This document shows positions 1 to 33,091 of a stretch of 33,091 nt of DNA, piece by piece. A program made the translations under genes and the position numbers. Each line of letters opens with the position of its first letter. Positions within the stretch are counted from its first letter, which is position 1. The notes below the pieces were generated by a model. That model worked only from the letters and a program-made list of their open reading frames with translations. It was not told the origin of the DNA and did no database searches. Origin of the DNA: Vulcanimicrobiota bacterium (GTDB lineage: Bacteria; Vulcanimicrobiota; Vulcanimicrobiia; Vulcanimicrobiales; Vulcanimicrobiaceae); NCBI GenBank assembly GCA_027364935.1, contig DAHXOK010000004.1:31356-64446 (forward strand), in the 5' to 3' direction.

Positions 1-99
1 GTCGACGATGCCTGCCTCGACGGCGGCGCCGACGATCGAGAGGCCCACGAAGGGTGCGAAGACTTCCGGAAAGAGCGTGACGATGTCGATCGTGAACAC
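1..99 (-). CDS. trmD: tRNA (guanine-N1)-methyltransferase TrmD, N-terminal fragment
   Basis: This is the first 33 codons of a minus-strand gene that runs off the left edge. TrmD methylates G37 of tRNAs next to the anticodon, using S-adenosylmethionine, and prevents +1 frameshifting. The visible peptide reads (M)FTIDIVTLFPEVFAPFVG and continues LSIVGAAVEAGIVD. It has the signature TrmD opening: I-D-I-V-T-L-F-P-E followed by a helix that ends in a glycine-rich turn. The start is GTG at 99-97; no ATG lies upstream in frame. Its start codon is only 9 bases from the divergent start of the TPR gene at 109, so any promoter must lie inside the neighbouring coding sequence. In many bacteria rimM precedes trmD; here it does not. 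The identification is firm, although only the N-terminus is visible. Confidence 0.88.
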   Translation of the reverse strand, partial: MFTIDIVTLFPEVFAPFVGLSIVGAAVEAGIVD

Positions 100-108
100 G
101 ATACGGTA

Positions 109-600
109 ATGCTTAGGTGGCTCGCATCGCTGCTCCCTCGGCGGTCGCTGCCCGCGTCGCCGCGGGAGCGCGCGCTCGCGCTCCTCGAACGCGGCGACGC
201 CGCTGAAGCGGAGCGGTTGCTCGACGCACTCCTGGCGAGTACGAGCCCGCCGAGCGAGCGGGCGTTTCTGCTCAACAAGCGCGGCGTCGCGCGTACGGCG
301 CAAGCAGAGATCGCTCCGGGGGTCGAGGATTTCACTGCGGCTCTGGCATTGGATGCGCGATACGTACCGGCTATCGTGAACCTCGGCAACGTGGCGCTCG
401 AGCAAGGTCGCGCCGAGGAAGCGTTGGCGCGATACGAGGAGGCAATCGCGCTCGATCCGCGGCACGCACGCGCATTTGTCGGCGCGGCCGCCGCCTACAA
501 ACGTCTGGGTCGCTACGCCGAGGCCGTACGCGCCATTCGCACCGCGCAGCGGCTCGAAGCCCGCAGGTTCACTTCTTGGCGGGCGTTTCGACGCTCGTGA
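109..600 (+). CDS. TPR-repeat protein, 163 residues
   Basis: A small soluble tetratricopeptide-repeat protein. Residues 18-45 (ERALALLERGDAAEAERLL) and three later helical pairs (about 50-80, 84-117 and 118-150) carry the TPR spacing of small and large residues; A-I-V-N-L-G-N-V-A-L-E-Q-G-R and Y-E-E-A-I-A-L-D-P are the clearest repeat. Such proteins are scaffolds for protein-protein contacts; the partner cannot be told from sequence. There is no signal peptide, although residues 3-10 are hydrophobic. The start ATG at 109 is 9 bases from the divergent trmD start and has no clear Shine-Dalgarno sequence, so a later start is possible. Its 3' end overlaps the convergent gene at 569 by 32 bases, so one of the two ends may be regulated or mis-set. 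Confidence 0.65.
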   Translation: MLRWLASLLPRRSLPASPRERALALLERGDAAEAERLLDALLASTSPPSERAFLLNKRGVARTAQAEIAPGVEDFTAALALDARYVPAIVNLGNVALEQGRAEEALARYEEAIALDPRHARAFVGAAAAYKRLGRYAEAVRAIRTAQRLEARRFTSWRAFRRS

Positions 601-1042
601 TCTCTTGCAGGTACTCGAAGAGCTGCGGTAGGGAGATTTTCTCGAGCCCGGTCTGCCGCTCGATCGCGTCGTCGTCCTCGCCTTCGTCCCGCAAATAGCA
701 ACGGGTCTCGACGCCGGCGTCCTCTTCGCTGACGAACGAAACGGCGAATCCGCGCCCGGGAAGCTCGTCGTAGATGCGCATCGTCTGCGGATTGACGATC
801 TCCACCGAATGCGCGGGGTTGTGCGCGTCGAAGACCAAGATCCGCAGATGCTCGTAGTTCGTGATCTCGATCGACCCGACGACGAAGACGTTCTTCGCCG
901 AGAGGAACTCGCGTCCGCGTTTGCAGCGCGTCGAGACTTCGTAGAAAACGCGGTGTGCGACGAAGCGATGGAGAATTTTTCGCAAGGTCGCCAGGGAGGC
1001 GAGCGTCTCGGTACGGTTGCCCCGCGTATAGATGATCTTCAC
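569..1042 (-). CDS. Conserved-looking hypothetical protein, 157 residues
   Basis: I do not recognise this family. The predicted protein starts MKIIYTRGNRTETL and is soluble with no signal peptide. The N-terminal third is basic and helical (LASLATLRKILHRFV); the middle is strand-rich (NVFVVGSIEITNYEHLRILVFD, VEIVNPQTMRIYD); then comes an acidic stretch (EGEDDDAIE) and a C-terminal helix ending in a lysine tail. I chose GTG at 1042 over the GTG at 1081 because an AGGGG ribosome-binding site sits about 8 bases upstream and the extra residues of the longer form (proline-rich) look untranslated. It is divergent from tatA across a 69-bp gap holding a palindrome. The coding call rests on codon-position bias and a plausible protein, not on homology. 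Confidence 0.6.
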   Translation of the reverse strand: MKIIYTRGNRTETLASLATLRKILHRFVAHRVFYEVSTRCKRGREFLSAKNVFVVGSIEITNYEHLRILVFDAHNPAHSVEIVNPQTMRIYDELPGRGFAVSFVSEEDAGVETRCYLRDEGEDDDAIERQTGLEKISLPQLFEYLQEITSVETPAKK

Positions 1043-1070
1043 GGGCGGACCCCTGGTCTTGCACGGGTAC

Positions 1071-1085
1071 GCAGGTGGCACCTGC
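1071..1085. promoter_or_regulatory. Perfect 7-bp inverted repeat between divergent genes
   Basis: GCAGGTG-G-CACCTGC is a perfect palindrome with a single central base. It lies in the 69-bp gap between the divergent hypothetical gene (start 1042) and tatA (start 1112). The position suits an operator acting on either gene, or a hairpin in the tatA leader. No convincing -35/-10 pair is visible around it, so the role is inferred. Confidence 0.4.
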
Positions 1086-1111
1086 CGAAGGCTACGCTCG
1101 AGGTCTCCTAG

Positions 1112-1294
1112 ATGTTCTCCGTTCCCGATATCCTCGTCGTCTCGGTGCTCGCCCTGTTGCTCTTCGGTCCCGAGCGACTACCCAAAGTCATGCGCCAAGC
1201 GGGTCGCATCATGCGTGACGTGCAGAATACCTCGCAATCGTTCATCGCGGAAATGGAACGCGCAGCGGATCTCGACGAGCCCCCGAAGCCCTAG
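1112..1294 (+). CDS. tatA: Twin-arginine translocase subunit, TatA/TatB family
   Basis: A pore-forming component of the Tat system, which exports folded proteins carrying twin-arginine signals across the inner membrane. The 60-residue protein has the family layout: a short N-terminal transmembrane helix (residues 4-18, VPDILVVSVLALLLF), the conserved hinge FGPERLPK, an amphipathic helix (VMRQAGRIMRDVQNTSQSF), and a short charged tail. Length is at the lower end for TatA and too short for a typical TatB. No tatC is nearby, so the rest of the translocon must be elsewhere. The start ATG follows a weak AGGTCTCC leader. TatA and TatB cannot be separated safely from this sequence; TatA is the better fit by length. 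Confidence 0.85.
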   Translation: MFSVPDILVVSVLALLLFGPERLPKVMRQAGRIMRDVQNTSQSFIAEMERAADLDEPPKP

Positions 1295-1347
1295 CAGACT
1301 GCGCAAAGGATCCCCCGAGCGTCCCCCTGCGGGCGCGAGGCTTCCCT

Positions 1348-1647
1348 TTAGATATTGAAGTTCTGGCGGAGGTCGCTGATGCGTTGCTGTACGAGCGTGC
1401 GCACCTGCTGATTGATCCGCTCCTTTTGCTCGTCCGGAAGGCGGCGGTACACGAGGTAGCCGACGGCGGAGACGATGCCTCCGAGGACGCCGACGAGCAA
1501 CGCCTTCCCAACCTCGCGTCCGTCGGAATCGACGCGCTCGTAGCTCGAGGAGGAGTTGGGCGCATATGGCCCCTTATAGCCGTTGCCCCCGGTATCGCTA
1601 TTAGACCAGGGCGCGTCTTGCGGCTTGGCGCTGAAGCTCTCTGACAT
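1348..1647 (-). CDS. Small single-pass membrane protein, 99 residues
   Basis: Function unknown. Residues 1-45 are polar and disordered-looking, rich in Ser, Gly, Asn and Tyr. A transmembrane helix follows (about 47-71, VGKALLVGVLGGIVSAVGYLVYRRL), then a charged amphipathic helix (DEQKERINQQVRTLVQQRISDL). The layout resembles YtxH-like stress proteins, but I see no diagnostic motif. The start ATG has a strong GAAGGAG ribosome-binding site 6 bases upstream. It lies 29 bases downstream of prp on the same strand, in the place where rpmA (ribosomal protein L27) is normally found, so it may be co-transcribed with rplU-prp. Confidence 0.7.
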   Translation of the reverse strand: MSESFSAKPQDAPWSNSDTGGNGYKGPYAPNSSSSYERVDSDGREVGKALLVGVLGGIVSAVGYLVYRRLPDEQKERINQQVRTLVQQRISDLRQNFNI

Positions 1648-1676
1648 ACGGGTCTCCTTCGCGGTGCTCTATACTC

Positions 1677-2012
1677 TTACCCGGTTTTGTCAGAGCGCCT
1701 GCGCACGCGTACGTGCCGCGTGTACGCACGCGCCAAGTGCGCGATCGAGAGCGCGGCGGTCGCGACGATCGCTCTCACTGCCGCGTCGCCGCGAGCGCCC
1801 TGGGGCCATCGCAAGCGAAGCTCGCCCGGCAGAACCGTTGCGTCGAGGGGCACGTGGGCGTGCTCTTCGAGGCCGAGGCGCGCGGCCTGGAGTATGGCCG
1901 ATGCAGCGGCGCAGACGAGGTCCTTGCCGTGCGCGGCCGCGTCGGCGTGGCCTCGGGCAGCGATCGCCGTGACGCGTTTGCGTGCGTCACGAAAGAATGT
2001 CACCTCGAGCAA
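1677..2012 (-). CDS. prp: Ribosomal-processing cysteine protease Prp
   Basis: Prp (YsxB/DUF464 family) removes an N-terminal extension from ribosomal protein L27 in the bacteria that have one. The 111-residue protein opens MLEVTFFRD, like the family, and has the catalytic pair His22 (ARGHAD) and Cys34 (DLVCAAAS). The start is a TTG at 2012 placed directly after the rplU stop codon (TAA-TTG), implying translational coupling; a GTG three codons later is the alternative. The C-terminal tail (HVRVRRRSDKTG) is basic. Its usual partner rpmA does not follow. Confidence 0.85.
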   Translation of the reverse strand: MLEVTFFRDARKRVTAIAARGHADAAAHGKDLVCAAASAILQAARLGLEEHAHVPLDATVLPGELRLRWPQGARGDAAVRAIVATAALSIAHLARAYTRHVRVRRRSDKTG

Positions 2013-2324
2013 TTAGGCGACGTTGATCTTCGTGATCTTGACTTCGGCGAAATGCTGGCGATGGCCGGAGAGCTTGCGCACGCGTTTCTTCGGCTTGTAG
2101 TGGAAGACGAGAATCTTCTTGTCGCGGGCGCGCCTGAGCACGGTGCCGCTGACCGACGCGTCGGCGACGATAGGCGAGCCGACCGTGACGGCTTTGCCGC
2201 TGCTCGCAAGCACGACGCGATCGAACGTGACGTCGGTGCCGGCTTCGCCGGGCACGTCGCAGCGGATGACGTCGCCCTCGGCGACGCGATACTGCTGGCC
2301 GACGGTCTCAATGATCGCATACAT
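2013..2324 (-). CDS. rplU: 50S ribosomal protein L21
   Basis: L21 is an early-assembly protein of the large ribosomal subunit that binds 23S rRNA. The 103-residue product has the family start MYAIIETVGQQYRVAEGD and the C-terminal signature VFHYKPKKRVRKLSGHRQHF followed by A-E-V-K-I-T-K-I. Length is normal. The ATG at 2324 is preferred over an in-frame TTG at 2351 because the longer form would run through a clear promoter. No Shine-Dalgarno sequence is present, and the -10 box ends 9 bases before the ATG, so the mRNA is probably leaderless or nearly so. It is directly followed by prp. Confidence 0.95.
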   Translation of the reverse strand: MYAIIETVGQQYRVAEGDVIRCDVPGEAGTDVTFDRVVLASSGKAVTVGSPIVADASVSGTVLRRARDKKILVFHYKPKKRVRKLSGHRQHFAEVKITKINVA

Positions 2325-2333
2325 GACTACGGT

Positions 2334-2362
2334 ACGATACCAGCCGCCCAAAAGGGTGTCAA
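2334..2362 (-). promoter_or_regulatory. Promoter of rplU-prp, predicted near-leaderless
   Basis: On the minus strand TTGACA (2362-2357), a 17-bp spacer and TATCGT (2339-2334) form a strong sigma-70-type promoter. The rplU ATG begins 9 bases after the -10 box, so the start site would lie about 2 bases before the initiation codon. There is no room for a ribosome-binding site. Confidence 0.75.
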
Positions 2363-2370
2363 CGCAGGAC

Positions 2371-2399
2371 TTGACACCGCGGCCACTTGGTGTTAGATT
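2371..2399 (+). promoter_or_regulatory. Promoter of the 2436-5007 operon
   Basis: TTGACA (2371-2376), a 17-bp spacer and TAGATT (2394-2399) on the plus strand. Transcription would begin near 2406, leaving a short leader with the GGAGG ribosome-binding site at 2422-2426. It is back to back with the rplU promoter; the two -35 boxes are 8 bases apart. Confidence 0.72.
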
Positions 2400-2421
2400 A
2401 GTCTATATTATAGAATAGTCT
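2395..2421. promoter_or_regulatory. 27-bp operator-like palindrome over the -10 and start site
   Basis: The arms are 13 bases each around a central T at 2408, with 11 of 13 positions paired; the innermost part (TCTATA-T-TATAGA) is perfect. It overlaps the -10 box and the expected start site, the classic position for a repressor. The likely binder is the winged-helix regulator encoded second in the same operon (3001-3291), which would make this autoregulation. That link is inferred from context. Confidence 0.65.
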
Positions 2422-2435
2422 GGAGGACTACTTCC

Positions 2436-3008
2436 ATGAACTCATCCGAAGCGCGCGAGCACCTTGAAATGGCAGAGCGCATCGTCGCCGCCTCGACCCG
2501 CGAGCTCTCGCTGCGGTACGCGGCGCCATTCTTCATCGCCTGGGGCCTGGCTAGCGGTACCGTCTGCCTGATCTTCCAGCTCATTGAGCGCGGACTCGTC
2601 CCGGCGACGGCGACGTGGGCGAGTGGGGGGCTCCTCGCCGCTGCGGTGATCTTCAGCATCGTCTACGCGCGACGCAAAGCGAGATGCGGGGCGGGGCTCA
2701 CCTTCTTACAGCGTGAGTTCCTCAACGTGCTCTGGATCGCCATGGGCGTTGCATTCGTGAGCAACGCGGGAGGGTGGAATATCTTCCCGACCTTCGGTCT
2801 TAGCGCGATATACACGATCGCCGCGTCGATCGTACTCTTCTATATCGGTCTGCACGAGAATCGGCGAGCGTTGCTCGGAGGGATCGTTCTTCTCGCCTCG
2901 CTCGTCGTCGCCAACTTCATGCCGTCCGTCGTGGGCTACGTTCTGGCTGCCGGATTCTATCTCGGCTACGCCGGTTTCGGCGTCGCCGAGTTGATGGCGC
3001 GTGAATGA
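2436..3008 (+). CDS. Multi-pass membrane protein, 190 residues
   Basis: Function unknown. After a polar N-terminal helix (NSSEAREHLEMAERIVAAS) there are about six hydrophobic segments: roughly 28-48, 56-76, 95-110, 120-138, 144-162 and 164-184. Bacterial operons often pair such a small membrane protein with a winged-helix regulator, and this one overlaps the regulator gene at 3001 by 8 bases. The ATG at 2436 follows GGAGG at a good distance. Expression is probably controlled by the palindrome over its promoter. I cannot tell whether it senses a signal or is just a target. Confidence 0.8.
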   Translation: MNSSEAREHLEMAERIVAASTRELSLRYAAPFFIAWGLASGTVCLIFQLIERGLVPATATWASGGLLAAAVIFSIVYARRKARCGAGLTFLQREFLNVLWIAMGVAFVSNAGGWNIFPTFGLSAIYTIAASIVLFYIGLHENRRALLGGIVLLASLVVANFMPSVVGYVLAAGFYLGYAGFGVAELMARE

Positions 3009-3291
3009 GTCGATGGACGAGCTCTTGCTTTCCAAAGTCCGTCTGGGCATCGTCGCGGCGCTCCTTGCCAGCGAATGGACGTCCTTTGGTGCGCTTGCCG
3101 AGACGACCCAAACGACCGGCGGCAATCTTGGCGCCAATCTCGCGAAACTCGTCGACGCCGGCTACGTAGAAGAAGAGAAACTTTTCGTAGCCCGGCGACC
3201 ACAATCACGCTACCGTCTTAGCGCGCGCGGACGGAAAGCTTTCCTGGAGCACGTCGCGCAACTGCAATCGTTGGTCAAGGGAGCATCATGA
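3001..3291 (+). CDS. Winged-helix transcriptional regulator, 96 residues
   Basis: A small DNA-binding protein of the MarR/PadR-like winged-helix type that consists of little more than one domain. Residues 8-24 (LSKVRLGIVAALLASEW) form helix 1. TSFGALAETTQTTGGNLGANLAKLVDAGYVE is the helix-turn-helix with recognition helix, and the wing is KLFVARRPQSRYRLSARG. A final helix (RKAFLEHVAQLQSLVKG) probably dimerises. The GTG start at 3001 overlaps the upstream gene; an ATG at 3013 is possible. It is the probable ligand of the palindrome at 2395-2421. Its stop overlaps the next start (ATGA at 3288). Confidence 0.82.
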   Translation: MNESMDELLLSKVRLGIVAALLASEWTSFGALAETTQTTGGNLGANLAKLVDAGYVEEEKLFVARRPQSRYRLSARGRKAFLEHVAQLQSLVKGAS

Positions 3292-4214
3292 AAATACCCA
3301 GAGCACTCGTCACGACCGTCGCGTTTTGCGCGCTCACCTGCGCGCTCGCGGCGGCGGCAGTTCCTCCGCCGGCGCCACCGCCGATTGCGACGTTCGACGT
3401 CGGATCGCTCCACGTCGAGCAGTACGGCAGCGGTCCGAAAACCCTAATCTTCATCCCGGGTCTTACGTGCGGCCCCTGGGAGTGGAGCGGTCAGATCGCT
3501 CACTTCGCTCCCGGTTACACGATCTACGCGCTCACCCTTCCGGGTTTTGACGGACGTCCGGGCATTTCGGGGCCGCTCTTCGCAACGACGACGGCGGATT
3601 TCTGGAGGCTGCTGGACGAGAAGCACATCGTCAAGCCGATCGTCATCGGGCATAGCCTCGGCGGCACGATCGGATTCATGCTCGCGACGCAACATCCCGA
3701 GCGGCTCGGCGGCGTGATCGCACTGGACGGCCTGCCGATTCTGCCGGGAATGAACTTCATGCCGCGCGCGCAGGTCGAACAGATCGCTTCGCGGACGGAG
3801 ACGCAGATTGCGTCGACGACGCCGGCGCAGTTCGCAGCGTACGAACGCTCGACGGCTATTCCGCCGCTCGTCACCGCGCGTAGCGACGTCGATGCCATCG
3901 CCGCGCTTGCAGGAAAGAGCGATCCGGGCACAACGGCTCGGTGGCTCGATGAAGACATGCTGCTCGATCTGCGGCCGGAGCTCCCCAAAGCGGCGCTTCC
4001 GATTCTTTTGATCGCACCGTTCGATGCAAGCGTGGACGCGCAATATACGCTCACGACCGTTGCCGCGAAGCGCGCGTACTATGCGAGCCTCGTTACCGGC
4101 GCTCCGAACCTGCAGATCGTGACGATCGAGAGTTCCCGGCATTTTGCGATGTACGATCAACCGCAAGCCGTCACCGATACGATCGCGCAGTTCCTCGCGA
4201 AGGTGACGCCGTGA
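3288..4214 (+). CDS. Exported alpha/beta hydrolase, 308 residues
   Basis: A serine hydrolase of the alpha/beta fold; the substrate is unknown. A signal peptide spans residues 1-24 (MKIPRALVTTVAFCALTCAL then AAAA), followed by a proline-rich linker, so the enzyme acts outside the cytoplasm. The oxyanion-region motif IPGLTCGPW (56-64) and the nucleophile elbow GHSLGG place the catalytic Ser at 123. His285 (SSRHFAMYD) is the likely catalytic base; the acid is probably Asp246 or Asp250. The ATG overlaps the stop of the regulator gene, so production is coupled to it. Family members include esterases, lipases, lactonases and dehalogenases; nothing here decides between them. Confidence 0.85.
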   Translation: MKIPRALVTTVAFCALTCALAAAAVPPPAPPPIATFDVGSLHVEQYGSGPKTLIFIPGLTCGPWEWSGQIAHFAPGYTIYALTLPGFDGRPGISGPLFATTTADFWRLLDEKHIVKPIVIGHSLGGTIGFMLATQHPERLGGVIALDGLPILPGMNFMPRAQVEQIASRTETQIASTTPAQFAAYERSTAIPPLVTARSDVDAIAALAGKSDPGTTARWLDEDMLLDLRPELPKAALPILLIAPFDASVDAQYTLTTVAAKRAYYASLVTGAPNLQIVTIESSRHFAMYDQPQAVTDTIAQFLAKVTP

Positions 4215-4248
4215 AGCTCGCGCCCGCCGCAGACGCGCCGACGCGAGC

Positions 4249-5007
4249 GTGGCCCGCGATCCGGCAGTTCTCGGCACAGGCGCCACGGTGACGACTGCTT
4301 CACCCTGGTGGTACCGCCGCCGTTCGCTCGCCATGTTCGCCATCTACATGGTGGGCTTCTACGGCGGCGGGTGGCTTTGGATGCGTGCGACCGGAATCGC
4401 GTACGAGCCGGCATTCGTGTGGCTCGGATCGCGGGTGCACGCCGCTGCGTGGGCGTTGCTCTGGATCGCGAGCGCACTTACCGTCGCGGGCTTTCTTATC
4501 CGGCTCTGGGGCTCGTCCTATCTCACGGCAAACGTGGTGTGGAGCGCCGACGTGCGCGACGATCGCCTCATCGTCGACGGACCGTTCCGATTCATTCGCA
4601 ACCCGCTCTACTTCGGCAACAATCTCCAAGCGCTGGGCATCGGCGCGCTCGCGCCGCCGTACGGCTTTCTCATCATTGTGATTGGAAACGTCGTTTTCAC
4701 GGCATTGCTCGGCGCGCACGAATCGCGCTTCATGCGCGCGCGCTACGGTGCGGTCTACGAGCGGTATCGCGCGGCTGTACCGAGCATGATTCCACGGCTC
4801 GTGCCGGCAACCGTCGAGGGCAGCGTCGGCGCAGCGCCGTCGTTCGCGAGCGGCGTACGCTCAGAGGCATTGACCGCAGGCCTCGCGCTCGGGATGCTCG
4901 GGGTCACGCTCTACGGCGAATCCGCACTCCCGTTCTTCGGCGCATGCTGGGTCGGCGGCTGGATCCTGCAGACGGTCCTACGCGCGCGCTCGCGCGCGAC
5001 GACCTGA
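4249..5007 (+). CDS. Membrane methyltransferase of the ICMT/PEMT family
   Basis: An integral membrane protein related to isoprenylcysteine carboxyl methyltransferases and phospholipid methyltransferases, which use S-adenosylmethionine at the membrane. The conserved block is DGPFRFIRNPLYFGNNL (about 116-132), followed by membrane helices and the tail motif E-SRFMRARYGAVYERYRAAVP (about 160-180). Hydrophobic segments lie near 30-48, 65-85, 125-150 and 205-245. GTG at 4249 is the first usable start; GTG at 4288 (MTTASPWW) is an alternative that drops 13 residues. A 26-codon reading frame opens at 4211 on the upstream stop (GTGA) and ends at 4291; it may only couple translation. Bacterial substrates for this family are mostly unknown. 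Confidence 0.78.
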   Translation: MARDPAVLGTGATVTTASPWWYRRRSLAMFAIYMVGFYGGGWLWMRATGIAYEPAFVWLGSRVHAAAWALLWIASALTVAGFLIRLWGSSYLTANVVWSADVRDDRLIVDGPFRFIRNPLYFGNNLQALGIGALAPPYGFLIIVIGNVVFTALLGAHESRFMRARYGAVYERYRAAVPSMIPRLVPATVEGSVGAAPSFASGVRSEALTAGLALGMLGVTLYGESALPFFGACWVGGWILQTVLRARSRATT

Positions 5008-5019
5008 GGCGTGGCACCG

Positions 5020-5049
5020 TTGACATGTGACTGTATGGTCACATATAAT
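5020..5049 (+). promoter_or_regulatory. arsR promoter with perfect operator palindrome
   Basis: TTGACA (5020-5025), an 18-bp spacer and TATAAT (5044-5049). Between and touching the two boxes lies the perfect inverted repeat ATGTGAC-N6-GTCACAT (5025-5044). A repressor bound there would block RNA polymerase. The binder is almost certainly the ArsR-family protein encoded next. The -10 ends 8 bases before the GTG start at 5058, so the mRNA is probably leaderless. Confidence 0.85.
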
Positions 5050-5057
5050 GCCGCTAT

Positions 5058-5363
5058 GTGGACAAGGTTTTCAAGGCACTAGCCGACCCGAGCCGGCGCC
5101 ACTTGCTCGACTCGCTCTTCCGGCATGACGGTCAGACGTTAGGGGAGTTGGGCTCGGCGCTGGAGATGACGCGCTTCGGCGTCATGAAGCATCTACGCGT
5201 GTTGGAAGATGCGCGTTTGGTCATGATCCGGCGCCGCGGGCGCAAGAAGTTACACTATCTCAACCCGATGCCGATTCAACTCGTGTACGATCGATGGGTG
5301 AGCAAGTACCGTTCGCGACGTGCACGTACCCTTGCAGATTTGAAGAGAGAGCTGGAGGCATAA
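5058..5363 (+). CDS. ArsR-family winged-helix repressor
   Basis: A 101-residue ArsR/SmtB-type transcriptional regulator. It opens MDKVFKALADPSRRHLLDSL, the hallmark of the subgroup paired with SRPBCC (AHSA1-like) proteins; the recognition helix is SALEMTRFGVMKHLRVLEDA and the wing is LVMIRRRGRKKLHYLNP. No metal-binding cysteine motif is visible, which again fits the SRPBCC-linked subgroup rather than metal sensors. The GTG start has no ribosome-binding site and sits 8 bases after the -10 box. Its stop overlaps the start of the SRPBCC gene (TAATG). It most likely represses its own operon through the palindrome at 5025-5044. Confidence 0.9.
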   Translation: MDKVFKALADPSRRHLLDSLFRHDGQTLGELGSALEMTRFGVMKHLRVLEDARLVMIRRRGRKKLHYLNPMPIQLVYDRWVSKYRSRRARTLADLKRELEA

Positions 5364-5833
5364 TGAACGAGGCGAAGACGCAGATATACGAGATCTACAT
5401 CCACACCACGCCCGCGAGACTCTGGGAAGCGATCACGAAGAGTGAGTTCACGCAAAAATACTATTTTGCGACGGCGGTCGAATCGGAATGGCGGCCTGGT
5501 TCGACGCTCGTGTATCGCTTCGCGGACGGTAGCAGCGCCTTCGACGCCGTCATCGAAGAGGTAGAGCCTGGAAAGCGGCTCGTCCACACGTTCAAGCCGA
5601 AACCGGAGGAGTGGCCGAGTAATTCGGCCGATCAGCCGTCGCGCGTCACGTACGAGATCGAGCAGCTCGGGCCGTCCTGTCTGCTGCGCGTCACGCACGA
5701 GCACGCCACGGGTGAGACGGCGGTTACCAAGGGCACGAACCGAGGCTGGCAGATCATTTTGAGTGGACTCAAGACGTTGCTGGAGACTGGAGAGCCGCTG
5801 GCGATCGATTGGCCCGCAGAGGTGCGGGCATGA
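5363..5833 (+). CDS. SRPBCC (AHSA1-like) domain protein
   Basis: A 156-residue START-like protein with a deep ligand pocket. Family hallmarks are the opening strand (QIYEIYIHTTPARLWEAITKSEFTQKYYF), the turn WRPGSTLVYRFADG, VIEEVEPGKRLVHTF, and the C-terminal helix GTNRGWQIILSGLKTLLETG. These proteins bind or transform small hydrophobic ligands; they are often found behind arsR and may supply or remove the ligand that the regulator senses. The ATG at 5363 overlaps the arsR stop codon, so the two are translated together. The ligand is unknown. Confidence 0.88.
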   Translation: MNEAKTQIYEIYIHTTPARLWEAITKSEFTQKYYFATAVESEWRPGSTLVYRFADGSSAFDAVIEEVEPGKRLVHTFKPKPEEWPSNSADQPSRVTYEIEQLGPSCLLRVTHEHATGETAVTKGTNRGWQIILSGLKTLLETGEPLAIDWPAEVRA

Positions 5834-6189
5834 TTACCGGCATGGACTTGAGTGGTTACATGGTTAAAGACGCACCCCGTGCGATCGCGTTCTATCGCGA
5901 CGTGCTCGGCCTGGAGCCGACGCGCATCTATCCGGAGAATCGCGGCGCGGAGTACGATCTCGCGGACGGCACGACGTTTGGACTGTGGGGCGGCGGCGGC
6001 AAGGTCATGCCGTTCCAACCGAGCAACGGCATCTTGTTTTCCGTCGACGATCTCGACGAGGCGGTTGGCGCAATCAAGGCTCGCGGCATCCCGATCGTCA
6101 TGGAGTCAGAGACGCCCAACTGCTTCATCGCAGCGATCGAGGACACCGAGGGCAACAGCGTATTCCTACACAAGCGCAAGGTGCCGTAA
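5830..6189 (+). CDS. VOC-fold protein (glyoxalase/bleomycin-resistance superfamily)
   Basis: A 119-residue vicinal-oxygen-chelate protein with two beta-alpha-beta-beta-beta modules. Module one is GYMVKDAPRAIAFYRDVLGLEPTRIYPENRGAEYDLADGTTFGLW; module two is GILFSVDDLDEAVGAIKARGIPIVMES followed by FIAAIEDTEGNSVFLHKR. The Glu of EDTEGN and the DDLDEA helix fit family positions for metal or substrate. The first-module metal His common in enzymes is not obvious, so it may bind a ligand rather than catalyse. ATG at 5830 overlaps the SRPBCC stop (ATGA). It is the third gene of the ArsR-controlled operon and ends 16 bases from the convergent helicase. Confidence 0.85.
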   Translation: MITGMDLSGYMVKDAPRAIAFYRDVLGLEPTRIYPENRGAEYDLADGTTFGLWGGGGKVMPFQPSNGILFSVDDLDEAVGAIKARGIPIVMESETPNCFIAAIEDTEGNSVFLHKRKVP

Positions 6190-6205
6190 CACCTCGGCGA
6201 GCGCG

Positions 6206-7363
6206 TTAGCGCCGTTTGCGGCGCGAGCTGTACACGACGCGGGGTTTGGGTGCCTCGACGCTGGCTTCGGGGAAGAGTGGATTCTTCGAACGCGCGAGGC
6301 GCTTACCGAGGAGGTACTCGATACTGCGGATGAGCGGCTCCTCTTCCGAGGACACGAACGTGATCGCGTCGCCCTCGGCCTTCGCGCGCGCCGTGCGGCC
6401 GACGCGGTGCACGTACTCCTGCGCGAGGCCCGGCACGTCGTAGTTGATCACGTGACCGAGATCGGCGATGTCGATGCCGCGCGCGGCAAGATCGGTCGCG
6501 ACGAGCACGCGGAACTTGCCGTCTTTGAAGTCCTCCAGCGCGCGCGTGCGTTGCGACTGCGAGCGGTCGCCGTGGAGCAGATCGGTTGCAATGCGGTGCT
6601 TCTGGAGTGTGGCTGCGAGGCGGTTTGCCCGCGCTTTCGTGCGGGTGAAGGCGATCGCCGAATAGATGGTGTTGCCCTTGAGAAGTTCGACGAGCAGATC
6701 GGTCTTGTGCTCCTGCGCAACGGCATAGAGCGTCTGCCGGAGCGTCTCGACCGGGGTGGGCTTGCGCGCGAGCTCGACCCGAACCGGATCGCGCAGCATC
6801 TCGCGGACGAGCGCGGAGATGGCTGCCGGCAGCGTCGCCGAGAAGAACATCGTTTGCCGGTCGGTCGGCAAGCGGCGCAGAATACGCTGCACCGAGGGGA
6901 GAAAACCCATGTCGAGCATCCGGTCCGCTTCATCCAACACGAGGATGCTCACATCGTTGAGTCGCGCGGTTCCGCGCGTCATGTGATCCTGCAAGCGTCC
7001 CGGCGTTGCGACGATGATGTCGGCGCCGCGTTTGAACGCGTCGACTTGCGGAGAAAATCCCACGCCGCCGTAGACCGCCGCAACGCGAATCTTCGTGTGC
7101 TTTGCGAGCGCGGTAAGGTGTTGGGCGATTTGTTCGGTCAGCTCGCGCGTCGGAGCGATGACGAGCGCGCGCGTCTTGCCGCGCGGTTCTTTTAACAGTG
7201 CGGTCAGGATGGGCAGGCCGAACGCGGCGGATTTGCCGCTTCCGGTCTCAGCGCTTGCGAGGACGTCGCGTCCCTGAAGCGCCGGCGGGATCGCGAGCGT
7301 TTGGATTTGGGTGGGTTCGGTGAAGCCGAGGTCTTGTACGCCGCGCAGAAGCTGCGGCGGCAA
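6206..7363 (-). CDS. DEAD-box RNA helicase (RhlE-like)
   Basis: An ATP-dependent RNA helicase for ribosome assembly or RNA decay. Numbered from the TTG at 7363: Q motif GFTEPTQIQ, Walker A AETGSGKS (38-45), PTRELTEQ, TPGR, DEAD (144-147), SAT (175-177), ARGIDI and HRVGRTAR (319-326). A short basic tail ends SSRRKRR. The two RecA-like domains are complete. The start is odd: the frame is open upstream and encodes TISTFEHLGL, which carries the conserved Phe of the Q motif, but the only codons there that could begin it are ATT (7396) or ATC (7387). The coordinates use TTG 7363, the first standard start; the real protein is probably 8-11 residues longer. A good promoter lies at 7455-7484. Confidence 0.9.
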   Translation of the reverse strand: MPPQLLRGVQDLGFTEPTQIQTLAIPPALQGRDVLASAETGSGKSAAFGLPILTALLKEPRGKTRALVIAPTRELTEQIAQHLTALAKHTKIRVAAVYGGVGFSPQVDAFKRGADIIVATPGRLQDHMTRGTARLNDVSILVLDEADRMLDMGFLPSVQRILRRLPTDRQTMFFSATLPAAISALVREMLRDPVRVELARKPTPVETLRQTLYAVAQEHKTDLLVELLKGNTIYSAIAFTRTKARANRLAATLQKHRIATDLLHGDRSQSQRTRALEDFKDGKFRVLVATDLAARGIDIADLGHVINYDVPGLAQEYVHRVGRTARAKAEGDAITFVSSEEEPLIRSIEYLLGKRLARSKNPLFPEASVEAPKPRVVYSSRRKRR

Positions 7364-7454
7364 GCCGAGATGTTCGAAGGTAGAGATGGTTGCAATCTTT
7401 CACGAGAGCGCGCGGCTCGATCGTTGACGAAAGATCGCGCAGAGGGGTTTCCTC

Positions 7455-7484
7455 ATTATCGCACGGCGCGGGCACCTAGGTCAA
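7455..7484 (-). promoter_or_regulatory. Promoter of the DEAD-box helicase gene
   Basis: On the minus strand TTGACC (7484-7479), an 18-bp spacer and GATAAT (7460-7455). Transcription would start near 7448, leaving a leader of roughly 50 bases before the conserved helicase N-terminus. An ATG at 7456, in frame with the helicase but ended by TGA at 7402-7400, lies upstream of this start site and so should not be translated. Confidence 0.65.
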
Positions 7485-7491
7485 ATTCAGG

Positions 7492-7725
7492 CTATGAGGC
7501 CGTATAACGAAACTGCCCCGGCTTCCATTCGCACACGCTTGCGTCGCGCATCACGAACGATTCGCAGCCGTCAACTTCGGCATTGAAATCGGCATTGCGC
7601 GCCTTGGTTGCTGGCCAGTCGACGCTCGGCTCCTGGCGTGCCGCGGCACGCGCTTTGACGTAGTCGAACTGGGGGCTCTTCGTCAGCTCGTTGAGCGCTT
7701 TGGCCAGGCGTTGCGCGTCACTCAC
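7492..7725 (-). CDS. Small hypothetical protein, 77 residues
   Basis: I do not recognise it. The peptide begins (M)SDAQRLAKALNELTKSP and ends EWKPGQFRYTAS. It is soluble and has two cysteines (Cys54 and Cys65) in a strand-like C-terminal half (GCESFVMRDASVCEW). The GTG start at 7725 overlaps the stop of the penicillin acylase gene in a GTGA junction, the same coupling seen across this window, which is the main reason to accept it as a gene. Being last in the Rieske / acylase series, it may serve the acylase. There is no signal peptide, so it would stay in the cytoplasm. Confidence 0.62.
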   Translation of the reverse strand: MSDAQRLAKALNELTKSPQFDYVKARAAARQEPSVDWPATKARNADFNAEVDGCESFVMRDASVCEWKPGQFRYTAS

Positions 7726-9821
7726 GGCAGCAGCGTTAAACGTTGCGTTGCGGTCGCCTCCACCGCGGATTTCGAGTACGGCAGCGGCTGCAGCGTTCCG
7801 GTAACCCACGCCTTCGCCTCGTCGGTGTAGTGCGCGGATCCGGGCTCTCCCGACTCGCCCTGCGGAATCGAGATGCCGCCCGCGTCCCAGTTCCCGACGT
7901 CCCATACCGCGCGGAAACTCTGCGAGAGCGTCGGCGTTTGGACGTGCAGCGTGAATGCGTCGCCGTCTCCCGGAAACGTCGTTCCGTTTAGAAACGAGAC
8001 GCCGAGCGCGGCTAGTGGATGTCGCGGCGTCACGGCGCCGGCGACTCCCCACGGCACGGGCTTCTTCGCTTGCTCGCCAGCGACGAGCGTCCGCAAGAGC
8101 GCCGGCGACGTTGCGGATGCTCGCAGCCTGAGGAGCGTTGCGATCATGCGCTGATTCGCGTTTCGATTGAGCGCGTTGCGCACGCCGTAGAAAATCGTTG
8201 CGACGCGCGACGTGGCGACGTAGCGCCCGTTCCAGCCTCGAATGCCGGCCATCCGTGCGAGATCGAGTTCGGGCAGCGAGAGCGTGTCCATCTGCATCGT
8301 GGTAAAGTAGGCGACGTCGTACTTTCCGCGTGCTTTGAGTAACTGCGCGATGCGGTAGGCACGATACGGAGGAGCGAACTCGGGGCTCAAGCGATAGGGA
8401 TACCTCGGCCCGTACATCTTGTTGTTTGCCGTCCAAACGATTGCGTCGCGCGACGGCGCGACGCGCGGGAGCCGGTCGAAGGGTACGTTCGGATAGTTCT
8501 GGGCGAGATCGCGTGCCGGATGAATGGAGCGCCCCCACGCGGGATCGTCGGGAATGGCTCCGGCGAGCTGATAGGCAACGCGACCGGTAGTGTCGGCGAG
8601 CACGAAGTTCTGCGTCGGCCCCGGGTAAAGACGCAACGCGCGCACGCCGTCTTCGATCGAGCGCGCACGATCGAGATCGTCGAACGTCCGCAGCTGCGAG
8701 GTCGCGTCGTCGTACGCGTTCCAGCGCACGAGAACGAAGCGTCCGTTCGAAAGCGTCGCGCCGAACTCGCGTGCGCCACGATAATACCGCACCCGTACCG
8801 GCAGCCCGAAGCGCACGAAAAACGTCTCGGTCGCCCAATCGCCCGGATCGAGCCGCGGCGGCGCATCGAAGACCGAGAGCGACGCGACCGTTCCGTTCGT
8901 CGCGCCCCATGCGAGCCGATCGTTATGCCCGAGGATCACTCCGGGAAGGCCTGCGAACGTCGCGCCCGCAGCGTGATAATCGGGAAAGCGCAGGTCGACG
9001 AGATACCAGATGCCGGGAATCCCGATGCGCAGGTGCGGATCGTTGGCGAGCAACGCGCGCCCCGTTGCCGTGTGCGCCGATCCGGCCGCCCACTCGTTGC
9101 TTCCCGCCGCCGGTGGCATGGCGAGCTCGGCGAGCGATGGCGCGCAGTGCGGCGATTGCGAGATACGCGCGAGGCCCTCGGTTACGGGCGCGTCGTAGCA
9201 TGGGTCCGTCAACGGATGCGCTGCGTCGTACGACTGCCCGCGGGCAACGCGCCGATTCGCGACGTCAGTCCACAAGTCGGCCAAGTCGAGCACGATGCCG
9301 AAGCTCGTGACGAGCGAATCCTGCGGCCGCCACGGCTTCGGCTTGTAAAGCAGCATTCGAAACTCGACCGGCAGAGGCTGCGTGCGCATCGCGGCGTTCA
9401 CGCCGTCGGCGAAAGCCTGCAAGTCTTCCTGCGAGCGCAGGGGCAGGCGTTCCCACTGAATCTGCGCGAGCTGCTCGACGGGAAGCGTGCGCTCCATCTC
9501 GTCGTTCGCGAGTGCCGATCGCCCGAAGATCTCGGAGAGGCGGCCTTCCACGAAGCGGCGCGTGAGGTCCATTTGGAAGAGACGGTCCGACGCCTCGACG
9601 TAGCCTTCGGCAAAGAACGCATCGTGTTCGTTACGCGCTGCGATGTGTGCGACGCCGCGCGCGTCGCGCAGGATCGTCACCGGCTGCCAAACGCCAAGTC
9701 CCGATACCGTGCCCGTGGTTTTCGCGACCGCGTGCATGCCGAGGATGACGTTGGTCGCGTAGGCCCCCGCGAAGAGCAGAGCCGCGATGACGATCGCTCC
9801 GGCGAAGCGTCGAAAACGCAC
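7722..9821 (-). CDS. Penicillin acylase family Ntn-hydrolase
   Basis: A 699-residue N-terminal-nucleophile amidohydrolase that hydrolyses amide bonds in penicillins, acyl-homoserine lactones or related N-acyl compounds. A hydrophobic N-terminus (residues 7-25) acts as signal or membrane anchor, so the enzyme is periplasmic. The family opening is VTILRDARGVAHIAARNEHDAFFAEGYVEASDRLFQMDL (48-86). The autoprocessing site is AAGSNEWA, giving Ser241 as the new N-terminal nucleophile of the beta subunit; LANDPHLRIGIPGIWYLVDL follows, as in the family. Length is normal. The GTG start lies 2 bases after the Rieske stop. The substrate is not predictable; acyl-homoserine lactone acylases and antibiotic acylases both belong here. 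Confidence 0.92.
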   Translation of the reverse strand: MRFRRFAGAIVIAALLFAGAYATNVILGMHAVAKTTGTVSGLGVWQPVTILRDARGVAHIAARNEHDAFFAEGYVEASDRLFQMDLTRRFVEGRLSEIFGRSALANDEMERTLPVEQLAQIQWERLPLRSQEDLQAFADGVNAAMRTQPLPVEFRMLLYKPKPWRPQDSLVTSFGIVLDLADLWTDVANRRVARGQSYDAAHPLTDPCYDAPVTEGLARISQSPHCAPSLAELAMPPAAGSNEWAAGSAHTATGRALLANDPHLRIGIPGIWYLVDLRFPDYHAAGATFAGLPGVILGHNDRLAWGATNGTVASLSVFDAPPRLDPGDWATETFFVRFGLPVRVRYYRGAREFGATLSNGRFVLVRWNAYDDATSQLRTFDDLDRARSIEDGVRALRLYPGPTQNFVLADTTGRVAYQLAGAIPDDPAWGRSIHPARDLAQNYPNVPFDRLPRVAPSRDAIVWTANNKMYGPRYPYRLSPEFAPPYRAYRIAQLLKARGKYDVAYFTTMQMDTLSLPELDLARMAGIRGWNGRYVATSRVATIFYGVRNALNRNANQRMIATLLRLRASATSPALLRTLVAGEQAKKPVPWGVAGAVTPRHPLAALGVSFLNGTTFPGDGDAFTLHVQTPTLSQSFRAVWDVGNWDAGGISIPQGESGEPGSAHYTDEAKAWVTGTLQPLPYSKSAVEATATQRLTLLP

Positions 9822-9823
9822 GC

Positions 9824-10129
9824 TTACACGTCGACGTACACGTCGTCGCCATCGACGCGCACGCGATAGGTCATGACGGGCATCACTGCGGGGAGCGTCA
9901 GCGCTTGTCCGGTGCGCACGTCGAACGTCGCGCCGTGCCGCGGGCAGATGACGCAGTGCCCTTCGAGTTCGCCTTGATCGAGCGGGCCGCCGTCGTGCGT
10001 GCAGACGTCTTCGATCGCGTAGATCGCGCCGTCGGCGTTGCAGAGCATGACCTCGGTGCCGCCGGCGTCGACGACCTTCGTGGTCCCGGGCGCAATATCG
10101 GAAACCCGAGCGACTCGATACTCGCTCAC
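9824..10129 (-). CDS. Rieske-type [2Fe-2S] ferredoxin
   Basis: A 101-residue soluble electron carrier. The cluster ligands are Cys43-x-His45 (CTHDGGPL) and Cys62-x2-His65 (CPRHGATF), the NirD/BphF-like Rieske pattern. No transmembrane anchor is present, so it is not part of a cytochrome bc complex. GTG at 10129 is preferred over an upstream in-frame ATG at 10165 because AAGGG sits 6 bases before it and the domain starts there. It lies 205 bases downstream of sufB and directly upstream of the acylase. A role as an electron donor for an unseen oxygenase or reductase is the usual one; proximity to sufB suggests co-ordination with Fe-S cluster supply. Confidence 0.9.
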   Translation of the reverse strand: MSEYRVARVSDIAPGTTKVVDAGGTEVMLCNADGAIYAIEDVCTHDGGPLDQGELEGHCVICPRHGATFDVRTGQALTLPAVMPVMTYRVRVDGDDVYVDV

Positions 10130-10159
10130 AAAAAGCCCTTTACGACGGTAGTTCCCCCT

Positions 10160-10195
10160 TGTCATCCCGAGCGCAGCGCCGCAGGCGCGAAGTCG
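10160..10195 (+). repeat. Dispersed intergenic repeat, copy A
   Basis: TTGTCATCCCGAGCGCAGCG followed by a GC-rich middle and GCGAAGTCG. It matches copy B at 21570-21614 (same TTGTCATCC-GAGCG-AGCG core and GAAGTCG end). This is the widespread GTCATCCTGAGCG-type intergenic repeat of many GC-rich bacteria. It lies between sufB and the Rieske gene. Confidence 0.7.
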
Positions 10196-10261
10196 TGCCG
10201 ACGGCTCAGCTCGGCTGCGCCTTTCGTTCGCGGCTCCGTGACGAAGAAGAGGGCACGTCTA

Positions 10262-10378
10262 ATGGCGATGCAGTTACCGGACCGCGTCTCACGCCTCGAG
10301 GGCGCCTACGAGCAGGCAGGATCTCGCGTAGCGTCTACCCGACCGCCCCTTCCATCTCCATCTTCACGAGGCGGTTGA
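10262..10378 (+). pseudogene. Probable 5' remnant of a small coiled-coil protein gene
   Basis: The frame opens ATGGCGATGCAG and reads MAMQLPDRVSRLEGAYEQAG before turning into a Ser/Pro/Arg tail that merely reads the antisense of the sufB end. The opening (LPDRVSRLEGAYEQ) looks like the N-terminus of small bacterial coiled-coil membrane proteins, whose genes normally continue for another 60-100 codons. Here similarity stops after about 20 residues, close to the sufB 3' end at 10335. I read it as the stump of a truncated gene. It could also be chance. Confidence 0.35.
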
Positions 10379-11753
10379 GCTCGACCGCGTACTCCATCGG
10401 CAGTTCCTTGACGAAGAAGTCGAAGAAACCGTTGACGATCATCGCGACCGCGTCCGCTTCAGACAAACCGCGGCTCATCGCGTAGAAGAGCTGGTCCTCG
10501 CCGATCTTGCTGACCGACGCCTCGTGCTCGACCGTCGAACGCTGCTCGTGAATCTTCATCGTCGGCTTCGTGTCGCTCGACGATTCTTCGTCCATGATGA
10601 GTGCGTCGCAGCGCACGCGCGTCTTCGCTCCCACTGCGCCGGGATGAATTTCCACCAGACCTCGGTAGGTCGTCTTCCCGCCGTGGGCGGTCACGCTCTT
10701 GTTCGTGACGACGGACGTCGTGTTCGGCGCAGCGTGAATCACCTTCGCGCCGGCGTCCTGGTGCTGGCCTTCGCCTGCGAACGCCATCGAGAGCACTTCG
10801 CCGCGCGCGCCTTCGCCCATGAGATAGATCGCGGGATACTTCATGGTGAGGCGCGAGCCGATGTTGCCGTCGACCCACTCCACGGTCGCGTTGCGGTACG
10901 CGTACGCGCGCTTGGTCACGAGATTGAAGATGTTGCGGTACCAATTCTGGATCGTCGTGTACCGGATCGAGGCGTCGTCGTGCGCGATGAGTTCGACGAC
11001 CGCGCTATGGAGCGAGGAGGTCGAGAACTTCGGCGCCGTGCAGCCCTCGATGTAGTGAACCTTCGCACCCTTGTCGGCGATGATGAGCGTACGCTCGAAC
11101 TGCCCCATGTTCTCGGCGTTGATGCGGAAGTAGGCCTGGAGCGGCATCGCCACTTCGACGCCCGGTGGCACGTAGATGAACGAGCCGCCCGACCAGACGG
11201 CGGAGTTTAGAGCCGCAAACTTGTTGTCGGCGACCGGGATGATGGTTGCCAAGTACTTGCGCACGATCTCGGGATACTGCTTGACGGCCGTATCCATGTC
11301 GCAGAAGAGCACGCCGGTGCGCTCGAGCTCCTCGGTCACCGAATGATAGACGACCTCGGATTCGTACTGTGCGGAGACGCCGGAGAGAAACTTGCGCTCG
11401 GCCTCCGGAATGCCGAGGCGATCGAACGTGCGCTTGATGTCGTCGGGGACATCGTCCCACGAGCGCTCCGTCTTGTCTGTCGACTTTACGTAATAGTGGA
11501 TGTTGCCGAAGTCGATCTCAGAGAGCAGCGCGGTGTCGCCCCACGTCGGCATGGGCTTGCTTACAAAGACTTCAAAGGCTGCCAAGCGGAAATCGCGCAT
11601 CCACTGTGGCTCGTTCTTCATCTCGCTGATGCTCGCGACGATCTCCCGCGTCAGGCCCTTATCGGATTTGAAGACGTAGTTCTCGGGGTCGTGAAAGCCG
11701 TGCCGATACTCCTCGAGCAGCTCGCCTTGGGAGGCCTTTAGCTGGGTTGCCAT
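10335..11753 (-). CDS. sufB: Fe-S cluster assembly scaffold protein SufB
   Basis: SufB, with SufC and SufD, assembles and hands over Fe-S clusters in the cytoplasm. The 472-residue product is of normal length. It has the family opening [11 protein letters not shown], the beta-helix core ([41 protein letters not shown]), and the C-terminal active region [16 protein letters not shown] with Cys382, [16 protein letters not shown] and the final helices [19 protein letters not shown]. sufC, sufD and sufS are not next to it, which is unusual because sufB normally lies in a suf operon. It has its own promoter (11760-11788) and is probably translated from a leaderless mRNA. No repressor site is obvious. 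Confidence 0.97.
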
Positions 11754-11759
11754 GACTTC

Positions 11760-11788
11760 AGCCTATCCACCTAGGAGCTAATAGTCAA
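11760..11788 (-). promoter_or_regulatory. sufB promoter, predicted leaderless
   Basis: On the minus strand TTGACT (11788-11783), a 17-bp spacer and TAGGCT (11765-11760). Only 6 bases separate the -10 box from the sufB ATG at 11753, so transcription should begin at the A of the ATG. No Shine-Dalgarno sequence is present. Confidence 0.7.
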
Positions 11789-11793
11789 GATAA

Positions 11794-14733
11794 TTAGGTT
11801 TTAGCTTCACTATCTGACAGTGATGCTGCCGCGCTAGCTGGGTAAGCTAGGCTCCGAGTAGTAGCCCGTACGGCCGCGGCGATTTCCGTCAACACAGCGG
11901 TGCGCTCAGCGCTCGCCCCTCGGCCGAAAATCGCTTGGAAGGCATCTGGTCCCAGCGCGACGCGGAGGCGCTCCTCGAGTTCATCCCAGGAAGAGGCGGT
12001 AACCGGGTCCATCGGAGCACCGAGCCTCGATCGAATCGCTGACGCCGCCCCGGCGGCAAGGGCGGCTGTGTGGGCATCTTCCGCCTCGCCGCACGAATGC
12101 GCCACGTCTTCGAGGACGTCCGCGATGAGGCGGCACTCTTCGAGCCGCACCAGATGTTCTACCGCGTCGGCATGTCTGTCCAGCGCCTGGCGGAGATGTC
12201 CTTGCCGCCGAAAGATTGTCCCTTGAAGGTTGACTGCGTCGACGAGTCTGAGAACGTCGTGATGCGTCGCGCTTAGGGCGAGTGCCTGCTCTATGCGCTC
12301 GGATGCCGCACGCAAGTCACCGGCGTGGAACTCGACCAACGCAAGGTTCTTTAGCCCCACGCTCACGTTGTTCATGTCGCCGAGCGTTCGGAATACTTCG
12401 AGACAACGCGTTAGATGGATTCGAGCCTCCTCAAGGCGTCCGGTTGACAGACATAAGGCACCGAGAAAGTTCAGCGTCCGGCCGAGCGTGTTCCGATCGT
12501 CCAGATGTTCTTGCTCGCTCAGCACGTCGAGGAGCAAACGCTCCGCCTTCTCGAAATTGCCTGCCTCGATCTCCGCTGCGGCGACTGCAGCCCGCGCGTT
12601 GGAAGCAGCTCTGTGGTTCCCAATTGCTGCGAAGATATCGTGGGCACGCTCGTTGTATCGTCGCGCACGGCCCCACTCCGTGCAGGTGTTGGAAAGAATT
12701 CCGGCGGCGCGATAGCACAACGCGAGTTGCTCTGAAGGCGGCTGCGACGCTGCCGTCCGCTCCAGAAAACGTTCTGACAGACTGAGGTATTGTCGGCAAT
12801 TCGCATGCTGCGTCATGTACCGAGCCACGCCTGCGACGAGGCGCGCACCGATTTCAAAGTCGTCGCACTCGATGCACCACTCGAGGGCGGCGACGAAGTT
12901 GCTGAGATCGAGGCGTAAGGCGTTGATGCGTTCCTCGACTTCCGAGGCGTCGATCTTTCGGAGTGCTTCGGCAATCGTGGCAAAATGCCGAGCGTGAGCG
13001 CTCCGGACCGCATCCCACTCGCCGGACGCTTGTAAGTAACGGCTAGCGAAGGAGCGCGTGGTTACGAGAAGCGAGTAACGCGCGCTACTCGCGTCGTGAA
13101 TGGTGCCGACCAACGAGGCCTCGACCAATTCGGAAAGGGTGGCAACGACGTCGACCCGGCCATCGCCGCAAATCGCTTCTGCCGCCTCTATGTCAAACGA
13201 TGATGGAAAGACGGCGAGGCGCTCGAACAAGAGCCGCTCTTGGTCGGAGAGCAGTTCCACGCTCCACGCCAGCGCGTCGTTCAGGGTGGTATGGCGTGAA
13301 GGCGCAGCGCGATTGGAGAAGGCACGCGAGCGATCGTCGAGACGTTTGCGAATGCCTTCCATTGTTAACAAGTTTGCACGCGCCGCAATGAGCTCGATTG
13401 CGAGCGGCAACCCATCGAGGCGCCGTAGAACCTCTACGAGGGCATGAGCGTTTTCTTGGGTTATGCGGAACGACGGCGCCACGGTAACCGCACGTTCGAG
13501 AAGAAGCCTGGCGGCGGAATACTGCGCGATCTCGGCTGCACGATACGCTGCGAGCTCGGGAGGCACGGGTAAGGGCGCGACCGGAATCACGACCTCGGAC
13601 GCGCAAGAGAGGCGTTGGCGACTCGTTACCAGGACCTGCGCCGTGGTCTGGGTCAGCAGCTCGTCGACGAGCTCGCGCGCTTCTTCGCGCACGTGTTCGC
13701 AGTTGTCTAAGATCAGGAGACGTTTCGAATCGATCGTAGCGCCGGCCGATCTCGTCGTTTCCAGGACCTGCGCCGTTCGCGACCGCAACTCCGCGCGACT
13801 ACGCACCACGCTCGCGTCGACGAAGCAGACGCCGCCGGGATAGGTGCCGAGGTGATTCATCGCGCTGCGGCACGCCAAGCGAGTCTTGCCGACGCCCGCC
13901 GGCCCGGTCAGCGACACGACGCGGTAGGTTTTCAGGGCCTGTGCGATGGCGTCGAGCTCGGTCTCGCGCCCCACGAAGGAGGTGTGAAACGGGATGAGAT
14001 TGTGCGCGGCCGCGGCGGTTGCGTCATCGTAGAGAATGCGCCGGAATAACTCCGTCGTCGCCTGCTCGGGTTCGGTTTCGAGTTCGATGCGCAAACGTTG
14101 GACGAGTACGTTGTATTCGCGCAAGGCCCCGGCGCGATCGCCGGTTTGTGCGCGCACTTCCATCAGTGCGCGGATCGTGCGCTCGTCGAGCGGGTCCAAA
14201 GCGCAAAGGCGCTCCAAATACGCCGTACATGCTGTAACGTCGCCTTCGTCGCGGGACGCTTCGAAGAGCGTGCGCAGCATCGAGGCGTAGTGCCGAGCGA
14301 GCGCGGTCCGGCCTTCTTCCAATGCTTCATCGTGGACGCCCGCGCAAAGCTCGCCACCCCAAAGCGATACCGCGTTGCGGAGGTGTTGCGGATCGGACGA
14401 AGGTGCGAGAAAGGCGATAATATCGGCGTCCAGTACAGCGCGATTCCACTGCACGCCGTTTTTCGTCAGGATGAGCGCATTCGCGGGCAGCGCGTGCGCG
14501 AGCAGGTGGAGATGCCGGCGGAGGTTTGCACGCGCTTCTTCGTCGGTAACCTCGGGCCATAAGCGTTCGGCGAGCCGCGAACGCGGCTGCGGACGGTCGT
14601 GTTCGATTGCGAGCAGAGCTAGTAGGGCAAGGCCCTTTGTGGGGAGAGCGAGGCGTGAAAACCCCGCGCCGTCATGGAGAAGCGGTGTGCCGAAGAGCCG
14701 CAAACGCAGCGGCGCCGACGAAGGTGCCCCCAA
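11794..14733 (-). CDS. AfsR-like SARP transcriptional regulator (wHTH-BTAD-NB-ARC-TPR)
   Basis: A 979-residue regulator with the architecture of Streptomyces AfsR. Residues about 8-95 are an OmpR-type winged helix (LRLRLFGTPLLHDG, then RSRLAERLWPEVTDEEARANLRRHLHLL). About 100-245 is the BTAD helical domain (ALDPLDERTIRALMEVRAQTGDRAGALREYNVLVQRLRIEL). An NB-ARC-type ATPase follows with FVGRETELDAI, Walker A TGPAGVGKT near 277-284, Walker B LLILDNCEHV near 340 and GLPLAIEL. About 640-900 is a TPR array. TTG at 14733 is chosen because AAAGGA precedes it and the upstream in-frame extension to 14883 runs into the previous gene. SARPs bind heptamer direct repeats; matching sites lie at 16630-17242. 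It closes a same-strand gene series beginning with the lipoprotein gene. Confidence 0.9.
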   Translation of the reverse strand: MGAPSSAPLRLRLFGTPLLHDGAGFSRLALPTKGLALLALLAIEHDRPQPRSRLAERLWPEVTDEEARANLRRHLHLLAHALPANALILTKNGVQWNRAVLDADIIAFLAPSSDPQHLRNAVSLWGGELCAGVHDEALEEGRTALARHYASMLRTLFEASRDEGDVTACTAYLERLCALDPLDERTIRALMEVRAQTGDRAGALREYNVLVQRLRIELETEPEQATTELFRRILYDDATAAAAHNLIPFHTSFVGRETELDAIAQALKTYRVVSLTGPAGVGKTRLACRSAMNHLGTYPGGVCFVDASVVRSRAELRSRTAQVLETTRSAGATIDSKRLLILDNCEHVREEARELVDELLTQTTAQVLVTSRQRLSCASEVVIPVAPLPVPPELAAYRAAEIAQYSAARLLLERAVTVAPSFRITQENAHALVEVLRRLDGLPLAIELIAARANLLTMEGIRKRLDDRSRAFSNRAAPSRHTTLNDALAWSVELLSDQERLLFERLAVFPSSFDIEAAEAICGDGRVDVVATLSELVEASLVGTIHDASSARYSLLVTTRSFASRYLQASGEWDAVRSAHARHFATIAEALRKIDASEVEERINALRLDLSNFVAALEWCIECDDFEIGARLVAGVARYMTQHANCRQYLSLSERFLERTAASQPPSEQLALCYRAAGILSNTCTEWGRARRYNERAHDIFAAIGNHRAASNARAAVAAAEIEAGNFEKAERLLLDVLSEQEHLDDRNTLGRTLNFLGALCLSTGRLEEARIHLTRCLEVFRTLGDMNNVSVGLKNLALVEFHAGDLRAASERIEQALALSATHHDVLRLVDAVNLQGTIFRRQGHLRQALDRHADAVEHLVRLEECRLIADVLEDVAHSCGEAEDAHTAALAAGAASAIRSRLGAPMDPVTASSWDELEERLRVALGPDAFQAIFGRGASAERTAVLTEIAAAVRATTRSLAYPASAAASLSDSEAKT

Positions 14734-14752
14734 GAGATATTCCTTTGGGGGC
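14726..14752 (-). promoter_or_regulatory. Hairpin enclosing the ribosome-binding site and TTG start
   Basis: In the mRNA, GCCCCCAA (14752-14745) pairs perfectly with TTGGGGGC (14733-14726) around an 11-base loop. The Shine-Dalgarno AAAGGA lies at the stem-loop edge and the TTG start codon is the first three bases of the 3' arm. Just upstream, GGGGG (14758-14754) can pair with the same CCCCC, giving a competing fold that frees the start codon. Translational control of the AfsR-like regulator is inferred. Confidence 0.55.
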
Positions 14753-14822
14753 GCCCCCAGCCGGCTCCTTGAGGGATTGAAAGCGATCCCGGTCGATTTG
14801 CAACCGGCCAGCGCGACTCTTC

Positions 14823-15461
14823 TTACGTCCAGTACACGGCGCTGGCACTTTTGTTGACGCGGCTGTTTATGCCGCCATAGCATTCTGTGACGAGTTGCTG
14901 CGCGAGATCGGCGTGTTCGTCTTCAAAGCGCTTCCACCGCTGGGCGCAGCCTGATGCAATGGCAGCGATCTCGGCTTGCTGCTCGGGTACCGGGCGCATT
15001 TTCGGTAGGCCCGTGAATGCCGTGCCGATACCGTCGCCCGCTGCTACCAGGAGCCCGGCAGCCGAGGCCTCTTTGAATGCGGTCTGCACGACCTGTTTCC
15101 ATGGGCTAGGCGAGGACTTGCCGAGACACGCATAAACGGCATCGCGCACGCTCTTGCCGTCGCGGACCGCGGCGAGCAGCGAGGCGCAGCCGCTCACCGG
15201 TGTCGTCTCACGCTTCTTCTGGATCAACGCCTGATTCTTCGTACCGAAGAGCGCTTTGCGATTCGTCAGGGTGATGTCGACGGCTCCGTCATCCAATAGA
15301 CAGAGAAACGCGTAGGCAAACATCTTCGCGCACACGTCGCTGAAGTTGACCTTTGCATCGGTAACGGGTGCGCGAATAGCGTTCATCGCGCCGCCCGGTT
15401 TTGCAATTTGATCCGCCGCTAAGAAGGCGGCTATAAATGGAGATATGGTTGTACCGGCCAT
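14823..15461 (-). CDS. Hypothetical protein, 212 residues
   Basis: I cannot assign a family. It begins MAGTTISPFIAAFLAADQIA, with mildly hydrophobic segments at 1-20 and 45-58 (AKMFAYAFLCLLDDGAVDI) but no clear signal peptide. It is alpha-helical, with six cysteines spread along the chain (C44, C54 and others in GCASLL, YACLG, SGCAQRW, ECYGG). The region LCLLDDGAVDITLTNRKALFG and later FKEASAAGLL recall phosphoinositide-binding GPP34-like proteins only faintly; I would not rely on that. ATG at 15461 has an AGGAG ribosome-binding site 8 bases upstream. It lies 17 bases after the solo LuxR-type HTH gene and 89 bases before the AfsR-like regulator, so co-transcription is likely. Confidence 0.7.
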   Translation of the reverse strand: MAGTTISPFIAAFLAADQIAKPGGAMNAIRAPVTDAKVNFSDVCAKMFAYAFLCLLDDGAVDITLTNRKALFGTKNQALIQKKRETTPVSGCASLLAAVRDGKSVRDAVYACLGKSSPSPWKQVVQTAFKEASAAGLLVAAGDGIGTAFTGLPKMRPVPEQQAEIAAIASGCAQRWKRFEDEHADLAQQLVTECYGGINSRVNKSASAVYWT

Positions 15462-15478
15462 GCGTTCTTCTCCTAGCT

Positions 15479-15673
15479 TTAGCTTGGTCTGGGATCATCC
15501 GGCGCGATCGCTGCCAGGGCCGCGCGTGATTCGACGTCAAGTTTTGCAAAGATAACCTGTAGGCGATTTTCAACCGTGCGCAAGCTCACCCCCAAAGCGA
15601 CCGCAATGTCGAGGTTCGACTTGCCGTCGGCAACCATGCGTGCCAACTCGCGTTCGGCGTGGGTAAGGTCCAC
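15479..15673 (-). CDS. Solo LuxR-type helix-turn-helix protein, 64 residues
   Basis: A single GerE/LuxR-type DNA-binding domain with no sensor or receiver. The sequence follows the family throughout: LTHAERELARMVADGKSNLDIAVALGVSLRTVENRLQVIFAKLDVESRAALAAI, i.e. L-T-x2-E, S-N-x2-I-A, S-x-R-T-V-E-N and K-L-x-V-x-S-R-A. The usual His after V-E is Asn-Arg here. The GTG start sits 9 bases after the stop of the lipoprotein gene and lacks its own strong ribosome-binding site, so it is probably coupled. Stand-alone domains of this size resemble GerE of Bacillus. Its partner and target are unknown; the 212-residue protein downstream could modulate it. Confidence 0.85.
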   Translation of the reverse strand: MDLTHAERELARMVADGKSNLDIAVALGVSLRTVENRLQVIFAKLDVESRAALAAIAPDDPRPS

Positions 15674-15682
15674 GACGCACGG

Positions 15683-16585
15683 TTAGAAGTAGGTGAGACC
15701 AAACGCGCCGTTCAAACCGTTCGTTATCGATTTGGTGGGTGTGCTGGTCTTCGAGAACGGCGGCGCGAACTCGTCGATCTTGTCGTGGCCCTGTTCGGTG
15801 ACGTAGAGGTTGCCCCGAGTATCGACGGTCAGTCCTAGTGGTGCCGTCGTCGTGAAGGTCACACTCGGCACGTTGCCGGCCAGCGGCAGATTATAGACGA
15901 GGATCGTGTTGTTTCTCGTATCGGCGACGAGAAGTTGGGAGCCTGAGACGGCAAGTCCATGCAATCCGGGGTTCGTGTCGGGAACGGTAATCGAGGTGCC
16001 CAAGGTCGTATACGGCGGTGCGTACATCACGACCGTCCCGCTGCTATCGGCATTGGAGATGAACATGTCGCCGCCGGAGTCGAAGGCGATTCCGTACGAG
16101 TCGGTGACGCCGTTGGTCAGGCCGTTCGACTCGGTGGTGCTGTTGGTGAACGGCGGCACGTACTCGACGACGACGGCGTTTTGCGAAGTTGCCCAAAGAT
16201 TGCCGTTGGGATCGAAGGCCATGAAGCCGGCCGCCGAAGTTCCAAAAGTCGCGACCGGCACGCTCGTGTTGGTCAATGGCCAGGAAAACGCAGTAACGCT
16301 GCCCGTGATTCGATCGGTCACGACGTACTTGCTGTTTGCGGCGATGCCGACAGGCGCCGCGTCGGTAGTCACAATTCCCGCCGTCGGACTGCTCAAATCC
16401 GTGTCGTATGCGGTCACGTCGTTTCCGGAATAGTTCGCGACGAATAAGCGGCAGAAGAGCGGCTCGGGCGGACACACGTGGCCGAGCGCCGCACTGGTGG
16501 TTATGGGGCCTTTGCAAGCGCCGAGCGCGACGAGGCCCGTTGCCGCCATGGCGCAGAGTGTAGCGATACGAAGGTTGAGTTTCAT
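15683..16585 (-). CDS. NHL-like beta-propeller lipoprotein, 300 residues
   Basis: An exported lipoprotein with a beta-propeller. The signal peptide ends in the lipobox LGAC with lipidated Cys24 (VALGACKG). The rest repeats a motif of about 40-45 residues of the NHL/SMP-30 type: FVANYSGNDVTAYDTDL, GFMAFDPNGNLWATSQNAVVVEYVPP, YGIAFDSGGDMFISNADSSGTVVMYAPP, GLAVSGSQLLVADTRNNTILVYNLP and GLTVDTRGNLYVTEQGHDKIDEFAPP. Such propellers bind ligands or other proteins at the cell surface. I chose ATG 16585 because AAGGGA precedes it and the longer frame to 16687 would translate the promoter. The promoter carries the TCGGACG direct repeat. It heads the series leading to the LuxR-type and AfsR-like genes. 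Confidence 0.87.
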   Translation of the reverse strand: MKLNLRIATLCAMAATGLVALGACKGPITTSAALGHVCPPEPLFCRLFVANYSGNDVTAYDTDLSSPTAGIVTTDAAPVGIAANSKYVVTDRITGSVTAFSWPLTNTSVPVATFGTSAAGFMAFDPNGNLWATSQNAVVVEYVPPFTNSTTESNGLTNGVTDSYGIAFDSGGDMFISNADSSGTVVMYAPPYTTLGTSITVPDTNPGLHGLAVSGSQLLVADTRNNTILVYNLPLAGNVPSVTFTTTAPLGLTVDTRGNLYVTEQGHDKIDEFAPPFSKTSTPTKSITNGLNGAFGLTYF

Positions 16586-16613
16586 GATGAATCCCTTGTG
16601 GAGAGTTGGGACC

Positions 16614-16647
16614 ATCCTACGGAACCAGGCGTCCGATTTTCGTCCGA
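16614..16647 (-). promoter_or_regulatory. SARP-like promoter copy 1 (lipoprotein gene)
   Basis: Minus strand: TCGGACG (16647-16641), AAAA, TCGGACG (16636-16630), 10 bases, then TAGGAT (16619-16614) as -10. There is no consensus -35; the heptamer pair takes its place. The start codon at 16585 follows after a short leader with AAGGGA. Upstream (16649-16676) sequence is also shared with copy 2, so the copies arose by duplication. Confidence 0.72.
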
Positions 16648-16676
16648 TGTCCCAGCGCGACGGGCCTGCCTGCGAG

Positions 16677-16733
16677 TCAAGCCCCAAATCTACCGCAATT
16701 TCGGTTCATCGTACGTTGAAGGTAGAGTTTCAT
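16677..16733 (-). pseudogene. 18-codon relic ORF behind an intact promoter copy
   Basis: ATG at 16733 opens MKLYLQRTMNRNCGRFGA and stops at TGA 16677. The upstream sequence matches the leader and promoter of the lipoprotein gene, including GAGGG ahead of the ATG, and the first codons (MKL) match those of the lipoprotein, but no signal peptide or domain follows. I read it as the stump of a third gene of this exported family; a genuine mini-peptide or small RNA is the alternative. Confidence 0.45.
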
Positions 16734-16764
16734 CGGTAAGAGTCCCTCGCGGAAAGTTGAGACC

Positions 16765-16798
16765 ATCCTATGAAATGAGGCGTCCGATCTTCGTCCGG
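16765..16798 (-). promoter_or_regulatory. SARP-like promoter copy 3 (in front of the relic ORF)
   Basis: Minus strand: CCGGACG (16798-16792), AAGA, TCGGACG (16787-16781), 10 bases, then TAGGAT (16770-16765). One base of the distal heptamer and one of the spacer differ from copies 1 and 2. The repeat begins one base after the stop codon of the secreted-protein gene. Confidence 0.68.
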
Positions 16799-16799
16799 C

Positions 16800-17180
16800 T
16801 CATTGTCTGCTGTTGCGCCCGCACTTGAAGGTTACGTCGAAGCCGCGCTTTTCGAACGGCCCCGAATCGGTCTTGGACTTCAGATAGAGCGCACCGCCCT
16901 TGTAGAGCCCCAGAAAGTCGTCGTCACCGCCGCTAAGGAAATGCACGATGTTGTGTGAGTCGATCGAATAGCGTCCGGGCGCGTACGGCTTGCGAGCATC
17001 GCCGAGGGCGTACGTTCCATCGGGATGGAACAGGATGTTTTGAAACCAGTTGACTTGCGCGCCGTACGCCAGACAGGTCCACTGCCCGGAGAGTGCCGGC
17101 GCGGCGGCTACGGGCGCCTTGGCGAAGAGGCCCGAGGCCGCGATCCCGAGCAGCACCGCGAGACGGAAGTAGGATTTCAT
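16800..17180 (-). CDS. Small secreted protein, 126 residues
   Basis: Function unknown. A signal peptide covers residues 1-27 (MKSYFRLAVLLGIAASGLFA then KAPVAAA, cleavage after AAA). The mature part is a compact beta-rich domain of about 100 residues: SGQWTCLAYG, NILFHPDGTYALGD, PGRYSIDSHNIVHFLSGGDDDFLGLYKGGALYLKSK and FDVTFKCG. Two cysteines, one near each end (WTC and FKC), could form a disulfide that ties the first and last strands, a lipocalin-like or small-barrel arrangement. ATG 17180 has AAGGA about 8 bases upstream. It is driven by promoter copy 2 and is probably a target of the AfsR-like regulator. Confidence 0.82.
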   Translation of the reverse strand: MKSYFRLAVLLGIAASGLFAKAPVAAAPALSGQWTCLAYGAQVNWFQNILFHPDGTYALGDARKPYAPGRYSIDSHNIVHFLSGGDDDFLGLYKGGALYLKSKTDSGPFEKRGFDVTFKCGRNSRQ

Positions 17181-17209
17181 GTTGGGTGTCCTTGTGGAGA
17201 GATGGCATC

Positions 17210-17242
17210 ATGCTAGCGGGCGGACGTCCGATTTTCGTCCGA
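17210..17242 (-). promoter_or_regulatory. SARP-like promoter copy 2 (secreted-protein gene)
   Basis: Minus strand: TCGGACG (17242-17236), AAAA, TCGGACG (17231-17225), 9 bases, then TAGCAT (17215-17210). The 18-base repeat block is identical to copy 1. The CCCAGCGCGA-GG-CCTGCC block next to it is also shared with copy 1. Confidence 0.72.
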
Positions 17243-17508
17243 CGGCCCAGCGCGAGGGCAGCCTGCCCGCGCGAACCCTTTACACCGGTGGCGCAGGGGG
17301 GTATGATTGCGCGGAACCTGCGGGGAACCGTGGGTCGAACGGTCTTGGGGAAGGTGCGCCCTTTCGCGCCATCGCGACGAGTCGCCCGTGCACCGGAACG
17401 CGCCGGCAAGAGCTCGTCGATAGGTCGGGGACGTGACTGCACTGCAGGCGCCAGCCGACGAAGTCCGGAGGTGGGATCCCCCGAAGGGGCACGAGGAGAG
17501 ACCATAAA
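17243..17508. other. Non-coding region with a possible structured speD leader
   Basis: No gene is visible in these 266 bases. The left part belongs to the upstream side of the SARP-like promoter. The right part precedes speD and can fold: GTCGG (17424-17428) with CCGAC (17455-17459), and the adjoining GGAC (17429-17432) with GTCC (17463-17466), which together make an H-type pseudoknot. A hairpin follows, CCCC-cgaa-GGGG flanked by GTG/CAC (17471-17492), directly before the AGGAG ribosome-binding site. It matches no riboswitch consensus I know. I see no clear promoter for speD here. Confidence 0.35.
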
Positions 17509-17922
17509 TTGAAGGCACTCGGTACCCATATCGTCTGTGAGCTCTCGGGGTGCGATCCGGAGGTACTCACGGATGTAGACGCGGTCCGCGACATGATGAT
17601 CGGCGCGGCGAAGGCCGCTAACGCGACCGTCATGGAGGTAGCTTTTCACCGCTTTGAACCTCAAGGCGTTTCAGGCGTCGTGGTTTTGGCGGAATCGCAC
17701 ATTTCGATTCACACGTGGCCCGAGCTCGGTTATGCGGCCATGGATTTCTATACCTGTGGCGATCATACCGACCCATGGCTTGCCTGCGAGCACGCGGCCA
17801 AAGCGCTGCGCGCACAGAGCACGATCACCTCGGAGGTCAAGCGCGGCGTGCTGCAGTCGGCGGACCGGCGTTTCACGCACGTCCTCACGCGCGACCACGA
17901 CACGCGCGTCCTCTCGGCTTAG
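17509..17922 (+). CDS. speD: S-adenosylmethionine decarboxylase proenzyme
   Basis: SpeD makes decarboxylated S-adenosylmethionine, the aminopropyl donor for polyamine synthesis. The 137-residue proenzyme cleaves itself before Ser63 (LAESHISIHTWPE) to form the pyruvoyl cofactor; His68 and Cys83 (DFYTCGDH) are the other catalytic residues. It is of the short bacterial/archaeal class. TTG at 17509 starts MKALGTHIVCELSGCD, the family N-terminus, with AGGAG 10 bases upstream. It heads the plus-strand array that runs to gcvPB. The reading frame of speE begins within 21 bases of its stop, one frame back. Confidence 0.93.
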   Translation: MKALGTHIVCELSGCDPEVLTDVDAVRDMMIGAAKAANATVMEVAFHRFEPQGVSGVVVLAESHISIHTWPELGYAAMDFYTCGDHTDPWLACEHAAKALRAQSTITSEVKRGVLQSADRRFTHVLTRDHDTRVLSA

Positions 17923-17942
17923 AGACTCGGACCTCGCCAAAG

Positions 17943-18821
17943 ACTGAGTACTGGAACTGGTACGTCGAGCAGTTTGCGCCGACGGAACAGCACCATCATG
18001 CCGTCGAGCGCGTGCTCTATAGCGGGCGCTCGGAGTTTCAACAGGTCGCCGTCATCGAGACGCCGGTCTTTGGGAAGATGCTCGTGCTCGACGGCGACAC
18101 GCAAAGCGCGCAACGCGACGAGCGCATCTACCACGAGGCGCTCGTCCATCCGGCGTTGGCCGCCACGGCAGACCGTTCCGACGTCTTGATCTTGGGCGGC
18201 GGGGAGGGAGCGACGCTGCGCGAGGCCCTTCGGCGCGACGACGTGCGGCGCTGCACGATGGTCGACATCGACGGACTGGTCGTCGAGCTGTGCAAGCAGT
18301 ATTTGCCGGAATGGTCGGCCGGCGCCTTCGACGATTCGCGCGCGCGCGTGATCGTCGGCGACGCGCTCGCGTTTCTCCGCGAAGATCGTAACGCGTACGG
18401 CGCAATTCTCTCGGATCTCACGGAACCGCTCGCAGACTCGCCGAGTCATCCGCTCTTCAACGACGGCGTCTTCGCCTCGATCAAATCGCACCTCGCGCCG
18501 GGTGGCGTCTACGGGCTGCAAGCCTCGACGGGATCGGTGCACAACGCCGCGTTGCACTGCAAAATGGCGCGGACGCTGCGCCGCCACTTTCGTTTCGTGG
18601 CGTCGTATTTCACGCACGTTCCAGCCTTCGACACCGACTGGGCGTTTCTCGCTTGCAGCGATGCGGTCGACGTCGCGCGGCTCGATCCGCTCGTCGTGGA
18701 CGCGTATTGCGGCCAGCTGCGCGGCCCAAGTCTGTTCTACGACGGCGAAACGCATCGCCGGATTTTCTCGTTGCCGTTGTACTTGCGCCGCATGCTCGCC
18801 GAGGAAGGTGACGTTTTTTGA
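17943..18821 (+). CDS. speE: Aminopropyltransferase SpeE (spermidine-synthase family), start unclear
   Basis: It transfers the aminopropyl group made by SpeD to a diamine. The protein resembles Thermus-type enzymes (FQQVAVIETPVFGKMLVLDGDTQSAQRDERIYHEALVHPAL, LGGGEGATLREAL, MVDIDGLVVELCKQYLPEW, GAFDDSRARVIVGDA), so agmatine as well as putrescine is a possible substrate. The usual D-x-T-D-P acid motif reads DLTEP. Similarity begins at TEYWNWYVEQFAPTE (17943), but no ATG, GTG or TTG lies in frame between an ATG at 17775, deep inside speD, and a GTG at 18012, which would remove conserved residues. The coordinates mark the first homologous codon. A fusion to SpeD by a -1 shift, a rare start or a sequencing slip are the options. 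Confidence 0.85.
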   Translation, partial: TEYWNWYVEQFAPTEQHHHAVERVLYSGRSEFQQVAVIETPVFGKMLVLDGDTQSAQRDERIYHEALVHPALAATADRSDVLILGGGEGATLREALRRDDVRRCTMVDIDGLVVELCKQYLPEWSAGAFDDSRARVIVGDALAFLREDRNAYGAILSDLTEPLADSPSHPLFNDGVFASIKSHLAPGGVYGLQASTGSVHNAALHCKMARTLRRHFRFVASYFTHVPAFDTDWAFLACSDAVDVARLDPLVVDAYCGQLRGPSLFYDGETHRRIFSLPLYLRRMLAEEGDVF

Positions 18822-19615
18822 GCGACCGCTTTCGCGACAAGACGATCGTCGTCACCGGCGGCGGGAGCGGTTTAGGCCGGGCGATGGCGTTGGCGTTCGC
18901 TGCGCAAGGCGCGCGCGTCTGCGTCATCGGGCGGCGTCAAGAGAGGCTCGACGAGACGGCTGCGCTCGGGCCGAGCGGTAGCATCTTCGGACTTTCCGCC
19001 GACGTGCGCGACGCGCAACGCGTCGAAGCGGCCATGCACGAGATCGTCGAGCGCACCGGAAGCATCGACGCGCTCGTGAACAATGCCGCCGGGAACTTCG
19101 TCGTGCCTTCGGAACGGTTGTCGCCGAACGGCTTCAAGAGCGTCGTCGACATCGTGTTGCTCGGGACGTTCCACTGCACGCGTTTCGCCTTCGACGCATT
19201 GCGCGCGAGCCGGGGATCGATTCTCAACATCGTCGCGAGCTACGCATGGAGCGGTGAGCCCGGCGTGCTGCATTCGGCGAGCGCCAAAGCCGGAGTTCTC
19301 GCGATGACGCGCACGCTCGCGGCAGAGTGGGGCCGATACGGAATTCGCGCCAACGCGATCGCTCCCGGCCCCATTCACACCGAGGGCACCGACAAGAATC
19401 TCTGGTCGGTGGCGGATCCGTCATCGAGCTCGGGACAGACGATAGAAGAGAAGGTACGGGCGCAGATACCGCTCGGTCGCCTCGGTCGCCCCGAGGACGT
19501 CGCAACCGCCGCGCTCTGGCTGTGTTCGGACGAGGCATCGTGGGTGAGCGGCGCGACGCTCAGCGTGGACGGCGCGCACTGGTTGCACGGCGGAACGCTC
19601 GACTTCCTGAGATGA
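18818..19615 (+). CDS. fadH: 2,4-dienoyl-CoA reductase-like SDR
   Basis: A 265-residue short-chain dehydrogenase/reductase. Cofactor site TGGGSGLGRA, then IGRRQERLDE. NNAAGNFVVPSERLSPNGFKSVVDI is the signature of NADPH-dependent 2,4-dienoyl-CoA reductases, as is HSASAKAGVLAMTRTLAAEWGRYGIRANAIAPGPI, where the classic SDR Tyr four residues before Lys is Ser, as in mitochondrial DECR and Bacillus FadH. It reduces dienoyl-CoA intermediates when unsaturated fatty acids are degraded. The C-terminal signature GASWVSG-type (EASWVSGATLSVDGAHWLHG) is intact. TTG at 18818 overlaps the speE stop (TTGA). The next gene, an acyl-CoA thioesterase, fits fatty-acid metabolism. Confidence 0.85.
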   Translation: MSDRFRDKTIVVTGGGSGLGRAMALAFAAQGARVCVIGRRQERLDETAALGPSGSIFGLSADVRDAQRVEAAMHEIVERTGSIDALVNNAAGNFVVPSERLSPNGFKSVVDIVLLGTFHCTRFAFDALRASRGSILNIVASYAWSGEPGVLHSASAKAGVLAMTRTLAAEWGRYGIRANAIAPGPIHTEGTDKNLWSVADPSSSSGQTIEEKVRAQIPLGRLGRPEDVATAALWLCSDEASWVSGATLSVDGAHWLHGGTLDFLR

Positions 19616-19653
19616 CAATGAGTTCGCGCCCCGGCGATGAAGGGTCGCGTGCG

Positions 19654-20085
19654 ATGAAGATCGACCAGGACCACGCGGTGCGACAATGGGAGAAGCAGAA
19701 GAGCCATTTCGTCGCATTGCTCGACCTCAAGCTCGAGCAGGTCGAGCACGGCAAGGCCGTCATGCGCATGCCGTGGCGCGCGGAGATCTCCAACGGGACG
19801 GGCGCGATCCACGGCGGTGCGATCGTGAGCCTGTGCGACACCAGCTTCTACATCGCGCTGGCATCGCTCTACGGTCGGGACCAAGACACGACGACGGTCG
19901 CGCTCCAGTGCAACTTTCTCGCCCCGGCTCTTCCGCCGCACGATCTCGTTGCCGAGGCGACGGTGCTGCGCGCCGGAAGACGCATATGCTACGGTGAAGT
20001 GCAGGTGCGAAGCGGCGAGACGCTGGTCGCGCACGCGACGTTGAACTTCCTCAATACCTATCCCAAAGAGAAGCCGAAGCCATGA
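19654..20085 (+). CDS. PaaI-type hotdog thioesterase
   Basis: A hotdog-fold acyl-CoA thioesterase of 143 residues. Family features are ISNGTGAIHGGAIVSLCDTSFYIAL (HGG loop and catalytic-face helix; the Asp of LCD sits where PaaI-like enzymes have their catalytic acid), then TVALQCNFLAPALPPHDLVAEATVLRAGRRICYGEVQVRSGETLVAHATLNF. I chose ATG 19654 because GAAGGG lies 8 bases upstream; the ATG at 19612, which overlaps the fadH stop (ATGA), gives a 14-residue extension and cannot be excluded. Its stop overlaps the gcvT start (ATGA at 20082). Substrates are typically aryl- or medium-chain acyl-CoA. Confidence 0.85.
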   Translation: MKIDQDHAVRQWEKQKSHFVALLDLKLEQVEHGKAVMRMPWRAEISNGTGAIHGGAIVSLCDTSFYIALASLYGRDQDTTTVALQCNFLAPALPPHDLVAEATVLRAGRRICYGEVQVRSGETLVAHATLNFLNTYPKEKPKP

Positions 20086-21182
20086 ATCAGGCAGCGCGGC
20101 GAACCGCGCTCTACGACGAGCACGTCAAGATCGGTGCGCGGATGGTCGAGTTCGGCGGCTTCGAGATGCCGGTGCAGTACACGAGCGTGCTCAAGGAACA
20201 CGATGCGGTCAGACACCGCGCCGGGCTCTTCGACCTTTCGCACATGGGGCAGTTTCGCTTGAGCGGCGAGCAGGTCGCTTCATGGACGGACACGCTGACG
20301 ATCAATGCCGTCGCATCGATGAAGCCGATGCAAGCGCGGTACAATATCTTCTGCAACGAGCGCGGCGGAACGCACGACGACACGATCTTCTACCGCCTCG
20401 CCGACGACCGTTGGCTCCTCGTGGTCAACGCCTCAAACGCGAGCAAAATGTGGGAGCTGCTCTCCAACCGGCCTTCCGGCGTGCGCATGGAGAACCGTCA
20501 CGGCGAAGATGCGCTCATTGCGATTCAAGGCTCGGCGTCGGTCGCGATGCTGCAGCCGCACGTCGACGGCGATCTCGCGTCGATGCGCTACTATTTTTGT
20601 GTGGAGACGGAAGTCGAAGGCATACCCGTCGTCATCGCTCGCACCGGGTATACCGGCGAGGACGGCTTCGAAATCTTCGTCGACGGCGCGTACGCCTCGA
20701 ATATCTGGAACGCGCTGTTGCGCGCGCACGCTCGGGACGGCCTCGAGCCATGCGGTCTGGGTGCGCGCGACGTGCTGCGCTTGGAAGCCGGAATGCCGCT
20801 GTACGGACACGAGCTGACCGAAGAGATCACGCCCGTGCAAGGCGGTCAAGCGTGGGCGCTCAAGCTGGCAAAGCCGGCGTTCACGGGCCGCGAGGCACTC
20901 GCCCAGCAGCTCGAACGCGACGACTACGCGCGGATCGCCGGGCTCGCCATGGCCGGGCGCGCGCCGGCGCGCGAGGGCTATCCGGTCTACGTCGGGGACC
21001 GGCGCGTTGGCGAAGTGCGTAGCGGCTCTTTCGCCCCGTCGGTAGGGGGAGGAACCAACGTCGCGACCGCATTACTCGAGCGCGATGCCGCAACCGTCGG
21101 AACCGCGGTTGCGGTCGAGATTCGTGGCACGCGGCACGACGCGCGCGTCGTTGCCACGCCGTTCTACAAGAGGAGTCGTTAA
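20082..21182 (+). CDS. gcvT: Glycine cleavage system T protein (aminomethyltransferase)
   Basis: GcvT takes the aminomethyl group from the H protein and passes it to tetrahydrofolate, releasing ammonia. The 366-residue product is of normal size. Visible landmarks are TALYDEHVKIGARMVEFGGFEMPVQY, GLFDLSHMGQFRLSG, QARYNIFCNERGGTHDDTIFYR, GYTGEDGFEIFV, LEAGMPLYGHELTEEITPVQGGQAW and the C-terminal barrel with RVGEVRSGSFAPSVG. The folate-binding Asp and active Glu/Arg regions are present. The ATG overlaps the thioesterase stop, and the TAATG junction with gcvH couples the two. It is the first gene of a complete T-H-PA-PB set. Confidence 0.96.
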   Translation: MNQAARRTALYDEHVKIGARMVEFGGFEMPVQYTSVLKEHDAVRHRAGLFDLSHMGQFRLSGEQVASWTDTLTINAVASMKPMQARYNIFCNERGGTHDDTIFYRLADDRWLLVVNASNASKMWELLSNRPSGVRMENRHGEDALIAIQGSASVAMLQPHVDGDLASMRYYFCVETEVEGIPVVIARTGYTGEDGFEIFVDGAYASNIWNALLRAHARDGLEPCGLGARDVLRLEAGMPLYGHELTEEITPVQGGQAWALKLAKPAFTGREALAQQLERDDYARIAGLAMAGRAPAREGYPVYVGDRRVGEVRSGSFAPSVGGGTNVATALLERDAATVGTAVAVEIRGTRHDARVVATPFYKRSR

Positions 21183-21562
21183 TGGCGCAGCCGGAGCAGT
21201 TGCTCTATAGCAAGGAGCACGAGTGGGTTCGCATCGAGGGCGATAGCGCCGTGATCGGTATCACCGATTACGCGCAGAACTCGCTCGGAGACATCGTATA
21301 CGTCGAGCTGCCGAAGTCAGGAAAGCAGGTCGAGCAGTTCGCAAACATCGGCGTGGTGGAGTCGGTCAAGGCCGTCTCCGATCTCTTCACGCCGATCTCC
21401 GGTGAGATCGTCGAAGTCAACTCCGTGCTCGAACGCGATCCGGCTGCGGTCAACCGCGATCCGTACGGCGAAGGCTGGTTCCTGCGTCTGAAGCTGAAGG
21501 ATGCCGGCGAAGCGGAGAAGCTCCTCTCGCTACGCGATTACGAAAAACTGATCGCGGAATAA
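21182..21562 (+). CDS. gcvH: Glycine cleavage system H protein
   Basis: The lipoyl carrier that shuttles the aminomethyl intermediate between the P, T and L proteins. It has 126 residues; the lipoylation site is Lys63 in GVVESVKAVSDLFTP. Other conserved parts are YSKEHEWVRIEGDSAVIGITDYAQNSLGDIVYVELP and the C-terminal RDPYGEGWFLRLKLKD. The start overlaps the gcvT stop. Lipoyl-attachment enzymes and the L protein (lpd) are not in this window. Confidence 0.97.
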   Translation: MAQPEQLLYSKEHEWVRIEGDSAVIGITDYAQNSLGDIVYVELPKSGKQVEQFANIGVVESVKAVSDLFTPISGEIVEVNSVLERDPAAVNRDPYGEGWFLRLKLKDAGEAEKLLSLRDYEKLIAE

Positions 21563-21569
21563 CCGAGAT

Positions 21570-21614
21570 TGTCATCCTGAGCGTAGCGCGCGCGGCGAGC
21601 GAAGTCGAAGGACT
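21570..21614 (+). repeat. Dispersed intergenic repeat, copy B, inside the gcv operon
   Basis: TTGTCATCCTGAGCGTAGCG, a GC-rich middle, then GAGCGAAGTCGAAGGAC. It matches copy A at 10160-10195 and is the fuller form. It fills most of the 61-base gap between gcvH and gcvPA. Its terminal GAAGGA lies 11 bases before the gcvPA ATG and may serve as that gene's ribosome-binding site. Confidence 0.72.
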
Positions 21615-21623
21615 GCGATAGGA

Positions 21624-22982
21624 ATGTATACGCCCCACACCCAAGCCGATATCGATGCGATGCTCGAAGCCATTGGCGTCGAGTCGATCGATGCGCTGCT
21701 GCAGGTTCCTGACGAGCTGAGACTGCGCGCGAAGCTCGATATCGTTCCGGCACTGCCGGAGTATCAGATTCGCCGCCGCATCGAGCAGCTCGCCAAGCGC
21801 AACGCCGGGGTCGATCTCGTCTCGTTCCTCGGCGGCGGCGCGTATCGGCACTACGCCCCGCCGGCGATCGCGGCGCTCGCGATGCGCGGGGAGTTCTTGA
21901 CGGCGTACACGCCGTATCAAGCCGAAGTCTCCCAGGGGTATCTGCAGGCGATCTACGAGTGGCAGACGTACATCTGCCTGCTCACCGGCATGGACCTCGC
22001 GGATGCTTCGGTCTACGACGGAGCGACCGCGCTAGCAGAAAGCGCGATCATGGCGATGAACGCGACGGGAAGACACCGTTTTCTCGTTTCCCGTGCCGTG
22101 CATCCCAACTATCGCGCGGTTTTGCGCACGTACTGCGCGGGACTCGACGTCCAAGTCGACGAGATTGCGCTCACCGCCGATGGAACGACGGACTTGCACG
22201 CGCTGGCGAGCGCACTTGCGTCGTACGAGTACGCCGGCGTCGCGCTGCAGTCGCCGAACTTTTTCGGCAACGTCGACACCCTCGACGCCGACGCGCTGCG
22301 TGCGGTTCGCGACGGCGGCGCCGTACCGATCGCGGTCGTCGCGGAGGCGCTCGCCCTCGCGGCGTTGGCGACGCCGAACTCGTGGGGAGCGCAGATCGTC
22401 GCCGGCGAGGCGCAGTCCTTCGGCGTGCCGCTGGCGTACGGCGGCCCGTACGTCGGGTTTATCGCGACGAAAGACGAGCACGTGCGGCGCATTCCGGGCC
22501 GCCTCGTCGGGAAGAGCGTCGACAATGCCGGCCGCACGGCCTTCGTTCTGACGCTCCAGGCGCGCGAGCAGCACATTCGGCGCGAGCGCGCGACGTCGAA
22601 CATCTGCACGAACCAAGCGCACTGCGCGCTCATCGCCACGATCTATCTCGCACTCCTCGGGAAGACCGGTCTGCGGGACGTCGCCGCGCTCAACCTCGAG
22701 CGCTCGCGCGAACTCGCAACCGCCGTCGCCAACGCAGGGGCTCGGCTGACGTTCTCGGCGCCGTTCTTCAACGAGTTCGCTGCTGACGTTGGGCGTCCGG
22801 CAAGCGAGGTGCTCGATGCGCTGCGCGAGCGCGGCATCCTCGGTGGCCTCGATCTGGGGCGGTGGTATCCGGAGTACGCGACGAGCGTGCTCATGACCGC
22901 AACGGAGCTCACGACGTCGGGCGAGATCGCGAAGCTCGGCGCAGCGTTGAAGGAGGTCGTGCGTGTCGGCGCAGGCGTCTGA
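21624..22982 (+). CDS. gcvPA: Glycine dehydrogenase (decarboxylating) subunit 1
   Basis: The N-terminal half of the P protein in organisms with a split enzyme. With GcvPB it decarboxylates glycine on pyridoxal phosphate and loads the residue onto H protein. The 452-residue product has the family landmarks MYTPHTQADIDAMLEAIGV, SFLGGGAYRHYAPPAI, TAYTPYQAEVSQGYLQAIYEWQT, LTGMDLADASVYDGATALAE, YGGPYVGFIATKDEHVRRIPGRLVG and NICTNQAHCALIATIYLALLG. Length is normal. The ATG at 21624 is preceded at 11 bases by GAAGGA from the repeat. The gene ends 20 bases into gcvPB. Confidence 0.96.
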   Translation: MYTPHTQADIDAMLEAIGVESIDALLQVPDELRLRAKLDIVPALPEYQIRRRIEQLAKRNAGVDLVSFLGGGAYRHYAPPAIAALAMRGEFLTAYTPYQAEVSQGYLQAIYEWQTYICLLTGMDLADASVYDGATALAESAIMAMNATGRHRFLVSRAVHPNYRAVLRTYCAGLDVQVDEIALTADGTTDLHALASALASYEYAGVALQSPNFFGNVDTLDADALRAVRDGGAVPIAVVAEALALAALATPNSWGAQIVAGEAQSFGVPLAYGGPYVGFIATKDEHVRRIPGRLVGKSVDNAGRTAFVLTLQAREQHIRRERATSNICTNQAHCALIATIYLALLGKTGLRDVAALNLERSRELATAVANAGARLTFSAPFFNEFAADVGRPASEVLDALRERGILGGLDLGRWYPEYATSVLMTATELTTSGEIAKLGAALKEVVRVGAGV

Positions 22983-24441
22983 CCGTCTCGCGCCCCCGCT
23001 CATCTTCGAGACGGGGCAGACCGGCCGTGCGACTCGCTACGTGGAACGGGGAAAGCCTCTCGAGAGCTTCATGCCCGCAAAAACGCTGCGCGACGATCTG
23101 CCGCTTCCGGACAACACCGAGCTCGACGTCGTGCGCCATTACACGCGTCTCTCGCAGCGCACGTTCGGCATCGATCTAGGATTCTATCCGCTCGGGTCGT
23201 GCACGATGAAGTACAATCCGCGGATCAACGATGCGCTTGCGAACCTGCACGAGTTCGCGGATCTCCACCCGTTCGTTCCCGACGAGCTCGCGCAGGGCGC
23301 GCTGCAGGTGATGCACGAGCTCGAGCGCAGCTTTTGCTCGCTCTTCGGCATGGCGGCGTTCTCATTGAATCCTGCGGCGGGTGCGCAAGCGGAGCTCGCC
23401 GCACTGCTGATCGCGAAGAAGTACTTCAAAGAGCGCGGTGCCACCAAACGCGACAAGGTCATCGTGCCGGACACCGCGCACGGCACGAACCCGGCGTCGG
23501 CGGCAATGTGCGGCTTCACCGTCGTTTCGGTGAAGAGCGATGCGCGCGGTAGGGTCGATCCCGCCGAGATTCGCGCCGTGCTCGGCGCGGATACGGCCGT
23601 CTGCATGATGACGAATCCGAACACGCTCGGGCTCTTCGAGGATCGTATCCACGAGATCGCCGGCGCGGTACACGAGGCCGGCGGCCTGATGTACTACGAC
23701 GGTGCGAACGCTAACGCGCTGATGGGCAACGCGCGCCCCGGCGACATGGGGTTCGATCTCATGCATCTGAACACGCACAAGACGTTCACCATTCCGCACG
23801 GCGGAGGCGGAGCCGGGCACGGTCCGCTCGGCGTCGCGACGCATCTCGTCGAATATCTGCCGACGCCCTACGTCGTGCGCGACGGAGAATGCTACCGCCT
23901 CGACTTCAACCGGCCGAAGTCGATCGGCCCCGTGCGATCGTTCTGGTCGAACTTCGCGCACGCGGTGCGCGCGTTGGCCTATCTCTACGCGAACGGAGCC
24001 GAAGGCCTCGCGAACGTTTCGCAGTACGCGGTGCTGAACGCCAACTACCTGCGCGTGAAGATCGCCGAGTTTCTCGAGATGCCCTATCCCGAGATCTGCC
24101 GCCACGAATTCGTCACCTCGGCGCAGGGCTTGAAGAAGAAGAGCGGCGTGCGCGCGCTCGACATCGCGAAGGCACTACTCGACCGCGGCTTCATGGCGCC
24201 GACCGTCTATTTTCCGCTGATCGTTCCGGAGTGTTTGATGATCGAGCCGAGCGGGACGGAGTCAAAGGAGACGCTCGACGAGTTCGTCGCAGCGTTGCGC
24301 GAGATCGTCGCTACCGCGGAATCTCATCCGCAGGAGCTCTTCGACGCGCCGGTGACGACGGTCGTCGGCCGCGTCGACGAAACGCGCGCCGCCCGGCATC
24401 CCGACCTGAGATGGAGGCCGGTCGAGCGACGCTCCGGCTGA
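22963..24441 (+). CDS. gcvPB: Glycine dehydrogenase (decarboxylating) subunit 2
   Basis: The C-terminal, cofactor-bearing half of the split P protein, 492 residues. Lys273 in HLNTHKTFTIPHGGGGAGHGPLGV forms the Schiff base with pyridoxal phosphate. Other landmarks are FYPLGSCTMKYNPRIND, FSLNPAAGAQAELAALL, DTAHGTNPASAAMCGF, NPNTLGLFE and YDGANANALMG. The GTG start at 22963 overlaps the end of gcvPA by 20 bases, a tight coupling suited to an equimolar complex. The gene ends 1 base from the convergent vapC, with no visible terminator hairpin. Confidence 0.97.
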   Translation: MSAQASDRLAPPLIFETGQTGRATRYVERGKPLESFMPAKTLRDDLPLPDNTELDVVRHYTRLSQRTFGIDLGFYPLGSCTMKYNPRINDALANLHEFADLHPFVPDELAQGALQVMHELERSFCSLFGMAAFSLNPAAGAQAELAALLIAKKYFKERGATKRDKVIVPDTAHGTNPASAAMCGFTVVSVKSDARGRVDPAEIRAVLGADTAVCMMTNPNTLGLFEDRIHEIAGAVHEAGGLMYYDGANANALMGNARPGDMGFDLMHLNTHKTFTIPHGGGGAGHGPLGVATHLVEYLPTPYVVRDGECYRLDFNRPKSIGPVRSFWSNFAHAVRALAYLYANGAEGLANVSQYAVLNANYLRVKIAEFLEMPYPEICRHEFVTSAQGLKKKSGVRALDIAKALLDRGFMAPTVYFPLIVPECLMIEPSGTESKETLDEFVAALREIVATAESHPQELFDAPVTTVVGRVDETRAARHPDLRWRPVERRSG

Positions 24442-24442
24442 G

Positions 24443-24841
24443 CTATCTCGATTTCCAGAAGCATTTCGCCGTTTTCGCGGCGGCGCCGAGCGCGGCGTCC
24501 ACGGTTGCGAGCGGCAGTTGTGCCTGTAACGCGAGCGCGAGGTACGCGGCATCGTATCCGTTGAGCTGATACTTTTTCGCTAAGGCGAGCGACGCGCTGG
24601 GGTCTGGGACCTCGACGGCGATCGGCAACGCGCGAAGTTCGGCGAGTATGAGGCTAGCCGTCGTCTCGTCGAGGCGATTCCTGCGTTCCGCGCGCGCGAG
24701 CGCTTGGACGATTTCGCTCCAGAAGTTGCCGGGGACGAGCGCGCTCTCGCGAGCGACGTGTTCCAATACCGCGTCGGACGCAGCGCCGTTCTCATCGGCG
24801 AGCGCCGACGAGACGACCGTGCAGGCGTCGACCACGATCAA
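24443..24841 (-). CDS. vapC: VapC-type PIN-domain toxin
   Basis: A 132-residue PIN-domain ribonuclease, the toxin of a type II toxin-antitoxin pair; such enzymes cleave tRNA or rRNA and stop growth when freed. The acidic active site is visible: Asp5 (VVDACT), Glu43 (FWSEIVQA), Asp97 (NGYDAAYLALA) and Asp115 (ATVDAAL). The start overlaps the antitoxin stop (ATGA at 24838-24841), the usual coupling that keeps toxin synthesis dependent on antitoxin synthesis. It faces gcvPB tail to tail. All four acidic residues are present, so it is probably active. Confidence 0.9.
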   Translation of the reverse strand: MIVVDACTVVSSALADENGAASDAVLEHVARESALVPGNFWSEIVQALARAERRNRLDETTASLILAELRALPIAVEVPDPSASLALAKKYQLNGYDAAYLALALQAQLPLATVDAALGAAAKTAKCFWKSR

Positions 24842-25077
24842 CGGCGGCCCTCGTCGATGAGCGTGCGCGCGGAGATCGCCGAACCTTTGAGCTGCGAACG
24901 CAGATGACGCAGCCGCTCGAGCGCCTGCTGCCCGCGCGTTGCGCGATCGACGGAGATCGGCCGCAGTTCGGCGACAGGCCGGCCGTTGCGCGTGATGACC
25001 GTCGTCTTGCCGGCGATCGCGTCCTCGATCAACGCAGAGAGATGCGTCTTGGCTTCGAAAAGCCCCACCGATCTCAT
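24838..25077 (-). CDS. vapB: Phd/YefM-type antitoxin (VapB role)
   Basis: A 79-residue antitoxin. The N-terminal half is the Phd/YefM DNA-binding fold (MRSVGLFEAKTHLSALIEDAIAGKTTVITRNGRPVAELRPI), where the EAKTHLSAL and V-I-T-R-N-G-R-P-V-A motifs are diagnostic. The C-terminal part (ERLRHLRSQLKGSAISARTLIDEGRR) would wrap around the toxin. Together with the toxin it should repress its own promoter, which carries two GACTAGTT repeats. ATG at 25077 lies 7 bases from the -10 box with no ribosome-binding site, so its mRNA is probably leaderless. Confidence 0.9.
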   Translation of the reverse strand: MRSVGLFEAKTHLSALIEDAIAGKTTVITRNGRPVAELRPISVDRATRGQQALERLRHLRSQLKGSAISARTLIDEGRR

Positions 25078-25080
25078 ACC

Positions 25081-25114
25081 GACTAGTTTAACAGACTAGT
25101 TCATTTAGCGGCAA
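25081..25114 (-). promoter_or_regulatory. Toxin-antitoxin promoter with repeated operator
   Basis: Minus strand TTGCCG (25114-25109), an 18-bp spacer and TAAACT (25090-25085), 7 bases before the vapB ATG. GACTAGTT occurs twice on the plus strand (25081-25088 and 25094-25101), and each contains the self-complementary ACTAGT. The copies are 13 bases apart and overlap the -10 box, as expected for autoregulation by the antitoxin. Confidence 0.65.
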
Positions 25115-25153
25115 GACCCTCCAGCCCCTAGAGGCCTTCTTGGGGCCCGCGTT

Positions 25154-25159
25154 TATAAT
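25154..25159 (+). promoter_or_regulatory. Probable -10 box of the Nudix-scpAB-nfo-dinB array
   Basis: A perfect TATAAT. At 17 bases upstream (25131-25136) there is no good -35 (GAGGCC). Transcription would begin near 25166 and leave a leader of about 20 bases before the ATG at 25185. Confidence 0.5.
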
Positions 25160-25184
25160 GAGAGGTAGGCGAGGGGCGCGGTCG

Positions 25185-25703
25185 ATGCGCCTCCTCATGT
25201 CTGTAGAAGGCGGTTTACGTATCATGCGGATCAAGTACGAGGTCTCGGCAGGCGGCTTGCTGTTGCGTCGCCACGAGTCGGGCTACGACGCGCTCCTCAT
25301 CGGGCGCCGCTCTCCCCGTATTTGGACGCTGCCCAAGGGCCACGTCGAGCGGCACGAGACGCACGAACAAGCGGCGTTGCGCGAGGTCCGCGAGGAGACG
25401 GGCTGCTGGGGCGAGATCTTCACGCGCCTGAACGAGATATCGTTCTGGTTCTACGTCGGCAAGGCCAAGCACCGCAAGAGCGTCACGTTCTATCTGATGC
25501 GCTATCTGTCGGGCGAAGCAGACAATCACGACCACGAAGTCGAGGAGTGTCGGTGGTTTGAAATAGCCGAGGCGCGCCGCACGCTCAAATACGTCAACGA
25601 GAAGCGCCTCGTCGATCTAGCGCTCGACTACCTGGCGAAGAACCCCGCGGCCTTCGTGGAAGTGCCGAGTCTCTTGCCGGCGGTCGAGCAGAAGAGCTCT
25701 TGA
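25185..25703 (+). CDS. Nudix hydrolase
   Basis: A pyrophosphohydrolase of about 172 residues. The Nudix box is intact: GHVERHETHEQAALREVREETGC (G-x5-E-x7-R-E-V-R-E-E-T-G). The domain begins MRIKYEVSAGGLLLRR and has LIGRRSPRIWTLPKGH before the box, a layout seen in diadenosine-polyphosphate and nucleotide-cleaning members; the exact substrate is open. I chose ATG 25185 because GAGGGG lies 8 bases upstream; ATG 25224, which begins exactly at the domain, is a real alternative. Its stop overlaps the scpA start (TTGA). House-cleaning of oxidised nucleotides would suit the repair genes downstream. Confidence 0.88.
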   Translation: MRLLMSVEGGLRIMRIKYEVSAGGLLLRRHESGYDALLIGRRSPRIWTLPKGHVERHETHEQAALREVREETGCWGEIFTRLNEISFWFYVGKAKHRKSVTFYLMRYLSGEADNHDHEVEECRWFEIAEARRTLKYVNEKRLVDLALDYLAKNPAAFVEVPSLLPAVEQKSS

Positions 25704-26467
25704 ACGGCGAGTCCGCCGTAGCGGAGGCGCGGGAAACGGACCAGTCCTCGTGCGTGGTGCGGTTCGACGTCTTCGACGGACCGCTCGATCTGCTGTTGCA
25801 TCTCGTCAAGGAGCAGCAGCTCGACATCGCCACCGTGCCGCTTGCCTCCGTCGCCGAGCAGTACCTCGCGTACGTTTCGATGATGGAAGAGATCGACGTG
25901 GAGGCCGCGGCGGAGTATCTCGTCATCGCGGCGACGCTCGTGTTCCTCAAGTCCCGGGCGTTGCTGCCGCCGGTTCCCCAAGAGTTTCTCGGCGAAGACG
26001 GCGAGTCGCCCGAGGAAGTCGAGGAGCGGCTGCGCAGGCGGCTCATCGCCTACTCGAAGTACCGCGAGCTCGGCGAGGATCTGCGCGCGCGTCAGTACGA
26101 GGCTTCCGGCTTCTTTACCCGCGAATCCGGCGATCCGTCGAGCGCGCTCGTGCAGCGCTACCGTATCGACGTCGAAAAGCTCAATCGCGCCTTCATCGCC
26201 ATGCTTCGCGAAGCGCGGCCCGAAAAGCGCTCGATCGCAGCGGAGCGGATCTCGGTGCTCGCGCAGATGGATTACATCACGCGCGCGTTGAAAGAACGAG
26301 GCGAGGTGCTGTTCTCCACGCTTTGCCGCGAACTCGGTGCGACGCGCGAGATCATCATCGCGACGTTTCTCGCGGTGCTCGAGCTCGTACGCCGCCGACG
26401 CGTCGCCTACGAGCAGCCCGCCGCGTTCGACGATATTCTCCTGCTGCCCGTCGCTCGAGAGCGTTGA
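25700..26467 (+). CDS. scpA: Segregation and condensation protein A
   Basis: The kleisin that, with ScpB, bridges the SMC heads in the bacterial condensin. The 255-residue product has the N-terminal SMC-neck-binding region FDVFDGPLDLLLHLVKEQQLDIATVPLASVAEQYL, the helix YLVIAATLVFLKSRALLPP and a C-terminal winged-helix half (LFSTLCRELGATREIIIATFLAVLELVRRRRVAYEQ). A 25-residue polar N-terminal extension precedes the domain. The TTG at 25700 overlaps the Nudix stop. scpB follows 7 bases later. smc itself is elsewhere. Confidence 0.94.
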   Translation: MNGESAVAEARETDQSSCVVRFDVFDGPLDLLLHLVKEQQLDIATVPLASVAEQYLAYVSMMEEIDVEAAAEYLVIAATLVFLKSRALLPPVPQEFLGEDGESPEEVEERLRRRLIAYSKYRELGEDLRARQYEASGFFTRESGDPSSALVQRYRIDVEKLNRAFIAMLREARPEKRSIAAERISVLAQMDYITRALKERGEVLFSTLCRELGATREIIIATFLAVLELVRRRRVAYEQPAAFDDILLLPVARER

Positions 26468-26474
26468 CATTCAT

Positions 26475-27080
26475 ATGCCGATTGAAGAGCACGTCGTTTC
26501 CTTCGAACCCATCGAGGCGCGTGGCGACGGAGAAGCCTTGCACGCGGCCGCCGGCCGTATCAAAGGCGCGGTCGAAGCGCTGCTTTTCGTCGCGAGCGAG
26601 CCGCTCGAGACGAAGCACATCGCGAAGCTCGTCGACGAAGACAAAAAGGCTGTCGCGCTCGCCTTGCAGCGACTGGAAGAAGAGTACGCGGAGCGCGGCA
26701 TCGTCGTGCGCGAGGCCGGCGGCGGGTACCGTTTCGCGACGTCGCCGCTCGTGCGCGGCGCCGTCGAGGCGTACCTCCTGCCTGCGAAGAGCACGCTCTC
26801 CGTGCAAGCGCTCGAGACGCTGGCGATCGTCGCGCACATGCAGCCGGTGACGAAGAGCGAGATCGAGGCAATTCGCGGCGTGAACTCCGACAGCGTCGTC
26901 TCGACGCTGCTCGACCGCAACCTCATCGTGGAGGCGGGCCGCAAAGAGGTTGTCGGGCGTCCGCTGATCTACAAGACGACGACGCTCTTCCTGGAATCCT
27001 TCGGACTGCGCTCTCTCGATGACTTGCCCACGCTCGAGCTCGAATCCGGCCAGCCGCTCGAACTCCCCATCAAGTCCTGA
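26475..27080 (+). CDS. scpB: Segregation and condensation protein B
   Basis: ScpB dimers clamp ScpA in the SMC-ScpAB complex. The 201-residue product has tandem winged helices: GAVEALLFVASEPLETKHIAKLVDEDKKAVALALQRLEEEYAERGIVVREAGGGYRFAT, then LSVQALETLAIVAHMQPVTKSEIEAIRGVNSDSVVSTLLDRNLIVEAGRKEVVGRPLIYKTT. Length and motifs are typical. ATG 26475 is 7 bases after scpA. The 25 residues before the first winged helix are unconserved. Confidence 0.95.
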   Translation: MPIEEHVVSFEPIEARGDGEALHAAAGRIKGAVEALLFVASEPLETKHIAKLVDEDKKAVALALQRLEEEYAERGIVVREAGGGYRFATSPLVRGAVEAYLLPAKSTLSVQALETLAIVAHMQPVTKSEIEAIRGVNSDSVVSTLLDRNLIVEAGRKEVVGRPLIYKTTTLFLESFGLRSLDDLPTLELESGQPLELPIKS

Positions 27081-27089
27081 TTTTCGCCT

Positions 27090-27938
27090 ATGAGAATTGG
27101 GCTTCACGTTCGCGTCGCAGGCGGGTACGCCGCCGCAGTCTCGCACGCGCGTGGCGTCGGCTGCAGCGCGATACAGGTCTTCTCGACCAATCCGCGCAGT
27201 TATCGGCCGTCCGCCGCAAACCAAGCGGCGCTCGACGAATTCGCCGCCTTGCGGCGCGATGCGGAAATCGACCCATGCGTCACGCACACGCCGTATCTCA
27301 TCAATCTCGCAAGCGACGACGAGAAGATCTACGCCGGTTCGATGCGCCTGCTGGAAGCCGATCTCGCCGTGGCAGGGCGCGGCGGGATTCGCTACGTCAA
27401 TACACACCTCGGCTCGTACGGTAAACGCGACCGCAAGGAAGGCTTTACGAGCATCTGTCGCGCCCTCGAGGCCGCACTCGCCACCATCCCGGCCGGCGTC
27501 GTTCTCGTGATGGAGAACTCCGCCGGGGCCGGAAGTCTTGCGGGCGGTACGCTCGAGGAGCTGGGGCGTTTCATCGCGGCACTCGGCCACCCACAGCTCG
27601 GCGTCTGTCTGGACACGGCACACGCTTGGGCGGCCGGCTACGAGATCAACGGCACGGCGGGCGTCGACCGCTTCCTCTACGAGGCGGCCGAGTGCATCGG
27701 CCTCGACAAGATTCACCTCTTCCATTTCAACGACACCGAAGTTCCGCTCGGGGGCAACCGCGATCGCCACTGGCATATCGGCGACGGCAACATTGGCGTC
27801 GAAGGTTTTCGCGCGCTGCTCGCGCGTCCGGAGCTGCGGGAAAAGACCGCGATCCTCGAGACGCCCGGCAGCGACGAGGACGACGCGCGCAACATGCAGA
27901 CGATCTTGACGATCGCGCGCGGCGCCGCCATGGCGTAA
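27090..27938 (+). CDS. nfo: Endonuclease IV (AP endonuclease)
   Basis: A three-zinc TIM-barrel enzyme that cuts DNA 5' to abasic sites in base-excision repair. The 282-residue product has IGLHVRVAGGYAAAV, the ligand strands HTPYLINLAS and NTHLGSYGKRDR, VLVMENSAGAG (metal-binding Glu), LGVCLDTAHAWAAGYEI, IHLFHFNDTEVPLGGNRDRHWHIGDGNIG and ILETPG, all as in the family. It starts 10 bases after scpB and ends 1 base before dinB, so repair genes share a transcript with the condensin genes. Confidence 0.96.
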   Translation: MRIGLHVRVAGGYAAAVSHARGVGCSAIQVFSTNPRSYRPSAANQAALDEFAALRRDAEIDPCVTHTPYLINLASDDEKIYAGSMRLLEADLAVAGRGGIRYVNTHLGSYGKRDRKEGFTSICRALEAALATIPAGVVLVMENSAGAGSLAGGTLEELGRFIAALGHPQLGVCLDTAHAWAAGYEINGTAGVDRFLYEAAECIGLDKIHLFHFNDTEVPLGGNRDRHWHIGDGNIGVEGFRALLARPELREKTAILETPGSDEDDARNMQTILTIARGAAMA

Positions 27939-27939
27939 C

Positions 27940-28992
27940 GTGTTCGTCGCGCACTTCGACGTGGATGCCTTCTACGCCAGCGTCGAGATCCGCGACGACC
28001 CGAGCCTGCGCGGAAAACCGCTCGCCGTCGCCGGCTCGAGCCGCCGAGCCGTCGTCCTGACGGCGTCGTACGAAGCGCGCCCGTACGGCGTGCGCTCAGC
28101 GGTCCCGCTCTATCGCGCGCGCGAAGCGTGCCCTCACCTCGTCGTCGTTCCGCCGCGTATGGCAACCTATAAGGCGGTCTCGCGCGAAATTTTCGAGATA
28201 TTCGGCGTCCGCGGCTTTCCGGTCGAAGGATTGTCTCTCGACGAAGCCTTCATCGCACTCGGCGACGTGACGTTCGACGACGCGTGCGAAATCGCGCGCG
28301 CGATCCGCGCGGAGATTTTCGCTGCGACCCGGCTCACGGTGAGCGCAGGCGTCGCGAGAGGCAAGATGGTGGCGAAGATCGCTTCCGATTCCTGTAAGCC
28401 CGACGGCCTGCTTGGAATCGCAGCTGGCGACGAAGCGGCATTTCTCGCGCCGCTCCCCGTCGGCCGGCTCTGGGGAGTCGGTCCGAAGACGCAAGCGAAA
28501 CTCGAGGGCGTCGGCGTCGCGACCATCGGCGATCTCGCGGCGCTCGACGACGCCGCGCTGCGCGCGCTCTTCGGGTCGTGGAGCGCGCACGTTCGAGATC
28601 TCGCGCGCGGAGTAGATACGCGTCCGGTCGAGCCGGAGCGCGAGACGAAGTCGATCTCGAGCGAAGAGACCTTCGAATACGACGTGCGCGACGAGTCCGC
28701 GCTCGTGGCGCTTCTGCGCGAACAGGCGAAGGAGATTGCGGAGGCACTCGCACGAGAGGACCTCAGCGCGCGGACCGTCGGCGTCAAGATCACGCGCGCG
28801 AACTTCTCCACGCTCGGGCGTCAGACGCGTCTCGTCGAGCCGACGCGGGACGCGCGCCGCATCTTTCGTGCGGCGGTGCACTGCCTGCGCCGCGCGCAGC
28901 TCAACGGCGCTGCCGTGCGTCTGCTCGGCTTACGCGTGGCCTCGCTCGTTCCCGGTGCTCCGCAACAAGCGGGACTCTTCGATCAGATGTGA
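27940..28992 (+). CDS. dinB: DNA polymerase IV (Y family)
   Basis: A translesion polymerase of 350 residues. The catalytic palm residues are Asp7 (HFDVDAFYASVE) and the Asp-Glu pair in GLSLDEAFIAL. The steric gate is Phe11 or Tyr12 of the same motif. VSAGVARGKMVAKIASDSCKPDGL, LPVGRLWGVGPKTQAKLEGVGVATIGDLA and the little-finger domain (VGVKITRANFSTLGRQTRLVEPT) follow in order. It ends QQAGLFDQM, near the QLSLF-type beta-clamp-binding motif. GTG at 27940 is the start, 1 base after nfo. Its last 10 bases overlap the convergent GNAT gene. Confidence 0.95.
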   Translation: MFVAHFDVDAFYASVEIRDDPSLRGKPLAVAGSSRRAVVLTASYEARPYGVRSAVPLYRAREACPHLVVVPPRMATYKAVSREIFEIFGVRGFPVEGLSLDEAFIALGDVTFDDACEIARAIRAEIFAATRLTVSAGVARGKMVAKIASDSCKPDGLLGIAAGDEAAFLAPLPVGRLWGVGPKTQAKLEGVGVATIGDLAALDDAALRALFGSWSAHVRDLARGVDTRPVEPERETKSISSEETFEYDVRDESALVALLREQAKEIAEALAREDLSARTVGVKITRANFSTLGRQTRLVEPTRDARRIFRAAVHCLRRAQLNGAAVRLLGLRVASLVPGAPQQAGLFDQM

Positions 28993-29942
28993 TCCGTTGC
29001 CCAGACGCCGTCGGCGTGTGAGGGACGCTCGGAGAGCGCGCACCAGCGCTTGCCGTCGCTCGTGAGCGGGGCGATCATGAAGATCGCGGTGCGACGATCG
29101 CGTACCGTTCCACGCGGAAGGAGTGCGCGCGCGCCGTCGGGAGGCAGCCAGCCGGAGATGCGACGCAAGTCTCCAGCCGCGCCGCGGAGCAAGAGTGGGA
29201 GCGCCGTTGCGCCCTTGTCGTCGGCGAAGCCGAACTCGTCGACGGCGTAGGTGTCGCGCTCGGGTACGCGCATCCCCAAGACGTAGGCTCGCACTCCACC
29301 CCGCTCGCGCACCACGAAACTCGCTTCTGCGCCACGGACGTGCTCCGAGCCGTGACGCCGGCGCATGCGTATCCAGTCCCACGCTAGCGGCGTACGCGCG
29401 AAACTCCACGGGCGCGTGCGGTCGAGCAACGAGAAGCAACGCTGCACGCCCTCCCAATCGCGCTCTTCGAGACGCGCGATCTCGATGCGGCCGTGCGCGA
29501 GCATATCGGCCCGCAGCCCGATCGAGCGCGAGGGCTGGCGTCGAAACCCGAGCTCCTCGTAGAACTGCGGCCGAATATCGGAGAAGAGATAGGCGGCGTC
29601 GAATCCGTCACTTCGCCCGGCATCGAGCACCATTGCGAGCATGGCGCTCGCGTACCCGCGTCCGCGCGACGGCTCGGGTGTGAAGACCGCGCCGATGCCG
29701 AACGCGCGCAGTCGTCGCGCGCCGACGCGAATGGAGCGCTCGTACCGTTTGCACGATGCCACGAGCTCCCCGCCGTCGTAAAGGCCGAGCGTGCGATAGT
29801 AGCGTTTGCCGTACGTCCCGAGCGCGATCTCGAGGGTCTGCGCGACGTACGTGCGCAGGTTACGGCGCCCGGCCCACAGCGTCGCCGAGAGAGGAAGAAC
29901 CGAGCGCGCGTACTCGGCTGCGGGGATCGTACGTAGCTGCAT
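28983..29942 (-). CDS. GNAT-family N-acetyltransferase, 319 residues
   Basis: An acyl-CoA-dependent transferase; the acceptor is unknown. The N-terminal GNAT domain has YYRTLGLYDGGELVASCKRYERSI, then the acetyl-CoA loop PSRGRGYASAMLAMVL (about residues 91-106) and the following strand YLFSDIRPQFYEELGF. The C-terminal half (150-319) looks like a second, degenerate GNAT or sterol-carrier-like domain (FVVRERGGVRAYVLGMRVPERDTYAVDEFGF, ALPLLLRGAAGDLRRISGWLPP), the layout of Eis-like enzymes. It lies 7 bases downstream of the UvrD-like gene and may be in its operon. Convergent with dinB, with a 10-base overlap. Confidence 0.82.
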   Translation of the reverse strand: MQLRTIPAAEYARSVLPLSATLWAGRRNLRTYVAQTLEIALGTYGKRYYRTLGLYDGGELVASCKRYERSIRVGARRLRAFGIGAVFTPEPSRGRGYASAMLAMVLDAGRSDGFDAAYLFSDIRPQFYEELGFRRQPSRSIGLRADMLAHGRIEIARLEERDWEGVQRCFSLLDRTRPWSFARTPLAWDWIRMRRRHGSEHVRGAEASFVVRERGGVRAYVLGMRVPERDTYAVDEFGFADDKGATALPLLLRGAAGDLRRISGWLPPDGARALLPRGTVRDRRTAIFMIAPLTSDGKRWCALSERPSHADGVWATDHI

Positions 29943-29949
29943 CGATCCG

Positions 29950-32007
29950 CTAGCGCAATTCTTCCAGAAACTCTGGAGCGGAGAGCGCGCGCGTCGCGCG
30001 TCCCCACGCGCTCACGTGTAGCGAGCGCGTCGCGCGGCTCAGCGCGTAGGAGAAGATGCGGCGCTCGCGTGCGTTGTACGCGTCGCGCGCCTTCACGCGA
30101 TACACGTAGTACGTGAACTTCGCCGTTCTCGCCGTCGTCGCGTCGCCGACGTTGTCCTTGGGGATCATGCCGAGGCTCGGGCTGAAGAGAAACGCGTCGG
30201 GCGCGTACCAGCAGGGAAAGGCTCCCGGACGCACGTTTGCGACGGCGACGTGGTCGAAGCTCAACCCGCGCGCGGCGTCGACGCTCGTGAGGTGCACCGC
30301 ATCGCGGCCGTCGTTCGGCTCGCAGACTTCGAGGCTGCTCTGCGCGCGTAGCTCGGCATCCGCGAGCACGTCGCCGAGCGACGCGCCGGCGTGGCTCTCG
30401 AGGTACGCCTGCATCCGCTCGAGCAGCAGATGGAGCACGTGCTGTTGTGCGCGCGCGCGCGCTGATCCCAGCGACCCTTCGCGTGCGAGTCCCTCTCGCC
30501 ACACGAGCCGCGCGAGATCCTCGAACGGCGAAACGCGCTCGGCCTCGAGCCAGCGCTCGCGCGATTCGCGAAACGCGTTCACACGCTCGCGCGCGATCTC
30601 CGAGAGCGACGCGTCGCACGCGCCGCTCAGAACGTTTTGCGAAAGGCGCACCGCGCGTTCGGGGTCGCGCTTGCGCTCGCCCGAAGGCGGCCGCGGCGGC
30701 TCCTCTTCGAAAAGCACGGTTTGCCGGTCCGAGGGCTCGCCGCAGAGGACGGCGAGAGACGCGTCGGAGAGCGCGAGAGCGGCGCCCTCCAACGTCCGCA
30801 GCAGCCACTCGTGGCGCGACGGGTCGTGAACGTTCCACAGGAGTGCGAGCGCGTCGAGAGCGCGGCGGTCGGCAAAGACGTTATAATCGCCGGCGATCCG
30901 GACGAAAATATCGCGGTCGAGCAGCGCCTCTTCGTATGCGGTTGCAGCGGCTACCGACCGAAGCAGTACCGCGATGCGCGCCGGCTCGGCGCCGTCGCGA
31001 AGCAGCGCCGCTACGTATGCGGCGATCGCGCGGGCTTCTTCTTGCTGCGTGGCGGGCAGTGCTGTCTCGATCGGGGGACGCGCGCGATAGGAACGCGAGA
31101 GCTCGATGCGCGTGCCGGCGCTCGCAAAGACGCGGTCGCGCCGCGCACCCGCGCGCATCTCGGCGCTGAGATCTCCGGCGAGCGTTACGCCGGGGAGCGT
31201 TTCCCCGAAGACGCGTTGGAGCAAGGTGATCTCGCCGACGGTAAGGTCCTGTGCGTCGTCCAGGAAGGCGACTGCGTAGCGCTCGACCATCCGCGCCGAC
31301 AACGGCGCGGTGTCGCGCAGCGCGTCCACTGCGGCCGAAACGGCGTCGCGGCCCGGCGCGCATCGCCGTTCGCGCAAGAGCGCCGCATAGGCTCGGTACA
31401 GCTGCGCGAGCAGCTTTGCGAGATCGACCTCGCGACGATACTGGCGCGCCAGCTCTTCCGGCGAGACGGCAAGCGACGAGCGGTGCTCGCTCTTCGTCGA
31501 CGCGATGAGGTCCGGCTGCGCGAAGTTGGGTGGCTTGGCGTAAAACTCTGTCGCACCGGCGAGCGCGCGCTCCAGAAATCCGTCGGCGGAGATGAGCGCC
31601 TCACTGAGCCTACGCTGTAAGCGAAACGCCGATTCGAGAAATCGTTCCGGCGAGCGCAGGCCGGGAACTTCGGGGTCGATCTGCAGCGCGATGAGGTCGC
31701 CTTCCATCGCCAGCAGCGGTGCTGCCGCCTCCGCAAAGAGCGCTTTCGCTTCGACGTCGTCGATGAGGCGCAGCTCGGCGGCGTTCTCGCGAAGGATCTC
31801 CACGGCGAACTCGTGCAGCCGCGAAGGGGCGGATTGGTGGATGCCGGCTACCAGTGGCGTGCGATAGCCGAACGACCGTGCGCGCTCGATGCGAGCGAGC
31901 AGCGTCGTCGTCTTGCCGCAACCTGCCGCGCCCAGGATCGCCAGCGCCCTGTCGAACGGCGCTTCGACGGCCTGGTGTTGTGCGGGATCGAGCGAAGCCG
32001 CGATCAC
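29950..32007 (-). CDS. UvrD/AddA-like helicase, degenerate in several motifs
   Basis: A superfamily 1 helicase relative, 685 residues. Walker A is intact (LGAAGCGKTTTL, Lys32). Motif II is DDAQD (250-254) instead of DEAQD, motif III region is AGDLSAEMRAGARRDRVF, motif IV LSRSYR, motif V TSVDAARGLSFDHVAVA (HxxKGLEF in active enzymes) and motif VI ERRIFSYALSRATRSLHVS with its Arg. Only about 33 residues separate Walker A from HEFAVEIL, so motif Ia (TFTNKAA-type) is missing. GTG at 32007 overlaps the nuclease stop (GTGA). With the neighbouring RecB-type nuclease it looks like an AddAB- or Cas4-helicase-like DNA-end processing pair. It may bind ATP and DNA without full unwinding. Confidence 0.85.
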   Translation of the reverse strand: MIAASLDPAQHQAVEAPFDRALAILGAAGCGKTTTLLARIERARSFGYRTPLVAGIHQSAPSRLHEFAVEILRENAAELRLIDDVEAKALFAEAAAPLLAMEGDLIALQIDPEVPGLRSPERFLESAFRLQRRLSEALISADGFLERALAGATEFYAKPPNFAQPDLIASTKSEHRSSLAVSPEELARQYRREVDLAKLLAQLYRAYAALLRERRCAPGRDAVSAAVDALRDTAPLSARMVERYAVAFLDDAQDLTVGEITLLQRVFGETLPGVTLAGDLSAEMRAGARRDRVFASAGTRIELSRSYRARPPIETALPATQQEEARAIAAYVAALLRDGAEPARIAVLLRSVAAATAYEEALLDRDIFVRIAGDYNVFADRRALDALALLWNVHDPSRHEWLLRTLEGAALALSDASLAVLCGEPSDRQTVLFEEEPPRPPSGERKRDPERAVRLSQNVLSGACDASLSEIARERVNAFRESRERWLEAERVSPFEDLARLVWREGLAREGSLGSARARAQQHVLHLLLERMQAYLESHAGASLGDVLADAELRAQSSLEVCEPNDGRDAVHLTSVDAARGLSFDHVAVANVRPGAFPCWYAPDAFLFSPSLGMIPKDNVGDATTARTAKFTYYVYRVKARDAYNARERRIFSYALSRATRSLHVSAWGRATRALSAPEFLEELR

Positions 32008-32957
32008 CGGCCGAAGCGATTGCCGTCCGGCGGCGGCCGGCGCGTGCAGGCGAGTGCGTAGGCGCAGAAGACGCAGGCTTGCGGATCGCCGGCCGGAGCA
32101 AAACTCCGCGGTTGCGCCGACGTAAGCTCGCGGCAGATCTCGATCATGCGCGCTTTGGCACGCTCGAGATCTGCAATCGAGATCGTGCCGATCGGTGCGT
32201 TGCGCCGCGTCGCTGCCGCGGGAACGGGAACGACTTCGAGGCAGACGGGCCGCACGTCCAGCAGTGCGTCCTTGAGCGGCAGGAGGGACAGACGCGTCAC
32301 GCGGTCGCCCGCGGCGGTACGCACCCAATAGTAGAAGGGGAGCTGAAAGTCGCCGAACTCTCGCACCACCTGGAGATACTCGCTTGCGGAGGCCGCAATC
32401 GCGCCGGTCTTGTAGTCCACGACGGTTACCCCGCCGGTTTGCGCGTCGCGGTCGAGGCGGTCGATAAAGCCGATGAAGGTGAATCCCTCGAGGTCGAGTT
32501 GAACCGGAAGTTCTCGTCCGACGACGGTAAACGGCGCCTTTCTCGCCTCTACGGCGAGCCACTCCACGTACTTGCGCGTGGTGCGGTGCGCGCGTCGCAC
32601 CTGGATCTCGAACTCGATGGCCGTTGGAAATCCGTGGCGATACTGCGCGAAGGTGGCGTCGATCTCATGCACGAGGTCGGCGTGCATGGCAGCCTCGTCG
32701 TCGGGTTGGGGATGCACGTAACGCTCGTGAAAGCGCTCGAGCGCGAGGTGGAACGCGCTTCCATATGCCGATGCGGCCGAGCCGGGATCGTCGACCGCGG
32801 CGCAGACGTACCGGTAGAACCATTTTCTCTCGCACTCGGCATACGCGTTCAGCGCGGAGGCGCTGAAATGCGCCCGGCGCGCGCGTACGCCGCCGGCAGG
32901 ATCGCGCTCGGCGGGCTCTGCGAGCTCGAACGCACGCGACGAATCCGGAGCTCTCAC
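32004..32957 (-). CDS. RecB-family PD-(D/E)XK nuclease with Fe-S cluster
   Basis: A 317-residue exonuclease-type protein. The catalytic core is GFIDRLDR (Asp166) and VVDYKTG (Asp181, Lys183), with the QVVREFGDFQLPFYYW helix after it. A 4Fe-4S site is indicated by Cys42 (YAECERKWFYRY) and Cys294-x2-Cys297-x5-Cys303 near the C-terminus, the arrangement of AddB and Cas4. Such nucleases resect DNA ends. The GTG at 32957 is the first usable start; the frame stays open upstream without one. The stop overlaps the helicase start, so the two are made together. No cas genes or repeats are near, so AddB-like repair is more likely than CRISPR adaptation. Confidence 0.9.
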   Translation of the reverse strand: MRAPDSSRAFELAEPAERDPAGGVRARRAHFSASALNAYAECERKWFYRYVCAAVDDPGSAASAYGSAFHLALERFHERYVHPQPDDEAAMHADLVHEIDATFAQYRHGFPTAIEFEIQVRRAHRTTRKYVEWLAVEARKAPFTVVGRELPVQLDLEGFTFIGFIDRLDRDAQTGGVTVVDYKTGAIAASASEYLQVVREFGDFQLPFYYWVRTAAGDRVTRLSLLPLKDALLDVRPVCLEVVPVPAAATRRNAPIGTISIADLERAKARMIEICRELTSAQPRSFAPAGDPQACVFCAYALACTRRPPPDGNRFGR

Positions 32958-33007
32958 GTCGTTGCGATGATTTCCCGGCGATCTGCCAGGCGCCCCTGCG
33001 TCGAGCG

Positions 33008-33013
33008 TGTAAT
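33008..33013 (+). promoter_or_regulatory. Possible -10 box of ubiX
   Basis: TGTAAT, 9 bases before the GTG start of ubiX. The best -35 is CTGCCA (32983-32988) at a long 19-bp spacing. It is weaker than the other promoters described, but the spacing to the start codon again leaves no room for a ribosome-binding site. Confidence 0.35.
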
Positions 33014-33022
33014 TGCGTTCGG

Positions 33023-33091
33023 GTGAAGCGCATCGTCGTCGGCATCAGTGGAGCGAGCGGCGCCGTCTACGGCCGCGCCACGCTGCAGGCG
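33023..33091 (+). CDS. ubiX: Flavin prenyltransferase UbiX, N-terminal fragment
   Basis: The first 23 codons of a gene that runs off the right edge. UbiX attaches a dimethylallyl group to FMN, making the cofactor for UbiD-type decarboxylases. The visible peptide, MKRIVVGISGASGAVYGRAT, is the family's FMN-binding N-terminus (G-I-S-G-A-S-G-A). GTG at 33023 is the start. It is divergent from the RecB-type nuclease gene with 65 bases between the start codons. Relatives (PadI/Pad1) share this N-terminus, so the pathway is open. Confidence 0.85.
   Translation, partial: MKRIVVGISGASGAVYGRATLQA

Follow-up and report, generated by a model that had tools for sequence, protein, structure and literature searches.

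Which regulator, if any, reads the three copies of a heptamer direct repeat that precede exported-protein genes in this stretch of DNA, a short distance from a gene for a large AfsR-like SARP? We addressed this question computationally, starting from the window (the whole stretch analyzed, 33,091 nucleotides) and extending the comparison to related genomes, which are labeled here by G numbers, with this genome as G000.

Repeat Boxes and Gene Order in the Window

Direct reading of the window sequence confirmed that TCGGACG-AAAA-TCGGACG occurs twice exactly and once in a changed copy, that each repeat is followed by a TAGCAT or TAGGAT element at 9–10 bp (gaps of 9, 10, and 10 bp), and that the repeats precede the starts of exported-protein genes or a relic of one (ATG 17180, 16733, and 16585), all as claimed in the preliminary description. 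The features, all on the minus strand, are as follows.

17225–17242, minus: putative SARP box 1, TCGGACG-AAAA-TCGGACG, exact (sequence read directly)
17210–17215, minus: −10 element TAGCAT, 9 bp past box 1; no −35
16800–17180, minus: 126-aa exported protein, ATG 17180; signal peptide; no Pfam family
16781–16798, minus: putative SARP box 2, CCGGACG-AAGA-TCGGACG, C in place of T at position 1 (sequence read directly)
16765–16770, minus: −10 element TAGGAT, 10 bp past box 2
16677–16733, minus: relic start of an exported-protein gene, ATG 16733; 18 codons, MKLYLQRTMNRNCGRFGA, then stop
16630–16647, minus: putative SARP box 3, TCGGACG-AAAA-TCGGACG, exact (sequence read directly)
16614–16619, minus: −10 element TAGGAT, 10 bp past box 3
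15683–16585, minus: 300-aa NHL-type β-propeller lipoprotein, ATG 16585; lipobox LGAC
15479–15673, minus: stand-alone 64-aa LuxR/GerE helix-turn-helix (HTH) protein, Pfam GerE 9.7e-13; GTG start
14823–15461, minus: 212-aa protein of no known family, between the HTH gene and the SARP gene
11794–14733, minus: AfsR-like large SARP, winged HTH–BTAD–NOD ATPase–TPR
14488–14538, minus: SARP recognition helix EARANLRRHLHLLAHAL, located by AfsR alignment

On the minus strand the genes run in the order 126-aa exported protein, relic, β-propeller lipoprotein, GerE HTH, 212-aa orphan, and SARP, and the GTG start of the GerE gene lies 9 bases past the propeller stop codon. Orthologs of the 126-aa protein are present in G084, G050–G052, and G034, with a frame-broken one in G080. 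Box 1 is kept in the orthologous promoters of G084 and G080 and, with C at position 1, of G050–G052; the T-to-C change at position 1 of box 2 recurs in G050–G052 and G079. At the position of the relic, G084 carries a second propeller gene that is complete (locus L125, 7909–8817; 62% identity to the window propeller), and relatives of the window β-propeller are found in many SARP neighborhoods. GerE orthologs precede the SARP gene in G084 and G050–G052, and G034 has a similar one. The 212-aa protein was seen between the GerE and SARP genes only in this genome; the two genes are adjacent in G084.

Domains of the Regulator

The SARP probably starts at the TTG at 14733, the longest open reading frame (ORF) beginning at 14883. 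Its BTAD domain (PF03704, 3.9e-22, 79.6 bits, cut-off 22.1) directly follows the winged HTH, which matches Trans_reg_C at residues 78–143 with 5.7e-4, under the curated cut-off; the DNA-binding domain is co-linear with AfsR 8hvr (match 59–288, 9.2e-8). The C-terminal part contains TPR_12 (6.7e-19), a Walker A motif (GPAGVGKT), and an AAA_16 match just under its cut-off (9e-7). An AlphaFold2 model of the DNA-binding half, made from the single sequence with no alignment, had a mean pLDDT of 41. As judged from sequence, the N-terminal winged HTH, BTAD, NOD-TPR, and operator layout meet the criteria for a large, AfsR-like SARP, the operator itself showing 11-bp heptamer repeats, 9 or 10 bp to the −10, and a poor −35.

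Distribution of the Box in This Genome

The 2.24-Mb genome contains three copies of the exact repeat and no match to the reversed pattern. The third copy (contig C79, 2615) is unlinked to the SARP and is followed by TAGGAT at 10 bp and then by a lipoprotein gene; all three exact copies lie 9–10 bp from a −10 element and upstream of signal-peptide genes. Scanning the window with up to three mismatches gave no enrichment (11 matches versus 16 expected), and approximate matches with two or three mismatches were uninformative in window or genome, the excess being none or about two-fold. With only four known sites in this 86%-complete MAG, the regulon is small in this genome. On contig C92, a second SARP of this genome (L132, 11619; helix NLSY) is accompanied by a GGAACG-type box upstream of a lipoprotein gene.

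The promoters of this genome, including those at 16798–16781 and C79:2615, are alike beyond the box, sharing 5′ UTR and signal-peptide starts; judged by this likeness, they arose in part by duplication and cannot be treated as independent, which makes them weak evidence when taken alone. The same likeness would be expected if the repeats were merely duplicated promoter/signal-peptide cassettes, similar by common descent only and without a dedicated regulator. Such an origin would also fit a transposase-like ORF (L001, 984–1472), in which an IS3-like DDE motif was recognized by eye; it lies immediately upstream of the C79 box and is possibly the vehicle that spread this promoter copy. Across genera, however, all but the boxes and TA...T have diverged, and at unrelated SARPs repeats of the same 11-bp period are again found, built from other heptamers. 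We consider it very unlikely that duplication alone accounts for the repeats, and operators of a dedicated SARP remain the preferred reading.

Co-occurrence of the Box and the SARP across the Family

We scanned 99 genomes of the family for YCGGACG-N4-TCGGACG-N8–11-TANNNT, using the reversed pattern as a control. A scan of this kind, over the whole genome, had been put forward as a check in the preliminary description, and its outcome was favorable: the box with its −10 is enriched in the family, with 32 sites in 15 of the 99 genomes versus no control match, and 23 of these sites share a contig with a SARP gene. Close orthologs of the SARP DNA-binding half are found in 8 of the 99 genomes (G000, G084, G050–G052, G079, G034, and G067). 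The box is present in 7 of these 8 versus 8 of the 91 others (Fisher p = 3e-6, a value that ignores the relatedness of the genomes); in the eighth, G034, a contig end cuts the gene series.

Boxes adjoin the SARP ortholog in G050, G051, G052, G067, G079, and G084, and further boxes are unlinked to it (G051 C33, G050 C46, G052 C55, G067 C89, and G000 C79). G050–G052 each carry one box directly upstream of the HTH-SARP genes and another before a lipoprotein gene behind the SARP. When 12 promoters from five genera are aligned, the two CGGACG units and TA...T are nearly the sole invariant columns. Seven of the remaining eight positive genomes, which have no close ortholog, contain other SARPs, mostly on the contig with the box and, where the helix is readable, mostly with a hydrophobic helix residue.

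G080, a 96%-complete genome of the same genus as this MAG, retains an intact box without a detectable SARP ortholog. On its contig C121 (L047, L048) a frame break interrupts the gene for the 126-aa target while the box is intact, an apparent case of target decay following regulator loss. The propeller promoters of G084 have degenerate boxes. One-mismatch matches in G078 and G081–G083 were rejected, as they lack such a −10 and lie inside or beside ordinary genes, and the sole other match outside the group, in Microcoleus (L039), was taken as chance, with no exported gene behind it.

Enrichment of 11-bp-Period Repeats around SARP Genes

For a test that assumes no motif, 56 SARP neighborhoods (0.84 Mb) were picked by protein homology alone and compared with 40 control stretches from the same genomes (0.72 Mb), counting exact 7-mer direct repeats followed by N8–11-TANNNT. 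Repeats with a gap of 4, that is, an 11-bp period, and a −10 numbered 27 at SARP neighborhoods versus 3 in controls, and one of those three is a CTGGACG-like box upstream of a lipoprotein gene. Because codon periodicity inflates gaps of 2, 5, 8, 11, and 14, the fair comparison is with gaps of 3, 6, and 7, which gave 3, 2, and 3 repeats at the SARP neighborhoods. The distance of the de novo repeats to the −10 peaks at 8–10 bp.

Relaxed NNNRACG pairs (up to two mismatches) occurred 42 times at SARP loci versus 3 times in controls. Over 73 sites, selected by a pattern that itself requires ACG, heptamer position 1 is nearly free and the gap to the −10 is 9 bp in 50 and 10 bp in 23; the best TTGACA match found in a search for a −35 at these 73 sites was 3/6 or less throughout. 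SARPs with an LRR helix had 32 sites in 0.86 Mb, and those with the changed helix LR-x-T had none in 0.24 Mb.

Genes behind the Boxes

The claim that the box sits before exported-protein genes also holds for most boxes in the wider set. A crude signal-peptide rule classes 39 of the 64 genes that follow boxes (61%) as encoding exported products, versus 124 of 541 background ORFs (23%; p = 2e-9). Recurrent nonexported targets are a 62–78-aa FLVRMW protein, DUF1059 proteins, and a methyltransferase-like protein (two loci, by eye). The 62–78-aa protein, which has no Pfam family and the pattern F.VR.W...W.g.v.hv.s..r.ff......fi, lies directly behind SARP boxes of different words (L166 7139, L169 5389, L174 6220, L179 11261, L207 11805, L211 9268, L215 5945, L265 7804, and L277) and is possibly a conserved partner of these SARPs. 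TGAGACG boxes were found upstream of DUF1059-type small proteins at L170 562, L176 4214, and L205 7792, in three genomes of one genus.

Covariation of the Recognition Helix and the Heptamer

In AfsR, residues T88 and R92 of helix α3 contact bases, R92 contacting T(−38) (PMC10936776). The helix of the window SARP aligns with that of AfsR without gaps, and the R92 equivalent is a Leu (14505–14503, LRRHLH-L), the helix variant found with CGGACG boxes. The heptamers vary among SARPs (TAGACG, TGGACG, GGGACG, GGCACG, and others). We assigned heptamers to SARPs by proximity, partly by hand, and excluded a few ambiguous loci. Among the 37 SARPs to which a box was assigned, heptamer positions 2–3 and the R92-equivalent residue share 1.26 bits of mutual information, versus a maximum of 0.81 bits in 5000 permutations. 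An equivalent L or V goes with CG in 13 of 16 SARPs, Y with TA or GA in 9 of 11, R with TG in 4 of 6, and H with GG in 3 of 3; ELRRYLYL-type SARPs have GGCACG boxes. The correspondences of helix and word are as follows.

NLRR..L: CGGACG
NLRRHLHY: TAGACG
NLRRHLNY: GAGACG
NLRRHL[HY]R: TGGACG
NLRRHLHH: GGGACG
ELRRYLYL: GGCACG

When the helix is left out in building the SARP tree, the heptamer changes 10 times on it, versus 20.8 when shuffled. CG boxes appear in more than one part of this tree, although the starred branches do not force separate origins, and an independent-pairs test of the helix/operator link that controls for phylogeny was underpowered, with only two supported pairs. A prediction rule fixed beforehand and applied to 20 held-out loci gave three of four words and nine of nine no-site predictions correctly. 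The miss (L273), an NLSY SARP with CGGAACG, agrees with the other SARP of NLSY type, which this genome carries on contig C92. R-type SARPs have T at heptamer position 2 in 4 of 6 cases. By analogy with AfsR, we infer that position 2, at a 9-bp gap, would fall near −38 and match the R92 contact within one base. We lean toward the view that AfsR-like activators have multiplied in this family, that they serve mainly exported proteins, and that each recognizes a distinct operator word, which can be deduced from its helix.

These data bear on two other candidate readers. The stand-alone LuxR/GerE protein (15673–15479) is co-encoded with the SARP, and the box of G050–G052 lies directly before the GerE start codon. 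GerE proteins usually bind dyads, a criterion that is not met here, as the conserved half-sites are nonpalindromic and repeated in the same orientation. Moreover, the heptamer sequence follows the SARP helix, and tblastn finds no HTH homolog in the sequenced SARP-and-box neighborhoods of G079, G067, G025, G029, G058, and others; this search covers limited stretches and does not exclude a GerE protein elsewhere in those genomes. With no such HTH found in the sequenced neighborhoods of box-carrying SARPs in other genera, binding by the LuxR-type protein instead, which the preliminary description had named as a refutation, has little to recommend it. Response regulators of the OmpR type likewise recognize direct repeats, with a period of about 11 bp. 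Recognition by an alternative sigma factor, or by an OmpR/PhoB-type regulator other than the SARP, whose sites would lie near SARP genes only by coincidence, is more improbable still: PhoP and AfsR do share the afsS site (PMC10972967), but the heptamer changes with SARP lineage (the 10 versus 20.8 changes above), and no such heptamer is found near SARP types whose helix differs.

Proposed Mechanism

The repeats are very probably operators of the AfsR-like SARP at 14733–11794, which would activate exported-protein genes, although no binding or expression data are available. Recognition of the TCGGACG repeats by the neighboring SARP, as first proposed, is supported in silico by co-occurrence (unlinked sites included), footprint, 11-bp enrichment, helix covariation, and the excess of signal peptides. 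Box, spacing, conservation, lineage co-occurrence, and helix/operator correlation are established by computation, that is, at the level of sequence.

By analogy with AfsR, we infer that two SARP protomers would sit side by side on the two heptamers, 11 bp apart, the second heptamer ending 9–10 bp upstream of a weak −10. The bound SARPs would replace the missing −35 contact by docking sigma region 4, a sigma adaptation like that of AfsR (PMC10936776). The window SARP is inferred to activate the genes for the 126-aa protein, the β-propeller lipoprotein, and the unlinked C79 lipoprotein, and read-through from box 3 would probably activate the HTH-SARP genes too. The suggestion of positive feedback stands only in part: no box precedes the HTH-SARP genes of the window, where read-through from 16647–16630 would be needed, whereas in genus g21 a box lies directly before the operon and feedback looks direct.

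Discussion

Reviews describe SARPs as exclusive to actinobacteria (PMC10972967, PMC7040171), and our searches of the literature turned up no relevant work on SARP or BTAD in Eremiobacterota. The mechanism is of a known kind. As far as we searched, what is new is its occurrence in this phylum, the targeting of exported proteins, the GerE gene that accompanies the SARP gene, and a set of helix/word pairs that can be read. Although binding data are absent, SARP control of the type known from Streptomyces most likely operates in a second phylum as well and has diversified there. Reviews tie SARPs to antibiotic clusters, and finding the same operator architecture associated, in one genome after another, with AfsR-like proteins of this phylum and with secreted proteins alters the presumed role of SARPs.

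Because differing SARP/operator pairs sit side by side in related genomes, specificity residues become directly testable and the pairs are candidate orthogonal activator/promoter pairs. We found no SARP recognition code in the Streptomyces literature searched; if the helix/word correspondence is true, natural genomes supply one. The analysis also yields regulon predictions for Candidatus Eremiobacterota, a phylum from which a cultivated member was first reported as late as 2022 (PMC9758169).

The closest known system is AfsR and its afs box at afsS in Streptomyces coelicolor (8HVR, 8JKE, 8K60; PMC10936776). It has the same wHTH-BTAD-NOD-TPR architecture, two 11-bp-period direct repeats about 8 bp before a weak −10 without a usable −35, and helix positions that align without gaps. 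The heptamer words differ (NNNRACG here versus CGTT(T/C)ATCG for AfsR), as do R92 (Leu in the window SARP), the targets (exported proteins versus afsS), and the phylum, and a small GerE protein is co-encoded here. The operators of PimR, SanG, and PolR (PMC3367932) have CGGCAAG heptamers with 4-bp spacers, the same spacing as here, and CGGCAAG is close to the CGGCACG boxes beside ELRRYLYL-type SARPs; their targets, unlike those here, are antibiotic clusters, and the PimR site lies clear of the −35 region, the boxes here lying 9–10 bp from the −10. ActII-ORF4 and DnrI also use heptamer direct repeats near the −35 region (PMC10972967) but are small SARPs without NOD-TPR, specific to antibiotic pathways, and with other heptamers. 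Unlike the described Streptomyces SARP regulons, which target antibiotic biosynthesis, the system described here belongs to Candidatus Eremiobacterota, not Actinobacteria, and its predicted targets are mostly exported proteins and lipoproteins.
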